Origin: Sandaracinus amylolyticus
GTDB taxonomy: Bacteria; Myxococcota_A; Polyangia; Polyangiales; Sandaracinaceae
Length of the DNA: 64,000 bases
Assembly (NCBI RefSeq): GCF_000737325.1
Contig: NZ_CP011125.1
Coordinates: forward strand, 310,001 to 374,000
Direction of reading: 5' to 3'
In this document: positions 1 to 64,000 of the stretch, piece after piece
How the letters are laid out: every line of letters starts with the position of its first letter
Position numbering within the stretch: position 1 is the first letter of the stretch
Notes under the pieces: model-generated
Seen by the model: the letters and a program-made list of their open reading frames with translations, nothing else
The model's database searches: none
What the model was told of the DNA's origin: nothing
Made by a program: the position numbers and the translations under genes

Positions 1-1524
1 CACGCGGACACGATCGTCGTCGGTGCCGGCTCGGCCGGCTGCGTGATCGCGTCGCGCGTCAGCGAGCGCAGCGATCACGACGTGCTGGTCCTCGACGCGG
101 GGCCCGACTATCCGAGCGCGCGTCCCGACGACCTCCGCGACGGGACGCGCAACAGCTACCAGCGGCACGACTGGGGGTTCCGGCACCGCCCGAGCGAGCG
201 CAGCCTCGCGGCGGTGCCGATGCCGCGCGGGCGTGTGGTCGGTGGGTCGTCGGCGGTGAACACCTGCATCGCGCTCCGCGGTGTGCCGGCGGACTACGAC
301 GAGTGGGCGGAGCGCGGGCTGCGCGAGTGGTCGTGGTCGCGCTGTCTTCCCGCGTTCCGGCGGCTCGAGCGCGATCTCGACTTCGGCGCGCGCGACCCCG
401 AGATCCACGGTGATCGGGGGCCGCTGCCGATCCGACGCGCGCGCGAGGACGAGCTCGTGCCGTGGCAGCGTGCGTATCGCGACGCGTGCCTCGCGATGGG
501 CTTCGCGCCGGTCGACGATCACAATCGTCCGGGCGCGCTCGGTGTCGGCGCGCACGCGATGAACGTGATCGACGGCGTGCGCCAGGACGCGGCGTCGTGC
601 TGGCTGAGCCCCGAGGTGCGCGCGCGCCGCAACCTGCGCATCCACGATCACACGCTCGTGCATCGCGTGCGGATCGAGGGCTCGCGCGTGCGCGGCGTCG
701 ACGTGGAACGAAACGGCGTGGTGCACACCATCTCCGCGCGCCGCGTGGTGCTGTCCGCGGGCGCGCTCGCGACGCCGGGCATCCTGCTGCGCTCGGGCAT
801 CGGTCCGCGCGAGGAGCTCGCGAGGCTCGGCGTGCGCCGGGTGCGCGACGTGCCCGCCGTCGGCGCGCAGCTGCTCGATCACCCGGGCACCGCGGTGTTC
901 TGCTGGCCGCGCGCGCCGATGCGCTCCGACGTGCACGGACCGCTGATCCAGGTCGCGCTGCGGCTCCGCTCCGCGCGCTCGCGCTTCGACGGCGACCTGC
1001 AGCTGCAGGCGGGCTCGTTCTGGTTCTTCCCGATCGGGCGCGGCGTCGCGCTGCCGGGCGTCGGCGTGATGATGCACGTCGGCAAGCCGGTCGGGACGGG
1101 TGAGCTGCTTCATCCGAGCGCCGATCCGCGCGACGCTCCGATCGTCAGGTCACGCTTCTTCGCCGACGCGCGTGATCGCGACGTCGCGATCGAGGGCCTC
1201 ATGCTGGCGCGAGAGATCTGCGAGACGGCCCCGCTGCGCGGCGCGCATCGGTTCGTGTGGCCGCGCGAGCACGTGCTCCGTGATCGCGCGCGGATCGACG
1301 CGATGCTCCCGGCGCACTGCGACTCCGGCTACCACCCGTGCGGCACGGTGCCGATGGGCGACGCGCTCGACGGCCACGGCCGCATCGACGGCATCGAAGG
1401 CCTCCACGTCGCCGACGCGTCGATCATGCCGACGATCCCGACTGCCAACATCCATCTCGCGGTGCTGATGATCGGAGAGCGTTTCGGTGCGTGGCTGAGA
1501 GACGGATTCGACTCCGACTCCTGA
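1..1524 (+). CDS. GMC family oxidoreductase (choline dehydrogenase-like), 5' end outside window
   Basis: FAD-dependent oxidase/dehydrogenase acting on an alcohol; the substrate cannot be read. The frame is open from base 1, so the start lies upstream; 507 residues are visible. The first residues carry the dinucleotide-binding motif GAGSAGCV. The first GMC signature RGRVVGGSSAVN lies at about nt 226-265 and the second, GALATPGILLRSGIG, at about nt 760-805. The C-terminal active site has the expected His in GYHPCGTVPMG (about nt 1325-1360) and the conserved Asn in PTANIHLAVLMIGE. No signal peptide is visible because the N-terminus is missing. It converges with the acyltransferase, whose stop lies 12 nt beyond. 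The family assignment is firm; the substrate is unknown. Confidence 0.93.
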   Translation, partial: HADTIVVGAGSAGCVIASRVSERSDHDVLVLDAGPDYPSARPDDLRDGTRNSYQRHDWGFRHRPSERSLAAVPMPRGRVVGGSSAVNTCIALRGVPADYDEWAERGLREWSWSRCLPAFRRLERDLDFGARDPEIHGDRGPLPIRRAREDELVPWQRAYRDACLAMGFAPVDDHNRPGALGVGAHAMNVIDGVRQDAASCWLSPEVRARRNLRIHDHTLVHRVRIEGSRVRGVDVERNGVVHTISARRVVLSAGALATPGILLRSGIGPREELARLGVRRVRDVPAVGAQLLDHPGTAVFCWPRAPMRSDVHGPLIQVALRLRSARSRFDGDLQLQAGSFWFFPIGRGVALPGVGVMMHVGKPVGTGELLHPSADPRDAPIVRSRFFADARDRDVAIEGLMLAREICETAPLRGAHRFVWPREHVLRDRARIDAMLPAHCDSGYHPCGTVPMGDALDGHGRIDGIEGLHVADASIMPTIPTANIHLAVLMIGERFGAWLRDGFDSDS

Positions 1525-1536
1525 CTGGCACGCTCC

Positions 1537-2187
1537 TCAGCGACCGACGGATACCCACTCTCCGCGTCGCGCGTCCCAGCGCTTCACCACCCGCGCCGGC
1601 GCGCCGACTGCCACGCTGAGCGGCGGGATGTCGCAGTTGACCACGCTGCCCGCGCCGATGATCGAGTGCGCGCCGATGGTCACGCCGCGCAGGATGCACG
1701 CGCGCTCTCCGACGAACACCTGCTCGCCGATGTCGATCGGCGCGGCGATGACCCGGTCGTTCCGGAAGTCCGCGGGGTCGCGGAGATCGTGCTCGTGATC
1801 GATGATCAGCACGTGCGCCGCGAGCCCGGATCCCGCGCGGAGGATCACGCTGGTCGCCGCGCCGATGTGCACGAACTCCGAGATCATGCAGTGATCGCCG
1901 ATCTGCAGGATCGGCCGGTGTGGATCGTTGCCGACCACCTCGAGCCGCGCGAAGCGTCGGATCGAGACCTCGCGTCCGATCGAGATCGCCTCGGGCCGAT
2001 GCAGCGCGACGTGGCGCTCGAGGTGCGAGTCGCGACCGAACGTGTGGAAGTGCCGCCGCTGGACGTGCCAGCGCGCGCGACGCGCGACACGTCCGACGAC
2101 CTCGCGGGGATCGAAACGAGACCTCGGCGGAGTCCCCGTCTCGAGCACCACTGCGGGACGAGGCCTCGGGACGGCGATGGCGTTCAT
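1537..2187 (-). CDS. Left-handed beta-helix (hexapeptide repeat) acyltransferase
   Basis: A 216-residue O- or N-acetyltransferase of the LacA/NodL/WcaF type. From about residue 62 to 195 it shows imperfect hexapeptide repeats (IGREVSI, IGDHCMI, IGAATSV, IGEQVFVGERACI, IGAHSIIGAGSVV), which form the parallel beta-helix. It ends with the usual closing strand PLSVAVGAPARVVKRW. His residues in the LIIDHEHD segment are candidates for the catalytic base. Such enzymes usually decorate polysaccharide or a sugar nucleotide, but no glycan gene is adjacent, so the acceptor is unknown. It diverges from the HbpS-like gene. The start at 2187 is the first ATG; no strong Shine-Dalgarno sequence is seen. Confidence 0.88.
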   Translation of the reverse strand: MNAIAVPRPRPAVVLETGTPPRSRFDPREVVGRVARRARWHVQRRHFHTFGRDSHLERHVALHRPEAISIGREVSIRRFARLEVVGNDPHRPILQIGDHCMISEFVHIGAATSVILRAGSGLAAHVLIIDHEHDLRDPADFRNDRVIAAPIDIGEQVFVGERACILRGVTIGAHSIIGAGSVVNCDIPPLSVAVGAPARVVKRWDARRGEWVSVGR

Positions 2188-2251
2188 GCCGTCCGATTTC
2201 GCCGCGCACGTGCATTGCTCAAGCGCCCCGGGCGCGGGTCTCCGGACGCGC

Positions 2252-2257
2252 TACCCT
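2252..2257 (+). promoter_or_regulatory. Candidate -10 element (TACCCT) for a leaderless transcript
   Basis: A TAnnnT hexamer ending 8 nt before the ATG of the HbpS-like gene, which has no Shine-Dalgarno sequence. A start site 7-9 nt downstream would place +1 at or near the start codon. The same arrangement precedes several other genes here. No clear -35 box is seen. Confidence 0.4.
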
Positions 2258-2265
2258 CGCGCGCG

Positions 2266-2697
2266 ATGCGCTCGATTGCGACGCTGGATCTGCAGGACGC
2301 GACGGTGGCGATCGACGCCGTGCGCGAGTCTCTCGCTCTCGCCGGGAAGGCCGCCGTGATCGCGGTGGCCGACGCGCACGGTGATCTCGTCCTCCTCGCG
2401 CGGCTGGACGGCGCGCCGGCGACGTCGGTCACGATCGCGACGAACAAGGCGTGGACGGCCGCGACCCAGGGCGGCACCACGCGCGCGATCGGCGCTCGGC
2501 TGCGCAACGCCGACGAGGCGTTCGACATCGCGTACTACGGCGATCGGCGCGCGTGTGGGTGGGGCGGCGGCGTGGCGGTGGTCGATCGCGCAGGCGCCGT
2601 GATCGGCGCGGTCGCGGTGAGCGGCCTGCCGGAGCTCGAGGACGAGCGCTTCGCGATGATCGGCAAGGACGCGATCGAGTCGCGGCTGCGTCCGTAG
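2266..2697 (+). CDS. GlcG/HbpS family protein (haem-degrading/cobalamin-adenosyltransferase fold)
   Basis: A 143-residue protein of the HbpS/GlcG family, small cytosolic or secreted proteins that bind haem in Streptomyces HbpS and are otherwise of uncertain function. Family landmarks are the N-terminal helix of alternating A/R residues, the strand-turn AVIAVADAHGDLVLLARLDG (about residues 29-48), the ATNKAWTAA helix, and the GGGVAVVDRAGAVIGAVAVSG segment near the C-terminus. The ATG at 2266 was chosen because the family homology begins right there and a TACCCT -10-like box precedes it; the open frame upstream overlaps the divergent acyltransferase and is not coding. No signal peptide is seen. 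Confidence 0.85.
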   Translation: MRSIATLDLQDATVAIDAVRESLALAGKAAVIAVADAHGDLVLLARLDGAPATSVTIATNKAWTAATQGGTTRAIGARLRNADEAFDIAYYGDRRACGWGGGVAVVDRAGAVIGAVAVSGLPELEDERFAMIGKDAIESRLRP

Positions 2698-2743
2698 CTC
2701 CGCGAGCCTCGACACCGACCGGCGCGAGCCTCACGGATCGCTC

Positions 2744-3124
2744 GTGCTCACGCGCTACTCGATCGTGCGAGGCGCGCGCTCGTCGTCGCTGCCGCGCGGG
2801 ATCCGACAGGACACGCGCAAGCACACGTCGCACGTGCTGCGGCCCACGAAGGAGATCGTCGACGAGGTGTTCGGCAGCGCTCGCGACGAGGCCGCGTGGG
2901 AGCGCTACGCGGTGCAGTACCGCGCGCTGCTGGAAGAGCGCTTCGCCGCGAACCGCAAGCCCTTCGATCGGCTCGCGTCGTTCGCGCGGTGGCACGACGT
3001 CTATCTCGGGTGCAGCTGCCCTTCGACGAAGAACCCCGACGTCATGCGCTGCCACACCGTCGTCGCGCTGCGCTTCATGAAGGAGCGCTACCCCGATCTC
3101 GACGTGCGACTGCCCGCGACCTGA
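2744..3124 (+). CDS. Conserved small protein, possibly DUF488-like
   Basis: A 126-residue protein, probably with a GTG start. The visible features are a basic N-terminus, an alpha-helical middle (AWERYAVQYRALLEERFAA), and a compact motif with Cys and His, VYLGCSCPSTKNPDVMRCH. This resembles the cysteine/CH end of DUF488 proteins, in which a hydrophobic strand leads into a Cys-rich loop and a CH pair. I infer the resemblance from the motif only. Third codon positions are almost all G or C, so it is surely coding. It ends one base before the convergent small CCGSSC protein. Function unknown. Confidence 0.65.
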   Translation: MLTRYSIVRGARSSSLPRGIRQDTRKHTSHVLRPTKEIVDEVFGSARDEAAWERYAVQYRALLEERFAANRKPFDRLASFARWHDVYLGCSCPSTKNPDVMRCHTVVALRFMKERYPDLDVRLPAT

Positions 3125-3322
3125 TCACGTCTCGCGGCCGAGCTTGCGCCGGGCGACCCGAACCGCGCGCGCGAGCGTGACCACGCAGGGATCGCACGAG
3201 CTGCCGCAGCACGTCGTGGGGTCGGGCGGCGCGTCGAGGTGGGTCCGCACCATCTCGCGCTGGGTCTCGCGCATCCCGGTCGCGCGCAGGGCCTCGGTGA
3301 TCGCACCGTCGACGTCGTCCAC
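3125..3322 (-). CDS. Small oxidoreductase-like domain protein (CCxSxCxxC motif)
   Basis: A 65-residue protein with a GTG start (bases 3320-3322). Its core, PPDPTTCCGSSCDPCVV, matches the short Pro-rich plus CCxSGCxxCV pattern of the oxidoreductase-like N-terminal domain, which is found as a small stand-alone protein in many proteobacteria and at the start of some eukaryotic reductases. The four cysteines could bind a metal or form disulfides; the role is unknown. It sits downstream of the MBL-fold gene on the same strand with a 97-nt gap and abuts the convergent DUF488-like gene. The assignment rests on the motif. Confidence 0.65.
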   Translation of the reverse strand: MDDVDGAITEALRATGMRETQREMVRTHLDAPPDPTTCCGSSCDPCVVTLARAVRVARRKLGRET

Positions 3323-3419
3323 GGGCGCGAAGCTCCCACGTGCGCGCGCGCGAGCAAGCGGTCGTGTCGCGGCGCGCCTCGCGCGAGCGACGTGCCGCGG
3401 CGGGGCGCGTCGCTCGCGC

Positions 3420-4250
3420 TCACGCGTGGAGCGGCTCGGGCATCGGCGGCGGAGCGGGCGCGAGCATCCGCGCGAAGGCGGGCTGGTCGGGCCCGACGAA
3501 CGGCGGCGCGGAGTGGGCTGCGCGCACGTTGTCGAGCAGCGCGTCGAGGATGCCGAACGCAGGCGGCAGGTGCGTGCTCAGCACGCGCTCGGGCGCGAGC
3601 GCGCGCACCGACGAGAGCGAGCGCTCGAACACGGGCGTCTCGAGCGCGCCGAGCCACGGCGAGTCGATCGTCGCCCACGTCACCTCACCCTCGCGCAGCG
3701 CGTTCCCGCCGAGCTCGTTCGCGCTCTCCACGGGCTTCGAGAGCACGGCGCCGAAGCTGTCCGACGAGAACAGCGTGCGCGTGCTCGGGTCGAAGAACGC
3801 GGTCGTCTCCGGCGCGTCGTAGGTCGGCGGCCGCAGCGCGAGCAGCTCGCGATCACCGACGTCGAGGCTCTGTCCGGGGTTGAGCAGGAACACGCGCTCC
3901 GGCGGGATCGGTCCGTAGAGCCCGAGCTTGCCGAGCCCGAGGAACGTGGTGACGAGCCGCGCGTCGGGCGCCTCGGCGAGCACGTCGCGCAGCGCGCCGA
4001 TGTGATCGGGATCGGCGTGAGTCAGCCAGATCCACCGCAGATCGCGAGGATCGATCGCGGCGCGCACCGCATCGAGGTACGCGGCCGAGCCCGCGACGTA
4101 CCCGGTGTCGACGAGCACCGGCTCCTTCGCGCGCAGGACGAACGCGTTGATCGGCACGAGCCCGAGGCCCGGCACCGGATAGAACGACGAGAGGATGTCG
4201 ACGTCCGCGCCGATCGTGCGCGGCGTGATCTTCTGAATCGGCTCGAGCAC
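3420..4250 (-). CDS. MBL-fold metallo-hydrolase
   Basis: A 276-residue metallo-beta-lactamase-fold protein. The start is a GTG at 4250, preceded by a clear GGAGGTG Shine-Dalgarno, although the frame stays open far upstream. The metal site is LTHADPDHIG with first ligand His78, an HxDxDH variant of the usual HxHxDH. A later Asp (FFDPSTRTLFSSDSFG) and His (LSTHLPP) supply further ligands. The layout of a buried N-terminal sheet (VLVDTGYVAG) before the metal motif is like that of the oxygen-reductase/FprA-type MBL domain, but there is no flavodoxin part. The substrate is unknown. It lies 50 nt downstream of the ferritin-like gene on the same strand, so the two may be co-transcribed. Confidence 0.85.
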   Translation of the reverse strand: MLEPIQKITPRTIGADVDILSSFYPVPGLGLVPINAFVLRAKEPVLVDTGYVAGSAAYLDAVRAAIDPRDLRWIWLTHADPDHIGALRDVLAEAPDARLVTTFLGLGKLGLYGPIPPERVFLLNPGQSLDVGDRELLALRPPTYDAPETTAFFDPSTRTLFSSDSFGAVLSKPVESANELGGNALREGEVTWATIDSPWLGALETPVFERSLSSVRALAPERVLSTHLPPAFGILDALLDNVRAAHSAPPFVGPDQPAFARMLAPAPPPMPEPLHA

Positions 4251-4300
4251 GCACCACCTCCGTTGCCGTGATCGACGGAGACGGCGCGCAACAACCGGGC

Positions 4301-5617
4301 CTAGCCGATCGCGCGTGCGATGCGATCGACGATGCCGGCCGCGACGCGCGCGCTCGGCAGGCCCGCTGCCCGCGCGAGCCCGGGGGCGGGATCGATCGCG
4401 ACCTCGGTGCGGAGCTCGTCGAGCGCGGCCGCGCGCGCACGATCCACCTCGGCGCGCGCCGCGTCGTCGAGCCGGGGCTCGAGCCACGCCGCGAGCCGCC
4501 ACGACACATCGGCGTGGCGCAGCTCGTCCTCGGCGATGACGCGCATCGCGTTGCGCAGCTCGAGATCCTCCGCGCACGCGGCTTGATGCAGTCCGACGAT
4601 CGCGCCGAACGTCTCGCGCACGCAGCCCTCGACCGCGTTCTCGAGCGCGATCGCGCGCGCGTCGCGCAGCGCGCGCGGCGCGACGACGGGCGCCTCGACG
4701 TTCCCGCCTCTCGCGCGCGCGAGCGCGCTCGTCACCTCGGCGTGCCGAACCTCGTCGGCGCGCGCCTCGCGCACGGCGCGAAGGAGCGCCTCGGGCGCGG
4801 CGAGCGCGCGCAGCTCGCGCTCCATGACGTCGAACGCGATGACCGCGCTCGCCTCGAGGCGCGCGATCTCCGCGAGGTAGCGCCCGAGCGCGCCGCGCCC
4901 GCGATCGCCGCGCGCAGGCTCGAGCCCTTCGGGACGGCGCCCGGCGCACGCACCCTCGATGCGCTCGATCTCCTCGCTCGTGATCTCCTCGATCTCGCCC
5001 GCGTCGTTCACGAAGAGCACGAAGCGACGCGTCACGATCGGATTGCAGCTGCGCACTTCCTTGGTCGCGATCACCTCGAAGCCGCCCTCGACCTCGCGCA
5101 CCGCCGATCTCGAGACAGTGCCGCAGCGCACCTCGAACCCTTCGCTCCACACGACCATCAGGGCCTCGTCGGACGTGTCGATCGTGCCGAGCAGCTCCAC
5201 GAAGCGCGCGCGGCCGGTCCACGCCTCGACCTGATCTCCGTCGGTCGAGATCACGTGCCGCGAGCCCTCGCTCGTCGGGATCGTCGCCGCATCGAACGCC
5301 TCTGTGCACGTCGTGGCGTCGGTCGCGTCACCGCACCGCGTGCCGGTCTCGTCCACCACGCTCGCGATCCGCTCGAGCAGCGTGTTGGACACGAGCGCGA
5401 GGTGCGCGTGCGGCGCGGGCGTCTCGATCGCCCCGAGCGGGCGCCAGCTCATCGATCCGCACGAGGGCGACGACGCGAAGTCGGGATGCGAGAAGTGCGA
5501 CTCCGCGCATCCTCCCAGCGTCGCGGCGATCGACGCGCCCGCGATCGCACGGAGCATGCGCGTGACGGGCGCGCGGTGCGCGGTGACGAGCTCGATCAGC
5601 GAAGGCGAAGGGCGCAT
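4301..5617 (-). CDS. Exported ferritin-like domain lipoprotein
   Basis: A 438-residue protein. After a charged N-terminus it has a hydrophobic stretch ending in a lipobox, IAATLGGC, so it is probably a lipoprotein; a shorter start at the inner Met (5557) would give a more standard signal peptide. The middle is unrecognised and contains several Cys. The C-terminal 200 residues hold two ferritin-like half-repeats. Each has an ExxxA helix followed by an ExxH pair: RLEASAVIAFDVM with DEVRHAE, and NAVEGCVRETFG with DELRHAD. These would build a di-iron four-helix bundle outside the cytoplasm. The upstream in-frame extension lacks support. The MBL-fold gene follows after 50 nt. Confidence 0.75.
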   Translation of the reverse strand: MRPSPSLIELVTAHRAPVTRMLRAIAGASIAATLGGCAESHFSHPDFASSPSCGSMSWRPLGAIETPAPHAHLALVSNTLLERIASVVDETGTRCGDATDATTCTEAFDAATIPTSEGSRHVISTDGDQVEAWTGRARFVELLGTIDTSDEALMVVWSEGFEVRCGTVSRSAVREVEGGFEVIATKEVRSCNPIVTRRFVLFVNDAGEIEEITSEEIERIEGACAGRRPEGLEPARGDRGRGALGRYLAEIARLEASAVIAFDVMERELRALAAPEALLRAVREARADEVRHAEVTSALARARGGNVEAPVVAPRALRDARAIALENAVEGCVRETFGAIVGLHQAACAEDLELRNAMRVIAEDELRHADVSWRLAAWLEPRLDDAARAEVDRARAAALDELRTEVAIDPAPGLARAAGLPSARVAAGIVDRIARAIG

Positions 5618-5726
5618 GCGCGCGCTGAGTGCATGCTGCGCGCCACGCGCATTTCGCTGTTTTCCGGGGAGATCACGCGGTCGCGTGCTGGCACTACTCG
5701 GCACGCGACCGCGCACCTGCGCTCGA

Positions 5727-6239
5727 TCAGGCCGCGCGCACCCAGTCGCGCAGCTGCGGCATCACGCGGCCGTCCCAGGTCTCCGAAGTGCGCAGCTCGA
5801 GGAACTGCCCGAGCAGGTCGTCGAGGATCGTCTCGAGCGTCTCCACGAGCTCCATGCGCTCGTAGAACTTCTCGTCGTTCTCCTCCCTCAGGAGCGCGGG
5901 GATCTGCACGCTCGCGATGCTCAGCGTGTCCGCGTTGAGCAGGAATCCCCACGTCTGCGTCCCGCGCGCGATGCGCAGCTTCGCCTTGATCGGCAGCTTG
6001 CCCTGGCGGAGCGCTTCCTTCGCCTCGGGGCTCGCGCTCGGCATCGCCGACTTGAGCTTGCTCTCGCTCTTCTCGTCCTCGGCGCCGACGAGCGTCAGCT
6101 GGGCTTCGAGCCACACCTCGCACGCCTCGCCGTTCGAGAGCGTGAGCACGCCCTCCTTCGCCTCGCTCTCGTGCCAGAGCCACACCAGGAATTCGCGCCC
6201 GAGAAAACGAGCGCGCTCGATGCGATCGACGTAGTCCAC
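5727..6239 (-). CDS. Conserved protein paired with RdgC-like gene
   Basis: A 170-residue acidic protein. It begins with a conserved-looking segment, RARFLGREFLVWLWHESE, followed by a two-strand module, a charged linker, and a C-terminal amphipathic helix ending in the AA carboxy-terminus. It starts 15 nt after the stop of the RdgC-like gene, so the two are almost certainly co-transcribed. I recall GREFLxWLW-type segments in larger RdgC-like proteins of other delta-proteobacteria. This pair may therefore be a split version of one protein, or an accessory subunit. That link is inference; no catalytic residues are evident. Confidence 0.7.
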   Translation of the reverse strand: MDYVDRIERARFLGREFLVWLWHESEAKEGVLTLSNGEACEVWLEAQLTLVGAEDEKSESKLKSAMPSASPEAKEALRQGKLPIKAKLRIARGTQTWGFLLNADTLSIASVQIPALLREENDEKFYERMELVETLETILDDLLGQFLELRTSETWDGRVMPQLRDWVRAA

Positions 6240-6254
6240 GACTCCGCTCCTTCT

Positions 6255-6881
6255 TCAGACGTTGGCAGTGCTCGCGAGCGTGAACGGCTCGAGCAGAGGC
6301 AGCTTCTCCATCAGGCGCTCGGCCAGACCGCGCTTCTCCGCGGCGACGTACGCGCCGTCGGGCACGAGCTCGAGCTCGAACGTCTTCTCGAAGAGCTCGA
6401 TCATCGACTCGTGCTGCTTCGGTGAATTCGCGAAGAAGCGCACCACGCCCTCGCCGAGGCCCCACGAGAGATCGACGACGTTCATCGCGGGCACGACCTT
6501 GTGGCGCAGCTTCGCCATCACCAGCGCCTCGAGGTTCTTCTTCTGCGTGCGAGAGAGCTTCTCGCACCCGTGCTCCGCGCAATAGGCACGCTCCGCCTCC
6601 CGGAACGACGCCTTGAAGAGCGATCCCGGGATGCGCCACGTGTCGGTGCGCAGTCCGAGGTTGAGATAGTCGTTGAAGAACACCTTCTCGTAGCTGAGAT
6701 CGAGGTCGAACGGATGCTCGACCGAGCACCAGCCGGTCCGCGAGTCGACCTCTTCGGAAGGATCGAGATCGCGGAACGCGCGAAGGCGAATGGACTCGAC
6801 GAACCGGTCGCGGAAATCGGCCGGGAGCTCGCCGCGGACGTGGAACTTGGTGAAGCTGATCGAACCTCGGAACGCGCCCAA
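6255..6881 (-). CDS. rdgC: RdgC-like (recombination-associated) protein, short form, TTG start
   Basis: A 208-residue protein. The start is a TTG at 6881, seven bases or so after GGAGGT, and begins at GAFRGSISFTKFHVRGE; the open frame upstream of it has no ribosome site and a non-family sequence. RdgC proteins form a ring around DNA and curb RecA filament formation. Landmarks shared with the family N-terminal half are AFRDLDPSEEVDSRTGW, the segment IPGSLFKASFREAE, a basic helix SRTQKKNLEALVMAKL, and VVDLSWGLGEGVVRFF followed by a helix ending in FEKTF. It is shorter than the roughly 300-residue E. coli protein. The partner gene follows 15 nt later. Confidence 0.72.
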   Translation of the reverse strand: MGAFRGSISFTKFHVRGELPADFRDRFVESIRLRAFRDLDPSEEVDSRTGWCSVEHPFDLDLSYEKVFFNDYLNLGLRTDTWRIPGSLFKASFREAERAYCAEHGCEKLSRTQKKNLEALVMAKLRHKVVPAMNVVDLSWGLGEGVVRFFANSPKQHESMIELFEKTFELELVPDGAYVAAEKRGLAERLMEKLPLLEPFTLASTANV

Positions 6882-7125
6882 GAGGACCTCCGTCGAGCGT
6901 CGATAACACCCGCTCCGAGACGGGGTCCAGAATCCGGACGCGCTGGGATCTCGCATACAGAGTTCCGCCCGGATTCCAACGACATCGCCGCGAAATTCGG
7001 GTTGGAACCGCGCATCGCTCGGAGCGTCTCAGCGGGCGGTCGGATCGACCGTGGCGCGGGCGCGCGCCGCGGAGGGAGAGGTCCGACCGACGACGGCCGC
7101 GGTCCGCGGCGGAGGGGACGGCGAC

Positions 7126-8832
7126 ATGGACTCTCGTCAGTGCAGGATTCGGTGTCTCGGTGGGCTCCTGATCGCGACTGCGATGCTCGGGTGCGCGCCA
7201 GACCGCGACGCGGAGACCGCCGCAGTCGACGGCGCGCTCATCGGCGGTGAGCGGGCGGACGTCGGCGAATTCCCCAGCACCGTCGTAGTCGCCTACGAAT
7301 ATCCGTTCCCGGATGGCACGACGATGCGATTTCCGCTCTGCACTGCCGCGAAGGTGGGCCCGCGACACCTGCTGATCGCCGCGCACTGCATGCTCGCGGC
7401 CGACGAATTCTCGAACACGATCGGCCTCAGCTGGGTCGTCCAGCCCGGCGCGCGGATCTTGATCACGAACCGGCCGGAGGTGGACTTCGCGACCACCGAG
7501 CTCACGCCGGTCACGGTCGCAGAGGCGCACGTGTTCCCGGAGTTCCTCGCCGCTTGCGAGCAGGATCCGATGACGTGCAATCGCGTGGGCGGCGTGTCGG
7601 ACGGCATGCCCGACGTGGGCGTGATCGTCGTCGAGGAGGAGCTCGCCGGGATTCCGACCGCACGCGTCGATCTGCGCCCCGTGCTCGTCGGTGAGCCGCT
7701 GGCGATCCAGGGCTACGGCTGCCGCGACTCGATCCACACGCAGGAGACCTACGCGCAGATCGAGCTCAAGCACGCGCGCACCTTCGCGATGCCCGCCGAC
7801 GGTGCGGCGTATCGGGACGTGTTTCGCAGCCTCACGCCCGCGCAATACCGCGAGCAGATCGCGCCGAGCATCGTGATGACGCCCGGGCCGGTCGTCGCGG
7901 AGGACCAGGGCGGTCTCTGTCCCGGTGACTCCGGTGGTCCGCTCTATCGCCGTCAGGGTCGCAACGACGTCGTGGTCGGTGTCAATGCGAGCTACGGATT
8001 CATCATCGACGAGACGGGACAGGACATCGTCCCGGTTCCGCTGACCAACTGGCACACGCGGCTCGACGCGCTGTCGCGATATCGAGTGTCGAATTGGCTG
8101 ATCGAGCGCGGGGCACGAGTCACGTTCTCGCCGCTGCTCGATCTGCACCTCGACGTCGCGCAGTGCGCCGATGGGTTCGAGGCGCGCTATGTCGGCCTCG
8201 GTGGCCTCTATTGCGTCGATCCCCGGACCGGTCTCGTCGACGCGCGGATGATCACGCTCGACATGCTCGCCGGGTGCTGGGAGCGCGCCGCGGCGGCGGG
8301 TGAGGGCGGACAGCGCTGCTACGAGCCGCTGTGGGACGAGGCCGAGTATCTCGCGCTGCGCGGCGACGGCTTCTGCGCGATCGGCGCGACGTTCGACGTG
8401 CGGCTCGGCGCGTGCGTGAACGGGCTCTTCACCGGCGCGGGCGTGTCCGACGACGTGCGCGCGGCGTGCGCGGAGCTCGGCACGCCCTGCGAGAGTCCCG
8501 ACGAGCCGATGACGACGATCCACCGCGCGCTGACGACCGCGCCGGTGCGCCCGATCATCGAGTGCGTGCGCCGTCAGCGCGACGGCTCGTACGTCGCGTC
8601 GTTCGGCTACGAGAGCGAGGCCCGCCGCGCCGTGCACATCGTGCCGGGCGCGGACAACACGTTCGGCGCAGTCGTCGATCGCGGTCAGGTCGCGGACTTC
8701 TTTCCGGGCCGCGTGCGCAACGCGTTCAGCGTGCGCTTCGGCGCGAGCGAGAGCGCGTCGTGGACGCTGACGAGCCCCGACGGAACGGTCGCGACGGCGA
8801 CCGCGTCCGCGAGCTCGCCGCGGTGTCGCTGA
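7126..8832 (+). CDS. Secreted trypsin-like (S1) serine protease lipoprotein
   Basis: A 568-residue protein. The ATG at 7126 follows GGAGGGG at good spacing. The signal peptide ends in the lipobox AMLGCAP. The S1 domain begins at the activation-like site GALIGGERA and carries the triad His87 (LIAAHCM), Asp163 (GMPDVGVIV) and Ser269 (CPGDSGGPLYR), all intact. It ends near the usual C-terminal helix (RVSNWLIERG). About 220 further residues follow, rich in Cys pairs and with no domain I recognise; they may anchor the enzyme or bind substrate. The gene diverges from the RdgC-like gene across a 244-nt gap that holds only a weak TTCCAAC/GTTGGAA dyad. Confidence 0.92.
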   Translation: MDSRQCRIRCLGGLLIATAMLGCAPDRDAETAAVDGALIGGERADVGEFPSTVVVAYEYPFPDGTTMRFPLCTAAKVGPRHLLIAAHCMLAADEFSNTIGLSWVVQPGARILITNRPEVDFATTELTPVTVAEAHVFPEFLAACEQDPMTCNRVGGVSDGMPDVGVIVVEEELAGIPTARVDLRPVLVGEPLAIQGYGCRDSIHTQETYAQIELKHARTFAMPADGAAYRDVFRSLTPAQYREQIAPSIVMTPGPVVAEDQGGLCPGDSGGPLYRRQGRNDVVVGVNASYGFIIDETGQDIVPVPLTNWHTRLDALSRYRVSNWLIERGARVTFSPLLDLHLDVAQCADGFEARYVGLGGLYCVDPRTGLVDARMITLDMLAGCWERAAAAGEGGQRCYEPLWDEAEYLALRGDGFCAIGATFDVRLGACVNGLFTGAGVSDDVRAACAELGTPCESPDEPMTTIHRALTTAPVRPIIECVRRQRDGSYVASFGYESEARRAVHIVPGADNTFGAVVDRGQVADFFPGRVRNAFSVRFGASESASWTLTSPDGTVATATASASSPRCR

Positions 8833-8873
8833 TCACCTCGACCACGGCGCGCCCGGTGGGGCGCGCCGCTGCG

Positions 8874-9140
8874 TCAGTCGGGATGGCGTCGGAGCACGCG
8901 GCCGTCCTCGCTGATGTCGAGCTCGTAGCGCCGCCCGTTCTCGACGAGCTCGACTTCGTAGATCGTCGTGCCGCCTTCGCGATCGCGCTCGATCTCTCCG
9001 ACCTGCGCCTGGCCGATCTCGCGATCGAGCGTGCGGCGCACCGCCTCGGGGAGCTGCTCCCGAGGCACGTCCTGCGCGAGCGCGAGCGGCGCGAGCACGA
9101 GCGCCGCGCCCACGGCAGCCGAGTGGATCCAGAGCTTCAT
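8874..9140 (-). CDS. Secreted PepSY-like domain protein
   Basis: An 88-residue exported protein. The signal peptide (ALVLAPLALAQ) is followed by a single PepSY-like module: QLPEAVRRTLDREIGQAQV, then a strand pair TIYEVELVENGRRYELDIS and the end GRVLRR. PepSY modules often inhibit peptidases or bind small molecules outside the cell; this form is the small stand-alone type. A perfect AGGAGGT lies just before the ATG. It is convergent with the S1 protease gene, whose stop is 41 nt away. An inhibitory link to that protease is possible but speculative. Confidence 0.8.
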   Translation of the reverse strand: MKLWIHSAAVGAALVLAPLALAQDVPREQLPEAVRRTLDREIGQAQVGEIERDREGGTTIYEVELVENGRRYELDISEDGRVLRRHPD

Positions 9141-9250
9141 CGGGACCTCCTACCGGCGGCTCGACGAGCAAGGCCAGGTCCAGGAGACGACGGCAGATCC
9201 GCGTGAGGCGATGCTCCTCACGTCGCGGGCAGCGGCCGCTGATCCTCCCT

Positions 9251-10177
9251 TCAGCTCGACGACACGCAGCAATAGGTGCGGTCGAATCGTCGACCGTCGA
9301 GATCGTCGTGGTGAACGAGGAACTGGAGGAGCCCCGCGTCCCACCAGCACATCCCGACCTCGTGGTGCGAAGCGAGCAGGAAGAGCACGCGCCACTGCTT
9401 CATGCGCGCTTCGTGCGCGCGCTCGTCGGCGCGATAGGCGCGCAGCAGCTCGGTCGCGCGCTCGAGCTCCTCGGCGAGCACGTCGTTCGCGGCCGCCCAC
9501 GCTTCCTTGGCCTCCTGCGCGAGCTCGTCGGGCTCGCAGTGCAGGCGATGGAGGAGCGGCGCGAGCCCGCTCCGGAGCAGATATGCGTCCTGTCGCGCGT
9601 CCTCGTCCCACGCCACCGGGAGACCGCCGATCTGCGTCGCCGTGGCCGTGAGGAGCTCGAGCGCGAATTCCTCCAGATCGAGCGCTTCTTCGGCCGCGGG
9701 GTCGACCACGAACGAAGGCGCGAATCGGATCTGGTGAGCGACGAAATCGTTCGGACTGCCCTCCTCGAGCGCGTGAGTGCCGCTCGGCGCGCTCGCCGGC
9801 GACAGTGCCTCTCTCGGACCGTCGAAATACAGGACTTCGTGCGCCACGTCCCACGCTGGCTCGTCGCGTCCGACGAAGAAATAGAGCCATCCCGAGCGTG
9901 GCAGATCGGGCACCCAATCCGGCGTGAGCGCAGAGAGATCGATCTGCGCGACGAACGTCAGGTGCGTCGCGCCGCGCGTGGGCCACGCCAGCGTCGCTGG
10001 CAGATCCGGCGCGCCGCCCAGCCGCGACGCGCCGACGCCACCGGCGCCGCGCGTCAGGCGCTCGACGAGGAAACAGGGCGCTGCGTAGCCGAAGAGCGGC
10101 CCGGCGTGCTTCGCCAGCTTCTTTTCGGTCGCCAGCTTCTTCCAGAGCTCACGATGCGCAGCGGTCGCTGTCTTCAT
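9251..10177 (-). CDS. DUF1963 (YwqG-like) protein
   Basis: A 308-residue cytosolic protein of the DUF1963/YwqG family, whose function is not known. Family traits are the early SRLGGAPDLPATLAWPT segment, LTFVAQIDLSAL, the GWLYFFVGRDEP strand pair, and the C-terminal MCWWDAGLLQFLVHHDDL region, where acidic and aromatic residues cluster. The ATG at 10177 begins at MKTATAAHRELW; the upstream frame overlaps the VWA gene and is not used. It starts 11 nt after the VWA gene stop on the same strand, so it is probably the third gene of the MoxR-VWA operon. Confidence 0.8.
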   Translation of the reverse strand: MKTATAAHRELWKKLATEKKLAKHAGPLFGYAAPCFLVERLTRGAGGVGASRLGGAPDLPATLAWPTRGATHLTFVAQIDLSALTPDWVPDLPRSGWLYFFVGRDEPAWDVAHEVLYFDGPREALSPASAPSGTHALEEGSPNDFVAHQIRFAPSFVVDPAAEEALDLEEFALELLTATATQIGGLPVAWDEDARQDAYLLRSGLAPLLHRLHCEPDELAQEAKEAWAAANDVLAEELERATELLRAYRADERAHEARMKQWRVLFLLASHHEVGMCWWDAGLLQFLVHHDDLDGRRFDRTYCCVSSS

Positions 10178-10188
10178 GCGCCGGGATA

Positions 10189-11403
10189 CTAGCGCTTCGC
10201 GGAGCGCGTCAGCCGCGCGCGCATTCCCCACGGGCACGCGAAGTCGCCCGGCTTCGTGAGCATCCAGAGCACCGGGACCGGCGGCTCGTGCTCGGGGTGC
10301 GGGCCTTGTCCATCGGTGAAGTAGACCACTCCGTCCGCGCCGTGTGCGCGCAGGAACCGCGGTTGGAGCGCGGGGCGCAGGTCGGTGCCGCCGCGTCCCT
10401 TCACGCGATCGATCGCGCCGCGGAACGGATAGACGCGCGCCACGTCGACGTCGCACTCCGCGACCACGATGCGCGCGAGCTCGCCCATCGGCCGCAGCTG
10501 TCGCGCGATCTCCGCGAGCTCGCCCTCGCTCATGCTCATCGAGGTGTCGATCGCGACGAGGATCGTCGGACGCAGGGCAGGGCGCAGGCGGTGGGTGCGT
10601 CCCGGCACCACGCCGATGCGCGTCGGGAAACGACGGCTGGGACGCGACCACGTCGGCAGCGGCGCGCGCGCGTGGGCGACGAAGTTGCGCAGCGCATCGC
10701 GCCAGTCGACGTAGATCTCGGGCGCATCGCTCGTGCCTGCGAGCTCGAGCAAGAGCTCGTCGGGCGTGCGCCCCGCGATGCGTCGCGCCTTCTCGGGCGC
10801 GCGCTCCGCGTCCTCGGCGCCTGCATCGCGCGCCTTCGAGATCACCGAGCGCGTCTCGCCCACACCGCCCGCGGGCGGCGCGTCGCGATCACGCCAGTCG
10901 TGATCGTCGACCATCTTCGTGCCCGGCTTCGGCGCGATGACCGCGCCCTCCGCGCGCGCATTGCACAGCCGCTCGTAGCGCTCGAGCGTGCTCTGCCCCG
11001 CGCGCAGACCGAAGCGCTCGAACTGCTGCCACACGACGGGATCGGGCAGCGGCTCGTCGATGTGCTCGTTCGCGCTCGTCTCCTGCGCGATCTGCATCAG
11101 GTCGCGCTGCTCGCGCACGAAGTACTTCGGGTGCGCGAGGTGCCCGAGCACGACGTGATGCACCTCGTGCAGCAGGATCCCGCGCAGGAACTGCGGCGCG
11201 CGCAGGAGCGCGTCGACGTTCACGTGCAGGTAATAACGACCACCGCGCCCCGGGACCCCGTGGAGCGACACGCCCATCGCGGGCACGCTCGGATCGAGCA
11301 CCGGCTCGAGGCTCGCGACGACGTGCGCGTAGTACGGATAGCGCGCGAGGAACCCCGACTCGCGCACGAAGCCTTCGAGCCAGCCGCGCAGGTCGCTCGT
11401 CAC
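10189..11403 (-). CDS. VWA-like metallopeptidase-type protein (DUF2201 family), MoxR partner
   Basis: A 404-residue protein. The first half is a putative metallopeptidase domain with LLHEVHHVVLGH (HExxH, first His about residue 79). A charged linker follows, and the C-terminal third is a VWA-like domain with a degenerate MIDAS, VAIDTSMSMSEGE, and a later GGTDLRPAL. Proteins of this build are partners of MoxR AAA ATPases and are thought to help load metals or remodel complexes. The GTG start at 11403 overlaps the MoxR stop (GTGA), which fixes the start and implies translational coupling. No signal peptide is present, so it acts in the cytosol. Confidence 0.88.
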   Translation of the reverse strand: MTSDLRGWLEGFVRESGFLARYPYYAHVVASLEPVLDPSVPAMGVSLHGVPGRGGRYYLHVNVDALLRAPQFLRGILLHEVHHVVLGHLAHPKYFVREQRDLMQIAQETSANEHIDEPLPDPVVWQQFERFGLRAGQSTLERYERLCNARAEGAVIAPKPGTKMVDDHDWRDRDAPPAGGVGETRSVISKARDAGAEDAERAPEKARRIAGRTPDELLLELAGTSDAPEIYVDWRDALRNFVAHARAPLPTWSRPSRRFPTRIGVVPGRTHRLRPALRPTILVAIDTSMSMSEGELAEIARQLRPMGELARIVVAECDVDVARVYPFRGAIDRVKGRGGTDLRPALQPRFLRAHGADGVVYFTDGQGPHPEHEPPVPVLWMLTKPGDFACPWGMRARLTRSAKR

Positions 11404-12740
11404 GTCGGTCGGATCGGCGTCACGCCGATCTTCTGCAGCGCCTCGGCGAGCGGCAGCCCCCACCGCTCACCGACCTGCAGGAGGAAATGTCCGAGCGAGA
11501 GGCGCTGCGCGTTCGAGCGGCGCAGCTCCGCGCCGATCTCGGGCGCGAGCACCTTCGCGCGCACCGCGGTCACGAGCAGCGCGATGCGATGGTGCTTCGC
11601 GGGCGAGGCCTTCCACTCCTCGACCCGCGCGCGCGCCGGGCTCGCTTGGTAATTCGTGAGCACGTCCTCGGGACGCACGTCGAGCAGCACGCACGCGGTC
11701 GGATTGCCGCCCAGCGCGTCCTGCACCGACTCGCGCTGATCGCCGGGAAGATCCGCGAGCAGCGCCTCGAGCGCGCCGAGCGTCAGCGTCTTGTTCGCCG
11801 CGAGCACGCCCGCTTCGGGCCCACCGAGCACCGCCTTCAATCGCGCTGCGAGCTCGTCGAGGCGATCCGTCTCGCCGCGCTCCTTCCATCCGCGCAGCGT
11901 CTCCGCGTGCACGCTCTTCGGCGCGTACTCGCGCAGCATCGTGTGCACGTCGAGCTCGATCGCGCGCGCCGAGAGCGAGCCGCTGGAGAGCAGCGCGTCG
12001 ACCCACACCGGCGGCAGGTATCCCGCGAGCACGTCGCGCACCAGCGCGACGTCGGCGAGCTCGTGCGGGCGCATCGTCTTCAGCACGTCGGACGCATAGG
12101 TCCACGAGCGCGGCGGCACGTCGACGAACACGCGCTCGTGCGCGCGCGCCACCGCCATCACCGCGGGATGCACGCCGTTCGCGTCGGCCCACGCGAGCCA
12201 CGACGCGCGATCGGCGCGCACCGGCACGTGGAGGAAGCGCGCGCGCAGCGCCTGGTCGAGCGGCGTGACGTGATAGTCGCCGGTCTCCGGGTTGATCGCG
12301 GCGAAGCACGCCCATCCCTCGGGCAGCACGTACTCGTGCAGCGCGCGCGCGGTGAGCAGCTGGAGCGCGGGCTGCTGGATGTAGCGCTCCGCGCGGTTGA
12401 GCTCCTCGAGCATCAGGATCCCCGCGCCCTCGCGCGGCAGGAAGCGCGGCAGCGCGTAGCGCGTGATGCCCTCCTCGATCACCGGAAGACCGACGAGATC
12501 GGGCGGCTCGAGCAGCGAGAGATCGAGCACCCGATGTGCGATGCCGAGCGATCGCGCGACCTGCGCGACCAGCTCCGACTTGCCGATCCCCGTCGGTCCT
12601 TCGAGCAGCACCGGACGGCGCGCGCGGTACGCGACCTCGAGGATCGACGCGACGCGCGGGCCGAGCGGCAGCGCCGAAGGGCCCGACGCGTCGGCGACGG
12701 GAGCGAGCTTGGGATCGCGGGCACGCGAGCGCTGCTGCAT
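11400..12740 (-). CDS. MoxR-family AAA ATPase
   Basis: A 446-residue ATPase. The N-terminal AAA core has Walker A GPTGIGKSE (about residues 48-56), Walker B GILMLEELNRAE, a sensor-1 region CFAAINPETGDY, and an arginine finger region ALRARFLHV. The second half is a C-terminal lid plus about 150 extra residues. Members act as chaperones on a VWA-domain partner, which here is the next gene, overlapped by GTGA at 11400-11403. A TTATAC box lies in the 42-nt gap upstream. The IgGFc-type lipoprotein gene ends 42 nt before this start on the same strand, so read-through is possible. Confidence 0.92.
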   Translation of the reverse strand: MQQRSRARDPKLAPVADASGPSALPLGPRVASILEVAYRARRPVLLEGPTGIGKSELVAQVARSLGIAHRVLDLSLLEPPDLVGLPVIEEGITRYALPRFLPREGAGILMLEELNRAERYIQQPALQLLTARALHEYVLPEGWACFAAINPETGDYHVTPLDQALRARFLHVPVRADRASWLAWADANGVHPAVMAVARAHERVFVDVPPRSWTYASDVLKTMRPHELADVALVRDVLAGYLPPVWVDALLSSGSLSARAIELDVHTMLREYAPKSVHAETLRGWKERGETDRLDELAARLKAVLGGPEAGVLAANKTLTLGALEALLADLPGDQRESVQDALGGNPTACVLLDVRPEDVLTNYQASPARARVEEWKASPAKHHRIALLVTAVRAKVLAPEIGAELRRSNAQRLSLGHFLLQVGERWGLPLAEALQKIGVTPIRPT

Positions 12741-12782
12741 CGAACTGGACCGTATAAGGCCCGCGCCCCATCGCGTCGATCT

Positions 12783-14615
12783 TCAGAACGGGATCACACG
12801 CAGATCGAGCCCCGCGGGATAGGCGTACGACGTGTACTCGCCGAGCCCGTACGCGACGAGGCCGAACGTCGAGCTCGCGCTCGCCCGGTGCGCGCCACCC
12901 GCGACGGGCACGATCGCGAGCTCGCGATCCCCGACGCGCATCCACGTCGCGTCGATCACCTCGCCGTCGAGCGTGATCTCCGCGCCCGGCTCGCGCGAGA
13001 CGAGCACCCACGACTGGCCGCGCACCGTCGGCGCGTACGACGTCGGCGTCACGAACACGTACGAGTCGCGGAACTGCTGCTGCGGCACGAGGATGGTGAG
13101 GCCCGGATCGCCGCGCTCGAGCGGCGGCGTGCGCACGTGTTGCCCGAGCAGCAGCTGCCCGATCTGCACCGGCCGGCTCGAGACGATCGACACCGCCTCG
13201 GAGAGCAGGAAGTCGACGTGCTCGCCCGCGTCGAGCACGAGCGACGCGTCGATCCCGCGCTGCGGCGGATCGATCGCCAGCGTCGTCCCGTCGTGCCCTG
13301 CGACCACGCGCACCAGGTTCTCGACGTCGGTCTCGGGGTCGCGCAGCGGCATCGTCTCGAACCGCGAGCCCCACGTGCCGAGCGGCGCGAGCGTGGTCTC
13401 GAGGTGATCGCACGCGCGCGTGTCGAACGGCACGTACGCGCAGACGTGCGCGCCGAACGCCTCGATCGGTCGATCGCTCACGATGCGCGTGCCCGTGAGA
13501 TCGTGCGCGGCCTCGTAGCAGAGCCCCTCGACGTGGCGCGGGTGGGTCGCGTCGCAGAGCGGCGGCACCGAGGACGTGATCGTCGCGACCTCGCCGCGCG
13601 CGAGCGCGAAGCGGATCGTCGTGCCCGCGCTCGTCGCGGGCCAGCGCCCACCTTCGTCCGCCGCGACGTCGACGCGCGGCGTGATCTCGACGTTCGCGGG
13701 CTCGGGCGTGGTGCCGACGAGCGCGAGATAGCCGGGCCACGAGTCGCTCGTGCTCGAGATCGGCGGGTACGAGAGCCCGACGTACTCGGTGCCCAGCGCG
13801 TGCACGGGCAGGAGCAGCGACGCGTCGTTGCTGTACGAGTGCTCGACGCCCGCGACGTAGTGGAACGGGTTGAACTGGGCGACGATCACCGGGCGCGTCG
13901 AGATGATCCGATACGCGCCGCCCTCGATCACCGCGCTCTGCCACGGCGTCCCGTCGTACGGGAACGAGAGATCATCGATCCACGGCAGCGCGATGTCCGC
14001 GAAGCCGCCCGGCACGATCAACTTCCGCTCGACGAGCCGCGTGCCGCGATAGATCGTGACCTGCACCGGCATCGGCTCGGGGTTGGTCACCACGATGCGG
14101 AAGTCGAAGCCGTGCTGCTCGAGATCGGGCCAGTTGGGCAGCGGCGTCGCGAAGTACTCGCAGCCCACGTACGAGCGGCGTGCTTCCGCGGTCGCGCACG
14201 CGTCCTCGCACCAGCCGCCCTCGCCGCACGCGACGCCCCAGTCGGCGCAGTCGCGCCCGAACGTCCAGCCGGTGCCCTCGTCGTTGCACGCCATCGACGC
14301 GCTGCCCTCGCAGCGGCGCGTGCCCGGCGCGCAGGTCACGCACCCGAGCTCGGCGTCGCACGCCTCGGGGCACGTGGTCTCGTCGACGCGCGAGACGCCG
14401 TCGTCACCGCAGCGATAGTGCACGCTGCCCGCGCACGCGACGACGCCCGGTCGACACGAGAACCCCGCGTCGAACGGCGCGTCGGCGAATTGCGCGTCGC
14501 GCGCCGCATCGCTCGCTCCTGCGTCGCGATCGGTGAGCGCGGGATCGTCGCGCAGCGTGCACGCGGAGAGCGTGACGAGCGCGACGATCGCGGCGACGAC
14601 ACCACGCACGATCAC
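12783..14615 (-). CDS. IgGFc-binding-type large lipoprotein
   Basis: A 610-residue lipoprotein. The GTG at 14615 overlaps the stop of the upstream propeller gene (GTGA), fixing the start. The signal peptide ends in the lipobox VTLSAC, followed by a D/A-rich linker typical of myxobacterial lipoproteins. Next comes a Cys-rich region of about 80 residues (CAGSVHYRCGDDG, CVTCAPGTRRCEG). The rest is the IgGFc-binding family domain: paired strands of the type VTIYRGTRLVERKLIVPGG, the RIISTRPVIVAQFNPF segment, and DRPIEAFGAHVCAYVP. In vertebrate FCGBP the domain is extracellular; bacterial copies are surface proteins of unknown ligand. Confidence 0.82.
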   Translation of the reverse strand: MIVRGVVAAIVALVTLSACTLRDDPALTDRDAGASDAARDAQFADAPFDAGFSCRPGVVACAGSVHYRCGDDGVSRVDETTCPEACDAELGCVTCAPGTRRCEGSASMACNDEGTGWTFGRDCADWGVACGEGGWCEDACATAEARRSYVGCEYFATPLPNWPDLEQHGFDFRIVVTNPEPMPVQVTIYRGTRLVERKLIVPGGFADIALPWIDDLSFPYDGTPWQSAVIEGGAYRIISTRPVIVAQFNPFHYVAGVEHSYSNDASLLLPVHALGTEYVGLSYPPISSTSDSWPGYLALVGTTPEPANVEITPRVDVAADEGGRWPATSAGTTIRFALARGEVATITSSVPPLCDATHPRHVEGLCYEAAHDLTGTRIVSDRPIEAFGAHVCAYVPFDTRACDHLETTLAPLGTWGSRFETMPLRDPETDVENLVRVVAGHDGTTLAIDPPQRGIDASLVLDAGEHVDFLLSEAVSIVSSRPVQIGQLLLGQHVRTPPLERGDPGLTILVPQQQFRDSYVFVTPTSYAPTVRGQSWVLVSREPGAEITLDGEVIDATWMRVGDRELAIVPVAGGAHRASASSTFGLVAYGLGEYTSYAYPAGLDLRVIPF

Positions 14616-17008
14616 TCGCCGTACGCCCAGCGCGCGATGCCGACCGCGCCCGCGCCTCCTGCGCGATCGAACACGCCGCCGGCGAGCACCCCGCCCTCGA
14701 TCGCCGCGAGCGCCTCCGCCGAGTCGCTCGGGCCCACGCCGAGCCCGCTCCACGTGGTGCCGTCGAACACCGAGACGAAGCTCTTCACGCCATCGAAGTC
14801 GATGTTGCCCGCGGTGAAGAGCACGTCGCCGACCGTCTCGAGCGCGACGGGCGTCCCCGTCGGCGCGCCGGTGCCGATCGGCTCCCAGTCGGTCCCGGTC
14901 CACACCGCGAAGCGCAGCACCTCGTCGCGCCCCGAGCTCGTGAACTCACCCGCCGCGACGAGCCGTCCGTCCCACCACGCCAGCGCGTGCACCGGCCCGT
15001 TCAGGTCACCGAGCCCGTCGCCGAACGCCGTCCACCGCGTGCCGTCCCAGCGCGCGACGTTGTTCGTCTCGACGAGCGTGTCGTCGGCGCCGATCGCGCT
15101 GAAGCTCCCGCCGACGATCACGTCGCCGCTCGACGGATCGATCACGATCGCGCTCACGCGCGACGGAGTGAACTGCGAAGGATCGAACTCGTACGGATAT
15201 CCCCGCATCCCGCGCCCGAGATCCGACCACGACGTGCCGTCCCACCGCGCGAGGTTGAGCGCGCGCGCGCCGCCCGCCTCGGTGAACTCGCCGCCGACGT
15301 ACACCACGTCGGGCGTGCCTTCGTCGACCGCGATCACGCGCGGCGCGCCCGGCACGCCCTCGCCGAGACCGCTCCAGTCGACTCCGTCCCACACCGCGAC
15401 GTTGCGGATCGCGATGCCGCTCTCGTCCGTGAAGTCGCCCACCGCGTAGAGGCGCCCGGCGCGCGTCACCGCGAGGTCGTGCACGCCGCCGAGCAGTCCG
15501 TCGCCGACCGCCTCGTAGCCGCCCTCGACCGTGTAGCGCGCGACGGCGTTCGCGCGGATGCCGCCCGCGTAGCGGAAGTCGCCGCCGACGTAGACCTCGC
15601 ACGTGCCGAGGCTTGCGAGCGCGAGCACCTGACCGCCCACGCCGTGGTAGCGCTCGCCCGGCGTGCGCAGGCCCTGCCAGTACGTTCCGTCCCAGCGCAC
15701 CACGCGCTCCACGCCGAGCGTGCCCGCGCGCGTGAGCATGCCCCCGAAGTACACGCTGCCGTCGGGCCCCGCCGCGACCGTGCCCACCGGCCCACCGAAG
15801 CCCAGCCCGCGATCACGATGCAGGCCGCCGCCCATGTCGTGCCACACGGTCCCGTCCCAGCGCGCCGCGTTGAACACCTCGGTCGGCGTCGTGAGCGACG
15901 CGTTCACCGCGCCGATCTGTCCGCCCACGTAGAGCGTGCTCCCCACGAACGCGAGATCGAGCACGACGCCGCTGCTGCCGGGCCCGAAGCGCATCACACC
16001 GTCGCCGATCAGCGCCCACTCGGTGCCGGTCCATCGCGCGACGCCGCCGCCCGTCGTCTCGCTCTCGTCGAGCCGGAACGTGCCGCCCGCGACGAGCGCT
16101 CCGTCCGCGGGATCGCGCTCGAGATCGTTCACGCTCGGGAGCCCGACCGCGGGGAGGCTGCGCGCCGACCATTCGGTGCCGTTCCAGCACGCGATCTTGT
16201 TCGCCTCGATCACACCGAGCGTGGTGAACCCGCCGCCGATGCACACGTCGCTCGCAGTCGCGATCGAGATCGTCGCGACGTACGCGTCGGGCACGAGCCC
16301 CGCGTAGCCGCGCCACGCCGTGCCGTCGTGGTACGCGACGCGCGAGATCGACGCGCCGCCGATCGTCGCGAAGTCGCCGACGACGTAGAGCGTCTCGCCG
16401 AGCGCCTGCAGCTCGAAGACCCCGCCGTCGATCTCGGCGAACGTCGTCCACGACGTCCCGTCCCAGCGCGAGATGCGCGACGCCGAGCCGCTCGTGTCCG
16501 CGCGGTGCGCCGCGTACAGCGCACCGCTCGCGCTCACCGCGAGCGCGCCGACCGGCATCGGAAGGCCCGCACCGAGCGCGCGCCAGCCGTTCGTCGCGTC
16601 CCACGCCGCCACGTTCGACGCGGCCTGCAGGCCCGCGCTCGTGAAGTTGCCGCCGACGTAGACCACGCCGTCCGCGCCGAACGCGAACGCGCTCACGTAC
16701 GAGTTCGCGCCGCCGACGCCGGGGTTCGCGTAGCCGACCGCCCACTCGCCGGTCGCCGGATCGCTCGGCGCCGTGGGCTCGACGTCGGAGCACGGGGGGC
16801 CCGCGTCGCTGCCCCCGTCGGGCGCGCCCGCGTCGCGCCCGCCCGCGTCGCCTTCGCGTCCGGCGTCGGTCGCGCCGGCGTCGGCGCCGGGACCGGCGTC
16901 GGTGTCGGTGAGGAGTGGCTCTCCGTCGCTGCACGCAGCGAGCGAGACGAGACAGGACGCAGTCACGAGCACCCGAGCGAGCCGGCGCGGAGAGAGAGGC
17001 ATCATCAT
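14612..17008 (-). CDS. Beta-propeller-repeat lipoprotein
   Basis: A 798-residue exported lipoprotein. Three ATGs in a row occur at 17002-17008; the first is used. The signal peptide ends in SLAACSDG, followed by a DAG-rich linker of about 50 residues. The remainder is at least ten repeats of about 55-60 residues on the pattern VARWDGTxWxxLGxG, then a loop, then VYVGGxFTxAG, which should fold as one or two beta-propellers. Such repeats are common in delta-proteobacterial surface proteins; no catalytic residues are seen. Its stop overlaps the start of the IgGFc-type lipoprotein gene, so the two are made together and probably meet at the outer membrane. Confidence 0.85.
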   Translation of the reverse strand: MMMPLSPRRLARVLVTASCLVSLAACSDGEPLLTDTDAGPGADAGATDAGREGDAGGRDAGAPDGGSDAGPPCSDVEPTAPSDPATGEWAVGYANPGVGGANSYVSAFAFGADGVVYVGGNFTSAGLQAASNVAAWDATNGWRALGAGLPMPVGALAVSASGALYAAHRADTSGSASRISRWDGTSWTTFAEIDGGVFELQALGETLYVVGDFATIGGASISRVAYHDGTAWRGYAGLVPDAYVATISIATASDVCIGGGFTTLGVIEANKIACWNGTEWSARSLPAVGLPSVNDLERDPADGALVAGGTFRLDESETTGGGVARWTGTEWALIGDGVMRFGPGSSGVVLDLAFVGSTLYVGGQIGAVNASLTTPTEVFNAARWDGTVWHDMGGGLHRDRGLGFGGPVGTVAAGPDGSVYFGGMLTRAGTLGVERVVRWDGTYWQGLRTPGERYHGVGGQVLALASLGTCEVYVGGDFRYAGGIRANAVARYTVEGGYEAVGDGLLGGVHDLAVTRAGRLYAVGDFTDESGIAIRNVAVWDGVDWSGLGEGVPGAPRVIAVDEGTPDVVYVGGEFTEAGGARALNLARWDGTSWSDLGRGMRGYPYEFDPSQFTPSRVSAIVIDPSSGDVIVGGSFSAIGADDTLVETNNVARWDGTRWTAFGDGLGDLNGPVHALAWWDGRLVAAGEFTSSGRDEVLRFAVWTGTDWEPIGTGAPTGTPVALETVGDVLFTAGNIDFDGVKSFVSVFDGTTWSGLGVGPSDSAEALAAIEGGVLAGGVFDRAGGAGAVGIARWAYGE

Positions 17009-17132
17009 CGAAGACGTTGCTCCAGGCTGTGGTTTTTTAACGTGCCCACGACCCGCCCGGACCGGCTCAACTATTTTCGCGACGCTCTCGTGAACGGCGC
17101 GCCGGGGTGCGGGCACGCAGGCGCGAGGCCCC

Positions 17133-17297
17133 ATGCTCCGCTCGCACGTCCGCCCTCGCACCTTCCGCCCGGCGCTGCGCTGGATGTTGCTCGCGCTCGT
17201 CGCGTGGATCGCGCTGGCGTGCGGCGCGACGCGCGTCTCGTCGGCCTCGCGCTCGAACGAGCGCCCCCCGATGGGCTCGCCCTTCGAGCTCGTGTGA
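17133..17297 (+). CDS. Small probable exported protein (54 aa)
   Basis: A 54-codon frame: ATG, a basic N-terminus (MLRSHVRPRTFRPALRW), one hydrophobic segment MLLALVAWIALACGA, then a short polar tail ending FELV. All but one or two third codon positions are G or C, as in real genes here. The hydrophobic segment ends in a Cys but is a poor lipobox (ALAC), so it may be a plain signal peptide or membrane anchor. It is convergent with the VanW gene, whose stop codon begins on the very next base. Function unknown; coding status is likely but not certain. Confidence 0.5.
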   Translation: MLRSHVRPRTFRPALRWMLLALVAWIALACGATRVSSASRSNERPPMGSPFELV

Positions 17298-18077
17298 TCA
17301 GCGCGGGCCGACGCGCACCACGCGCGGCATCGCGTCGTAGCGCATGCGCTCCTCGCGCGTCGTTCCGTCGGGGCGCGTGACCGTCACGATCGCGACCGCG
17401 CCGTCGCGCCCGCGCTCGTCGACGACGCGCGCACCGGGCGCGAGCCGCGCGTCCTCGCTCACCTGCTCGCCGCGCCGGATGCGACGCGCGATCATCACCT
17501 GCACGTCGGGCGACCGCACCTCGTGCGCGCCTTCGATCCACACCCGCAGCACGCCCTCCGCCGCGCTCGCGCGCACCCGGACGGGGAACGCGTGCGGGTT
17601 GCGCACGCGATAGTCGATGCGACCGAACGACACCGTCGCGTCGAGCCCGGGCGACGCGTACGTCGACACGAAGCTGTGGGTGCGGTGCTCGAGCACGTCG
17701 AGGTCGGCGCGCAGCGCCGCGACGTGCAGCGTCGACGCGACCTGACACACGCCCCCGCCGTAGCCCGACGTCACGTGACCATCGGCGATCTCCGGGGCCT
17801 CGCGGAACCCCGCGCGACGCGTGCGCTCGCCGACGCGATCGTTGAACGAGAGCTCCTCGCCCGGCGCGAGGATCGCTCCGTCGAGCCGCGCCGCGGCGAG
17901 CTCCACGTTGTGCGCGCGCCCGGCATGCGCGCGATCGGTCGCGTACTCGGTGGTGTGCTCCCCGACGTTCGCCGCGAACGCGTCGCCGCCGAGCTCGATC
18001 ACCTGTGGGTCGCTCGCGCGCGCCGTCGACACGAGCCCGATCCACGCCACCACCATCACGAACGCACCCGAGCGCAT
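17298..18077 (-). CDS. Secreted VanW family protein
   Basis: A 259-residue exported protein. The ATG at 18077 follows GGCGGAGAG. The signal peptide is FVMVVAWIGLVSTARAS. The VanW domain is seen from about residue 60: NVELAAARLDGAILAPGEE, FNDRVGERTRRAGFREAPEI, GYGGGVCQVASTLHVAALRA with the conserved Cys, and HTHSFVSTYASPGLDATVSFG shifted slightly as RTHSFVS. The end carries a small G5-like or stalk region (VRDER, TVTRPDGTTREER). VanW occurs in some vancomycin clusters but its biochemical role is unknown, and no other resistance gene is nearby. I read it as a cell-envelope protein. Confidence 0.87.
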   Translation of the reverse strand: MRSGAFVMVVAWIGLVSTARASDPQVIELGGDAFAANVGEHTTEYATDRAHAGRAHNVELAAARLDGAILAPGEELSFNDRVGERTRRAGFREAPEIADGHVTSGYGGGVCQVASTLHVAALRADLDVLEHRTHSFVSTYASPGLDATVSFGRIDYRVRNPHAFPVRVRASAAEGVLRVWIEGAHEVRSPDVQVMIARRIRRGEQVSEDARLAPGARVVDERGRDGAVAIVTVTRPDGTTREERMRYDAMPRVVRVGPR

Positions 18078-18250
18078 CTCTCTCTCCGCCTTTCGCGGAG
18101 CGCTCTCTGCAATCCGAGCGGGCCAGTGGCACCGCGGAATCATTCACGAATTCGTTGCGCGCTCCACGCAAGGCTCGCGTACCGAGCAGCTCTTGCGTGA
18201 CACGGAGCGCTCGGTCCTCGCTTTGCTCCGCTGCCTCGCAGGAGGAAGCC

Positions 18251-18817
18251 ATGCAGCTGATCGACGGCATCGCGCGCCTCGCAGGACGGGCCTTGCGCGG
18301 CGTGCGCGCGGGCGAGCGCCAGCTCGCGAAGAACGTGTTGGGCGCGCCCGAGACGATGCGCGTGCACAGCGAGTCCTTCCGTCACGAGGCGCCGATCCCC
18401 GCGGTGCACACCGACTCGGAGGGCCGCAACGTCTCTCCCGCGCTCGCGTGGACGCCGCCGCCCGCCGGCACGAAGGAGCTCGTGCTGCTCTGCGAGGATC
18501 CCGACATCCCGAAGCGCACGCCGTTCGCGCACTGGGTCGTCTATCGCATCTCGCCGGACGTCACGTCGTTCGACGCGGGGATCGTGATCGGCGACTCGCC
18601 GCACGGCGCGATCCAGGGCCGGAGCTCGGTGCGCAAGGAGGGCTGGCTCGGCCCGCACCCGCCGCAGGGCCACGGCACGCACCACTATCACTTCCAGATC
18701 TTCGCGCTCGACGCGCCCACCGGGCTCGGCCCCGGCGCGACGCGCGATCAGGTCGTCGGCGCGATGCGCGGCAAGGTGCTCGCGTGCGGGGATCTCGTCG
18801 GCACGTACACCCGCTGA
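18251..18817 (+). CDS. YbhB/YbcL family Raf kinase inhibitor-like (PEBP) protein
   Basis: A 188-residue protein of the phosphatidylethanolamine-binding-protein fold. AGGAGG lies just upstream of the ATG at 18251. Family motifs: EGRNVSPALAWTPPPAGTKELVLLCEDPDIP with the DPD anion-site residues, FAHWVVYRIS, and GPHPPQGHGTHHYHFQIFALD with the conserved HHYHF. Bacterial members are small soluble proteins of uncertain role that may bind phosphate-bearing ligands. About 45 residues at the N-terminus are an extra basic helix, not a signal peptide. The MpaB-type gene follows after 39 nt. Confidence 0.9.
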   Translation: MQLIDGIARLAGRALRGVRAGERQLAKNVLGAPETMRVHSESFRHEAPIPAVHTDSEGRNVSPALAWTPPPAGTKELVLLCEDPDIPKRTPFAHWVVYRISPDVTSFDAGIVIGDSPHGAIQGRSSVRKEGWLGPHPPQGHGTHHYHFQIFALDAPTGLGPGATRDQVVGAMRGKVLACGDLVGTYTR

Positions 18818-18840
18818 GCCAGCGCGCTCGACACCCGCGG

Positions 18841-18846
18841 TACGCT
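18841..18846 (+). promoter_or_regulatory. Candidate -10 element (TACGCT) close to start codon
   Basis: A TAnnnT hexamer 10 nt before the ATG of the MpaB-type oxygenase gene, which has no Shine-Dalgarno. It fits the leaderless pattern seen elsewhere in the window. No -35 box is clear. Confidence 0.35.
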
Positions 18847-18856
18847 CTCGCGCGTC

Positions 18857-20089
18857 ATGCGGCGACCCACCGAGTTCCGGTACTGGGAGAACCTCGATCG
18901 ACGCATCCCACGCTTCGTGCGCACGCTCGGCCAGCGCGTGCTCGGCTTCGATCCCGCGCCGAGCGACGACGTCGTGCGCACGTTCGCGTCGATGTACTAC
19001 GACGCCGATCCGCTCGCGGAGGCGTACGTCGACGAGGTCTATCTCCGACGCGGCACCGCGATCGGCCGCGAGATGCTGGAGCGCGCGCTCGCGCACGGGG
19101 TCGCGAGCGTCGAGGGCGCGCCCGCGTCGCTGGTGCGCTTGCTCGACGACGTCGAGCGCGACCCCGAGTGGCTCGACTGGGATCTCGTCGAGCAGGGCGC
19201 GCGCGTGTTCCGGCGCTGGAGCACCGACGTGTTCCGCTTCGCAGGCGCGATCACGCTCGCTGCGTACTCCGAGAGCTCCGTCGCGAAGCCGCTCGCGCTG
19301 ACCGGCGCGTACGCGGGCGCGTCGACGAAACATCGCTTCCTCGAGACCGCCGCCTTCTGGATCGCGGTGTCCGAGCCCGGCGGGCTGCGCCCCGGCGCGG
19401 GAGGGCGCCTCTCCGCGATGCGCGTGCGCATGATGCACGTGTTCGTGCGGCAGCGACTGCTCGCACACCCCGAGTGGGATCTCGACGCGTGGGGCGTGCC
19501 GATCAGCCAGGCCGACGCGATGCTCACGCTGATGGGCGGCAGCTTCGGGCCCGGGCTCGCGATGCACGCGATGGGCTACCGCACGAGCGCGCGCGAGATC
19601 GAAGCGACGATGCACTTCTGGCGCTACGTCGGGCACCTCATGGGCGTGCGGCCGCGCTGGTATCCGTCGTCGATGCGCGAGGCCGCGCAGCTCTCGTTCG
19701 TGACGTTCGTGAAGTCGGCGGGGCGCGCGGGCGAGGACGGCAAGATGCTCTGTCGCTCGTACGCCAGCGCGTTCGCGCCCGAGCGCGAGGGCTCGTTCTT
19801 CGCGCGGATGCACGGCGAGCTCGAGCACCGCGTGCACCTCGGCTACACGCGCTTCTTCCTGCCTCCGCCGATCTATCGCGCGAACGGTCTGCCGCCCGCG
19901 GGCGTGTTCGCGCTCGCGCCGCTCGCGCTCGCGCCGTTCGTGCTCGCGCTCGAGACGGCACGGCGGAACGTGCCGGGCGCCGACGCGATCAGCGATCGGA
20001 TCGCACGCGCACGGCGCGAGCGCTGGCTCGCGCGGCACCTCGCGGGGCGCGCGACGGAGTACCGCCCGGTCGAGTCGTTCACGCGCTAG
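18857..20089 (+). CDS. MpaB/rubber-oxygenase family (DUF2236) protein
   Basis: A 410-residue protein of the ER-bound oxygenase MpaB / latex-clearing-protein catalytic family, which uses a b-type haem to cleave isoprenoid chains in characterised members. Visible traits are the VEQGARVFRRWSTDVF helix, a glycine-rich AYAGASTKHRFLETAAFW helix, RVRMMHVFVRQRLLAHPEW with a His that could bind haem, GVPISQADAMLTLMGGSF, and YVGHLMGVRPRWYPSS. No signal peptide is present. The C-terminal LALAPFVLALE segment is hydrophobic. A 78-bp palindrome lies just after the stop. Substrate unknown. Confidence 0.82.
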   Translation: MRRPTEFRYWENLDRRIPRFVRTLGQRVLGFDPAPSDDVVRTFASMYYDADPLAEAYVDEVYLRRGTAIGREMLERALAHGVASVEGAPASLVRLLDDVERDPEWLDWDLVEQGARVFRRWSTDVFRFAGAITLAAYSESSVAKPLALTGAYAGASTKHRFLETAAFWIAVSEPGGLRPGAGGRLSAMRVRMMHVFVRQRLLAHPEWDLDAWGVPISQADAMLTLMGGSFGPGLAMHAMGYRTSAREIEATMHFWRYVGHLMGVRPRWYPSSMREAAQLSFVTFVKSAGRAGEDGKMLCRSYASAFAPEREGSFFARMHGELEHRVHLGYTRFFLPPPIYRANGLPPAGVFALAPLALAPFVLALETARRNVPGADAISDRIARARRERWLARHLAGRATEYRPVESFTR

Positions 20090-20106
20090 TCAACTAGGTC
20101 GGCGAT

Positions 20107-20184
20107 CCGAGAATTCACCGCTGAGAGCACGGAGGGCCGCAGAGGAGAGCGAACCTCTCTGCGGCCCTCTGCGGTGAATCTCGG
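20107..20184. repeat. 78-bp nested palindrome downstream of the MpaB-type gene
   Basis: Two nested inverted repeats. The outer arms are 20107-20121 and 20171-20184, 14 of 15 bases paired with one bulge. The inner arms are 20132-20145 (GAGGGCCGCAGAGG) and 20154-20169, about 13 pairs. The RNA would form a very stable hairpin, but no T-run follows, so it is not a classic terminator. It may be a Rho-independent-like stop, a mobile palindromic repeat, or both. It begins 18 nt after the MpaB stop codon. Confidence 0.75.
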
Positions 20185-20355
20185 TTCCTCGCACGCTTGC
20201 GCGCGAAAGCGAACGATCGTACTGTTTTGTCGACGTGAATGTCGAGAGCGACCTCGCGACGAGGTCACTCGGTCGCGTCGTACGCTGATCGTGGTAGCCA
20301 CGGTTCATCGCGAGTGGTGATGTGTCGCGTTCCGAGGCAGGTCGGCGTGTGCGCG

Positions 20356-20376
20356 AATAATAGAACGAACGTTCGC
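20356..20376 (+). promoter_or_regulatory. Candidate promoter and operator of the thiolase gene
   Basis: An AATAAT box at 20356-20361 is followed at once by the 10-bp palindrome CGAACGTTCG (20366-20375) within GAACGAACGTTCGC. AT-rich runs are rare here, so the box stands out. A dyad at +1 would suit a TetR-type repressor, as is common for fatty-acid genes. AGGAGGAG precedes the ATG. The wider stretch 20185-20355 holds no gene. Confidence 0.45.
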
Positions 20377-20390
20377 ATCGAGGAGGAGCC

Positions 20391-21620
<1,230 letters not shown>

Positions 21621-21621
21621 G

Positions 21622-22981
21622 ATGAGCAGCAGGGCCAAGGTCGTCATCACCGGGATCGGTGCGGTCACGCCGCTCGCTCACGACGCGCACGCCACCTGGC
21701 GCGCGATGCTCGAGGGAGCGAGCGGCGCCGCGCCGATCACGCGCTTCGACGCGAGCGCGTTCGAGACGCGCTTCGCGTGCGAGGTGAAGGACTGGGACGC
21801 GACGCGCTTCCTCTCGCGCAAGCTCGTCAAAGAGCTCGATCGCTTCTCGGAATTCGCGATCGTCGCCGCGGGCCAGGCGATCGCGGACGCGGAGCTCGCG
21901 CTGAGCGAGCACGAGCAGACGCGCGCGGGCTGCATCGTGGGCGTCGGGATGGGCGGGGCTCGAGACGATCGAGCGCACGACGCACAAGATCCGCGACAAG
22001 GGCCCGTCGCGCGTGAGCCCGTACACGATCCCCGCGGTGTGCGCGAACCTCGCGGCGGGACAGATCTCGATCGCGCACGGTCTGCGCGGGCCGAGCTACT
22101 CGACGACGAGCGCGTGCGCGACCGGTGCGCACGCGATCGGCGAGGCCGCGGAGTGGATCCGTCGCGGCCGCGCCGACGTGATGATCGCGGGCGGTGCGGA
22201 GGCGGTGATCACGCCGGTCGGGATCGGCGGGTTCGAGGCGATGCGCGCGCTGTCGCGCCACCCCGGCGATCCTCTGCGCGCGAGCCGGCCGTTCGATCGT
22301 GCGCGCGACGGGTTCGTGTGCGGCGAAGGCGCGGGCGTGGTGGTGCTGGAGTCCGAAGCGCGCGCCCGCGCGCGCGGCGCGCGCATCTACGCGGAGCTCT
22401 CGGGCTACGGCGCGTCGAGCGACGCGTTCCACGTGGCGCAGCCGAGCCCCGACGGCGACGGCTGCACGCGCGCGATGCGCATGGCGCTGGAGGACGCTGC
22501 GCTCGACGCGGACGCGATCGACTACGTCAACGCGCATGCGACGTCGACGCCCGCGGGCGATCTCGCGGAGTCGCGCGGGATCGTGCGCGCGCTCGGGGAG
22601 CGACGCGTCGCGGTGAGCAGCACGAAGAGCATGACGGGCCACATGCTCGGCGCGGCGGGCGCGGTGGAGCTGATCGTCGCTGCGCTCGCCGTCGCGCGCG
22701 GCGTCGTGCCTCCCTCGATCAACGTCGACGAGCTCGATCCCGCGATCGCGCTCGACGTCGTCGCGAACGTCGCGCGCGAGACGCGCGTCGAGCACGCGCT
22801 CTCGAACGCGTTCGGGTTCGGCGGCACGAACGCGACGCTGATCGTCTCGCGATACGCCCGACGCCGTGATGTCCCCGCCGAGGGGTACTTCGGCGCGCGA
22901 TCACCGCGAATTCCGAGCACGAGCCCACACGGACGCGGCGTCCGTGTGGGCGCACGTCGTCGTCGCTCTCATGGACCCTAG
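21622..22981 (+). pseudogene. Beta-ketoacyl-ACP synthase (FabF-like), interrupted by a +1 frameshift
   Basis: Two frames together make one KAS. The first (from 21622) gives VVITGIGAVTPL through GCIVGVGMGG. The family sequence then continues in the next frame as LETIERTTHKIRDKGP and on to the end. The switch is at the GGGG run 21955-21958; removing one G restores the frame. The catalytic Cys (TSACATGAHA), both His regions (NAHATSTPAGD and STKSMTGHMLGAAGA) and the end FGFGGTNATLIVSRYA are all intact. So either the gene is newly broken or the base is a sequence error. The last 41 residues (Arg-rich) go beyond the normal KAS end and overlap a hairpin. It starts 1 nt after the thiolase stop. Confidence 0.85.
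22924..22950. terminator. Hairpin of 13-bp arms at the end of the KAS gene
   Basis: CCCACACGGACGC (22924-22936) and GCGTCCGTGTGGG (22938-22950) are perfect inverted repeats about one central base. The stem is long and stable, with no T-run. It lies inside the Arg-rich tail of the KAS reading frame, which argues that the tail is not a normal protein part and that this is a transcription stop after the real gene end. Confidence 0.55.
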
Positions 22982-23132
22982 ATACCGTGCGTGCTGGGGA
23001 GCGCGCGCGGGCGTGATCTCGTGCTCGCTTCCGCACCGGACCTGGCGTTAGGCTGGCTCCTCTCGCACTTCGGCTCCGCCCTTCCGAGCCCCACGCATCT
23101 CCGTTGTTCGCCGTCGTTCCGAAAGGCCCTCG

Positions 23133-24311
23133 ATGCGTTCGCCGATGAAAGACACCGCACCCTCGATCGTGCGTGGCGTCGACGAATCACCTCGCTCGAG
23201 CGCTCCGCGCGTGTTGATCGTGGACGACGAGCCCGCCGTCGCGGCCGCGCTCGCGCGCGTGGTGTCGGGCACCGGCGCCGAGGTCTCGGTGCTGCACGAC
23301 GCGACCGCCGCGCTGCGCGCGCTGGAGACCACCGAGTTCGACGTGATCGTCTCGGACCTCGCGATGGCGGGCATGAGCGGCACCGAGCTGCTGCGCGCGG
23401 TGCGCGCGCGCGATCTCGATCTGCCGGTCATCCAGATCACCGGCGCGCCCTCGGTCGAGAGCGCGGCGACGGCGGTCGAGCTCGGCGCGTTCCGCTATCT
23501 GACGAAGCCGCTCTCGCCGGACGTGCTGCGCAAGGCGGTGCTCGAGGCGGCGCACCTCCGCTCGCTCTCCCGCGCACGCGGGGGCGAGGATCGCCTGCGC
23601 CTCGATCAGTCGTTGCGTCGCGCGCTGAAGACGCTGCGTGTCGCGTATCAGCCGATCGTGTCGTGCGCGACGCGCGAGACCATCGGGTTCGAGGCGCTGA
23701 TGCGCTCGACGGAGCCCGCGCTCACCACGCCCGCGGCGGTGATCGACGCCGCGGAGAAGCTCGGCCTCCTGCACACGCTCGGACGCCGCGTGCGCAACAT
23801 CGTCGCGGCGCAGATCGAGGACGCGCCGCGCGCGACCGCGATCTTCGTGAACCTCCATCCCTCGGATCTCGCCGATCCCGACCTCTTCGATCCCGCGTCG
23901 CCGCTCTCGCGCGTCGCGCGGCAGGTGGTGCTCGAGCTCACCGAGCGCGCGTCGCTCGAGGCGGTGCCCGATCTCGAGCTGCGCTTCGAGTCGCTGCGCG
24001 CGCTCGGGTATCGCCTCGCGGTGGACGATCTCGGCGCCGGCTACGCGGGCCTCAGCTACTTCGCGCGCGTGCAGCCGGAGATCGTGAAGGTCGACATGTC
24101 GCTGGTGCGCGGCGTGGACGCCGACGTCGTGCGACAGCGCGTCGTGCACTCGCTGGTGTCGCTCGCGACCGGGCTCGGCATGGAGGTCGTCGCCGAGGGG
24201 ATCGAGACCGCCGCGGAGCGCGACTGCGTCGTGCGCCTCGGTTGCACGTACGTGCAGGGGTACGCGCTCGCGCGTCCCGGTCCCGCGTTCCCGTCGATCA
24301 CGTGGCCCTGA
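23133..24311 (+). CDS. Response regulator with EAL domain (c-di-GMP phosphodiesterase)
   Basis: A 392-residue protein. Residues 25-145 are a receiver domain with phospho-acceptor Asp75 (VSDLAMAGMSG) and a Lys in YLTKPLSP. Residues 165-385 are an EAL domain with intact active-site elements: FEALMR (about residue 186), FVNLHP, LELTE, AVDDLGAGYAGL, IVKVDMSL, VAEGIET and YVQGYALA. It should hydrolyse c-di-GMP under phosphorylation control. Its stop overlaps the ATG of the next hybrid kinase (TGATG), so the kinase is its likely partner. A GAAAGG lies upstream of the ATG. Confidence 0.92.
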   Translation: MRSPMKDTAPSIVRGVDESPRSSAPRVLIVDDEPAVAAALARVVSGTGAEVSVLHDATAALRALETTEFDVIVSDLAMAGMSGTELLRAVRARDLDLPVIQITGAPSVESAATAVELGAFRYLTKPLSPDVLRKAVLEAAHLRSLSRARGGEDRLRLDQSLRRALKTLRVAYQPIVSCATRETIGFEALMRSTEPALTTPAAVIDAAEKLGLLHTLGRRVRNIVAAQIEDAPRATAIFVNLHPSDLADPDLFDPASPLSRVARQVVLELTERASLEAVPDLELRFESLRALGYRLAVDDLGAGYAGLSYFARVQPEIVKVDMSLVRGVDADVVRQRVVHSLVSLATGLGMEVVAEGIETAAERDCVVRLGCTYVQGYALARPGPAFPSITWP

Positions 24312-26320
24312 TGGCCGTCGCGCGCGAACCGCTCGCCGAGCTCGCGGCGCGCTCGTCGACGCCATCGTCCGTGATCGAAGCAGAGCCCGACGGAACACTC
24401 CGCATCATCGCGGCGAACGACGCGGCGGGTGAGCTCGGTGGCGCGGGCAGCGGCGCTGCGCTCGAGGGACGCACCATCGCCGAGGTCTCGCCGCGCTCGA
24501 TCGCGCCGCTCCGCGACGCGCTCGCGAGGGGCGCGCGCACCACGGTGCCCGGCGTGGTGCTCGAGGGCGGGCGTGTCTTCGACGTCGAGCTCATCCCGCT
24601 CTCGCCGACGCGCATCGGCCTCTCGATGCACGAGACCACGCGCGAGCAGCGCGCGCGCCACGCGCTCGAGCTCACCACGCGCGAGCTGCAGGACCTCTAC
24701 GATCGCGCGCCGATCGGCTACCACTCGATCGATCGCCACGGCGTGTTCCGGCGCATCAACGACACCGAGCTGCGCTGGCTCGGCTACACGCGCGACGAGA
24801 TCGTGGGCGTGCGGCGCTTCGTGGATCTGCTCACGCCCGAGAGCCGCGAGCAATTCGAGCGGACGTTCGATCGCTTCATCGAGCGCGGCGAGACCTCGAA
24901 CCTGCAGTTCGACATGGTCCGCAAGGACGGCTCGCTGCTGCCGGTGCTGCTCCACGCGACCGCCGTGTACGACGCGTCGGGCGCGTTCGTCGCGAGCCGC
25001 TCGACCGTGCTCGACGTGACCGAGCGACGCCGCGCCGAGGAGCGCGAGCGCGAGGTGTGGACGCAGATCGAGCACCACCTCGAGCTCGGCACCGAGGAGC
25101 TCCGCGCCGCGAACGAGGGGCTCCGCGCGGAGATCGCGGCGCGCGAGCAGGCGCAGGCCGCGCTCGCGCAGACCGAGGTGCAGCTTCGCCAGGCGCTCAA
25201 GATGGAAGCGGTGGGCCGCCTCGCGGGCGGGGTGGCCCACGACTTCAACAACATGCTGAGCGTCATCCTGATCTTCACCGAGCTCGCGCTCGGCGAGATG
25301 GCGGTCGACGACGCGCGGCGCGGCGATCTCGAGCAGGTGCGCGGCGCCGCAGTACGCGCGACCGAGCTCACGCGGCAGCTCCTCGCGTTCAGCCGGCAGC
25401 AGGTGCTCGATGCGCGACCGATCCTCGTCGACGACGTGATCGCGGGGCTCGAGCGCCTGCTGCAGCGGCTGATCGGCGAGCAGGTGGGGCTCTCGACGAC
25501 GCTCGGCGCGCGCGGCACGCGCATCCTCGCGGACGTCGGTCAGATCGAGCAGGTGATCGTCAACCTCGCGGTCAACGCGCGCGACGCGATGCCGCGCGGA
25601 GGACGGCTCCGCATCGAGACGGGCGTGGTCGATCTCGACGACGACTACGCCGCGTCGCACCACGGCGTGCGCGCGGGCAGGTACGTGGTGATCGCGGTGA
25701 GCGACACCGGCGTCGGGATGAGCAAGGAGACGCTCGATCGCGCGTTCGAGCCGTTCTTCACCACGAAGGAGCCGGGCAAGGGCACGGGCCTCGGGCTCTC
25801 GACGGTCTACGGCATCGTCGCGCAGAGCGGCGGGCACGTGTGGGCCTACAGCGAGGTCGGTCTCGGCACGACGATCAAGGTGTACCTGCCGGTCGTCGAG
25901 CACGACTCGGGCGCGGGCGACGCGCGCTCGGGGCTCGCGCACGCGCGCGGTGGGAGCGAGACGATCCTGCTCGTCGAGGACGATCCGTTGGTGCGCGCGG
26001 CCGCGCGGCGCATCCTCGCGCGCAGCGGGTACCTCGTCGTCGAGGCGTCGGCGCCGGCGGAGGCGCTCTCGCTCGCGAGCGGTCTCGCGCGCGTCGACGC
26101 GCTGCTGACCGACGTGGTGATGCCCGAGCTCACCGGCCCCGAGCTCGCGGATCGACTGCGCGTGAGCCGGCCCGATCTGCCCGTCGTGTACATGTCGGGC
26201 TACCTCGACGTCGACGTGGTCGGGCCGCGGGTGCTCGAGGAGCGCGCGCGCTTCGTCCAGAAACCGCTGACGAACGAGGCGCTGCTGCGCGCGGTGCGGG
26301 ACGCGATCGATCGCCGCTGA
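24311..26320 (+). CDS. PAS hybrid sensor histidine kinase with C-terminal receiver
   Basis: A 669-residue soluble hybrid kinase. The N-terminal 120 residues look like a degenerate PAS; a clear PAS follows (about residues 135-245: APIGYHSIDRHGVFRRINDTELRWLGYT, shown here in parts). A coiled coil comes next, then the H-box with His310 (GGVAHDFNNMLSV), and the ATPase boxes N (NLAVNARDAM), G1 (DTGVGMS) and G2 (GTGLGLSTVYG). The receiver has Asp601 (LLTDVVMPEL). There is no membrane segment. The start ATG overlaps the stop of the REC-EAL gene, so the two are translationally coupled. The ATG at 24311 was preferred to a GTG 9 nt earlier. Confidence 0.93.
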   Translation: MAVAREPLAELAARSSTPSSVIEAEPDGTLRIIAANDAAGELGGAGSGAALEGRTIAEVSPRSIAPLRDALARGARTTVPGVVLEGGRVFDVELIPLSPTRIGLSMHETTREQRARHALELTTRELQDLYDRAPIGYHSIDRHGVFRRINDTELRWLGYTRDEIVGVRRFVDLLTPESREQFERTFDRFIERGETSNLQFDMVRKDGSLLPVLLHATAVYDASGAFVASRSTVLDVTERRRAEEREREVWTQIEHHLELGTEELRAANEGLRAEIAAREQAQAALAQTEVQLRQALKMEAVGRLAGGVAHDFNNMLSVILIFTELALGEMAVDDARRGDLEQVRGAAVRATELTRQLLAFSRQQVLDARPILVDDVIAGLERLLQRLIGEQVGLSTTLGARGTRILADVGQIEQVIVNLAVNARDAMPRGGRLRIETGVVDLDDDYAASHHGVRAGRYVVIAVSDTGVGMSKETLDRAFEPFFTTKEPGKGTGLGLSTVYGIVAQSGGHVWAYSEVGLGTTIKVYLPVVEHDSGAGDARSGLAHARGGSETILLVEDDPLVRAAARRILARSGYLVVEASAPAEALSLASGLARVDALLTDVVMPELTGPELADRLRVSRPDLPVVYMSGYLDVDVVGPRVLEERARFVQKPLTNEALLRAVRDAIDRR

Positions 26321-26362
26321 GGGTGTTGCATTCCACGTCCGCAATGGGTGACAAGAGAGGCG

Positions 26363-28195
26363 ATGCCGCGCTTCGTATCCGTCCTCCTCGCGCTCCTCGC
26401 CCTCACTGCTTGCGATCCCGATCCCGATCCCGGCCCCGGTGACGACCCCGATGCGGGCGACGTCGGATCGCACGACGCGTCGCCGGGAATCGATGCGCCT
26501 CTGCCCCCGAGGCCCGACGCGGGCAGTCCGGTCTGCGGCGATGGCGTCAAAGCGTCGAGCGAGGCGTGTGACGACGGCGACGTCGACTCCGGCGATGGTT
26601 GTTCGGCGACTTGCACCGTCGAGGACGGATATGCGTGCCCGACCCCCGGCGAAGACTGCGTGCCGATCGCGACCTGCGGCGATGGCGTGCGCACTGGCGG
26701 CGAAGGGTGTGACGATCGCAATTCCGACTCGAGCGACGGCTGCAGCGCGGACTGTGTGATCGAGGCCGGTTGGGTCTGCCCGATCGACGGAGTCGCGTGT
26801 CGCGCGGCCGCGTGCGGCGACGGAATCATCGCGGGATTCGAGGAGTGCGAGGACGGCGACGCGCCGCCCGAAGGAGACGACGGCTGCAGCGCCGATTGCC
26901 TCTTCGAGGACGGCTATGCGTGCGAGACCGTCGGCGCGCCGTGCGTCGAGACCGAGTGCGGCAATGGCATGGTCGAGGGCACGGAGCCCTGTGACGACGG
27001 CGACAACGACACTGGCGACGGCTGCAGTCCGCTCTGCGAGCTCGAGCCGGTGTGCAGCGACGGAGTCTGCACCACTGCGTGCGGCGACGGAGTCGTGCTC
27101 CCGGGCGAGCCCTGCGACGACGGCAACACGCGCGCGGGCGACGGCTGCTCGCCGACGTGCACCATCGAAGACGGCTTCACCTGCGAGCTGACCGAGATCG
27201 AGCCGCCCGACGAGCTCGCGCTGGCGGTCGTCTATCGCGACTTCCGCGGATACGACCTGCCCGCGACGGGCTCCGTCCCGCGCGGCCACGTCGACTTCCA
27301 GAACGCGAATGGAACCGAGACCGGGATCGTCGCGGCGATGCTCGGCACCGATCGACTCCCGGTCTACGCGAAGGAGGGAGTCAGCTCGGCCACCACGCAC
27401 GGGCGCCCGGCGTTCGACCAGTGGTACCACGACTCCTCGATGAGCATGACGGTCGTCGACCGCATCGTGCTCGCGCGCCAGGCCGACGGTCGATACGTGT
27501 TCGACGACGCCGACTTCTTCCCGCTCGACACGCGCGGCTGGGTCGACGCCGAGCTCGAGCCGGTCCGCAACGGCGGCCACAATTTCTCGTTCACCAGCGT
27601 CGTTCGTTATTGGTTCGAGTACGGCGGAGACGAAGTGCTCACGTTCCGCGGCGACGACGACGTGTGGGTGTTCATCAACGGGCGTCTCGCGCTCGATCTC
27701 GGCGGTGTGCACGGTCCGCTGAGCGGCACGGTCACGCTCAGCGCGCGCGCGAGCGAGCTCGGGCTCGTCGCGGGTCGCATCTACGAGGTCGTGGTGTTCC
27801 AGGCGGAGCGCCACACGTCGCAGTCGTCGTATCGACTCACGCTCTCGAACTTCACGTCGTCGCGGACCGAGTGCGCGCCGATCTGCGGCGACGGGATCGT
27901 CACGCGCTTCGAGGCGTGCGACGACGGAGTGAACGACGGCTCGTACGGCGGGTGCGCGCCCGGGTGCATGGCGCTCGGCCCGCGCTGCGGCGATGGCGCG
28001 ACGCAGAGCGAGCAGGGCGAGCAGTGCGACGATCCGCCGAACGTCGGCGGCTACGACGGATGCTCGCCCGCGTGCCAGCTGACCGAGCGCTGCGGCGACG
28101 GCGTGCGACAGGCCGAGCACGGCGAGCAGTGCGACGACGGCAACGACGTCGACACCGACACCTGCAGCAACGCGTGTCTCACGAACCTCGGCTGA
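26363..28195 (+). CDS. Lipoprotein with Cys-rich repeats and a fibro-slime domain
   Basis: A 610-residue surface lipoprotein. AGAGAGG precedes the ATG at 26363; the lipobox is LALTAC. The first 280 residues are five to six Myxococcota-type Cys-rich repeats of the form CGDGxxxxxExCDDGNxxxGDGCSxxC. Residues about 285-505 form the fibro-slime/PA14-like domain with AVVYRDFRGYDLP, YWFEYGGDEVLTFRGDDDVWVFING and RLALDLGGVHG. Three further Cys repeats close the protein. Fibro-slime domains are found in Fibrobacter slime and slime-mould matrix proteins, so a role in adhesion or extracellular matrix is likely. Calcium may bind the Asp-rich loops. Confidence 0.88.
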   Translation: MPRFVSVLLALLALTACDPDPDPGPGDDPDAGDVGSHDASPGIDAPLPPRPDAGSPVCGDGVKASSEACDDGDVDSGDGCSATCTVEDGYACPTPGEDCVPIATCGDGVRTGGEGCDDRNSDSSDGCSADCVIEAGWVCPIDGVACRAAACGDGIIAGFEECEDGDAPPEGDDGCSADCLFEDGYACETVGAPCVETECGNGMVEGTEPCDDGDNDTGDGCSPLCELEPVCSDGVCTTACGDGVVLPGEPCDDGNTRAGDGCSPTCTIEDGFTCELTEIEPPDELALAVVYRDFRGYDLPATGSVPRGHVDFQNANGTETGIVAAMLGTDRLPVYAKEGVSSATTHGRPAFDQWYHDSSMSMTVVDRIVLARQADGRYVFDDADFFPLDTRGWVDAELEPVRNGGHNFSFTSVVRYWFEYGGDEVLTFRGDDDVWVFINGRLALDLGGVHGPLSGTVTLSARASELGLVAGRIYEVVVFQAERHTSQSSYRLTLSNFTSSRTECAPICGDGIVTRFEACDDGVNDGSYGGCAPGCMALGPRCGDGATQSEQGEQCDDPPNVGGYDGCSPACQLTERCGDGVRQAEHGEQCDDGNDVDTDTCSNACLTNLG

Positions 28196-28242
28196 CGCGC
28201 GCGGCGTGACCCGATCGCGACGCGCGACGACACCGTGCTCGC

Positions 28243-29025
28243 ATGAGCACGCGCAGCTCGCTCGCGGTCGCGATCGCCTGGGTCGTCTCGGGGTGCGTCG
28301 GATCGATCGGCGGCGAGCCCGACGCGGGCGCGCCACCGCGCGATCCGATCGACGCGAGCGTCGTGATCGACGCGAGCGCGATCGACGCGAGCACGCCCGC
28401 GATCGACGCGGCGCCGATCGTCGACGCGCGCACCAGCGAGCCCGATGCAGGTCCTCCGCCCGAGCTCGACGCGGGCCCTCTACCGAGCGACGGCGGTGGG
28501 TTCCCCGGGCCGCTCGACGAGTGCCCCGGTGGCGCGTCGATCGATCGCTTCCAGTCGTGGCTCGCGAGCGGCGAGGGCACGACGAGCCCGCGCACCGGCT
28601 CGCTGCTCGTGAGCGAAGGCGGCGAGCAGGTCGCACGCGTCGAGTTCGTGAACCGCGAGTGGCACGTGCTCACCGTGTTCACCGCGAACCAGTTCGAGGG
28701 CGAGGCGGACTTCTCTCGCGCGTCGGGGTTCTGGCTCACGTATCGCGCCACCGAGGACCTGTACGTGCAGATCCGTCCTTCGTTCGCGTGGAGCGGCGGC
28801 GACAAGTACCTCACGCGCATTCCTTCGACGGGCGGCGTGGACCAGACGCGCTTCTTCTCGTTCGCGCGCGATCAGTGGGCGACGCTGCCCGCGCTGGGCA
28901 CGCCGTCGTACTCGTACGAGTCGGCGCTCGCCGCGGTGCGCGGCTTCGTGTTCGTCGGAGAGACCCCGAACCAGATCACGTTTCGAGGGCTGCGCGTCGA
29001 TGGCTACGTGCCGCCCTGTCGGTGA
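28243..29025 (+). CDS. Lipoprotein with Asp/Ala linker and a carbohydrate-binding-like domain
   Basis: A 260-residue lipoprotein. Signal peptide VAIAWVVSGC, then about 75 residues made of repeated DASxxID and DAG units, a flexible tether seen in this group. The last 165 residues form an all-beta domain with aromatic-rich strands (FWLTYRATEDLYVQIRPSF, VRGFVFVGETPNQITFRGL), which resembles carbohydrate-binding modules of the CBM11/galactose-binding fold type. I infer this from pattern only. It follows the fibro-slime protein by 47 nt on the same strand and may be co-expressed. Ligand unknown. Confidence 0.68.
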   Translation: MSTRSSLAVAIAWVVSGCVGSIGGEPDAGAPPRDPIDASVVIDASAIDASTPAIDAAPIVDARTSEPDAGPPPELDAGPLPSDGGGFPGPLDECPGGASIDRFQSWLASGEGTTSPRTGSLLVSEGGEQVARVEFVNREWHVLTVFTANQFEGEADFSRASGFWLTYRATEDLYVQIRPSFAWSGGDKYLTRIPSTGGVDQTRFFSFARDQWATLPALGTPSYSYESALAAVRGFVFVGETPNQITFRGLRVDGYVPPCR

Positions 29026-29031
29026 CCACGC

Positions 29032-29037
29032 TACGCT
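29032..29037 (+). promoter_or_regulatory. Candidate -10 element (TACGCT) for a leaderless transcript
   Basis: A TAnnnT hexamer 6 nt upstream of the GTG start of the small membrane protein. No usable Shine-Dalgarno is present. It matches the box before the MpaB-type gene base for base. Confidence 0.4.
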
Positions 29038-29043
29038 CTCGAG

Positions 29044-29232
29044 GTGTTCCTGCCGTACCTGATCGGCTTCCTCGTGGTCGCGTGCTGCTCGGCGGGCGGT
29101 GTGCTCGCGCTGTCGTGGTACTTGCGTCGCGAGGACCCGCCGCCGCGCCGGGAGAGCGGCCGGGTGCGCGTGCAGTCGGTGCTGGTGCGCGAGCCGAACG
29201 AGGCGCGCGCACCACGCGACGTGCGCGACTGA
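29044..29232 (+). CDS. Small single-pass membrane protein
   Basis: A 62-residue protein with a GTG start. Residues 4-28 are one transmembrane helix with two adjacent Cys (LIGFLVVACCSAGGVLALSW); a basic, Pro-rich tail follows (RREDPPPRRESGR), probably cytosolic. Third codon positions are nearly all G/C, which supports coding. The GTG has a TACGCT box 6 nt upstream. It abuts the convergent Eis-like gene, whose stop codon begins on the next base. Function unknown. Confidence 0.65.
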   Translation: MFLPYLIGFLVVACCSAGGVLALSWYLRREDPPPRRESGRVRVQSVLVREPNEARAPRDVRD

Positions 29233-30402
29233 TCAGAACCAGTCGCAGAGCCACGGCTCGCCGCGCGTGAAGAGCCGAGCGAGCGCGTGGGCACCGTCGA
29301 TCGAGCCCTCGACGAGGCCCATCGCGACCAGCGTCGAGACGTTCGCGAACCCGCTGTAGAGCGCGGCGAGCGCGCGGGTGTCGAGCGTCGGGAGCTCGCG
29401 GCGCGCCGCGATTGTGTCGACCTCCGCGCGCCCGTCGCGCACCCGCACGTGCAGCGCGTGATCGCCGAACAGCGCGTCACGCACCACGAACGACGCCTCG
29501 CCCTCGCTCGAATAGCCGCGCATCGCGAGCGCGCGCGCGGGATCGAGGATGCGCAACATCCAGCGATGGGGCTCGACGATGCGCGCGCTCTCCTCGGGCA
29601 GCAGCGACACGAGCGGATCGCTCGCGCATCCCAGCCAGCGCAGGTCGCGGCCGAGCGAGCGCAGATCGGAGAGCAGCGCGGCGCACCGTCGCGCGGCGGC
29701 GGGCGTCGCGAGCACGAGATCGCGCAGCGCGATCCCGAAGTGCAGATCGGCGCCCGGCTGGTGGCTGTAGACGATGTAGCCCTCGGGCGCGCTCGCCGGC
29801 CCGAAGCGATAGGCGCGCGCGGTGCCCTGATACGGCTGGGTGATGCGCGCCCAGATCGCCTCGGTGCGCACGAGGTGCCCGTCCCAGCGGCGCGCGCGCG
29901 CGTCGTAGAGCGGCCGCACGTGCGCGTTCTCCAGCGGATCGAAGGGCTCGCACGCGAGCGCGTGATCGCCGCGCGCGAGGCTCGCGACCGGCGCCTCGAA
30001 GCGCAGCGTGACGCCCGCCTGCTCGAACCCGATCGCGCGATACACCGCGACCGACGACGCATAGAGGCCCGCGAGCGGCACGCCCTCGCTGCGTGCCTGC
30101 GCGAGCGTGTCGACGAGGAACGTCCGTGCGATCCCGCGCCCGCGCCACGAGGGCTCCACGCCGACGCCCGCGAGCCCGATCATCGGCACGCGCTCGCCGC
30201 CCCAGTGCTGGCCGAACCGATAGAACCCGAGGCCGCCGCGGATCGCGCCGTCCGCGATCACCACGCGCAGGTTCTCGTGCCCGATGCGCTCCATCCACGT
30301 CGTCCAGGGCAGCCCCTCGTTCCCGAAGCTCTCCTGGAGCACGCGCTCCAACGTCGCGCGCTCGTGCTCGTCGCGTGGGGCCCTCACGATGCGATCGCTC
30401 AT
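29233..30402 (-). CDS. Eis-like GNAT family N-acetyltransferase
   Basis: A 389-residue protein with the three-part Eis fold: an N-terminal GNAT with the acetyl-CoA loop EPSWRGRGIARTF, a second GNAT-like half, and a C-terminal SCP2-like domain (FVVRDALFGDHALHVRVRDG). The predicted acid Tyr lies in LYASSVAVYRAIGFEQAG. The chain ends in WLCDWF; in Eis enzymes the carboxylate of a C-terminal Phe is the general base, and that end residue is kept here. Eis acetylates aminoglycosides and other amines; the natural substrate here is unknown. The ATG at 30402 was chosen; a GTG lies three codons earlier. It diverges from the GIY-YIG gene. Confidence 0.88.
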   Translation of the reverse strand: MSDRIVRAPRDEHERATLERVLQESFGNEGLPWTTWMERIGHENLRVVIADGAIRGGLGFYRFGQHWGGERVPMIGLAGVGVEPSWRGRGIARTFLVDTLAQARSEGVPLAGLYASSVAVYRAIGFEQAGVTLRFEAPVASLARGDHALACEPFDPLENAHVRPLYDARARRWDGHLVRTEAIWARITQPYQGTARAYRFGPASAPEGYIVYSHQPGADLHFGIALRDLVLATPAAARRCAALLSDLRSLGRDLRWLGCASDPLVSLLPEESARIVEPHRWMLRILDPARALAMRGYSSEGEASFVVRDALFGDHALHVRVRDGRAEVDTIAARRELPTLDTRALAALYSGFANVSTLVAMGLVEGSIDGAHALARLFTRGEPWLCDWF

Positions 30403-30437
30403 GTCGCGCACCGTGCCCGTCGCGCGCGAGACGCGCA

Positions 30438-31298
30438 ATGCGGTATGCAGTCGCGGTGACGCGCGCGTTCGATCGGCGGCTCGGCGACGACTTCCTCGCG
30501 ACGGTGCCGCGCTCGCCCGGCGTCTATCGCGTGCTCGATGCCGCGGGCACGGTCGTGTACGTCGGCAAAGCGATCAACCTGCGGCGTCGTCTGTCGCAGT
30601 ATCGCAATGCGACCCGCCGGAAGCGGCACCGCAAGATGCGCGCGATCGTCGAGAGCGCGGCGCGCGTGGAGTTCGAGCCCTGCGAGACCGAGCTCGACGC
30701 GGAGCTGCGCGAGACCGCGCTCATCCAGTCGCTCACGCCGAAATGGAACGTCGTCGGCGCGTTCTCGTTCCTGTATCCGTCCATCGGCCTCGGCGCGCCC
30801 GAGCCCAGGCACGCGCTGTTCGCGTTCTCGACGACGCCGAGCGAGCGCCCGGAGCTCGACTGGCACGGTGCCTATCGCTCTCGCGACATCACGGGGGGTG
30901 CGTTCTTCGCGCTCATGCGTCTCCTCGCGCTGATCGGACATCGTGAGAAGACGCCGCGACGTCCGAAGGGCACACGCACCTGGACGTTCGAGGTGCGGCG
31001 ACTGCCCTCCTCGTGGCGCGACGACTGGAGCGCATTCCTGCGCGGGGAGTCGCGCGCCGCGCTCTCGTCGCTCGCGATCGCGCTCCTCGACAAGCCGCGC
31101 GCCCGGAGAGACGCGGGCACGGTGCAGGAGGACCTCTCGGCGCTCGATCGATTCTATCGCTTCGAGGCCCAGAAATTGGCGAGCGCGCGTCACCTCGTGG
31201 GCGACGCGCGCTGGCCGATCCCTCAGATCGATCGCGACGCGCTCTTCATCCGAGCGCGCGCGCTGCGATCGGCGGCATCAGGTCACTCCCACGGATAG
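30438..31298 (+). CDS. GIY-YIG nuclease-domain protein
   Basis: A 286-residue protein. The GIY-YIG domain occupies about residues 25-110: PGVYRVLDAAGTVVYVGKAINLRRRLSQY holds the motif and the catalytic Arg (shown by family position), and ELDAELRETALIQSL the metal-binding Glu. The sequence is like the UvrC N-terminal domain, but there is no UvrB-binding or RNase-H part. The rest is an unrecognised helical region with a basic stretch. It could nick DNA or act as a stand-alone repair or homing-derived nuclease. Its 3' end overlaps the convergent peroxidase gene by 16 bp. An alternative GTG start lies at 30456. Confidence 0.82.
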   Translation: MRYAVAVTRAFDRRLGDDFLATVPRSPGVYRVLDAAGTVVYVGKAINLRRRLSQYRNATRRKRHRKMRAIVESAARVEFEPCETELDAELRETALIQSLTPKWNVVGAFSFLYPSIGLGAPEPRHALFAFSTTPSERPELDWHGAYRSRDITGGAFFALMRLLALIGHREKTPRRPKGTRTWTFEVRRLPSSWRDDWSAFLRGESRAALSSLAIALLDKPRARRDAGTVQEDLSALDRFYRFEAQKLASARHLVGDARWPIPQIDRDALFIRARALRSAASGHSHG

Positions 31299-33382
31299 AA
31301 CGCGTTCGCGACGTTCGTCAGGCCCGTGTTGCGCAGCTCCGGGAAGTGGCGGAGCAGCACCGAGCGCATCGAGCTCAGCTCGATCCACATGAGGCCCTCC
31401 GACGTGTAGACGTCGGAGTTGTAGAGCGTCGTGTAGAAGCGGTCCGCCTGGAGGCGGCGGGTCGCCATCAGCGTGAACACCTGGAAGAGCGTCTCGCCGA
31501 ACCCGTAGCAGCTCGGGCGCTGACCCTCGGCGAACGTGCCGACCATCAGGTCGACCTGATCGATGTCGCCGTAGATCGACTCGAGCCGGCTCGCGAGCTC
31601 GCGATCACCGTTGGTGAGCGTGATGAAGTCCGGCACGCGCGGCAGTCGGAGCAACTGGCGCGCATCGTTGTAGCGGGGAATGCCGCGCTCGCGGTCACGC
31701 ACGATGTCGATCGTGCCCATGTCGATCACGCCGCGCCCCGGGACCAAGAGGTCCTGGAGGAACTGCGGATAATTGTCGAGCACGAGCGCGCCCGGGTTCG
31801 TGGTCCCGAACGAGTAGAGCAGGTTCTCCATGCCGTACGCCGCGAGCATCGCGCGACCACCGGCCTCGCGGGAGAGCGCGGTCGGGACGACGGCGCGCAC
31901 CGCGCCGGTGCGCGCGGAGCGCACGGTGAGGTGCTCGGGGAGCAGCGGGTGCATGCGGTACACCGAGACGAACTCCTCGGTCATCGCGTACGCCGCGTCG
32001 TAGAGATTGCGCGCGCCGGGATTGCCGACGACGCCGTAGACGACCGGGTTCGGATAGAGCCCGGGGATCTGCGGCAGCGGCGGGCACGTCGCGCTGTTGA
32101 GGCCCGACCAGTTGGTGCGCATCGCGATCTCGAGGCTCGAGTTCGGCAGGATCGCGGGCGTCCACTCGATCGTGTGGATCTTCGCGATCAGCGCCGCGTT
32201 GATCAGGCGCGCCGTGTCGAACAGGCGCTGATCGTCCCAGTCGGGATGATTGCTCGCGAGCATGTCGGCGATCGCGTTGTGCTCGAGCGCGAAGAGCGTG
32301 TGCATCAGCTCGAGGCCGACCCAGAAGTTCTCGCGCATGCCGGTGTCGGAATACCCGCGCTCGCCGAGCGGCAGCAGGCCGCTGCGGGAGACGCGCAGTC
32401 GGCCGCCCTGGTGCGAGCGCAGGCGATCCGCGGTCTCGGGATCACTGCCGTAGATCTGCGAGCCGTCCCACCAGTGCGTGACCTCGTTCGTGTAGGTCGG
32501 CGGCAGCGCGTCGTCGCGGCCCGCCACGCGCGTCGCGTCCCGCGCGGTGCGCGGGATCGACATCGTGCGCATGCCGTAGCGGCGAAGCGGATCGGTGCGC
32601 GACAGCGGGACTTCGATGGTGCCCGCGCCGTGTCCGCGCTGGACGCCGTGATTGAACCAGTCGTGGACCTGGAACTGGATCCACGCGGTCGCGAGGTTGT
32701 TGAGGAACGGGACCCCGTGGAACTCCGAACCTCCGGGGCCACGTCGGCGCAGGAGCTCGAGGCTGATCTCGCGCGGGTTCGGGACGAGCATCTGCGACTC
32801 GTCGGGGAACGCGGCCGTCAGGAGGATGTTGCGGCCGAAGCGCGTCCCGGCCGCGCCCATCAGCGGGTTCGTCGGATCGTTGCAGGTGCCGTCGAGGTTG
32901 CGCGTGACGTACGGCCCGGTCGGGCACTGCGGATCCGGGCGCGCCGGATCGGTGACCATCGGCACGCCCGTGCCGACGTAGGTATCCGTCAGGTTGAAGC
33001 GCTCGAGGATGCCGCGCATCAGCGCGAGCTTCGCGAGGCCGCGCTCACGACCGTCGCGATACCAGTTGGTCCAAGGACCGGTGTAGAGGTCGGCCGCGAG
33101 CGCGGGATCCTGCGCCATCCGGAGCAGTCCGAGCACGTCGGAGGCGAGCACCGTCGCGGTCTCGGGCCCGTCGGGGCCGATGCAGTAGGGCAGTGCACCG
33201 GTGTTCGGATCGTCGGGACAGCAGAGCCCCGCAGTGCTCGAGACTGGCTCGCACACGGTGCCTGGCTCGCAGGCCGGTGTACCGCCGAGGCCGCAGTAGC
33301 CTTGTGCCTCCACGGTGCCTGGAGCACCGAAGAGCGCGCCGGCGAGCGCGAGAGTTCCGACTGCCCTCCATCGTTGATCCAT
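31283..33382 (-). CDS. Secreted alpha-dioxygenase/cyclooxygenase-like haem peroxidase
   Basis: A 699-residue exported protein; GGAGGGAG precedes the ATG at 33382. After the signal peptide (LALAGALFGAPGTVEA) there is a short Cys-rich part (CGLGGTPACEPGTVC, CCPDD). The rest is the animal-haem-peroxidase fold. The distal haem His lies in FQVHDWFNHG (about residue 240). The cyclooxygenase-type pair YRMHPLLPE gives the radical Tyr475 and the proximal haem His478. THWWDGSQIYGS and LFALEHNAIADML are also kept. These match plant alpha-dioxygenases and fungal fatty-acid dioxygenases, which oxygenate fatty acids. So oxylipin formation outside the cell is likely. The upstream region is full of palindromes. 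Confidence 0.9.
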   Translation of the reverse strand: MDQRWRAVGTLALAGALFGAPGTVEAQGYCGLGGTPACEPGTVCEPVSSTAGLCCPDDPNTGALPYCIGPDGPETATVLASDVLGLLRMAQDPALAADLYTGPWTNWYRDGRERGLAKLALMRGILERFNLTDTYVGTGVPMVTDPARPDPQCPTGPYVTRNLDGTCNDPTNPLMGAAGTRFGRNILLTAAFPDESQMLVPNPREISLELLRRRGPGGSEFHGVPFLNNLATAWIQFQVHDWFNHGVQRGHGAGTIEVPLSRTDPLRRYGMRTMSIPRTARDATRVAGRDDALPPTYTNEVTHWWDGSQIYGSDPETADRLRSHQGGRLRVSRSGLLPLGERGYSDTGMRENFWVGLELMHTLFALEHNAIADMLASNHPDWDDQRLFDTARLINAALIAKIHTIEWTPAILPNSSLEIAMRTNWSGLNSATCPPLPQIPGLYPNPVVYGVVGNPGARNLYDAAYAMTEEFVSVYRMHPLLPEHLTVRSARTGAVRAVVPTALSREAGGRAMLAAYGMENLLYSFGTTNPGALVLDNYPQFLQDLLVPGRGVIDMGTIDIVRDRERGIPRYNDARQLLRLPRVPDFITLTNGDRELASRLESIYGDIDQVDLMVGTFAEGQRPSCYGFGETLFQVFTLMATRRLQADRFYTTLYNSDVYTSEGLMWIELSSMRSVLLRHFPELRNTGLTNVANAFYPWE

Positions 33383-33421
33383 CGACTCCCTCCACGACGT
33401 CAGAGAAGCGCACACGACGAG

Positions 33422-33475
33422 CGCGACGAAGCGCTCGATGCCGATGCGGCATCGAGCACGATGCTTTCGTCGCGA
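33422..33475. repeat. Nested 54-bp hairpin upstream of the peroxidase gene
   Basis: Inner arms GCTCGATGCC (33433-33442) and GGCATCGAGC (33448-33457) pair perfectly around five bases. The outer arms, 33422-33432 and about 33464-33475, pair with one bulge. It begins about 40 bp upstream of the peroxidase start and would lie in its 5' untranslated region or promoter. Confidence 0.7.
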
Positions 33476-33640
33476 CACGAGCTCTCGGATCGGGAACGCG
33501 CGACCGAGCCCACGGGCACGGCGCGAGTCGGCTCCGAGCAGAGCACGCGCTCGCTCGTCCTTGCCCCTCGAGCGACCTCCGCAACGGATGTGCCCGGACG
33601 GAGTGAGGCAAAAAGCGCTGGAGTCTCGCGGCGCGCTCCA

Positions 33641-33662
33641 GAGCACGGAGCGCTCCGTGCTC
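33641..33662. repeat. Perfect 22-bp palindrome
   Basis: Bases 33641-33651 (GAGCACGGAGC) are exactly complementary to 33652-33662. The adjoining bases (GCGCGGAGCGC, 33665-33675) repeat part of it. It may be a regulator site or the core of a mobile palindromic repeat. Confidence 0.7.
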
Positions 33663-33818
33663 CAGCGCGGAGCGCTCGATGCTCCGAGCCGCGTGAGTGG
33701 GAATCGGGGCGACTCCCACTCTGCCAGAGAGGCACTCTGATCCGAGGAATCGACGTACGTTCTGACGCGCTCCACGCGCGACGCGACGCGTCAGACGCGA
33801 CGGAGCACACACACGATC

Positions 33819-33870
33819 ACAGGTGCGTGCCTGTCCGGGACTGGCACCCTCCGATGGGGCTGACAGGCAC
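33819..33870. repeat. GTGCCTGTC inverted pair
   Basis: GTGCCTGTC (33827-33835) and GACAGGCAC (33862-33870) form a 9-bp inverted repeat with a 26-nt loop. The first arm also pairs with ACAGG at 33819-33823. The same nonamer, in the same GCGTGCCTGTC context, occurs twice in the element at 47158-47380. Confidence 0.6.
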
Positions 33871-34090
33871 CGTGAGGATGTGAGTGCTCACGGCGCGAGG
33901 CGGCGGACCCGCGGGCGTCGCCCCCCAGGCGATCACGCCGCCGAGCGTTGGGTCGGGCCCCACACGCGCTGTGGGGTATCCCACGACGCCGCCGTGAGAA
34001 ACGCGCGGTTTCTTCGAGGAATTCGCGCGGCGCACCCGTTGCTGTGGACCTCGCCACGCGCGCGTCCTGCGTGCGTGATGGAGGGACGGG

Positions 34091-35425
34091 ATGAACAAGG
34101 CTTCTCTTTCGCTCTGGCTCGCGATGGCGCTGATGGGCGCCGGCTTGGTCGGGTGTGGGGACGACGATGGCGGCGGGGGCGGCGCGGACGCCGGTGTGGA
34201 AGACGCGGCGCAGGGGCAGGACGGATCGACGCCCGCGTGCAGCGAGGACTCCGAGTGCGACGACGGTGATCCCTGCAACGGCGCCGAGACCTGCGGCGCG
34301 AGCGGGTGCACCGAGGGCGCGGCGGCAGAGGACGGCACCGCGTGCGACGCCGATGGCGACGAGACGACGGCCGATCTCTGCGTGGCGGGCGAGTGCGGCG
34401 CGACGCGCTGCGGCGATGGGCACGCCGACGACTCGACCGGCGAGGAGTGCGACGACGGAAACGACGTGAGCGGCGACGGCTGCGACGACTGTCGCTTCTC
34501 GTGCGACGAGGACGCCGACTGCGACGACGACATCGAGTGCAACGGCGCCGAGACCTGCTCGGACGCGCACGTCTGCGAGCTCGGTGAGCCGCTCGCCGAC
34601 GAGACCGCGTGCGCCGCCGGCACCGGCACCTGCGCCGCGGGCGTGTGCCTCGCGCGCACGTGCACCGACGACGAGGACTGCAGCGACGGCAACGCGTGCA
34701 ACGGCGAGGAGACCTGCGGTGGCGAGACCGGCTGCACGATCGGCACCGCGCTCGACTGCGACGACGAGAACGCGTGCACCGCGGACTCGTGCGACGCGGC
34801 GGTGGGCTGCCGCCACGCGCTGATCGACGGCGATCGCGACGGCGCCGCGCCGACGAGCGCGGGCGCGTGCGGCACCGACTGCGACGACACCCGCGCCGAC
34901 GTGCACCCCGATGCCGACGACGTGTGCGACGGAGTCGACAACGACTGCGACGGCGAGACGGACGAGGGTGGCGTCACGACGTGGTACGTCGACTGTGATC
35001 GCGACAGCTACGCGCGCAGCGGCGCGGCGATGGTCGAGTCGTGCGCGCGTCCCGCGCCCGGCACGGCGGGCTGCGCGAGCGGCGGCGGATGGACGACGCG
35101 CGCGCCGAGCGCGCCCGCCGAGTCGGACTGCAACGACGGAGTCGCGGCGGTCAATCCCGGACAGGCCACGTTCCAGACCACCGCGATCGCCGGCGCGCCC
35201 GAGGCGAGCGACTACGACTACGACTGCAACGCGACGGAAGAGGTGCGCAGCGACGACGAAGGCGCGTGCCGGCGCGCGGGTCTCGTCTGCGCGGTCACCG
35301 AGGGCTGGAGCGGCGACGCGACGCCCGCGTGCGGCGCGACGGCGGACTGGGTCGTGCGCTGCATGCCGAGCGGTGTGCTCGGGTGCTCCGCGGTGACCGA
35401 GGAGCGCCAGCAGGCCTGTCGCTGA
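34091..35425 (+). CDS. Cys-rich lipoprotein with MopE-like metal-binding motif
   Basis: A 444-residue lipoprotein; lipobox GAGLVGC, and a D/G-rich linker. The first 250 residues are Cys-rich, with units such as CNGAETCG and CDDGNDVSGDGCDDC. At about residues 255-300 is the MopE-type motif: DCDDTRADVHPDADDVCDG followed by VDNDCDGETDEG, known from copper-repressible methanotroph MopE and widespread in myxobacterial surface proteins, where it is thought to bind calcium or another metal. The C-terminal domain, with NVNPGQA-like DCNDGVAAVNPGQ and three Cys pairs, is unrecognised. A 12-bp-stem terminator begins 24 nt after the stop. Confidence 0.87.
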   Translation: MNKASLSLWLAMALMGAGLVGCGDDDGGGGGADAGVEDAAQGQDGSTPACSEDSECDDGDPCNGAETCGASGCTEGAAAEDGTACDADGDETTADLCVAGECGATRCGDGHADDSTGEECDDGNDVSGDGCDDCRFSCDEDADCDDDIECNGAETCSDAHVCELGEPLADETACAAGTGTCAAGVCLARTCTDDEDCSDGNACNGEETCGGETGCTIGTALDCDDENACTADSCDAAVGCRHALIDGDRDGAAPTSAGACGTDCDDTRADVHPDADDVCDGVDNDCDGETDEGGVTTWYVDCDRDSYARSGAAMVESCARPAPGTAGCASGGGWTTRAPSAPAESDCNDGVAAVNPGQATFQTTAIAGAPEASDYDYDCNATEEVRSDDEGACRRAGLVCAVTEGWSGDATPACGATADWVVRCMPSGVLGCSAVTEERQQACR

Positions 35426-35448
35426 TCGCATCGTCGTGAGCGAGACGG

Positions 35449-35477
35449 AGGCCCTCGACGTCGCGCGTCGAGGGCCT
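35449..35477 (+). terminator. Hairpin terminator of the MopE-like gene
   Basis: AGGCCCTCGACG (35449-35460) and CGTCGAGGGCCT (35466-35477) pair perfectly over a TCGCG loop. It is followed by TCGCGTTTCG, a weak T stretch. It lies between the MopE-like stop and the FHA regulator and argues that the regulator starts after it. Confidence 0.75.
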
Positions 35478-35496
35478 TCGCGTTTCGCGTGCGTGA

Positions 35497-35502
35497 TACC
35501 AT
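35497..35502 (+). promoter_or_regulatory. Candidate -10 element (TACCAT) of the FHA regulator
   Basis: A TAnnnT box 8 nt before the GTG at 35511. It supports that start over an ATG two codons later and over a much earlier GTG that lies before the terminator hairpin. Confidence 0.35.
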
Positions 35503-35510
35503 CGCGATCG

Positions 35511-36860
35511 GTGTCGATGACGGTGACGCGTCGCTTCGGCGGTGGGGGGCCCACGCTGGCAGTGACCACGCTTCGCGCGGACGTTCTGGAAGGGCCCGAC
35601 CAGGGGCGCATCACGCGCACCCACGACGAGCGGTTCACGCTCGGGACCGCGCAGGGGAACGATCTCGTGCTCGGCGACGACACGGTGAGCCGCTTCCACG
35701 CGCTCGTGCGACGCACCGACGAGGGCATCCTCGTCGTCGATCAGCGCTCGACGAACGGCACGTGGGTCGGCGGCGCGCGCCTCGGCCAGGCGATCGTGAA
35801 GCCGGGCACGGTGCTGCAGCTCGGTCGCACCCACGTGCGCATCACCGAGGGCGCGGAGCTCGACGTCGAGATCCACGCGGGCGACGCGCTCGGCCCGCTG
35901 CGCGGTCGATCCCCGCAGATGCGGCGCGTGATGGCGTGGACGCGTCGTGCGTCCGCGAGCGAAGCGCCGGTGCTGCTGGTCGGCGAGTCGGGCACCGGCA
36001 AGGAAGCGGTCGCGCGCGCGATCCACGAGGGCGGCCCTCGCAAGGACCAGCCGTTCGTCGTCGTCGACTGCGGCGCGCTCACGCCGACGCTCGTCGCGAG
36101 CGAGCTGTTCGGGCACGAGCGCGGCGCGTTCACCGGCGCCGAGCGCCAGCACGTCGGCGCGCTCGAGCAAGCGCACGGCGGCACGCTCTTCCTCGACGAG
36201 GTCGGCGAGCTCCCGCGCGAGCTGCAGCCGGTGCTGCTCGGCGCGCTCGAGCGCAGCGTGTTCCGTCGCGTCGGTGGGCGCAGCGACGTGCACGTCGACG
36301 TGCGGGTGATCGCGGCGACGAACCGCGATCTGCGCGCGGAGATCAACGCGGGCTCGTTCCGGCTCGATCTCTTCTATCGGCTCGCGGTGCTGCAGCTCGA
36401 GCTGCCTCCGCTGCGCGAGCGCAGGGACGACATCCCGCTCCTGCTCGAGCACTTCCTGCGCGAGCTCGGGTACCGCGGAGAGATCGCGCGGCTCTTCCCC
36501 GAGGACGCGATGCGCGCGCTGCTCGATCATCGCTGGCCCGGCAACGCGCGCGAGCTGCGCAACGTCGCGCAGGCGACGCTCGCGCTCGGGCTCGAGTCGT
36601 TCCTCGACGGAGCGCCGCGCGCGCTCGAGCGCTCGGGCTCGGCGCCCGACGCGACGGGCGATCCCACGATGCTGCCGATCGCATCGTGGCTCGCGATGCC
36701 CTACAAGGAAGCGCGACAGCAGGCGCTCGGCGCGTTCGAGGAGCGCTACCTCGCGCACCTGCTCGAGCGCAGCGGCGGGAACGTGTCGCAGGCGGCGCGC
36801 GACGCGGGGCTCGATCGCTCGTACTTGTTCTCGCTGCTGCGACGCGCCGGCTTGCGCTGA
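35511..36860 (+). CDS. FHA-domain sigma-54-dependent transcriptional activator
   Basis: A 449-residue enhancer-binding protein. Residues 15-105 form an FHA domain (FTLGTAQGNDLVLGDDTVSRFHALV in family order, then RSTNGTWVGG), which reads phospho-Thr, so a Ser/Thr kinase is the likely input. The AAA domain has Walker A GESGTGKE (about residue 158), the sigma-54-contact loop GAFTGA (about residue 205), Walker B GGTLFLDEVGEL, and DLFYRLAVLQLELPPLRER. A Fis-type helix-turn-helix ends it (GNVSQAARDAGLDRSYLFSLLRRAG). A consensus sigma-54 promoter lies 92 bp downstream of the stop, before the VWA gene, and is the obvious target. Confidence 0.93.
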   Translation: MSMTVTRRFGGGGPTLAVTTLRADVLEGPDQGRITRTHDERFTLGTAQGNDLVLGDDTVSRFHALVRRTDEGILVVDQRSTNGTWVGGARLGQAIVKPGTVLQLGRTHVRITEGAELDVEIHAGDALGPLRGRSPQMRRVMAWTRRASASEAPVLLVGESGTGKEAVARAIHEGGPRKDQPFVVVDCGALTPTLVASELFGHERGAFTGAERQHVGALEQAHGGTLFLDEVGELPRELQPVLLGALERSVFRRVGGRSDVHVDVRVIAATNRDLRAEINAGSFRLDLFYRLAVLQLELPPLRERRDDIPLLLEHFLRELGYRGEIARLFPEDAMRALLDHRWPGNARELRNVAQATLALGLESFLDGAPRALERSGSAPDATGDPTMLPIASWLAMPYKEARQQALGAFEERYLAHLLERSGGNVSQAARDAGLDRSYLFSLLRRAGLR

Positions 36861-36951
36861 GCTGCCGAGAGTCGCGCCGCGCGGCACAGATCGCGCCGCG
36901 GTGTCGCGCTCGTCATCGCGAGTTCCCGCGATTTTGCGCTGCGATTTCCGC

Positions 36952-36967
36952 TGGCACCGCGCTTGTA
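36952..36967 (+). promoter_or_regulatory. Sigma-54 (-24/-12) promoter of the VWA lipoprotein gene
   Basis: TGGCAC (36952-36957), five bases, then TTGTA (36963-36967). This matches the consensus TGGCAC-N5-TTGCW except for one base after TTG. Transcription should start at about 36979, 35 nt before the ATG at 37014. The adjacent upstream gene codes for a sigma-54 activator. A possible activator site, ATCGCG-N6-CGCGAT, lies at 36915-36932. Confidence 0.8.
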
Positions 36968-37013
36968 GTGCGTGGCGCGAGAGCTCGCGCGTCGGGCTCG
37001 GGGAGGAACGCTC

Positions 37014-38492
37014 ATGCTCGTCTTCGCTTCGCCGGAGCGGCGCCGTCGCGCGCTCGCGCGCCTCGTCGCGCTGTCGATCCCACTCGCAGGCTGCTCGATG
37101 TCGGCGGGCGCGCCGGGCTCGTTCGGCGCGACGCCCGGTGGCGCGCAGGACATGGGGCTCGCGCGCGAGCTGATCGCCGCGGGACGCGTGCCTCCGCCCG
37201 AGGCGTTCGTCGTCGAGGGCATGTTCTCCGAGCACGATCTCCCGGTGGCTGGGGACGCGTGCACGCACACCCTCTGCGTGCGCGCGACCGGCGCGATCGC
37301 GCCCGACCTCGAGGGCGAGCAAGCCGGATGGATCCAGCTCGGGCTCTCGTCGACGATCGATCCCGAGACGTTCCAGCGCGCGCCGATCACCGCGATCGCG
37401 ACCGTCGACGTGTCGGGCTCGATGAGGTGGGACGACGGCGAGGACGCGCCGGGCGAGGTCGCGCGCACGTTCCTGCACGAGCTCGTCGATCGGCTCGACG
37501 AGCGCGACGCGTTCGCGATGGTCACCTACGGCAGCGACGTCTCGACCCCGGTGAGCACCGCGCCCGCGAGCGATCGTCCCGGCCTCCACGCCGCGATCGA
37601 TCGGCTGCACGAGGCGGGATCGACGAACATGGAAGCGGGGCTCGAGCGTGCGTTCGCGCTCGCGCGCGATGCGCGCCGTGCGAGCCCCGAGCGACCGGTG
37701 CGCGTGTTCCTGTTCACCGACGTGCAGCCCAACGTGGGCGCGACCAGCCCCGGCGCGTTCCAGTCGATGACCGAGGCCGCTGCCGCCGAGGGGATCGGGC
37801 TCACCGTGCTCGGCGTCGGCACCGGCATCGGCCAGGAAGTGATGCTCGCGATGAGCCACCTCCGCGGCGGCAACGCGTTCACGATGTTCCGCGCCGCCGA
37901 CGTCGCCACGCTGCTCGAGGACTCGTGGCCGTGGATGGCGAGCCCGATCGCGGTCGATCTCTCGCTCGCGATCAAGACCGATCCCGCGATGACGATCGCG
38001 CGTGGCATCGGGTTTCCCGGCGCCCCGATCGCGGCCGACGAGGTCGAGCTCGAGGTGGCGACCGTGTTCCTCTCGCGACGTCGCGGCGCGCTGCTGGTCG
38101 AGGCGCGCGGCGTCGAGGGCGCGTCGCTCGCGGGCGCGAGCGCACGCGTCGCGCTCTCGTACCAGGAGCCGAGCGGCGAGCTCGTCGACGAGGCCTTCGA
38201 CGTCGCGCTGCCCGCGCGCGCCGAGGGCGAGACCGAGGCGCACGTGCAGGACGTCACGCGCCGCACCGTCGCGCTCGCACTCCTCGTCGACGGGATGCAG
38301 GCCGCGGCGCGCGCGTACCCGAGCGATCGCGCGGGCGCGATCGAGCTCGTCCGCGCGGCGCACGCGCGCATCGAGGCCGCCGCGAGCGTGACCGGCGACG
38401 AGGCGCTGGCGACGGAGGTGGCGCTCGCCGCGGATCTGCTCGCGCTGATGGAAGCGGGCGCGCCGCAGGGCTCGCTCTACGGCGCGTACTGA
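37014..38492 (+). CDS. VWA-domain lipoprotein under sigma-54 control
   Basis: A 492-residue lipoprotein; GGGGAGGAA precedes the ATG. The lipobox is SIPLAGCSM. An N-terminal region of about 100 residues is unrecognised. The VWA domain (about residues 120-315) has the complete MIDAS: TVDVSGSMRWD, later STNMEAGLERAF and LFTDVQPNVGA. The C-terminal part holds a beta-rich domain and a helical end. The build resembles bacterial YfbK/TadG-like VWA proteins that mediate surface contacts. The sigma-54 promoter ends 46 nt upstream. The 3' end overlaps the convergent patatin gene by 16 bp. Confidence 0.88.
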   Translation: MLVFASPERRRRALARLVALSIPLAGCSMSAGAPGSFGATPGGAQDMGLARELIAAGRVPPPEAFVVEGMFSEHDLPVAGDACTHTLCVRATGAIAPDLEGEQAGWIQLGLSSTIDPETFQRAPITAIATVDVSGSMRWDDGEDAPGEVARTFLHELVDRLDERDAFAMVTYGSDVSTPVSTAPASDRPGLHAAIDRLHEAGSTNMEAGLERAFALARDARRASPERPVRVFLFTDVQPNVGATSPGAFQSMTEAAAAEGIGLTVLGVGTGIGQEVMLAMSHLRGGNAFTMFRAADVATLLEDSWPWMASPIAVDLSLAIKTDPAMTIARGIGFPGAPIAADEVELEVATVFLSRRRGALLVEARGVEGASLAGASARVALSYQEPSGELVDEAFDVALPARAEGETEAHVQDVTRRTVALALLVDGMQAAARAYPSDRAGAIELVRAAHARIEAAASVTGDEALATEVALAADLLALMEAGAPQGSLYGAY

Positions 38493-40375
38493 AGGTGCGC
38501 TGCGGGCTCGCTCGGGCGGCGCAGGACGTCGCTCGAGCGGCTCGCGAACCGCTCGGTGCCGCTCCACGACGCGAGCGCGCGCTGGGCGTGCGTGTAGCCG
38601 ATCTCGACGAGGCTCGGCCGCGCACCGAAGTCCAGCAGCTTGATGTGCTTCACCGGCGGCGCGAGGAAGAGCTCGGCGTGCCCTTCGGCGACGAGGTGCG
38701 AGAGCAGCCCCTTGCTCCCGAGCATCGCGGTCGCGGTGAGGAGCTGCATGATCGTCACGCCGCTGCGGCGCTCGGAGCCGCGCAGTCGCTCGCCGAGCTG
38801 CGTCCATCCGGTCGGCAGCGGCTCGGCGGGCACGTCCGCGGGATCGATGCCGAGCGAGCCCACGTCGACCGCGAGGATCGTCGCGCCGGGGCACTCGCGC
38901 TCCATCACGTCGATCGGCACGTTGTCGATCACCCCGCCGTCGACGAGCAGGCGACCGTCGAGCTGCACCGGCGGGAACACGCCGGGCAGCGAGCAGCTCG
39001 CGCGCACCGATCGCCAGACGAGCCCGCGATCGTGCACCACCGCGACCGCCTGGCTGATGTCGGTCGCGATGCAGAAGCACGGCAGCCAGAGATCGGGGAT
39101 CTCGACGTCGGCGAACCCGTCGCGCAGCACGCGATCGAGCTTGCGCCCCGCGAGCAACGACACGACGGGCACGTCGGGATCGCGCAGCGCACGCGCGTCG
39201 GGGACGCGCTCCGCGAAGAGCTCCGCGATCTCGCGCGGCGAGACCCCGAGCGCGTAGCCCGCGGCGACGACCGCGCCCATGCTCGTGCCCGCGATCGCGT
39301 CGATGGGGATGCCCGCTTCGTCGAGCGCGCGCAGCACGCCGATGTGCGCCAGCGCGCGCGCGCCGCCTCCGCCCAGCACGACGGTGATCGGCTGCTCTGC
39401 GACGTGACGCGCGACGCGCGCGAGATCCGCCGCACGACCGCGACGCACGTGATGGCGACGCCGGCACGGCAGCGCGAGCCACGCCGCGGTGCCGCGAGGC
39501 ACGGCGGTATCCGCCTCGTGCACGAGCACCAGATCGGTGCGCACCGAGGAGCGCCGCGCGAGCATCGCGCCCGCGCGTTCGATCTGCGCGGCCGCGCTCG
39601 GCCTCGCCGCGACGACGACACGATCGGTCTGCTCGAGGCACCACGCCGTCCACGGCGTCTCGTCGCGATCGCACACCAGGACGAGGAAGCCGCGCGCCTC
39701 CTGCTCGCTGCACCACCCGGCGATCGCGTGCCGGGCGCGATCGAACCCGTCGCGATCGAGCGCCTCGCCGCCGAACCGCTCGGCGACCTGCGCCGAGCGC
39801 GCGACGGATCCGGTCCCGAGCAGTGCGCCGAGCGCGCGCGCGAGCCCGTGCACCAGCTCGTCGATCGCGAGCTCCGGATCGATCGGCAGCACGGTCAGCA
39901 CGCGCGGGCGCTCGGCGGCCGAGGGCTTGGTGTGGGTCCGGACCGCGTTCTCGTACGCGACGCGCGCCTGCGCGGTGACGAGCTCGGGGTACGCGAGCAT
40001 GCACGCGAGGAGCGCGTCGCGGTGGAAGCGCAGCACCGTGCTGTCGCGCATCGCGAGCACCTGGCCCGCGGCCGAGGCACGCGCGACGACGAAGCTCAGT
40101 CCGCAGAACGCGCCGCGGCCCATCTCGAGCGAGATCACGCGCCCGGCGCGCTGGCTCGCGCGCTCGTCGGTGGCGCGCAGTCGCCCGCGCACCACGAGGA
40201 ACGCCGAGTCGGGCGGCGGCCCGGGCTCCATCAGGCGCGCGCCCGCAGGCACGAACACGCGCTCCGCGACGCGCGCCAGCGCGGTGATCGCGTCCTCCGA
40301 CAACGCAGAGAACGCCGGATCGATCGCGAGCAGCTCCTGCAGCTCGGCGACGCTCGTCGCGGGTCCGTCCGACAT
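38477..40375 (-). CDS. Patatin-like phospholipase with cyclic-nucleotide-binding domain
   Basis: A 632-residue protein. Residues 25-140 look like a cyclic-nucleotide-binding (cap family effector) domain: VFVPAGARLMEPGPPPDSAFLVVRGRLR by pattern and GRGAFCGLSFV. Residues 160-310 are unrecognised, with a Rossmann-like strand. The patatin domain (320-570) has the oxyanion loop GGGGARALAHIGVLRAL, the nucleophile Ser365 in GTSMGA, and the Asp in VDGGVIDNVP. This is the neuropathy-target-esterase layout, a lysophospholipase in animals. No signal peptide. It should hydrolyse phospholipid at the inner membrane under a nucleotide or redox signal. Confidence 0.9.
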   Translation of the reverse strand: MSDGPATSVAELQELLAIDPAFSALSEDAITALARVAERVFVPAGARLMEPGPPPDSAFLVVRGRLRATDERASQRAGRVISLEMGRGAFCGLSFVVARASAAGQVLAMRDSTVLRFHRDALLACMLAYPELVTAQARVAYENAVRTHTKPSAAERPRVLTVLPIDPELAIDELVHGLARALGALLGTGSVARSAQVAERFGGEALDRDGFDRARHAIAGWCSEQEARGFLVLVCDRDETPWTAWCLEQTDRVVVAARPSAAAQIERAGAMLARRSSVRTDLVLVHEADTAVPRGTAAWLALPCRRRHHVRRGRAADLARVARHVAEQPITVVLGGGGARALAHIGVLRALDEAGIPIDAIAGTSMGAVVAAGYALGVSPREIAELFAERVPDARALRDPDVPVVSLLAGRKLDRVLRDGFADVEIPDLWLPCFCIATDISQAVAVVHDRGLVWRSVRASCSLPGVFPPVQLDGRLLVDGGVIDNVPIDVMERECPGATILAVDVGSLGIDPADVPAEPLPTGWTQLGERLRGSERRSGVTIMQLLTATAMLGSKGLLSHLVAEGHAELFLAPPVKHIKLLDFGARPSLVEIGYTHAQRALASWSGTERFASRSSDVLRRPSEPAAHLQYAP

Positions 40376-40423
40376 CCGTGCTCTGCCGGCCACGTGGGTG
40401 CGGCGAGAGCCGGCGCAAGCGGA

Positions 40424-41044
40424 TCAGCGCGCCTTCACCGCGTAGCGCAGGTGCGTCACGCGCGGCGAGTGCACCGCCTCGGTGGTCGAGAGCGAGAGCT
40501 TCTTCGGATCCATGCGATCGAAGAGGCGAATCCCCTCACCGAGGAACACCGGCGCGAGCGCGACGTGGAATTCGTCGACGAGGCCCGCCTGCAGATATTG
40601 ACGGATCGTCTGCGCGCCACCCGCGATGCGGATGTCCTTGTCGCGCGCGACCGAGCGTGCCTGTCGCAATGCGCTCTCGATTCCGTCGTTGACGAAGTGG
40701 AACACGGTTCCTCCCGGGCGCTCCCAGGGCGCGCGGGGCTTGTGCGTGAGCACGAACACCGGCGTGTGGAACGGCGCCTCCTCGGGCCAGCTGTGCTCGC
40801 CGGCGTCGAACATGCGCTTGCCCATGATGCTCACGCCGGCGCGCTGGAACGTGCGCTCGAGGTGCGTGTTGTCGACGCCGGTCTCGCCGCCCTCTCCGAG
40901 CTTGAGGTTCTCGCGGAAGAACTTCTGATGAACGACGAAGTCCTGCAGTCCCAACCACTGCTGGAGCCACTGCTCGTCCGAGCGCCACTCGGGCGCGATG
41001 AATCCGTCGAGCGACATCGTCACGCTGAAGAACACCTTGCTCAT
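40424..41044 (-). CDS. Dihydrofolate reductase/RibD-like family protein
   Basis: A 206-residue cytosolic protein of the RibD C-terminal/DHFR-like family. Traits are the N-terminal strand KVFFSVTMSLDGFIAPEWR, VSIMGKRMFD, TPVFVLTHKPRAPW, DIRIAGGAQTIRQYLQAGLVDEFHVALAPVFLGEGIRLF. Such proteins bind NADPH; few have a known substrate. In this group they are common next to SRPBCC and ArsR genes, as here. The SRPBCC gene ends 92 nt upstream on the same strand, so they may be one transcript. GATCGATGAG before the ATG is a poor ribosome site (GGAGCGATCG). Confidence 0.87.
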   Translation of the reverse strand: MSKVFFSVTMSLDGFIAPEWRSDEQWLQQWLGLQDFVVHQKFFRENLKLGEGGETGVDNTHLERTFQRAGVSIMGKRMFDAGEHSWPEEAPFHTPVFVLTHKPRAPWERPGGTVFHFVNDGIESALRQARSVARDKDIRIAGGAQTIRQYLQAGLVDEFHVALAPVFLGEGIRLFDRMDPKKLSLSTTEAVHSPRVTHLRYAVKAR

Positions 41045-41136
41045 CGATCGCTCCTTCGACTGAAAAGAAGACGCAACTCACCCTCACGCGCGGGCTCGGC
41101 GCCCGCGCGCTGCTGCGCGAACCTCTGCGATCCGCG

Positions 41137-41598
41137 CTACTCGCCGAGCTCGGCGGCGAGCCTCTCGAGGAGCTCGCCGCACCCGAGCCGGCGCTGCTCG
41201 ACCGCTTCGCGGCCTTGTCCGAACAGCACGATCTGCTCGGTGTAACGCATGCGCGTGCCGCTCCCGGCGCGCTCGAGCACCAGCGTCGCGAGCGACACCG
41301 AGAAGCGCTTTCCGCTCATGGTCATGCCGTAGCTGTAGACGACTCGCCGATTCGCGACGATGTCGTGGAACACGGTGTCGTTCGTCATCGGCGGTCCGTC
41401 GCCGAATCGAAAGCGCGTGCGCTCGAGCCCGCCCTCTCGGAAGTCGAGCTCGAACGATTCGATGGTCCAGCCCTCGCCCTCGGCGAACCAGCGGCGCTTC
41501 TTCGCGGGGTCGGCCCACGCGTCGAAGACGCGCTCGGGCGCGGCGCGATACGTGCGCTCGACCGTGAAGACGTCGTGGTGGGTGGCCTCTTCGCTCAT
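41137..41598 (-). CDS. SRPBCC (AHSA1-like) domain protein
   Basis: A 153-residue protein of the AHSA1/SRPBCC family, with the START-like hydrophobic pocket. Typical parts: VERTYRAAPERVFDAWADPAKKRRWFA, the WTIESFELDFREGG strands, and the C-terminal TRMRYTEQIVLFGQG strand and long helix. The ATG at 41598 overlaps the ArsR stop (ATGA), so the start is firm. ArsR-SRPBCC pairs are widespread; the SRPBCC partner may bind the ligand sensed by the regulator or act on it. Ligand unknown. Confidence 0.88.
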   Translation of the reverse strand: MSEEATHHDVFTVERTYRAAPERVFDAWADPAKKRRWFAEGEGWTIESFELDFREGGLERTRFRFGDGPPMTNDTVFHDIVANRRVVYSYGMTMSGKRFSVSLATLVLERAGSGTRMRYTEQIVLFGQGREAVEQRRLGCGELLERLAAELGE

Positions 41599-41963
41599 CG
41601 CTTTTTCTTCCTCTTGTTCGTCGGGGGAGTCGGAGATGCTTCTTCTTCGTCGAGGAACGCGCCGAGCCGATCGAAGCGTCGCTCGCAGAGCGAACGGCGC
41701 TCGGCGATCCAGCGCTCGGCGGCGGCGAGGCCCTCGGGCGCGAGCTGACACGTGCGCACGCGCCCGACCTTCTGCGTCGTGATCACGCCGCTCTGCTCGA
41801 GCACCTGCACGTGCTGCACGACCGCCGCGAGCGTCATCGAGAACGGCGCGGCGAGCTCGCTCACCGACGCCGGCCCTCGACTGAGCCGATCGATCATCGC
41901 GCGCCGCGCGGGATCACCGAGCGCGTGGAACACGCGATCGACCGCTGCCTGTTGCTCAAGCAC
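41595..41963 (-). CDS. ArsR family transcriptional regulator (ArsR-SRPBCC module)
   Basis: A winged-helix repressor, 122 residues from the GTG at 41963 (a 143-residue form from an ATG at 42026 is possible). Core: VDRVFHALGDPARRAMIDRLSRGP, then the recognition part SVSELAAPFSMTLAAVVQHVQVLEQSG and wing GRVRTCQL. No metal-binding CxC is seen in the recognition helix. The tail is Lys/Arg-rich. Two 16-bp palindromes with TCAAG half-sites lie at and just upstream of this start (41956-41971 and 41995-42010), probably its own operators. It overlaps the SRPBCC gene and diverges from sdpR. Confidence 0.87.
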   Translation of the reverse strand: MLEQQAAVDRVFHALGDPARRAMIDRLSRGPASVSELAAPFSMTLAAVVQHVQVLEQSGVITTQKVGRVRTCQLAPEGLAAAERWIAERRSLCERRFDRLGAFLDEEEASPTPPTNKRKKKR

Positions 41964-41971
41964 GGACTTGA
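41956..41971. promoter_or_regulatory. ArsR operator candidate 1 (TCAAG-N6-CTTGA)
   Basis: TCAAGCACGGACTTGA, with five-base half-sites around six bases, as in the second copy. It spans the GTG start of the ArsR gene, so binding would block either transcription or, if the longer start is used, it lies within the gene. Confidence 0.55.
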
Positions 41972-41994
41972 GTATTGCGACGTGCGCACGATTG

Positions 41995-42010
41995 TCAAGC
42001 GCGCGCTTGA
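41995..42010. promoter_or_regulatory. ArsR operator candidate 2 (perfect 16-bp palindrome)
   Basis: TCAAGCGCGCGCTTGA is fully palindromic and shares the half-site and length of the copy at 41956-41971. The centres are 39 bp apart, close to four helical turns, so both could be bound on one face of the DNA. Confidence 0.6.
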
Positions 42011-42040
42011 GCATTGGGTGGAGCACGTTGCGCGTAGTTC

Positions 42041-42066
42041 GATGATCGTCTAAATAGATGATCGTC
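42041..42066. promoter_or_regulatory. Tandem GATGATCGTC repeats before sdpR
   Basis: GATGATCGTC occurs at 42041-42050 and again at 42057-42066, with TAAATA between. GTTCGA and TCGAAC flank the pair as a dyad. The second copy ends 4 nt before the ATG of sdpR. This is a likely SdpR auto-regulation site and contains the only AT-rich box of the region (TAAATAGAT). Confidence 0.55.
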
Positions 42067-42070
42067 GAAC

Positions 42071-42367
42071 ATGAAGGACACGTTCTCCGCGCTCTCCGAC
42101 CCGACGCGACGCGCCATCTTGCGGCTCCTGCGGCGCGGCTCGCGCACCGCGGGCGAGATCGCCGACGAGTTCGAGCTCTCGAAGCCGACGCTCTCGCATC
42201 ACTTCCGCGTGCTCGAGGCCGCCGGGCTCGTGCGCTCGGAGAAGCGCGGCACGAGCGTGGTGTTCACGCTGCAGACCAACGTGCTCGAGGACGCGGCCGC
42301 GGAGCTGCTCGAGCTCGCCGGCAAGACCCCCGCGGCGTCCTCCCACAAGAAGAAGGTGAGGTCCTGA
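42071..42367 (+). CDS. sdpR: SdpR-type ArsR family autorepressor
   Basis: A 98-residue winged-helix regulator: MKDTFSALSDPTRRAILRLL, recognition helix region AGEIADEFELSKPTLSHHFRVLEAAGLV, wing EKRGTSVVFTL. This matches the SdpR autorepressor group. In Bacillus, SdpR represses sdpRI until SdpI binds toxin and traps SdpR at the membrane. Its stop overlaps the ATG of the SdpI-like gene (TGATG), so the pair is coupled. It diverges from the ArsR-SRPBCC module across 107 bp that contain all the operators described. Confidence 0.88.
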   Translation: MKDTFSALSDPTRRAILRLLRRGSRTAGEIADEFELSKPTLSHHFRVLEAAGLVRSEKRGTSVVFTLQTNVLEDAAAELLELAGKTPAASSHKKKVRS

Positions 42368-42972
42368 TGTCGTCGATGCGCTCGTCTTGGATCCTCGGCA
42401 CCGTCGCGCTCGTCGGCAGCGCGGTGGTGTATCCGTGGCTGCCTCCCGAGGTGCCGATCCACTTCGACGTCACGGGGCACGTCGACGGCACCGCGCCGAA
42501 GGCGATCGGCGCGTTCCTGCTGCCCGTGATCACGCTGCTGACGATCGCGATCGTCACGTGGGTGCATCGCCGCCGTCCCGAGCACGAGCGTGCGCCGATC
42601 GTCGCGACGACCTTGCTCTCGACCGCGCTGCTGACCGGGCTCCAGACGATCATCCTGCGCGCGGCGTTGCTCGGCGTGACCGACGTCGCGGTGGCGCTGG
42701 GCACGCTGCTCGCCCTCGCATCGCTCGGGCTCGCGCTGCTCTTGCCGCGTGTGCGTCGCAACCCCGTCGTCGGCATCCGCACGCCGTGGACGCTCGCGTC
42801 CGACGAGGTCTGGGCGCGCTCGCATCGGCTCGGCGGCTACTTCTTCGCCGCGGCGGGCGTGATCGGCCTCTCGGCGGTGCTGCTCGGGTGCCCGGCGGTC
42901 GCGGTGGTCGCGCTCGTGGCGGCGGCGGTCGCCGCGGGCGTGGGCTCGTGGTGGATCGCGCGCGAGGCGTGA
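42367..42972 (+). CDS. sdpI: SdpI-like membrane immunity protein
   Basis: A 201-residue membrane protein with six predicted helices. It opens with WILGTVALVGSAVVYPWLPPEVPIHFD, which is the DUF1648 signature ending in PxHFxxxGxxDG (VPIHFDVTGHVDG). The SdpI family signature NPVVGIRTPWTLASDEVWARSHRLGG follows near residue 135. Members give immunity to the SdpC cannibalism toxin. No sdpC, sdpA or sdpB gene is within view, so here the pair may protect against a neighbour's toxin or sense envelope stress. Translation is coupled to sdpR by TGATG. Confidence 0.9.
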   Translation: MSSMRSSWILGTVALVGSAVVYPWLPPEVPIHFDVTGHVDGTAPKAIGAFLLPVITLLTIAIVTWVHRRRPEHERAPIVATTLLSTALLTGLQTIILRAALLGVTDVAVALGTLLALASLGLALLLPRVRRNPVVGIRTPWTLASDEVWARSHRLGGYFFAAAGVIGLSAVLLGCPAVAVVALVAAAVAAGVGSWWIAREA

Positions 42973-43090
42973 GCGTGATCACCGGAAGCGTCGTCGTCGC
43001 GCGAGCATGGGCGCTCGCGGGACGGTCGGACGTGCCGGAGAAGGTCGGGCGCCCCGCACGTGCGGCACGACCGCCGCGAGCGTCATTCGA

Positions 43091-43501
43091 TCAGCGCTCG
43101 CCCGGACCGAGGATCGGCTTCACGTCGATCACCGGCGTGCCGTCGATCGCTTCGAGCGGTGCGACGCGCAGCCGGCCGTTCGTGATCTCGACGATGCGCA
43201 CGCGATGGAGCCCGATCGGGTTCGGGCGATCCGCCGAGCGCGTCGCGAAGACGCCGTGGAGCGGGCGGCTCGTGTCGTCGCGCGGATGCACGCGGAGCAG
43301 GGCGCGGTCGGCGCGGTGCAACCACGTGAGCACGAGGATCTCGTGACCGATCGCGAGGCCCTCGCTCGCGGGGACGAATCGTGGATCGAGCTCGATCCAC
43401 GCGTCGGGCGCGCCCTCGTCCCCTTGGCGCGGCGCGTCGGCGAGCGCGCGCAGCCCGGAGCGCACGATGCCGACCGGATGGATCGTGAGATCGTCGTTCA
43501 T
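43091..43501 (-). CDS. trmO: tRNA (t6A37) N6-methyltransferase TrmO-like
   Basis: A 136-residue TrmO/YaeB/TsaA domain protein. TrmO methylates N6-threonylcarbamoyladenosine at position 37 of tRNA-Thr with S-adenosylmethionine. Family motifs: IHPVGIVRSGLR, the ILVLTWLHRADRALLRVHPR segment, GVFATRSADRPNPIGLHRVRIVE (seen in two pieces) and the APLEAIDGTPVIDVKPIL end. The C-terminal domain of the longer E. coli protein is absent, as in many short homologues. The ATG at 43501 begins at MNDDLTIHPVG. The TerB-Coq4 gene ends 56 nt upstream on the same strand. Confidence 0.88.
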   Translation of the reverse strand: MNDDLTIHPVGIVRSGLRALADAPRQGDEGAPDAWIELDPRFVPASEGLAIGHEILVLTWLHRADRALLRVHPRDDTSRPLHGVFATRSADRPNPIGLHRVRIVEITNGRLRVAPLEAIDGTPVIDVKPILGPGER

Positions 43502-43557
43502 CGCGCCTGCTTCGCACGCCGCGCGCCGCTCCGCGAGCGCCCGCTCGCGCTCGCGCG

Positions 43558-44502
43558 CTACGCGGTGGGTAGCACGTTCAGCTCCGCGCGCAGCGCGTCG
43601 AGCGGCTTCGCGAAGTGATCCCACGGCCGGAAGTCGCTCCACATGTCGCGCTCCACGCGGCAGCCACGCGCGAACGCGCGCATCATCCGCTCGGGATCGG
43701 CGTGCATCGACTCCGCGGGCGCGACCGGCGCGACTTGCACGCCGAGGTGGTACTGCGCGAGGCCGAAGAGCAGTCCGTAGAGCGGATCGCCGCCGTGGCA
43801 CCCCGCTTGGAACGACGCGACCTCGATCTCGTCGGCGGGGCTGGTGCCGTAGCCGCCGAGCACGTGCAGACAGTCGTGCACCACGATGATCTCGGGGCCT
43901 GCGCCGGGCTCCCCGGGGAACGAGAAGCCGTTCGACTCGACGAAGTCGAAGTACGCGCGGCCCAGCGTGCCCGCGGGGCTCGCTGCGAGCGAGCGATAGC
44001 GCGCGGCGAGCGCGTGATCGGCGATGCCCATCATCGGCATGAGCTGCGCAACCATCGCGATCACGCCCTCTTCGCGCACCGTCTGTCGAACCTTGTGACC
44101 GGCGAGCGCGCGGCGCGCGATGTCGACGCGCGCGAGAAGGAGGTGGCGCTTCGCGAGCCGCCGCGCGGTGCGAACGGGCGCCGGGTCGAGCTCGAGCGCG
44201 GTGGCGAGACGAGCGAGCACGTCGACCTCGTCGTCGGTCGCGCGGCCGTCGACGCACGCGGCGATCACCGCGCCTGCGAGCACGCGCTCGCGGTGCGCTC
44301 CGGGGGCGATCGCGGCTGCGAGCGCATCGGTCGCGATCGGCTCGAGCGCGTCGAGATCGACGTGGCTGTGCAGCACGTGGTCCTGCACGCCGCGCAGGAA
44401 CGCGCGCTCGAGCGCGCTGAGCTCACCGTCGGCGATGCACACCGTGTAGAGCGCGCGCAGACCGGCGCGCGCGACGTCCTCGGGAACGCGGGAGAGCTGC
44501 AT
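43558..44502 (-). CDS. TerB-like domain fused to a Coq4-like domain
   Basis: A 314-residue soluble protein. Residues 10-110 look like a TerB/DjlA-type domain: ALYTVCIADGELSALERAFLRG with the conserved DGE, and later AACVDGRATDDEVDVLARLA. The C-terminal half is Coq4-like: GRAYFDFVESNGFSFPG, then HDCLH at residue 209 followed by exactly eleven residues and Glu, which is the zinc-binding HDxxHx11E motif of Coq4, which organises the CoQ synthesis complex and in yeast removes a ring carbon. The fused architecture was not expected. The ATG at 44502 was used; the frame upstream is open but has no family likeness. Confidence 0.85.
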   Translation of the reverse strand: MQLSRVPEDVARAGLRALYTVCIADGELSALERAFLRGVQDHVLHSHVDLDALEPIATDALAAAIAPGAHRERVLAGAVIAACVDGRATDDEVDVLARLATALELDPAPVRTARRLAKRHLLLARVDIARRALAGHKVRQTVREEGVIAMVAQLMPMMGIADHALAARYRSLAASPAGTLGRAYFDFVESNGFSFPGEPGAGPEIIVVHDCLHVLGGYGTSPADEIEVASFQAGCHGGDPLYGLLFGLAQYHLGVQVAPVAPAESMHADPERMMRAFARGCRVERDMWSDFRPWDHFAKPLDALRAELNVLPTA

Positions 44503-44872
44503 GATCGACCTCGATGAGGCCGTGGGTTCGGCGAGGCGCGCGCGCCAGGCACGCTCCGACGGGAGATCGCGCCCTACAGCTGCACCGCGTCTCGCCGACG
44601 CGCACCGGGCGCTCGGGGAGGCGCAGCGTCGACCGCTCGAACGTCGACGCGGCCATCGCGGCGTTCTGCGCGCCAGCGTAGTCACGCCCGAGCGCGTCCT
44701 GCTCCACGCGGAGTCGTGCTCGGCGATCGCGGTCAGGGCCTGAGCCGGCGCTTCTGCGCCCACGGCGCGGGGCCGCCACGGTGCCGCTGCACGAGGAACG
44801 GAGCCGACGATGCCGAGGCGCAGCGCACGATCTCACGACCGTGCGACCATGCGCGCTCGCAGGAGGTCGCAC
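44503..44872. other. 370-bp gap without a supported gene
   Basis: Lies between the divergent TerB-Coq4 and M23 genes. On the minus strand a stretch coding AGAQNAAMAASTFERSTL has fair G/C third positions, but it runs into the TerB-Coq4 gene without a stop and shows no family. I see no promoter, repeat or RNA gene that I can support. Confidence 0.4.
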
Positions 44873-45835
44873 GTGCTGGAGAAGATCGGACTGATCGAGG
44901 CGCTCGGGCTCTTGCCGCTCGATCGCACCGCACGCGAGGCGCGCATCGCGCTGCTGGGTGACGGGCAGACACCGAAGTCGCGCTTCGATCTGAGCTCGCT
45001 GCGCCAGCTCCAGCCGCGCTATTCGGTCCCGCTCTGGCTCGGCCGCGCGCCTCACGGACGTCTCGTCCCGATCACGAACTTGTTCAATCACCGGCAGCCG
45101 CCGCCCGAGCTCGGGTGGTCGGTGCGCGTCACCGACGTGCGCGACTTCCGCGGCGGCACGAACAGCTACGACAGCCACAACGGCACCGACTTCGCCGTCC
45201 CACCGGGCACGACCGTCGTCGCCGCCGCGCCCGCGACCGTGCTGCGCATCTCGAGCGAGTTCCATCGTGGTGGGCGAAAGGTCTTCCTCGATCACGGCCG
45301 CGGGCTCGCGACGAGCTACAACCACCTCGCGCGCTTCCTCGTGCGCCCCGGGCAGCGCGTCGCGCGCGGCGAGCCGATCGCGATCTCGGGCTACAGCGGG
45401 ATCGACGCGCTCGTGGGGTTCCCGTGGACTCCGCCGCACGTGCACTTCAACGTCTGGCTGAACGGCGAGTACGTCGATCCGTTCTCGTGCGAGGGCTCGA
45501 CGCCCGCGCTGTGGCGCACCGGCAATGCGCCGGTGCCTTCGAGCGATCACCACGATCACGCGCTCGAGCCGACGGCGTGGGACGAGCGTGTGCTCGACGC
45601 GATCGTCGCCGCGTGCGAGCACGCGCCCACGCGCGCCGAGCTCGAGTCCGCGCCGACGACGATCGAGCGCGCGGGCGCGGCGTTGATGCACCTCAACTAC
45701 TTCCCGACGCGGTTCGGATCGCGCGCTCGCGCGCTGCGCGCGTCGCTCTACCCGACGCACTTCGCGCGCGAGCCGCGGCTCGATCTGCCGTTCGCGCGCC
45801 GCGACTACGACGGAGTCCACTTTCCGGACCGCTGA
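44873..45835 (+). CDS. M23 family metallopeptidase without a signal peptide
   Basis: A 320-residue protein with a LytM-type peptidase domain. The GTG at 44873 follows AGGAGG at six bases, so the start is firm even though an ATG lies upstream. Zinc ligands are HNGTDFAVPPG (HxxxD) and the HxH in PHVHFNVWL. GTTVVAAAPATVLRIS and GRGLATSYNHLARFLV also fit. M23 enzymes cut peptidoglycan cross-bridges, yet no signal peptide or membrane helix is seen; the N-terminus is VLEKIGLIEALGLLP. It may be exported another way or act on a cytosolic target. About 100 C-terminal residues are unrecognised. Confidence 0.87.
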   Translation: MLEKIGLIEALGLLPLDRTAREARIALLGDGQTPKSRFDLSSLRQLQPRYSVPLWLGRAPHGRLVPITNLFNHRQPPPELGWSVRVTDVRDFRGGTNSYDSHNGTDFAVPPGTTVVAAAPATVLRISSEFHRGGRKVFLDHGRGLATSYNHLARFLVRPGQRVARGEPIAISGYSGIDALVGFPWTPPHVHFNVWLNGEYVDPFSCEGSTPALWRTGNAPVPSSDHHDHALEPTAWDERVLDAIVAACEHAPTRAELESAPTTIERAGAALMHLNYFPTRFGSRARALRASLYPTHFAREPRLDLPFARRDYDGVHFPDR

Positions 45836-45846
45836 GCGCCGGACGA

Positions 45847-46779
45847 TCAGCGCGGCACGCAGCGATCCGAGACGCATCCCTCGAAGCCGTGCGCGACGCA
45901 GTCGTACGCACGACGCACGCCGTCGTGGCCGCAGTACTCGATCACCCCGTCGCGGCACGAGCCCCCGCCCGAGCCGCACTCGGCGTCGTCGGGCGCGACG
46001 CAGCCCGCGCCGAGCGTGCCGAACCCGCGACATCGCATCCCGAGCGCAGCGCAGTCGATCGGGCCCGCCGTCCGACCGCTGATCGGCTCGCACGGCACGA
46101 ACACGTCTCCCTCGCACGTCTCGCGGGTGCACGCTGCGCCCGCGCCGACGCACGTGCCCGCGGTCTCGGAGCACTCCGAGCCGGCACGGCACGTGCCGGT
46201 GGTCAGCACGCCTCCCGAGCACGTCGTGAGCGAACGACCGTTGCACGTCGTGACGATCGCGTCCGACGGCGGGCAGGTGCCGAGCGCGCAGCGAGGGCTC
46301 CCGTCGGTCGACGCCACGCACACCAGGTCGTGCACCGCGCACGCCTGCCGCACGCGCATCCGCGGCTCACCGAACGCGCCACCGCCGGTGCAGAAGGTCA
46401 CCGCGTCCTCGTCGCAGCGTGGTGCGAGCTCGCACGTCTCCACGACCTCGATCGTGAATCCGAGGCACTCGCGGACGCGCTCGCAGTCGCCGCCTGCGCG
46501 CACGACGCAGACGATCTGATCGTGGTTCATTCCGAACGAAGGCCCGAACGAGTAGAAGGGCCCGCCGATCAGGAGCTCCTGTGCGACGAGCCCCACGAAC
46601 GAGCCGGACAACGTCTGCCCTCCGCCGAGGGACACTGGGACGCACGCGCCGAGCGCTGCCACGAGCTGCTCCGCGGTCTCGGCGCGAGTGAGCGCCGGCG
46701 TGGACGGCCCGCACGAGATCGCGACCGGCATGAGCAGACAGACGAGCCATCGAGCGGAGCGTGGGAATCGGGCGCGCAT
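45847..46779 (-). CDS. Cys-rich lipoprotein
   Basis: A 310-residue lipoprotein: signal peptide LVCLLMPVAISCG, then a first domain of about 130 residues with three Cys pairs and a Gly-rich stretch (GGPFYSFGPSFGMNHDQIVC). Next come four or five repeats of about 45 residues, each with four Cys, of the kind CNGRSLTTCSGGVLTTGTCRAG, CEGDVFVPCEP and CRDGVIEYCGHDGVRRAYDC. These resemble the Cys modules of other myxobacterial surface proteins. GGAGGA precedes the ATG. It converges with the M23 gene (11 nt apart). Function unknown. Confidence 0.8.
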   Translation of the reverse strand: MRARFPRSARWLVCLLMPVAISCGPSTPALTRAETAEQLVAALGACVPVSLGGGQTLSGSFVGLVAQELLIGGPFYSFGPSFGMNHDQIVCVVRAGGDCERVRECLGFTIEVVETCELAPRCDEDAVTFCTGGGAFGEPRMRVRQACAVHDLVCVASTDGSPRCALGTCPPSDAIVTTCNGRSLTTCSGGVLTTGTCRAGSECSETAGTCVGAGAACTRETCEGDVFVPCEPISGRTAGPIDCAALGMRCRGFGTLGAGCVAPDDAECGSGGGSCRDGVIEYCGHDGVRRAYDCVAHGFEGCVSDRCVPR

Positions 46780-46800
46780 TCGAGCTGATCCTCCGTGCGG

Positions 46801-46806
46801 TAGAGT
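46801..46806 (+). promoter_or_regulatory. Candidate -10 element (TAGAGT) of the ATL gene
   Basis: A TAnnnT box 5 nt before the ATG, with no Shine-Dalgarno between. It is closer than ideal for a leaderless start but fits the trend. It also faces the divergent lipoprotein start 22 nt upstream. Confidence 0.35.
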
Positions 46807-46811
46807 GTTGC

Positions 46812-47147
46812 ATGGCGAAGCCGCGCGCGCGTGATCCCGAGGAGACTCCGCCCTTCGAGCGGGTGCAGGCGCTGGTGAAGCGCATCCCGCGCGGGCGCGT
46901 CGCGACGTACGGGCAGCTCTCGCGGATGATCGACGGACGGCTCACGCCGGTGGGTGTGGGCTGGGCGATCCGCGCTGCGAGCGACGCGATCCCGTGGCAG
47001 CGCGTGGTCGGGGCGAAGGGACGCATCTCGACGGAGCGCGAGCATCCGGGGCTGCAGCGCGAGATGCTCGAGTCGGAAGGTGTGCGCTTCGACGACGAAG
47101 GGCGCGTCGACCTCGAGCGACACGGCTGGGAGCCGTCTGTGCGCTGA
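46812..47147 (+). CDS. Alkyltransferase-like (ATL) DNA repair protein
   Basis: A 111-residue member of the O6-alkylguanine-DNA alkyltransferase family. Parts kept are the helix-turn-helix with its minor-groove Arg finger (RVATYGQLSRMI) and VGWAIRAASDAIPWQRVVGAKG. The active-site Cys of PCHRV is replaced by Trp62 in PWQRVV. This is the hallmark of ATL proteins, which bind and flip alkylated guanine without repairing it and flag it for nucleotide excision repair. The N-terminal domain of Ada/Ogt is absent, as in other ATLs. The inverted-repeat element begins 11 nt after the stop. Confidence 0.92.
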   Translation: MAKPRARDPEETPPFERVQALVKRIPRGRVATYGQLSRMIDGRLTPVGVGWAIRAASDAIPWQRVVGAKGRISTEREHPGLQREMLESEGVRFDDEGRVDLERHGWEPSVR

Positions 47148-47157
47148 GGAGACTCTT

Positions 47158-47403
47158 GAGGAGAGCAGGAGGAGAAGGAAGACCACGTCGTGGTGCGTGC
47201 CTGTCGACTCACCGCGCGGACTTCTTCAGGAGAGCAGGAGAGTTCGGAAGACCACGTCGCGTGCGTGCCTGTCGACTCAACGCGCGACGAAGGCGCCAAC
47301 GAGAGTTGGTTGGTGCGCGTGCAGTCGAGTCGCACCACGGGGGCCCGTGCCGTGGTCTTCCTTCTCCTCCTGCTCTCCTCATCAATTCGTTCCTGCTCTC
47401 CTA
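47158..47403. repeat. Inverted-repeat element with internal direct repeats
   Basis: The ends are perfect 29-bp inverted repeats: 47158-47186 and 47352-47380. Inside are two direct copies of about 59 bp (47161-47219 and 47230-47288, offset 69 bp), each with GAAGACCACGTCG and GTGCGTGCCTGTCGACTCA. The purine-rich arm GGAGAGCAGG occurs again, inverted, at about 47391-47403, where it contains the DUF2267 stop codon. It lies between two convergent genes. It has the look of a non-autonomous mobile palindromic element or a duplicated bidirectional terminator. No open frame is supported. Confidence 0.8.
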
Positions 47404-48003
47404 GGTGCGTTTCGAGCGGCCTTCGGCGAGGGTGTCGTGCTGCTGCTCCTGGCGCGTGCCGTGCGCCGTCGACAGGCGCTCGTCGTCGTGCGCGACGCCC
47501 GTGACCGAGTCGACGTGGGCCGGTGGATGGTGCGCGCGCGCGAGCGGATCGTCGCTGCCGGGATGACCTTCCGAGAGCGTCGTTCTCGGATGCTCGTCGT
47601 GGTGCGCGACGGGCGGGGGCGCGAAGCGTCGCGGCTGGAGGAGGCGCACCACGCTCGGATCGAGCTCGGCCTCCGCGAGGCGCATCGTCTCGTCGTCGAG
47701 GTGCTCGCCGATCACCGACGCGACCGCGCTGAGGTGCTCGATCCCGAGCGCTGCGCGGACACCCTCGCGGCGCGCGGTGCGCGCGACGATCGCGCTCGCG
47801 TCGCCCCCGAGCTCGTGGCCGATCACCGCGCGCATGATCGTCGCGGCGCCCGGCGGGAGCGCCTCCGCGATGTGGTCGGCGAGACACCGCGAGCACGCCT
47901 CTGCGAGCACGCGCAGCGTGACGTCGATCGCACGATCCGCCTCGTCGGCGCCGAGCGGGCCCAGGCGCTCTCGCGCGAGCTCCCGGAAAGTCGTGTCGTC
48001 CAC
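47401..48003 (-). CDS. DUF2267-like protein with His-rich tail
   Basis: About 200 residues from the GTG at 48003 (an alternative start lies 33 nt earlier). The N-terminal 125 residues are helical and look like DUF2267: FRELARERLGPLGADEADRAIDVTLRVLAEACSRCLADHIAEALPPG (in overlapping parts) with the typical LxxxLP turn, then a second half-repeat. The last 75 residues are low-complexity and His-rich (HHDEHPRTTLSEGHPG, ARAHHPPAHVDSV), which may bind metal. The stop codon lies within the outer arm of the inverted-repeat element. Function of the family is unknown. Confidence 0.65.
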   Translation of the reverse strand: MDDTTFRELARERLGPLGADEADRAIDVTLRVLAEACSRCLADHIAEALPPGAATIMRAVIGHELGGDASAIVARTARREGVRAALGIEHLSAVASVIGEHLDDETMRLAEAELDPSVVRLLQPRRFAPPPVAHHDEHPRTTLSEGHPGSDDPLARAHHPPAHVDSVTGVAHDDERLSTAHGTRQEQQHDTLAEGRSKRT

Positions 48004-48045
48004 GAGGATCGACCTACGCCCCGATCGAGCGCACACACGTTCTGC

Positions 48046-48684
48046 TCAGCGCGTGAGCTCGAGCCCGATGCGCACGGTGCTCGTGCACTCGGGCGCGCCG
48101 GTCTCGCAGGTGCGCACGCGGAAGTGGCCGAGGAACGCGAACCGCACCGCGCGACCTTCGGCGTCGCGCTCGGGCTCCGCGCGCACCCAGCGCTGATCGA
48201 GCTCGAAGCCGTCGAGCGCGCCCGTGTGCGCGCGCTCGACGTCGAGCGCGCCGCCGAGCGGATGCGCGCGCGGATCGTCGAGGAGGATCAGCTGGGAGAC
48301 GTCGGGCCGCAGCGCGCTGCGCTCGTGCCACGGGCGCTCGATGGCGGTCACGCGAGCGCAGACCTCGCCGGACTCGGCGACGACGTGCTCGACGTCGACG
48401 TGATCCGTCCACAACCCGGACAGCACGGCGCCGTCCAGCGCGACGAACAACAGGTGCTCCTCGTCGATGCGCACGGTGACCGGCGCGAGCTCGGTCGCGA
48501 CGTCGGTGACCACGAGCTCTCCGTCCTCCTCCCGCAGGAGCGACGCGCGGTAGGTCCATTCGCCGGCGAAGTCGGCCTTCGCGACGTGGAACACCGAGCC
48601 GCTGCACGTCGGTCGCTCGAGGCGCTCGCCGCTGCACCCGACTGCGAGCGCGACAACCAAGAGCGAGCTCGTCGTCCGAAGCAT
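48046..48684 (-). CDS. Lipoprotein of unknown function
   Basis: A 212-residue lipoprotein: signal peptide SSLLVVALAVGCSG. The mature part begins with a Cys-containing stretch, then a segment VAKADFAGEWTYRASLLRE, which reminds me of the N-terminal module of large zinc-metalloprotease lipoproteins of this group, but no protease domain follows. The rest is beta-rich with two Cys near the end (VRTCETGAPECTSTV). The ATG at 48684 gives the proper signal peptide. It diverges from the PrsW-like gene across the 42-bp palindromic array. Confidence 0.7.
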   Translation of the reverse strand: MLRTTSSLLVVALAVGCSGERLERPTCSGSVFHVAKADFAGEWTYRASLLREEDGELVVTDVATELAPVTVRIDEEHLLFVALDGAVLSGLWTDHVDVEHVVAESGEVCARVTAIERPWHERSALRPDVSQLILLDDPRAHPLGGALDVERAHTGALDGFELDQRWVRAEPERDAEGRAVRFAFLGHFRVRTCETGAPECTSTVRIGLELTR

Positions 48685-48820
48685 GCCGCGCGTCGAGCAA
48701 ACCACGGACCGCGCAGATGCGCTGAAAAACGGCGGGCGCGAGCGCGCGATCGTGCGCTCGCTGACGCTCGGGGTCAGCCGCGGAACGCGCCCTCGACCCG
48801 GCGCGACGACCTGGGTCGTG

Positions 48821-49050
48821 GATCCCGGACCCGAAATCCGACCCCAGGCGACCCGCTTGCCGCGCCTGGACTCGAAATCCAGCCCTCGACGACTTCACTT
48901 GCCGCGCGCGAATTCGAAATCCAGTCGGGACAACTTCACTTGCCCTTCCCTGGATTTGAAATCCAGTTCGGACAACTTCGGTTGCCGTCCCGGGGTCGGA
49001 AACCGTGGAACGACGACTTCGATCGTCGATCCCTGGATTCGAAATCCAGG
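48821..49050. repeat. Tandem array of 42-bp palindromic units
   Basis: Five to six degenerate units with a 42-bp period. Each has a core like CTGGATTCGAAATCCAG, a dyad around CGA, followed by a spacer like GACAACTTCACTTGCC. Cores are at 48821-48840 (decayed), 48865-48882, 48910-48924, 48949-48966, 48992-49008 (decayed) and 49032-49050 (perfect, CCTGGATT-CGA-AATCCAGG). The ends of cores 2, 3 and 4 are exactly 42 bp apart. The array fills the space between divergent genes. The period is not that of a CRISPR with unique spacers because the spacers are alike. Confidence 0.8.
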
Positions 49051-49220
49051 AACGACGACCGCGAGCGTCCATCGGCGCCCTGACGGCGTCGCGCGACGTT
49101 CGAGGTCGTCGTTCGGCGCCTCTGCCGTGTCTCGCGACCGCTCGCGTCCCCGCGCCGGCTCGCGGCGGGTGCGCCGGTCGACCTCGCCGCTTCGCGGGCG
49201 CGCTGGTGCATCATCGAGTC

Positions 49221-50174
49221 GTGACCGAGAGCTACGCGATCGCGTCCGCGGTGGCGTGCGTCATCGCGCTCGCGCTCGCGGTGCCGGTGTTCGCCGCGTC
49301 GTCGGCGAAGGGCCAGCGCGTGTGGCTGGTCGCGCTCGCGGTCACGCAGCTCCCGATGGCGGCGCTGACGTTCTTCGCGGTCCGCGTCCCGATCGTGCGC
49401 CCGCTCTGGTCACGCTTGCTCGAGGCGTTCGACCCGGATGCCGCGCGCGCGCTCGCCGCGCACGATCCCGACGTGCTCGCGCGCAGCCCGCTCCTCGCGG
49501 CGCTGCTCGCGATCGAGGCGCCGCTCACCGAAGAGCTCGCGAAGCTCGGGCCGCTCCTGCTCGCGCTGCTGTGGCCGCCGCTGCGGCGCCGCTTCTTCGC
49601 CGACGACGCCCGCCGCGTGCCGGTCGCGCTCGCGATCGGGCTCGGGTTCGGGCTCGGCGAGATCTGGTTGCTCGCGGTGATCGGCTCGGGCGCGCCGGAG
49701 GTGCAGGGCCTGCCGTGGTACGCGCTCTCTGGGTTCATCGTCGAGCGAGTGATGGTGTGTGGGCTCCACGGCCTGATGACTGCGGTCGCGGTCGTGCAGC
49801 TCGGCCGCGGCGCGGCGCGCGTGACCGCGGGACTGCTCGGCGCGATGGCGCTCCACGTCGCGCTCAACCTCCCGATCGTGCTCTCGCACGCGCGCGCGCT
49901 CGGCGTCGCGTCCGAGACCTGGACGATGATCGCGACGCTCTGGGCGCAGGTCTTCCTCTTCGTGATGATCCTCGTCGCGCGGTGGATGCACGTGCGCCGC
50001 GACGGCAAGCCCCGCTCGTTCCTCGGCGACGTGCGGTGCCCGACGTGCAAGCAGGTCTACGCGCGCCCGCTCATGGGCGTGAACCTGCCGTGGGCGCGCT
50101 ACGAGGAGTGCGGCCGGTGCGGGACGTGGCAGTGGGTCCGCGCATCCGACGAGGTGGCCGACGATCTGAAATGA
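49221..50174 (+). CDS. PrsW-like intramembrane protease with C-terminal zinc ribbon
   Basis: A 317-residue membrane protein with about eight helices and a GTG start. PrsW motifs are in order: PLTEELAKLGPLLLALL (EE pair near residue 103), GLGFGLGEIW, VMVCGLHGLMTAV and ALHVALNLP. The Glu and His residues would bind a metal in the membrane. PrsW cleaves anti-sigma factors in Bacillus. The C-terminal 55 residues are cytosolic and carry a zinc ribbon, CPTCKQVYAR then CGRCGTWQW, not usual for PrsW. It ends 5 nt before the convergent reductase gene. Confidence 0.82.
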   Translation: MTESYAIASAVACVIALALAVPVFAASSAKGQRVWLVALAVTQLPMAALTFFAVRVPIVRPLWSRLLEAFDPDAARALAAHDPDVLARSPLLAALLAIEAPLTEELAKLGPLLLALLWPPLRRRFFADDARRVPVALAIGLGFGLGEIWLLAVIGSGAPEVQGLPWYALSGFIVERVMVCGLHGLMTAVAVVQLGRGAARVTAGLLGAMALHVALNLPIVLSHARALGVASETWTMIATLWAQVFLFVMILVARWMHVRRDGKPRSFLGDVRCPTCKQVYARPLMGVNLPWARYEECGRCGTWQWVRASDEVADDLK

Positions 50175-50179
50175 CGCGG

Positions 50180-51211
50180 TCACTTCGAGGCGACGATGCG
50201 GTGCGTGATCATCGTCTCGCCCATCGACACGATCATCTCTTCGATGCTCTTCGGTCGGAAGCCGAGCACGCGCCGCGCACGTTCGCTCGACACGTCCTGA
50301 CGCTTGCCGAGCTCGCCCGCGGTGAGCGCGGCCGTGGGGTCCCAGAGCGCCATCGTCTTGATCAGGAAGCTCGGCAGCGCGCGTGTCGGGACTCGGAAGC
50401 CGCGACCCACGAACTCGCGCTCGAGCACCGCCGCGATGTCGCGCATCGAGGTGTGCGGCCCTGCGACGATGAAGCGCTGGCCTGCGGCCTCGGCGACCGT
50501 CATCGCCGCGACGTGCATCGCGGCGACGTCGCGCACGTCGACCAGCGCGAAGCCGAGGTCGGGCACGCCAGGGAACGCGCGCCCGAGCAGCGCCGCGACG
50601 ATCTGACCGGACACCGAGACGTCGGCGTCGAGCAACGGACCGAGGATCGCGCCGGGAAGCACGGTCACGAGCTCGAAGCGCTCGTTCGCGGGAAGGCTCG
50701 CGACGTAGTCCCACGCCGCGCGCTCCGCGAGCGTCTTGCTCTGCTCGTACGCGCCGACCGTGGGCCCGAGCATCGTCCAGTCGTCCTCGTCGTACTTCTT
50801 CGAGCCGTCGCGCGCGTGCCCCCAGATCACCGCCGCGATCGACGAGGTGACGACGACGCGCTCCACCCGCGCGGCGTGGGCGGCGCGAACCGCGCGGAGC
50901 GTCCCTTCGCGCGCGGGGCCGATGACCTCGGCTGCGTTCTTCACGGGCCCGCTCGGAACGGGGCTCGCCGTGTGGACCACGTAGGTACATCCGTTCGCAG
51001 CGTCGGCCCAGCCCTCGTCACGACCGAGATCGAGCCCGACGAACGACAATCTCGCGCGGCTCTCCGGCGGCACCAGCGCGCCGAGCCGCGCCTGCGCCTT
51101 CTCCACGTCTCGCACCGTCGCGCGGACCGCAAACCCCGCGCGCAGCAGCGCGAGCGTCGTGTGTGCGCCGAGGAATCCCGTCGCGCCCGTCAACAACACC
51201 AGCTCGTTCAT
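50180..51211 (-). CDS. NAD(P)-dependent epimerase/reductase (extended SDR, dihydroflavonol-reductase-like)
   Basis: A 343-residue Rossmann-fold enzyme. The nucleotide loop is TGATGFLGAH and the catalytic Tyr-Lys pair lies in YEQSK; the Ser is in VVTSSIAAV. The sequence type (VVHTASPVP, TKAEAEKAAW-like SKTLAERAAWDY) is that of dihydroflavonol-4-reductase/cinnamoyl-CoA-reductase relatives, which in bacteria reduce aldehydes or ketones of many kinds. The ATG at 51211 directly precedes the first strand. It is divergent from a LysR gene 71 bp away, which probably controls it. Confidence 0.9.
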   Translation of the reverse strand: MNELVLLTGATGFLGAHTTLALLRAGFAVRATVRDVEKAQARLGALVPPESRARLSFVGLDLGRDEGWADAANGCTYVVHTASPVPSGPVKNAAEVIGPAREGTLRAVRAAHAARVERVVVTSSIAAVIWGHARDGSKKYDEDDWTMLGPTVGAYEQSKTLAERAAWDYVASLPANERFELVTVLPGAILGPLLDADVSVSGQIVAALLGRAFPGVPDLGFALVDVRDVAAMHVAAMTVAEAAGQRFIVAGPHTSMRDIAAVLEREFVGRGFRVPTRALPSFLIKTMALWDPTAALTAGELGKRQDVSSERARRVLGFRPKSIEEMIVSMGETMITHRIVASK

Positions 51212-51250
51212 GTCGCTGGCGTACCGGCTCCGAGGCATTACACCCAGAGC

Positions 51251-51270
51251 ATGACGCGCATGCGACGCAT
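51251..51270. promoter_or_regulatory. Candidate LysR operator between the divergent pair
   Basis: ATGACGCGCATGCGACGCAT is a partial dyad centred on CGCATGCG, with ATG/CAT ends. LysR regulators bind such interrupted dyads in the space between their own gene and a divergent target. Only part of each arm pairs, so this is tentative. Confidence 0.35.
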
Positions 51271-51282
51271 GACCGGAGCGCG

Positions 51283-52230
51283 ATGACTCCCGACGCCCTC
51301 CGCGGCCTCGACGTGCCGCTGCTGGTCGCGCTCTCGAGCCTGCTCGAGACCGCGAACGTCACCGCGTCCGCGCGCGCGCTCGGTCGCACCCAGTCCTCGA
51401 TGTCGCGCACGCTCGCGCGGCTGCGTGAGCTGTTCGGCGATCCGCTGCTCGTGCCGGTCGGCCGCGCGATGCGTCCGACGCCGCGCGCCGAGGAGCTGCG
51501 GCCCGCGGTCGTGCAGGTCCTCGAAGGCATCGGGCGACTGCTCGCGCCGCCTCGCCCGTTCTCGCCGCGAGAGGCGCGGCGCGTCGTGCGCATCGCGGCC
51601 TCCGACTACGCGAGCGTCGTGCTCCTGAACGGCTGGATCGACGAGCTACGACGGGAAGCGCCGGGCGTGGTGGTCCAGGTCTCGCCGGTCGACGCGTCGA
51701 GCATCGATCCGCTCGCGCGCGGTGAGCTCGACCTCGCCATCGCGCCCTTCCTCGCCGGCGTCGCGCTCGATCAGTTCGTCGTGCGCAGCCTGCTCCGCGA
51801 CGAGCACGTCTGCGTGATGCGCAGAGACCATCCGATGGCGAAGAAGAAGCTCGCGCTCCGCGACTACCTCGCGCTCGAGCACGCGATGGTCGCGAGCGTG
51901 CTCCCGACGGTCTCGAGCGTCGACGAGGCGCTCCATCGCTTGCGCGTGACGCGCACGATCGCGGCGCGCATGCCCTCGGTCGTCTCGGCGTTGATGTTGG
52001 TCGCGCAGTCCGACCTCGTCGCGACCAGCTTCGCGCGCGCCGTCCCGCCCTTCGGCGGGATGCTCGTCGCCAAGCCGCTGCCGTTCTCGGTCCCGCCGCT
52101 CGAGCTCAGCGTGATGTGGCACCCGCGCGAGACCGGCGATGCCTTCCATCGCTGGCTCCGCGAGAGCCTGCTCGCGCACGCCGCGACGGGACGACCACGG
52201 AAGCGCCGCTCCGCACCGTCGCGTGCCTGA
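51283..52230 (+). CDS. LysR family transcriptional regulator
   Basis: A 315-residue LysR protein. N-terminal winged helix: LLVALSSLLETANVTASARALGRTQSSMSRTLARLRELFGDPLLV (read in overlapping parts), followed by a linker helix and the periplasmic-binding-like effector domain (VRIAASDYASVVLLNGW, LDLAIAPFLAG, CVMRRDHPMAKKKLALRDYL). It belongs to the NodD/LinR-like side of the family by the position of MSRTLARLR. It diverges from the SDR reductase gene, its likely target. Four ATGs lie before the chosen ATG at 51283, but the family starts at LRGLDVPLL. Confidence 0.92.
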   Translation: MTPDALRGLDVPLLVALSSLLETANVTASARALGRTQSSMSRTLARLRELFGDPLLVPVGRAMRPTPRAEELRPAVVQVLEGIGRLLAPPRPFSPREARRVVRIAASDYASVVLLNGWIDELRREAPGVVVQVSPVDASSIDPLARGELDLAIAPFLAGVALDQFVVRSLLRDEHVCVMRRDHPMAKKKLALRDYLALEHAMVASVLPTVSSVDEALHRLRVTRTIAARMPSVVSALMLVAQSDLVATSFARAVPPFGGMLVAKPLPFSVPPLELSVMWHPRETGDAFHRWLRESLLAHAATGRPRKRRSAPSRA

Positions 52231-52237
52231 GATCCGC

Positions 52238-52243
52238 TACCCT
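52238..52243 (+). promoter_or_regulatory. Candidate -10 element (TACCCT) of the giant kinase gene
   Basis: Identical to the TACCCT box before the HbpS-like gene. It ends 11 nt before the GTG at 52255, and no Shine-Dalgarno lies between. It sits 8 nt after the LysR stop, so the kinase probably has its own transcript. Confidence 0.4.
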
Positions 52244-52254
52244 GACGCTCACTC

Positions 52255-55200
52255 GTGCCGCCCTCGACGTCTCCTCCGCCGCCCGTCCTCGGTCGTTACC
52301 GCATCCTCCGGCGCCTCGGCGCGGGCGGGATGGCCGAGGTGTTCCTCGCGAAGTCGTCGGGCGCCGAGGGCATCGAGAAGGTGCTGGTCGTCAAGCGCGT
52401 GCTGCCGACGTTCGCGCGCTCGCCGAAGTTCGTCTCGATGTTCGTGGACGAGGCGAAGGTCGCGATGCGCCTCAATCACCCGAACATCGTGCAGGTCTAC
52501 AACTTCGAGCAGGTGCGCGACGAGTTCCTGCTCGCGATGGAGTACGTCGACGGGCTCGACCTCGGGCGCCTGCTCGCCGCCGCGCGGCGCAAGGGACGTC
52601 GGCTTCCGTACGCGCTCTGCGCGCTGGTCGCGATGGAGGTCAGCAAGGGCCTCGACTACGCGCACAACCGCAAGGACGAGTCGGGCGTCGCGATGGACAT
52701 CGTGCATCGCGACGTCTCGCCGCAGAACGTGCTCGTCTCGTACGACGGCGCGGTGAAGGTCGCGGACTTCGGCATCGCCCGCGCGCGCATGGTCTCGGAG
52801 GAGACCGGCGTCATCAAAGGCAAGTTCAGCTACATGTCGCCCGAGCAGGCGCGCGGTCAGCGCGTCGATCGACGCAGCGACGTGTACTCGGTGGGCGTGC
52901 TGTTCTCCGAGCTCCTGATGAACCGCGCGATGTACCCCGGCCTGCAGGGCATGGAGGTGCTCGAGCAGGTGCGCGACGGACGCATCTCGGCGCCGCGCAA
53001 CGTCGACTCGAACGTGCCCGCGGAGCTCGACGCGATCGCGCGCCGCGCGATGAGCTTCGATCGCGAGGAGCGATACCAGACCGGGCGCTCGCTCGCGGGC
53101 GCGCTCTCGCGCTGGCTGCACGAGCAGGACGATCTGCACGACGGAGGCGAGCTCGAGCGCTTCCTCCTAGAGGTCGCACCGCGCGAGGTGACGAGCCCCG
53201 AGGGGCCGCGCCGCGCGAGCGAGTCGCCCCCCGCCGGCACCCACGCGACCCACATGCAGATGCAGCAGGGTCGCGAGATCCGCGAGCGTCGCAACGTGGT
53301 CGTGGTCGCGGGGCGCCTCCGCGACGCGCGCGAGCGCGAGGCGGTCACCGGGGTCGAGAAGACCGGCGAGGCCGCGAGCGATCTCGCGGCGCGCGTGCTC
53401 GACGACATCGCGTTCAAGTACGACGCGATCCTCGAGTGGCCGGACGGTGCGGCGCGCCGCTCGTTCCGGTTCGCGCTCGGGCTCGGTCGCGTGAGCGTCG
53501 ACGATCCGCTGCACGCGACGCGGCTCGCGCTCGACGTGCTCGAGGCGCTCGAGGGCATCAGCGCGGACGCGCTCGTGCCGTTCACCGCGTCGATCGGTCT
53601 GTCGCGCGGCCTCGTGACGACGGTGCGCACCGGGCCGCGGCTGCGCCACGAGCCGATCGGCAACGTGTTCGACGTCGCGCGCGGCTTGGCCGATGCGGGC
53701 GCGCGCGAGGAGATCCTCGCGACCGGCGAGGTCTACCGGCTCGCGCGGCGCGCGTTCGCGTTCGACGCGCAGGACGTGCGCGACGTGACGGTCACGACGC
53801 ACGGCGGCGGCGCGACGATGCGGCACATCCGCGCGTACAAGCTGCGCGGCGCGCGGACGCGCGAGGAGCGCGCGGCCGAGGCCCGCACGCTCGCGACGCA
53901 GGTCGGCCTCTTCGGTCGCGCGAACGAGATCCAGGCGCTGGTCGAGACGTGGGTCGAGGTCTGCGCGAGCAAGCGCAGCTCGCGCCTCGCGATCGTCGGC
54001 GAGCTCGGGGCGGGCAAGAGCGCGCTCGTCGCGGCGGCGCTCGGTCGCTTCCAGCCGGACCCGCGACTGCTCCGCGTCGAGTGCGCGTTCGGCGCGAACG
54101 AGGTGCCCTACGCGGCGGTCGCGGAGCTGGTGCGCGAGGCGTGCGGCATCCCCGAGGACGCGACGCCGGATCACACGCTCGAGCTGATGCGCGAGTCGGT
54201 GTCGCGCCTCATCAAGGTGAGCGACAAGCGCAAGAGCGTGATCGACGCGCTCGCGCCGCTCCTCGTGCCGAGCTTCTCGAAGGACGGTGACGCGGAGAGC
54301 GGCGATCCCTCGCAGCTCGTCGCGATGGCGGTGCGCGATCTGCTCGGCGCGCTCGCGCGGCAGGGGCCCACCGTGCTGTGGGTCGACGCGGTGCAGTTCG
54401 CGGACGCGGCGTCGCTGCAGCTCGTCGCGCGCCTCCTCGCGCAGACCTACGACAACGCGCTGCTCGTGATCCTCTGCACGCGCCCCGGCGATCGCGTCGA
54501 GCCGCTGCTGCGCGGCATCCCGCGGCTCGATCTCGGCGAGCTCGCGGACGAGGATCGCAAGGCGCTGATCGTGGCGCAGCTCGGCGGCGCGCACGTGCCC
54601 GCGGATCTGCACCAGGCGATCGTGCACCGCGCGGGCGGCAATCCGTTCTTCCTCCTCGAGCTCGTCGAGGCGCTGCTCGATCGTGGGGTGATCCGCGTCG
54701 AAGGGGAGGGCGACGGCAAGCGCGTGGTGCGCCGCCAGGGCGCGCACCTCGCGCTGCCGACGAGCCTCGAGGACGTGATCGCGGCGCGCATCACCGAGCT
54801 GCCCGATCGCGAGCGCATCGCGCTGCGCTGGCTCTCGGTGGTCGGGCCCGGGCTGCGCGAGGGCGAAGTCTCGCGCGTCGCGGGGATCCCGATCGACGAC
54901 GCGATCGCGTCGCTCGAGGCGCGCGGTCTCGTGCTGCGCAAGGCGGGCGGCGCGCTCGCGTTCTCGAGCGCGGTGGTGCGCCACGTCGCGTACGAGAGCA
55001 TCGAGCCCGGCGATCGTGCGCGCATGCATCGGCGCGTCGGCGCGTGGCTCGCGGGCCTCGACGTGCCGGTCGCCCCGTCTCGCGTCGCGCGCCACCACGA
55101 GCTCGCGGGCGATCACGCGGCCGCCGCCGCGGCGTGGAAAGAGGCGGGACGCGCCGCGCTCGCCGTCTACTCGAACCGCGACGCGCTGCGCTTCTTCGCG

Positions 55201-56520
55201 CGCGCGCTGCAGCTCCTGCCAGACGACGCGCCCGATCGCTTCGAGCTGCACGAGGTGCGCGAGCAGATCCTGCGCGTGCTCGGGCTGCGCGCCGAGCAGC
55301 GCATCGAGCTCGAGGCGATGCGCGCGATCGCAGAGGGCGCGGGGGCACAGCGCACCCGCGAGCCGCGCCTGCTCGCGATCGCGATGTGCCGCCTCGCGCG
55401 GCACGACCTCGACGCGTCGCGTCCGGTCGGCGTCGAGGCGATGCTGCGCCGCGCGCTCGATGCGGCGATCGAGGCGGGCGACAAGTCCGCCGAGGTCGAG
55501 GCGATGCGGCTCTTCGGTCACCTGCGCCGCGACACCGGCGACGTGCACGGCGCGCTCGAGGCGTTCGATCGTGCGCTCGCGCGGGCAGGGCTCGACCCCG
55601 ATCAGCTCGGCGCACGCGGCCTGACGCTGGTGCAGAAGGGCATCCTGCTCTGGCGCGTCGGCAACCTGCAGTCGTCGCTCGACGCGAGCGCGGAGTCGGT
55701 CGCGATCTTCCGCCGGCTCGGCCACAAGGGGCACGAGGCGTACGCGCTCAACGCGCTCGGCGTGTGCCTCTACTCGAGCGGCGCGTTCGAGGACGCGATC
55801 GCCGTGATCCGCGCGTCGATCCTGCTCGATCGCGAGGTCGGTGATCGCCTGCACCTCGGGCGCAAGGCCGGGAACATCGGGCAGATGTACGCGGACCTCG
55901 GCGATGTCACGCGCGCGATGGAGTTCCTGCGGCGCGCGCTCGACGTGTTCGAGTCGCTCGACGATCAGTCGGGGCGCGTCGACACGCTGACCACGATGGC
56001 GGAGCTGCTCGTCGAGCAGGTCGGGGATCTCGACGCCGCGCAGAGCGCGCTCGACGACGCGCGCGGCATCGCGGAGCGGCTCGGCGATCCCTACGACCTC
56101 GCGCACGAGCGCATCGTGCGCGCGTCGCTCTTCGCGGCGCGCGGTGATCATCCGAGCGCGGAGCAGGCGGCGCGCGCGGCGGTCGCGCACGCGCGCACCG
56201 CGGCCGCGGCCGGGTACGAGCTGCTCGCGGCGGCGCTGCGGGCGCGCTTCCTCGCGAAGCTCGGTCGTGCGCAGGAGGCGCGCGATCTCGCGCGCGAGGT
56301 GCAGGGCGGCGTGCGCACCCGCGGCGTCGTCGAGCGCGCGCAGCGCCTCTACTTCGAGGTCGCGAGCGCGCTGGCCGACGCCGGGGATCCCGAGGGCTCG
56401 GCGCGCGCGCTCGCGGACGCGCGCGCGGTGGTGGACGCGCACCTCGCGCAGATTCGTGACGGCGCGCTGCGCGATCGCTATCTCGCGACGCCGGTCGTGC
56501 GCGCGATCGTCAGCGCTTGA
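52255..56520 (+). CDS. Ser/Thr protein kinase fused to cyclase-like domain, ATPase and TPR repeats
   Basis: A 1421-residue cytosolic protein with a GTG start. Residues 13-290 are a Hanks-type kinase: GAGGMAEVF, VVKRV, HRDVSPQN (His151, Asp153), DFGIARA, SPEQARG. Residues about 340-540 resemble a degenerate class III nucleotide cyclase (FTASIGLSRGLVTTVR, IGNVFDVARGLADAG, EEILATGEVYRLARRAF) with the metal Asp residues lost. An AAA/STAND-like ATPase follows: Walker A GELGAGKSA (about residue 585), Walker B TVLWVDAVQFAD, and GGNPFFLLELVEALL. The last 450 residues are TPR-like helices. It probably integrates a signal and phosphorylates partners; FHA proteins such as the nearby regulator are possible readers. 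Confidence 0.92.
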   Translation: MPPSTSPPPPVLGRYRILRRLGAGGMAEVFLAKSSGAEGIEKVLVVKRVLPTFARSPKFVSMFVDEAKVAMRLNHPNIVQVYNFEQVRDEFLLAMEYVDGLDLGRLLAAARRKGRRLPYALCALVAMEVSKGLDYAHNRKDESGVAMDIVHRDVSPQNVLVSYDGAVKVADFGIARARMVSEETGVIKGKFSYMSPEQARGQRVDRRSDVYSVGVLFSELLMNRAMYPGLQGMEVLEQVRDGRISAPRNVDSNVPAELDAIARRAMSFDREERYQTGRSLAGALSRWLHEQDDLHDGGELERFLLEVAPREVTSPEGPRRASESPPAGTHATHMQMQQGREIRERRNVVVVAGRLRDAREREAVTGVEKTGEAASDLAARVLDDIAFKYDAILEWPDGAARRSFRFALGLGRVSVDDPLHATRLALDVLEALEGISADALVPFTASIGLSRGLVTTVRTGPRLRHEPIGNVFDVARGLADAGAREEILATGEVYRLARRAFAFDAQDVRDVTVTTHGGGATMRHIRAYKLRGARTREERAAEARTLATQVGLFGRANEIQALVETWVEVCASKRSSRLAIVGELGAGKSALVAAALGRFQPDPRLLRVECAFGANEVPYAAVAELVREACGIPEDATPDHTLELMRESVSRLIKVSDKRKSVIDALAPLLVPSFSKDGDAESGDPSQLVAMAVRDLLGALARQGPTVLWVDAVQFADAASLQLVARLLAQTYDNALLVILCTRPGDRVEPLLRGIPRLDLGELADEDRKALIVAQLGGAHVPADLHQAIVHRAGGNPFFLLELVEALLDRGVIRVEGEGDGKRVVRRQGAHLALPTSLEDVIAARITELPDRERIALRWLSVVGPGLREGEVSRVAGIPIDDAIASLEARGLVLRKAGGALAFSSAVVRHVAYESIEPGDRARMHRRVGAWLAGLDVPVAPSRVARHHELAGDHAAAAAAWKEAGRAALAVYSNRDALRFFARALQLLPDDAPDRFELHEVREQILRVLGLRAEQRIELEAMRAIAEGAGAQRTREPRLLAIAMCRLARHDLDASRPVGVEAMLRRALDAAIEAGDKSAEVEAMRLFGHLRRDTGDVHGALEAFDRALARAGLDPDQLGARGLTLVQKGILLWRVGNLQSSLDASAESVAIFRRLGHKGHEAYALNALGVCLYSSGAFEDAIAVIRASILLDREVGDRLHLGRKAGNIGQMYADLGDVTRAMEFLRRALDVFESLDDQSGRVDTLTTMAELLVEQVGDLDAAQSALDDARGIAERLGDPYDLAHERIVRASLFAARGDHPSAEQAARAAVAHARTAAAAGYELLAAALRARFLAKLGRAQEARDLAREVQGGVRTRGVVERAQRLYFEVASALADAGDPEGSARALADARAVVDAHLAQIRDGALRDRYLATPVVRAIVSA

Positions 56521-56629
56521 TCGCGCGGACGCGGCGCGGCGACGTGCTCGGCGCGCGCGCGCGGCATGCGGCGTGCGACCTCGGTCGCGCGCGTCGTGCC
56601 GAGGGGCGGCACGCGCGAAGGAGATGCCG

Positions 56630-56914
56630 ATGTCTCGCATCCTCGTCGTCGTGCTCGCGTTCGCGATGCTCGCGTTCGCTCCATCGCTCGCCGCAGGACA
56701 GAGCGCCGAGCCCGCCGGGTATCCGCGGGTGATCCCGCGGCCCGCGCCCGAGGCCGAGCCGGAGCCCGAGCCCGACGAGGCCCCGCCTCCGCGTCGCGCG
56801 CGCGCCGATCGCCGCGCGTCGTCCGCGACCACGGTGGTGCGTCGACCCACGCGCGGCGCGCACACTGCGCGCCGAGCCCACACGACCCCGAGCGGAGAGC
56901 GTCGTCCGCGGTGA
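56630..56914 (+). CDS. Small exported Pro/Arg-rich protein
   Basis: A 94-residue protein. The signal peptide is ILVVVLAFAMLAFAPSLAAGQ. The mature part is low-complexity: VIPRPAPEAEPEPEPDEAPPPRRARADR, given here in part, then basic repeats of RRxxRG. GAAGGAG lies 7 nt before the ATG at 56630; an ATG six bases earlier would sit on the ribosome site. It may bind a polyanion or the outer membrane through charge. It lies between the giant kinase gene and the convergent cupin. No family recognised. Confidence 0.6.
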   Translation: MSRILVVVLAFAMLAFAPSLAAGQSAEPAGYPRVIPRPAPEAEPEPEPDEAPPPRRARADRRASSATTVVRRPTRGAHTARRAHTTPSGERRPR

Positions 56915-56987
56915 CGGAGCGAACGAGCGCGCGTCGCGGGACATCGCCCGCGCGCGCTCTCGTCCACGACCCTTCCGAACGCTCGGC

Positions 56988-57503
56988 TCAGCGCGGCGGC
57001 GCTGCCGCCTGCGGCCGCGCCGGTGCCGCCTTCACCTCGATGCCGTACTTCTTCCCGATCTGCGTGATCGTCGCGATGTCCGCCGCGCCCTTGGGGATCG
57101 CGGAGACGTCGCGCGACGTCGCGCGCTGCCCTGCCTCGCGGAAGAACTGATCGATGTTCGACGCGGCGCCCGAGTACGTCACGAGCACGCGCGCGGTCTT
57201 GTTCGACACGTTCTCGTAGTACTCCCAGGTGTCGCGCGGGATGTGCATCTGCGAGCCCGCCAAGAGCTCGGTCACCTCGTCGCCGACGTGCACGCGGATC
57301 GTGCCCTCGAGCACGTAGAGCGTCTCGTCGCCCGCGTGCGTGTGCAGCGGCGCGGCGGCCCCGAGGTTCGCGGGCGCGGTCATCTCGACGACGGCCATCT
57401 GACCGCCGGTGTCGCGGCCCGTGACCTTGATCTCCATGAGGACGCCGCCGAACCAGTAAGCATCGCCCTCGCCCTTCTTGATCACGACCTTCTTGCTCGC
57501 CAC
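56988..57503 (-). CDS. Cupin domain protein
   Basis: A 171-residue single-domain cupin. Motif 1 is PLHTHAGDETLYVLEGTIRV, with two His and the Glu; motif 2 is LLAGSQMHIPRDTWEYYEN, where the usual His is kept in MHIP. So a metal ion is probably bound. The start is a GTG at 57503 preceded by GGAGGAAG; the open frame upstream is not family-like. The C-terminal tail is Pro/Ala-rich. The fold serves as dioxygenase, isomerase or sensor; no substrate is suggested by context. It diverges from the hybrid kinase gene. Confidence 0.86.
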   Translation of the reverse strand: MASKKVVIKKGEGDAYWFGGVLMEIKVTGRDTGGQMAVVEMTAPANLGAAAPLHTHAGDETLYVLEGTIRVHVGDEVTELLAGSQMHIPRDTWEYYENVSNKTARVLVTYSGAASNIDQFFREAGQRATSRDVSAIPKGAADIATITQIGKKYGIEVKAAPARPQAAAPPR

Positions 57504-57714
57504 GAGCACTTCCTCCCGAGCGCGCCGACGCGCGCGCCTCGGAGTTGCCGTAGGTCCCGCGTGTGTCGCGCGAAGCTCGGGATCCAGGGGCTCTGAAGTC
57601 CAGCACGTCCACACCGGCGCTCGCCCGCGCGCCACGTCTCGCGCGCGCGCGATCGAGCGTCACCGTGCGCGGAGCGTCACCCGTCACGGCGATGCGACGC
57701 GTCAATCGCGCTGA

Positions 57715-57720
57715 TAGTCT
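57715..57720 (+). promoter_or_regulatory. Candidate -10 element (TAGTCT) of the three-PAS kinase gene
   Basis: A TAnnnT box 9 nt before the ATG at 57730. The intervening bases CCGCCGTCC hold no Shine-Dalgarno, which again suits a leaderless start. Confidence 0.4.
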
Positions 57721-57729
57721 CCGCCGTCC

Positions 57730-60081
57730 ATGCAGCGCATTCGCGAAGGCGAGGACGTCGCGGACGACGCCGATGCGCGCGCCGAGCAGCGCTATCGCGA
57801 GCTCGCGTCCTACCTGCCGGACTACGTCAGCGTCGTCGATCGAGAGCGCCGGTTCCGCTGGATCAACCGCGCGCAGCCGGGCCTCTCGCGCGAGGCGCTG
57901 ATGGCGGGCGGGCGCGTCGACGACTTCGTCGAGCCCGATGCGCGCGCCCGGACCGTCGAGGCGATCGAGCGCGTGTTCGCGACCGGCGCGCCCGACGAGG
58001 TCGAGCTCGTCGCGACCGGCGACGGCGTCGAGCCGCGCTGGTACCGCGTGCGCGTCGTGACCGCGCCGCCCGAGGCCGGCGAGCCGCGCGTGATGTTGCT
58101 CGCGACCGACATCACCGCGCAGAAGCACGCCGAGCTCGAGGTGCGGGCGAGCGAGCGGCGCGTGCACGAGATCCTCGAGCGCCTGCCGGACTACGTGCTC
58201 GAGCTCGATCGCGATCACCGCATCCGCTTCGTGAACCGCACCCGTCACGACACCACCGAGGACGTGGTGATCGGCCAGCGCATCGACGATCTCGCTCAGC
58301 CCGACATGCGCGAAGAGGTCACGGAGAAGCTCGAGCGCCTGTTCACCACCGGCGAGGACGTGCGCTGGACCTCGCACAGCACGGTCGACGGAGGCGCGTA
58401 CGTCGTGCACGCGGTGCGCGTGCCCGGTGAGCCGCCGCGCGCGCTCCTCGTCGCGAAGGACACTTCACGCGAGCAACAGGCGCTCTCGGCGCTGCACACC
58501 AGCGAGTCACGCCTCGAGCGCGCGCTGCGCGCGGGCAACGTCGCGGTGTGGGAGCTCGACGTCGAGAGCGGCGAGGTGCAGCACGTCGGCTGGATCGGGC
58601 GCGTGCTCGGCGACGCGAACGAGCGGCTGACGCGCGCGCGCTGGCTCGGGCTCGTGCATCCCGACGACGTGGAGCGCGTGCGCACCGGGGTGGACGCGCT
58701 GATCGCGCGGCGCACCGAGAGCTACGAGCAGGAGTACCGCGTGCAGGACTCGCGCAGCGGGGCGTGGCTGCACGTGCTCGGGTGCGCGCGGCTCGAAGCG
58801 CGCCCCGACGGCGGGACCGCGGTGGTGGGCACGGTGATCGACGTGACCGCGATCCGCCTCGCGGAGCTCGAGCGGCGCGAGCTCGAGCGCAAGCTCGAGC
58901 AGGTGCAGCGGCTCGAGAGCATCGGGCTGCTCGCCGGCGGGATCGCGCACGATTTCAACAACCTGCTCACCGTGATCTCGGCGGGCGCGGAGTGCGCGCG
59001 GCGTCGCTTCGCGAACGGGCAGTCGCCCGACGACGAGCTGCACGAGATCGTCGAGGCCTCGCAGCGCGCCGCGTCGCTCACGCAGCAGCTGCTCGCGTTC
59101 GGGCGGCGGAGCGCGCTGCAGCTCGAGGACGTCGACGTGGCCGCGCTCGTCAGCGGCATCGCGTCGATGATGCAGCGCGTGCTGCCGCGCTCGATCGAGG
59201 TCGTGCTCGGCGGCATCGAGGGCGACGCGGTGGTGCGCGGGGATCTGCACCGGCTCGAGCAGGTGCTGCTCAACCTCTGTGTGAACGCGCGCGACGCGAT
59301 GCCCTCGGGCGGACGGCTGACGCTCTCGACGAGCGTCGTCGGGCACGAGGTGCTCGTCGAGGTCGTCGACACCGGCGTCGGCATCGCGGAGAGCGAACGC
59401 GCGCGGATCTTCGAGCCGTTCTACACGACGAAGCCGGTGGGCACGGCGACCGGGCTGGGTCTCGCGGTGGCGCACGGGATCGTGCGACAGCACGGCGGGG
59501 CGATCGACGTGTCGAGCGCGGTCGGCGACGGCACGCGGATGACGGTGCGGCTCCCGCGACAGCTCGGCGCGCGCGCGGCAGCGCCGGCTGCCCAGCCCGC
59601 GCCGCGGGGTGGGCACGAGACGATCCTGGTCGCCGACGACGAGCCGCTCGTGCTGCGGATGGCGAAGCGCACGCTCGAGGGCGCGGGCTATCGCGTGATC
59701 GAGGCGAGCGACGGAGCGCAGGCGGTCGACGTGTTCCGCGCGCGCGCGCACGAGATCGATCTCGTGGTGCTCGACGTGATCATGCCGCAGCTCGACGGGT
59801 GGCGCGCGCACCAGCAGATCCGCGCGATCGCGCCCCAGATGCCGGTGATCCTGACGAGCGGGTACTCCGCGTCCGCGATCCCCGAGCACGTGCTCGAGCA
59901 GGACGACGCGGGCGAGCGCACGTCGGCGGTGCGCGTGAAGGCGCCGCCGATGCTCGCGAAGCCGTACGGTCCCGACGGGCTCTTGCGCACCGTGCGCGAG
60001 GCGCTCGATCGTGATCGCGACGGCACGACGCGCGCTCGGAAGGAACGCGCGGGGCAGCCGGGAGGTAGACAAGGCACGTGA
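57730..60081 (+). CDS. Hybrid histidine kinase with three PAS domains and a receiver
   Basis: A 783-residue soluble kinase. Three PAS domains lie at about residues 20-135 (LPDYVSVVDRERRFRWINRA), 140-250 (LPDYVLELDRDHRIRFVNRT) and 265-380 (GNVAVWELDVESGEV, PAS_3-like with PAC). The H-box has His407 (GGIAHDFNNLL), followed by NLCVNARDAM, DTGVGIAES and GTATGLGLAVAHG. The C-terminal receiver has Asp682 (VVLDVIMPQLDG) and a Lys (LAKPYG). No transmembrane segment, so it senses a cytosolic signal such as a small ligand, redox or light. Its stop overlaps the next gene (GTGA). Confidence 0.93.
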   Translation: MQRIREGEDVADDADARAEQRYRELASYLPDYVSVVDRERRFRWINRAQPGLSREALMAGGRVDDFVEPDARARTVEAIERVFATGAPDEVELVATGDGVEPRWYRVRVVTAPPEAGEPRVMLLATDITAQKHAELEVRASERRVHEILERLPDYVLELDRDHRIRFVNRTRHDTTEDVVIGQRIDDLAQPDMREEVTEKLERLFTTGEDVRWTSHSTVDGGAYVVHAVRVPGEPPRALLVAKDTSREQQALSALHTSESRLERALRAGNVAVWELDVESGEVQHVGWIGRVLGDANERLTRARWLGLVHPDDVERVRTGVDALIARRTESYEQEYRVQDSRSGAWLHVLGCARLEARPDGGTAVVGTVIDVTAIRLAELERRELERKLEQVQRLESIGLLAGGIAHDFNNLLTVISAGAECARRRFANGQSPDDELHEIVEASQRAASLTQQLLAFGRRSALQLEDVDVAALVSGIASMMQRVLPRSIEVVLGGIEGDAVVRGDLHRLEQVLLNLCVNARDAMPSGGRLTLSTSVVGHEVLVEVVDTGVGIAESERARIFEPFYTTKPVGTATGLGLAVAHGIVRQHGGAIDVSSAVGDGTRMTVRLPRQLGARAAAPAAQPAPRGGHETILVADDEPLVLRMAKRTLEGAGYRVIEASDGAQAVDVFRARAHEIDLVVLDVIMPQLDGWRAHQQIRAIAPQMPVILTSGYSASAIPEHVLEQDDAGERTSAVRVKAPPMLAKPYGPDGLLRTVREALDRDRDGTTRARKERAGQPGGRQGT

Positions 60082-61238
60082 CCGACTCGCCCGTTCGCCG
60101 CCTCGTCGCGCAGACGCTGAAGCCGTTCCACCGCAAGCCGGGGATGATCGACACCTCGGAGCTCTCGATGGCGCTCTTCGCCGACGCGCGGGACGCGGGC
60201 GTCGAGGCGATCACGGGCTCGGGCGTGGGGCTCGAGCTGCACGCCGGCGAGCGCGTCCTGGCGTCGGCGCTGCTCGTCGATCGACCGAAGGGCTACGAGC
60301 ACCGGCTCGCGATGGCGATCACCGATCGTCGCACCGCGGTCTCGGGGTGGTCGTCGATCAGCGGGCCGGGCTCGTTCAACAACCGTCGCTTCTCGGTCGC
60401 GCACGCGGAGCTCACGCGCGTCGAGGTGAAGACGGGGATGCTCACGAACCACGTCGCGCTCTTCGCGGGCAACACGAAGCACGAGCTGATCTTCGGCGAG
60501 CTCGTGCAGCCGCTCGGCGCGCTCTACCAAGCGCTCACGACGCAGATCGCGCCGGGCGAGCGCGTCGAGCCGCCCACGGCATGGCCGGCGTCGAGCGACG
60601 CCGATCCCGCGGGCGCGCACGCGGCAGCGCAGGCGCTGTGGAACGACGATCCGCTCGCGCGTCAGGCGCTCGAGACGATCGATCGCAACGTGCGGCACGC
60701 GGGCATGCCCGCGGAGATGGGCCGCGATCTCGTCGCGCGCGTGGTGCTCGCGCATCGCACGTCGGCGACCGCGCCCGCGATGCGCGAGGGCCGGTGGCTC
60801 TCGCCGATGTCGGCGCAGGATCTCGGCGGCACGCTCGTGCGCTTCTTCGGTGCGCCGATGACGCACGCGCAGCCCCAGCCCGGCGTGGAGCAGCTCGACT
60901 TCCGGATCGACCCCAAGCGCGACGTGCTCTACGACGCGGTGACCGCGCTCGGCGTCGCGTCGTACATCGGGCTCGGCGTCGGCTTCCGACCGGGCGCGGC
61001 GATCGCGGACGCGCTGCTGCGCAAGCAGCAGGTCACGCAGCTGCGCGTGATGTTCGCGGATCAGGCGGGCGGCGCGGCGTATCGTCTCTTCGCGCCGCCG
61101 CAGCCGCTCGAGCCGTGTGACTCGCGGCTCGCGCAGCGACTGCACCTCGCGCTCGGCGCGGCGAGCTACTCGGTGCTGCTGCGCCGTGCCGAGCGCGGGT
61201 GGGGCCCGAGCTACGCCGAGCTCTTCCCGAAGACGTGA
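60078..61238 (+). CDS. Protein of unknown function coupled to the hybrid kinase
   Basis: A 386-residue soluble protein. The GTG at 60078 overlaps the kinase stop (GTGA), so the start is firm and translation is coupled. The N-terminal 150 residues are beta-rich and may form a PH-like or GRAM-like module (EHRLAMAITDRRTAVSGWSS, FSVAHAELTRVEVKTG, HELIFGELVQPLG). The C-terminal half is mixed, with IDPKRDVLYDAVTALGVASYIGLGVG and a final helix. I recognise no domain with confidence. The gene order suggests it works with the kinase, as a signal relay or a sensed partner. It converges with the next gene, whose stop begins on the adjacent base. Confidence 0.8.
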   Translation: MTDSPVRRLVAQTLKPFHRKPGMIDTSELSMALFADARDAGVEAITGSGVGLELHAGERVLASALLVDRPKGYEHRLAMAITDRRTAVSGWSSISGPGSFNNRRFSVAHAELTRVEVKTGMLTNHVALFAGNTKHELIFGELVQPLGALYQALTTQIAPGERVEPPTAWPASSDADPAGAHAAAQALWNDDPLARQALETIDRNVRHAGMPAEMGRDLVARVVLAHRTSATAPAMREGRWLSPMSAQDLGGTLVRFFGAPMTHAQPQPGVEQLDFRIDPKRDVLYDAVTALGVASYIGLGVGFRPGAAIADALLRKQQVTQLRVMFADQAGGAAYRLFAPPQPLEPCDSRLAQRLHLALGAASYSVLLRRAERGWGPSYAELFPKT

Positions 61239-64000
61239 TCACCACGCGCCGGGGCACATCATCGCGACGAGGCGCTCGGGCGCGCGGATGCCCTGCGCGA
61301 CGAAGTGATCTCGCGCCTTCGCGACGGCGCGCGCGTCCTCTTCGATCGCCGCGCGCCGCCAGGTCGCCGCGGCCGCGAGCAGCGCGCAGCCCGACTCGGT
61401 CAGCGCGTGCTCGGCGGTGCGCAGCGCACGGATCGCGGCGCGCTCGTCACGCACCGCGATCTCGCACGCGGCCTCGATCAGCGCGCCGAGCCCGCGCGCC
61501 CACGCGATGCCCTCGCGCGAGAGCGAGCGTGCGCACGATCGCGCCTCGCGCAGCAGCGCCGCAAGACCGAGGCCGGCGTCGCGCGACGCAGCCGCGGCGA
61601 CGAGCACACGACCGAGCGCGTAGTCCGACTCGACGCGGATCACCTGCACGAAGCGCAGCAGCGAGCCGCGGAGCGCGCCCCAGCTCGCGCGCACGCGATG
61701 GAGCGCGTCGTCGCCGCGGCCGAGCGACTCGTAGAGATCGACGTCGGTGCGCGAGATCAGCACGTCGTAGTGCTGGATGAAGAACCCGGCGCGTGGCCAG
61801 CGACCGATCCCGTCCTCGAGCGTGGCGCGCGCGGCGCGCGGGTCGTCCGCGGCGAGCGCGGTGTAGTGGCCCACCGCGGTCGCGATCGTCGTCTCGGCGT
61901 AGAGATCGCCGGCGTCGCGCGCGCGCAGCAGCACGTCGGGCAGGCGTCGCGAGAGCTCGCTCCAGAGGCCGAGCCAGCCGAGCGCGGCGAGCGTGAAGTG
62001 CTCGGCGGTGACGATCTCGTGGAAGAGCCCGCGCTCCGCGGCGCGCAGCTCGATCGCGGCGAGCTCGAGCGTGCGCGCGGCCGCGGCCCACTCGGCGTGG
62101 AGGAACGCGGCCGAGCCCTCGCAGAAGCGCAGGCGCGCGCTGGTCTCGGGGTCCTCGGTGCGCGCGGCGAGCGATCGCGCGAGGTCGAGCACGCGATGTT
62201 CGCGCGCCGAGCGCCCCGCGCCGCCGATGCCCGCGAGGTACGGAACCTCGAGCGAGAGAGCGCGCGCGACGCGCGAGATCTCCCCCGCGCGCAGCGCGCG
62301 GTCGACGTGCAGCGTCGAGAAGTACGCGCCCGCGGCGGTGTCGATCAGCGAGAGCCCTGCGGCCGCGGAGTACGCCGCGTCGATCGCGAGCAGCTCTTCC
62401 TCGGGCACGAGCGCCGCGGGACGCTCGACGAAGTCGAGGCCTCGCAGCTCGAGCACGCCGCGCGCAGCGAGCGCGCGCGCGAGGATGACGGCGCGCGACG
62501 AGGGGATCGTGAGCCCGACCGCGGCGAGCACGTCGCGCAGGTCGCGCAGCCCTTCTTCCACGTGCCCCGCGGTGAGCAGGAGCGCCGCGGCGCGGCGACG
62601 GAGATCGAGCGCGTGCGCGCGACCCGGCGCGAGCTCCGCCGCTTGGACGAACGCGCGCGCGGCGTCGGCGGCGCGGCCGGCGTGGGCATGCGCGTCGCCG
62701 ATGCGCTCGAGCAGCCGTGCGCGGGTGGCCCCGTCGTGATCGCGCAGCGCGAGCGCGCGCCGGTACGACTCCGCGGCGCGCTGGAACGCGAGGGCGCGCA
62801 CCGCGAGATCCCCGGCGCGCTCGGCCTCGCGCGCGGCGGCGGCGAGATCCCCGGCGCGCTCGTGATGGAACGAGAGCGTGTCGGGATCGACGTGGCCGCT
62901 CTCGGCGAGCGCGATCGCGAGCCCACCGTGGAGCGCGCGGCGCCGCATCGGCTCGAGCGCGGCGTAGGTCAGCTCGCGCACCCGGTCGTGCGAGGCCTCG
63001 ATGCGCTCGACGCCCGGCGCGACGTGCACCGTGACGAAGCGCGCGGCACGCAACGCCGCGAGCGCGGCGAGCTCGTCGTCGCCGCGCACGCCCGCGACGC
63101 GACCGACGATGCGGCGCGCGAGCGGCTTGCCCGCGGTGACGATCGCCTCGAGCATCGCGCGCGCGTGCGGCTCGAGGCGCTCGACGCGATGGAGCAGCAC
63201 CGTCTCCGCGCCCGCCGTCTCCTCGAGCACCGCACGATCGATCCGCGCCTGCTCCGCGAGCTCCACGAGCAAGAACGGATTGCCGTCCGCGACGTCGACG
63301 AGGCGCCGCAGCGGCGCGGTGTCGCTCGATGCCGCGAGGTGCTGCACGAGGGTCCGCGCGTCGTCGCGCGAGAGCGGCGCGACCTCCACCGCGCGTCGCT
63401 CGAGCCCCGGCGCGTCGCGCCAGAGCACGTCCTCGAACCCGATCGCGCCCTCGGTGCCGCGCCGCGAGACGATCACCAGCACCGGCAGCGCGCCGCCCTC
63501 GAGCACGTCGGCGAGCAGCCGCGCGCTGTCCGCGTCGGCCCACTGCGCGTCGTCGATCCACAACACGAGCCGCAGCGCCCGCGCGATGCGGCCCACCACC
63601 GCGCGCAGCGCGCCCGCGACCGCGCGCCGTCGCTCGGTCGGGCTCACCGCGGGCGGCGCCGAGCTGCGCCCCGCGAGCAGCTCGCGGTACGAGGGGAACA
63701 CCTGCGCGAGCGCGCCGATCTCGTCGTCGCCGATCGCGGCGTTGCGCTCCGGCTGCGGCAGCTCGAGCAGCCACTCGAGCAGCGCGTCCATCGCGGGATC
63801 GATCGCCTTGTACGGCAGCCAGTCCTGCTCGCGACAGCGCGCCGCGAGCACCAGCGTGCGCGGCTCGCGACGCGCGAGCTCGCTCGTGAGCCGCTCGACC
63901 AAGCGCGTCTTACCGATGCCGCTCGGTCCACGCACCGACACCACCACCGTGCGTCCGGCGCGCGCCGAGGCCGCAGCCGCGCCGAGCGCCTCGAGCTCAC
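61239..64000 (-). CDS. Large STAND/AAA ATPase with TPR-like repeats, N-terminus outside window
   Basis: At least 919 residues are visible; the frame runs off the end of the window. Near the visible N-terminus is ELEALGAAAASARAGRTVV, which is the usual lead into such ATPase domains. Walker A GPSGIGKTRL and Walker B LRLVLWIDDAQWADADS follow, then ADGNPFLLVELAEQ and a winged-helix part. The rest is a long row of helical TPR-like repeats (AAESYRRALALRDHDGATRARLLERIGDAHAHAG in parts). The layout equals the ATPase-TPR half of the 52-56 kb kinase, so a protein kinase domain may lie upstream. MalT/PknK-like regulators are an alternative. Confidence 0.88.
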   Translation of the reverse strand, partial: ELEALGAAAASARAGRTVVVSVRGPSGIGKTRLVERLTSELARREPRTLVLAARCREQDWLPYKAIDPAMDALLEWLLELPQPERNAAIGDDEIGALAQVFPSYRELLAGRSSAPPAVSPTERRRAVAGALRAVVGRIARALRLVLWIDDAQWADADSARLLADVLEGGALPVLVIVSRRGTEGAIGFEDVLWRDAPGLERRAVEVAPLSRDDARTLVQHLAASSDTAPLRRLVDVADGNPFLLVELAEQARIDRAVLEETAGAETVLLHRVERLEPHARAMLEAIVTAGKPLARRIVGRVAGVRGDDELAALAALRAARFVTVHVAPGVERIEASHDRVRELTYAALEPMRRRALHGGLAIALAESGHVDPDTLSFHHERAGDLAAAAREAERAGDLAVRALAFQRAAESYRRALALRDHDGATRARLLERIGDAHAHAGRAADAARAFVQAAELAPGRAHALDLRRRAAALLLTAGHVEEGLRDLRDVLAAVGLTIPSSRAVILARALAARGVLELRGLDFVERPAALVPEEELLAIDAAYSAAAGLSLIDTAAGAYFSTLHVDRALRAGEISRVARALSLEVPYLAGIGGAGRSAREHRVLDLARSLAARTEDPETSARLRFCEGSAAFLHAEWAAAARTLELAAIELRAAERGLFHEIVTAEHFTLAALGWLGLWSELSRRLPDVLLRARDAGDLYAETTIATAVGHYTALAADDPRAARATLEDGIGRWPRAGFFIQHYDVLISRTDVDLYESLGRGDDALHRVRASWGALRGSLLRFVQVIRVESDYALGRVLVAAAASRDAGLGLAALLREARSCARSLSREGIAWARGLGALIEAACEIAVRDERAAIRALRTAEHALTESGCALLAAAATWRRAAIEEDARAVAKARDHFVAQGIRAPERLVAMMCPGAW

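What the first reader, a model, noticed from the sequence alone, without database searches (positions are those of the whole stretch)
47158..47403. Inverted-repeat element with 29-bp perfect ends and internal duplication
Arms 47158-47186 and 47352-47380 are identical inverted copies; inside are two 59-bp direct repeats with GTGCGTGCCTGTCGACTCA. The purine arm recurs a third time and supplies the stop codon of the DUF2267 gene. The structure looks like a non-autonomous mobile element or REP/MITE-like unit, placed between two convergent genes.
Basis: partly seen in the sequence, partly recalled or inferred. Interest (0 to 1): 0.6.

Follow-up and report, generated by a model that had tools for sequence, protein, structure and literature searches.

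The report
Dispersed hairpin repeat between convergent genes
This is one copy of a previously unnamed family of about 60 long hairpin-forming repeats scattered between genes of one myxobacterium and its closest sequenced relative; it resembles the REP/ERIC/MITE-type repeats of other bacteria, but no enzyme that moves it was found.

Summary
Two arms, 47157-47187 and 47351-47381 (31 bp, perfect), form the longest inverted repeat in the window; the next longest arm is 16 bp. The left arm is tandemly duplicated with 68-69 bp spacing. A short fourth copy overlaps the TAG stop of the DUF2267 gene. The element belongs to a dispersed family: ~56 arm copies in its own genome (probably Sandaracinus amylolyticus), 41 in a congener, none in five other genera of the family, and no exact match in GTDB r220 or IMG/VR. 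In all 28 clusters holding both orientations the arms face each other. Copies lie outside predicted genes, mostly downstream of them. Non-orthologous copies share an alignable ~160-bp interior (up to 81%), so the family spread by copying. The window copy sits at the same place in the congener, as a simple 160-bp doublet. Other loci are reduced to half-arms, minimal palindromes or nothing. No target duplication, RAYT or autonomous partner was found. Best reading: a new genus-restricted family of long imperfect palindromes, REPIN/ERIC-like, now mostly inherited vertically and remodelled by tandem duplication and deletion. Its RNA hairpins may cap convergent transcripts (not shown).

The parts
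47148..47403 (.). whole element: two left (A-end) arms, interior, right (B-end) arm, and a short extra core
47157..47187 (+). outer left arm (31 bp, perfect inverted match to 47351-47381); core AGGAGAGCAGGAGGAGAAGGAAGACCACG at 47159-47187
   Evidence: exact core also elsewhere in the genome
47223..47291 (+). second, degenerate left arm plus tail: tandem copy of 47154-47222 (68-69 bp spacing); absent from the congener's orthologous element
47193..47218 (+). A-end tail GTGCGTGCCTGTCGACTCACCGCGCG, repeated at 47261-47286
47293..47316 (+). central stem-loop GCGCCAAC-GAGAGTTG-GTTGGTGC (predicted)
   Evidence: also in the centroid structure
47318..47350 (-). B-end tail (read on -: GCACGGGCCCCCGTGGTGCGACTCGACTGCACG), homologous to the B-end of other full-length members
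47351..47381 (-). right arm; in the congener this arm carries the GTT variant, here AGA like the left arm
47391..47402 (-). short extra core AGGAGAGCAGGA overlapping the TAG stop (47401-47403) of the DUF2267 gene
46761..47147 (+). flanking gene, ATL/MGMT-like DNA-binding domain (PF01035); start codon not settled
47401..48036 (-). flanking convergent gene, DUF2267 (PF10025)

Best explanation
The element is a full-length member, with one extra tandem arm, of a genus-restricted family of dispersed intergenic long imperfect palindromes. Shown: (1) the canonical unit is two facing ~42-nt arms (consensus GGGAGAATTTCTGAGGAGAGCAGGAGG[GTT/AGA]AGGAAGACCACG) around an asymmetric A-end/B-end interior, ~160 bp core to core; (2) copies at non-orthologous places have homologous interiors, so they descend from one ancestor by duplication to new sites; (3) many copies, this one included, were in place before the two Sandaracinus species split; (4) since then loci have been remodelled by tandem duplication of arms (unit ~69-100 bp), loss of the interior and loss of one arm. 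Inferred: the spread used an IS/RAYT-like activity acting on the arm sequences, now lost or not recognised, or a host recombination process. Inferred: variant blocks (AGA vs GTT) switch at orthologous arms by exchange between copies. Inferred: when transcribed from either gene the palindrome forms a very stable RNA hairpin that shields or processes the 3' ends of the convergent mRNAs, as proposed for REP and ERIC repeats; this, and being tolerated there, would explain the downstream-of-gene bias.
For: Arm copies: 56 in own genome against 1 control match, 41 in congener G002, 0 in G001 and in five other genera of the family. All 28 clusters with both orientations are facing, 0 violations. No copy inside a predicted gene; convergent vs divergent contexts 11:3 in own genome and 13:2 in G002, against 13:12 for all gene pairs of the window. 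Interiors of non-orthologous members align at up to 81% (L033 vs L113). Orthologous occupancy at the window locus and at least 12 others with ~85-93% identical flanks. Core identity 0.915 between orthologs and 0.867 between cross-species paralogs, versus 0.65 for the outer 11 nt of orthologs: the core is held constant family-wide. Very stable fold.
Against: No TSD, no Y1/RAYT, no autonomous copy, and only one nearly clean empty site (L104/L150, without TSD), so active transposition is not demonstrated. Arms inside a doublet are no more alike than arms of different doublets, so there is no compensatory evidence that RNA pairing itself is selected. No transcript data. Gene calls outside the annotated pair come from my own codon-usage predictor.
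Confidence: 0.72

Rival explanations
1. Classical MITE: a non-autonomous transposon with 42-bp TIRs still or recently mobilised by a DDE transposase in trans.
For: TIR-like ends, small size, intergenic, same ends with several different interiors; presence/absence differences between species at several loci.
Against: No TSD signal above shuffles, no transposase gene bounded by these ends, window site shared with the congener, differing sites usually contain remnants.
Confidence: 0.2
2. REP/REPIN system moved by a RAYT (Y1 transposase).
For: Facing doublets forming hairpins, intergenic, convergent/unidirectional bias, stop codons supplied by the repeat, tandem clusters, singlets as remnants: all as described for REPINs/REPs (PMC3116915, PMC3733652).
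Against: No PF01797 in own genome or congener (controls positive); a single arm is not palindromic (alifold about -0.25 kcal/mol); no GTAG tag; arms in pairs not clearly more conserved than unpaired ones (0.844 vs 0.821 own, 0.858 vs 0.869 G002).
Confidence: 0.05
3. Local bidirectional transcription terminator or 3'-UTR RNA that evolved at each locus under functional constraint.
For: Between convergent genes, stable hairpin, orthologous site conserved in congener, minimal hairpins at some loci.
Against: No U-tract after either arm (sequence; one search finds only a chance-level site); sequence, not just structure, is shared with unrelated loci including at least 3 divergent-promoter loci; homologous interiors.
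Confidence: 0.12
4. Binding site array for a sequence-specific host protein (chromosome organisation, uptake signal, or CsrA sponge because of repeated GGA).
For: Core conserved in sequence but not covarying; shortest shared unit is AGGAGAGCAGGA, ~93 copies of AGGARRGCAGGAG in own genome.
Against: CsrA absent from the genome; spacing between facing arms is not fixed (51-222 bp between cores in full pairs, 0-60 in minimal pairs); copy number far below DNA-uptake signals (literature knowledge).
Confidence: 0.08

Closest known systems
REPIN / REP doublets (PMC3116915, PMC3733652)
   Same: Facing repeats forming hairpins, extragenic, mostly between convergent or unidirectional genes, tandem clusters, decayed singlets, repeat end supplies stop codons
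   Different: No RAYT in the genomes; single unit not palindromic; no GTAG tag; arms longer (~42 nt)
ERIC / intergenic repeat units of enterobacteria (reviewed in PMC10969869)
   Same: A hundred-odd-bp imperfect palindrome, intergenic, tens of copies, taxon-restricted, 3'-end effects on mRNA reported for ERIC
   Different: Different host group; here longer, with tandem arms and several interior types; sequence relationship not tested
Bacterial MITEs
   Same: Terminal inverted repeats, <300 bp, non-coding, shared ends with variable interiors
   Different: No TSD and no autonomous partner found
Intrinsic bidirectional terminators
   Same: Position and hairpin
   Different: No U-tract; sequence conserved genome-wide including at divergent promoters

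Membership tests
REP/REPIN | inverted doublets forming a hairpin, extragenic | tested here: met
   28 of 28 mixed clusters facing; all outside predicted genes
REP/REPIN | RAYT (Y1 transposase) in the genome | tested here: not met
   PF01797 0 hits in G000 and G002; control genomes positive
REP/REPIN | each unit is itself a 20-40 bp palindrome with GTAG or CGTC tag | tested here: not met
   No consensus stem within single arms; no GTAG in the consensus; CGTC follows CCA in only about half of the arms (T at core +29 in 56 of 97) and is not at the end
MITE | terminal inverted repeats, short, non-coding, multi-copy | tested here: met
MITE | target-site duplication | tested here: inconclusive
   No signal above shuffles for 2-9 bp in 28 clusters, but element ends are not sharply defined and copies are old
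MITE | autonomous partner with the same ends | tested here: not met
   No arm pair encloses a transposase; largest enclosed gene is a PDDEXK_3 (GxxExxY) ORF at L046
MITE | clean empty sites in relatives | tested here: inconclusive
   Differences exist, mostly remnants or minimal palindromes; L104/L150 nearly clean but no TSD
ERIC | sequence identity to the ~127-bp ERIC consensus | not tested
   Not aligned here; works-like comparison only
Intrinsic terminator | GC hairpin followed by U-tract | tested here: not met
   right arm is followed by CATCAATTCG, left arm (on -) by CAAGAGTCTC
Known Rfam RNA | match above gathering score | tested here: not met
   Only sub-threshold chance hits

The most novel reading that the evidence does not exclude
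The outer half-arm (TGAGGAGAGCAGGA) is a recognition site for an unknown, non-RAYT enzyme that copies or extends palindromes: several hairpin types with different interiors share exactly these ends, and the same intergenic site can hold a 24-28-bp perfect palindrome in one species and a 160-bp element in the other.
Probability: 0.12. Interest if true: 0.6.

Novelty: new member of a known kind. Interest (0 to 1): 0.33.

Why it matters
It adds an apparently undescribed interspersed palindrome family in a group (Sandaracinus, Myxococcota) for which I found none in the papers searched. It spreads or persists without the RAYT enzyme usually invoked for REP-type repeats, and two complete congeners give paired loci in every state from minimal palindrome to arrays, so the birth, growth and decay of such repeats can be followed directly.

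Tried and rejected
CsrA-sponge idea (many GGA motifs): CsrA absent. RAYT-mobilised REPIN: no Y1_Tnp. Rfam family: none. Selection on pairing within doublets: no excess within-pair identity or pairing over permutation. Inner hairpin within each arm (GGAAGACC..GGTCTTCC): present in only ~18 of 85 arms and no consensus stem. Phage origin: no match in viral contigs. TSD search: negative. Arms as ends of an autonomous transposon: no enclosing transposase; the DDE_5 transposase at L155 has its own, different ends and merely inserted next to a minimal palindrome. The distant-family search for the DUF2267 gene gave no usable orthologous intergenic region outside the congener.

Full report
OBSERVATION. 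The inverted repeat is real and slightly longer than stated: 47157-47187 and 47351-47381 are perfect reverse complements (31 bp). The next longest exact arm in the window is 16 bp. The 47150-47405 strand folds at -140.4 kcal/mol, z -7.4. The internal direct repeats are a tandem copy of the left arm and its tail (spacing 68-69 bp). The short core AGGAGAGCAGGA occurs four times here; the outermost (47391-47402, minus) overlaps the TAG stop of the DUF2267 gene. The neighbours are convergent: a PF01035 (ATL/MGMT-like) gene on + and a PF10025 gene on -.

IT IS A DISPERSED FAMILY. A BLAST of 281 bp against the own genome (10,327,335 bp, one contig; by size probably S. amylolyticus DSM 53668, 10.33 Mb in PMC5010890, an inference) gives more than 150 matching pieces in some 35 clusters. 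The arm pattern AGGARRGCAGGAGNNNNAGGAASRCCACG has 56 matches (<=3 mismatches; control 1) in the own genome, and 54 in it and 41 in the congener G002 (<=2 mismatches). There are none in the third genome assigned to the genus (G001, a fragmented 6-Mb assembly) nor in the five other genera of the family; two isolated hits occur in the rest of the order. There is no exact match in 84,980 GTDB r220 genomes other than near-own records, which that scan may leave out, and none in IMG/VR.

ANATOMY. Across 97 arms the conserved stretch runs from -11 to about +34 of the core: GGGAGAATTTCTG-AGGAGAGCAGGAGG-[GTT|AGA]-A-GGAAGACCACG-TCG. In 28 of 28 clusters with both orientations, + arms lie left of - arms. 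The commonest full unit is ~160 bp core to core; its interior is asymmetric (A-end GGTCTTCCTGTCGACTCACCGCGCG, B-end GTGGTGCGACTCGACT) and homologous between non-orthologous loci, up to 81% (L033 vs L113). The window element belongs to this subfamily. Related hairpins share only the outer half-arm and have other interiors.

LOCATION. No copy falls in a predicted gene; convergent:divergent contexts are 11:3 (own) and 13:2 (G002), binomial p 0.029 and 0.004 (many loci are orthologous, so the two tests are not independent). Gene pairs in general show 13:12 in the window. At least three loci are in divergent (promoter) regions, so a terminator role cannot be general.

HISTORY. The window locus is occupied in G002 by a simple 160-bp doublet; the own copy has an extra 69-bp tandem arm unit, and its right arm reads AGA where G002 reads GTT. 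At least a dozen other loci are occupied in both species. Loci that differ show intermediate states: own L061 has one half-arm where G002 L108 has an array; G002 L141 has GGGAGAGCAGGAAGCTCCTGCTCTCCC where own L041 has the longer form; own L155 has the perfect palindrome GAGGAGAGCAGGAATTCCTGCTCTCCTC plus a DDE_5 insertion sequence where G002 L113 has a full element; own L150 is nearly clean where G002 L104 has an array. No target duplication emerges. Which of the short and long states is ancestral is not settled by two species. Core identity is 0.915 for orthologous and 0.867 for cross-species paralogous arms, while the outer 11 nt of orthologs are 0.65 identical, so the core is constrained or homogenised across the family. 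Partners in a doublet are not more similar than random pairs, so the constraint is on the sequence, not demonstrably on pairing.

MECHANISM. Shown: dispersal by duplication (homologous interiors), vertical inheritance of this copy, local tandem growth and loss. Inferred: an enzyme acting on the arms once spread them, but neither RAYT nor an autonomous partner is present; exchange between copies maintains the core; hairpin RNA at the 3' ends of convergent transcripts is the likeliest effect on the host, as proposed for REP repeats (PMC3733652) and reported for ERIC (PMC10969869).

COMPARISON. It works like REPIN/REP and ERIC repeats but fails two defining REP features (RAYT, palindromic tagged unit), and the MITE features TSD and autonomous partner are unmet or inconclusive. 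I file it as a new, unnamed family of bacterial interspersed long palindromes, not as a member of any of these. Literature searches found no description of repeats in Sandaracinus; only open-licence papers are held.

Noticed in passing
L046 2840-3975 (own genome 2,174,839-2,175,974): A GxxExxY/PDDEXK_3 gene (3214-3714, -) sits between two tandem arrays: three ~95-bp left units of a related subfamily and three 88-bp right-arm units. The congener has neither the arrays nor this gene there, but another gene.
   Followed up: partly
L155 461-1940 (own genome ~148,760-150,240): An insertion sequence with a DDE_5 transposase lies directly beside a perfect 28-bp palindrome GAGGAGAGCAGGAATTCCTGCTCTCCTC, at the site where the congener has a full-length 160-bp element.
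   Followed up: yes
window 20132-20169; also inside L104, L043, L055, L117/L151 intergenic regions: A second dispersed hairpin repeat (GAGGGCCGCAGAG ... CTCTGCGGCCCTC type), unrelated to the arms, sometimes nested inside or next to the elements.
   Followed up: no
L128, L055, L058, L099 intergenic regions: A third short palindromic repeat, GTAGCGCTACGAATTTCGTAGC-like, recurs next to the elements.
   Followed up: no
L120-L139: A related family of shorter hairpins (arm GGAATTTCTGAGGAGAGCAGGAAGTTAGGAAGGCAGGAG, short loops) sharing only the outer half-arm, mostly within tens of bp of stop codons.
   Followed up: partly
G002 L105 / own L032 and others: The three-base block AGA vs GTT in the arm switches as a block between orthologous arms of the two species, suggesting exchange between copies.
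   Followed up: partly
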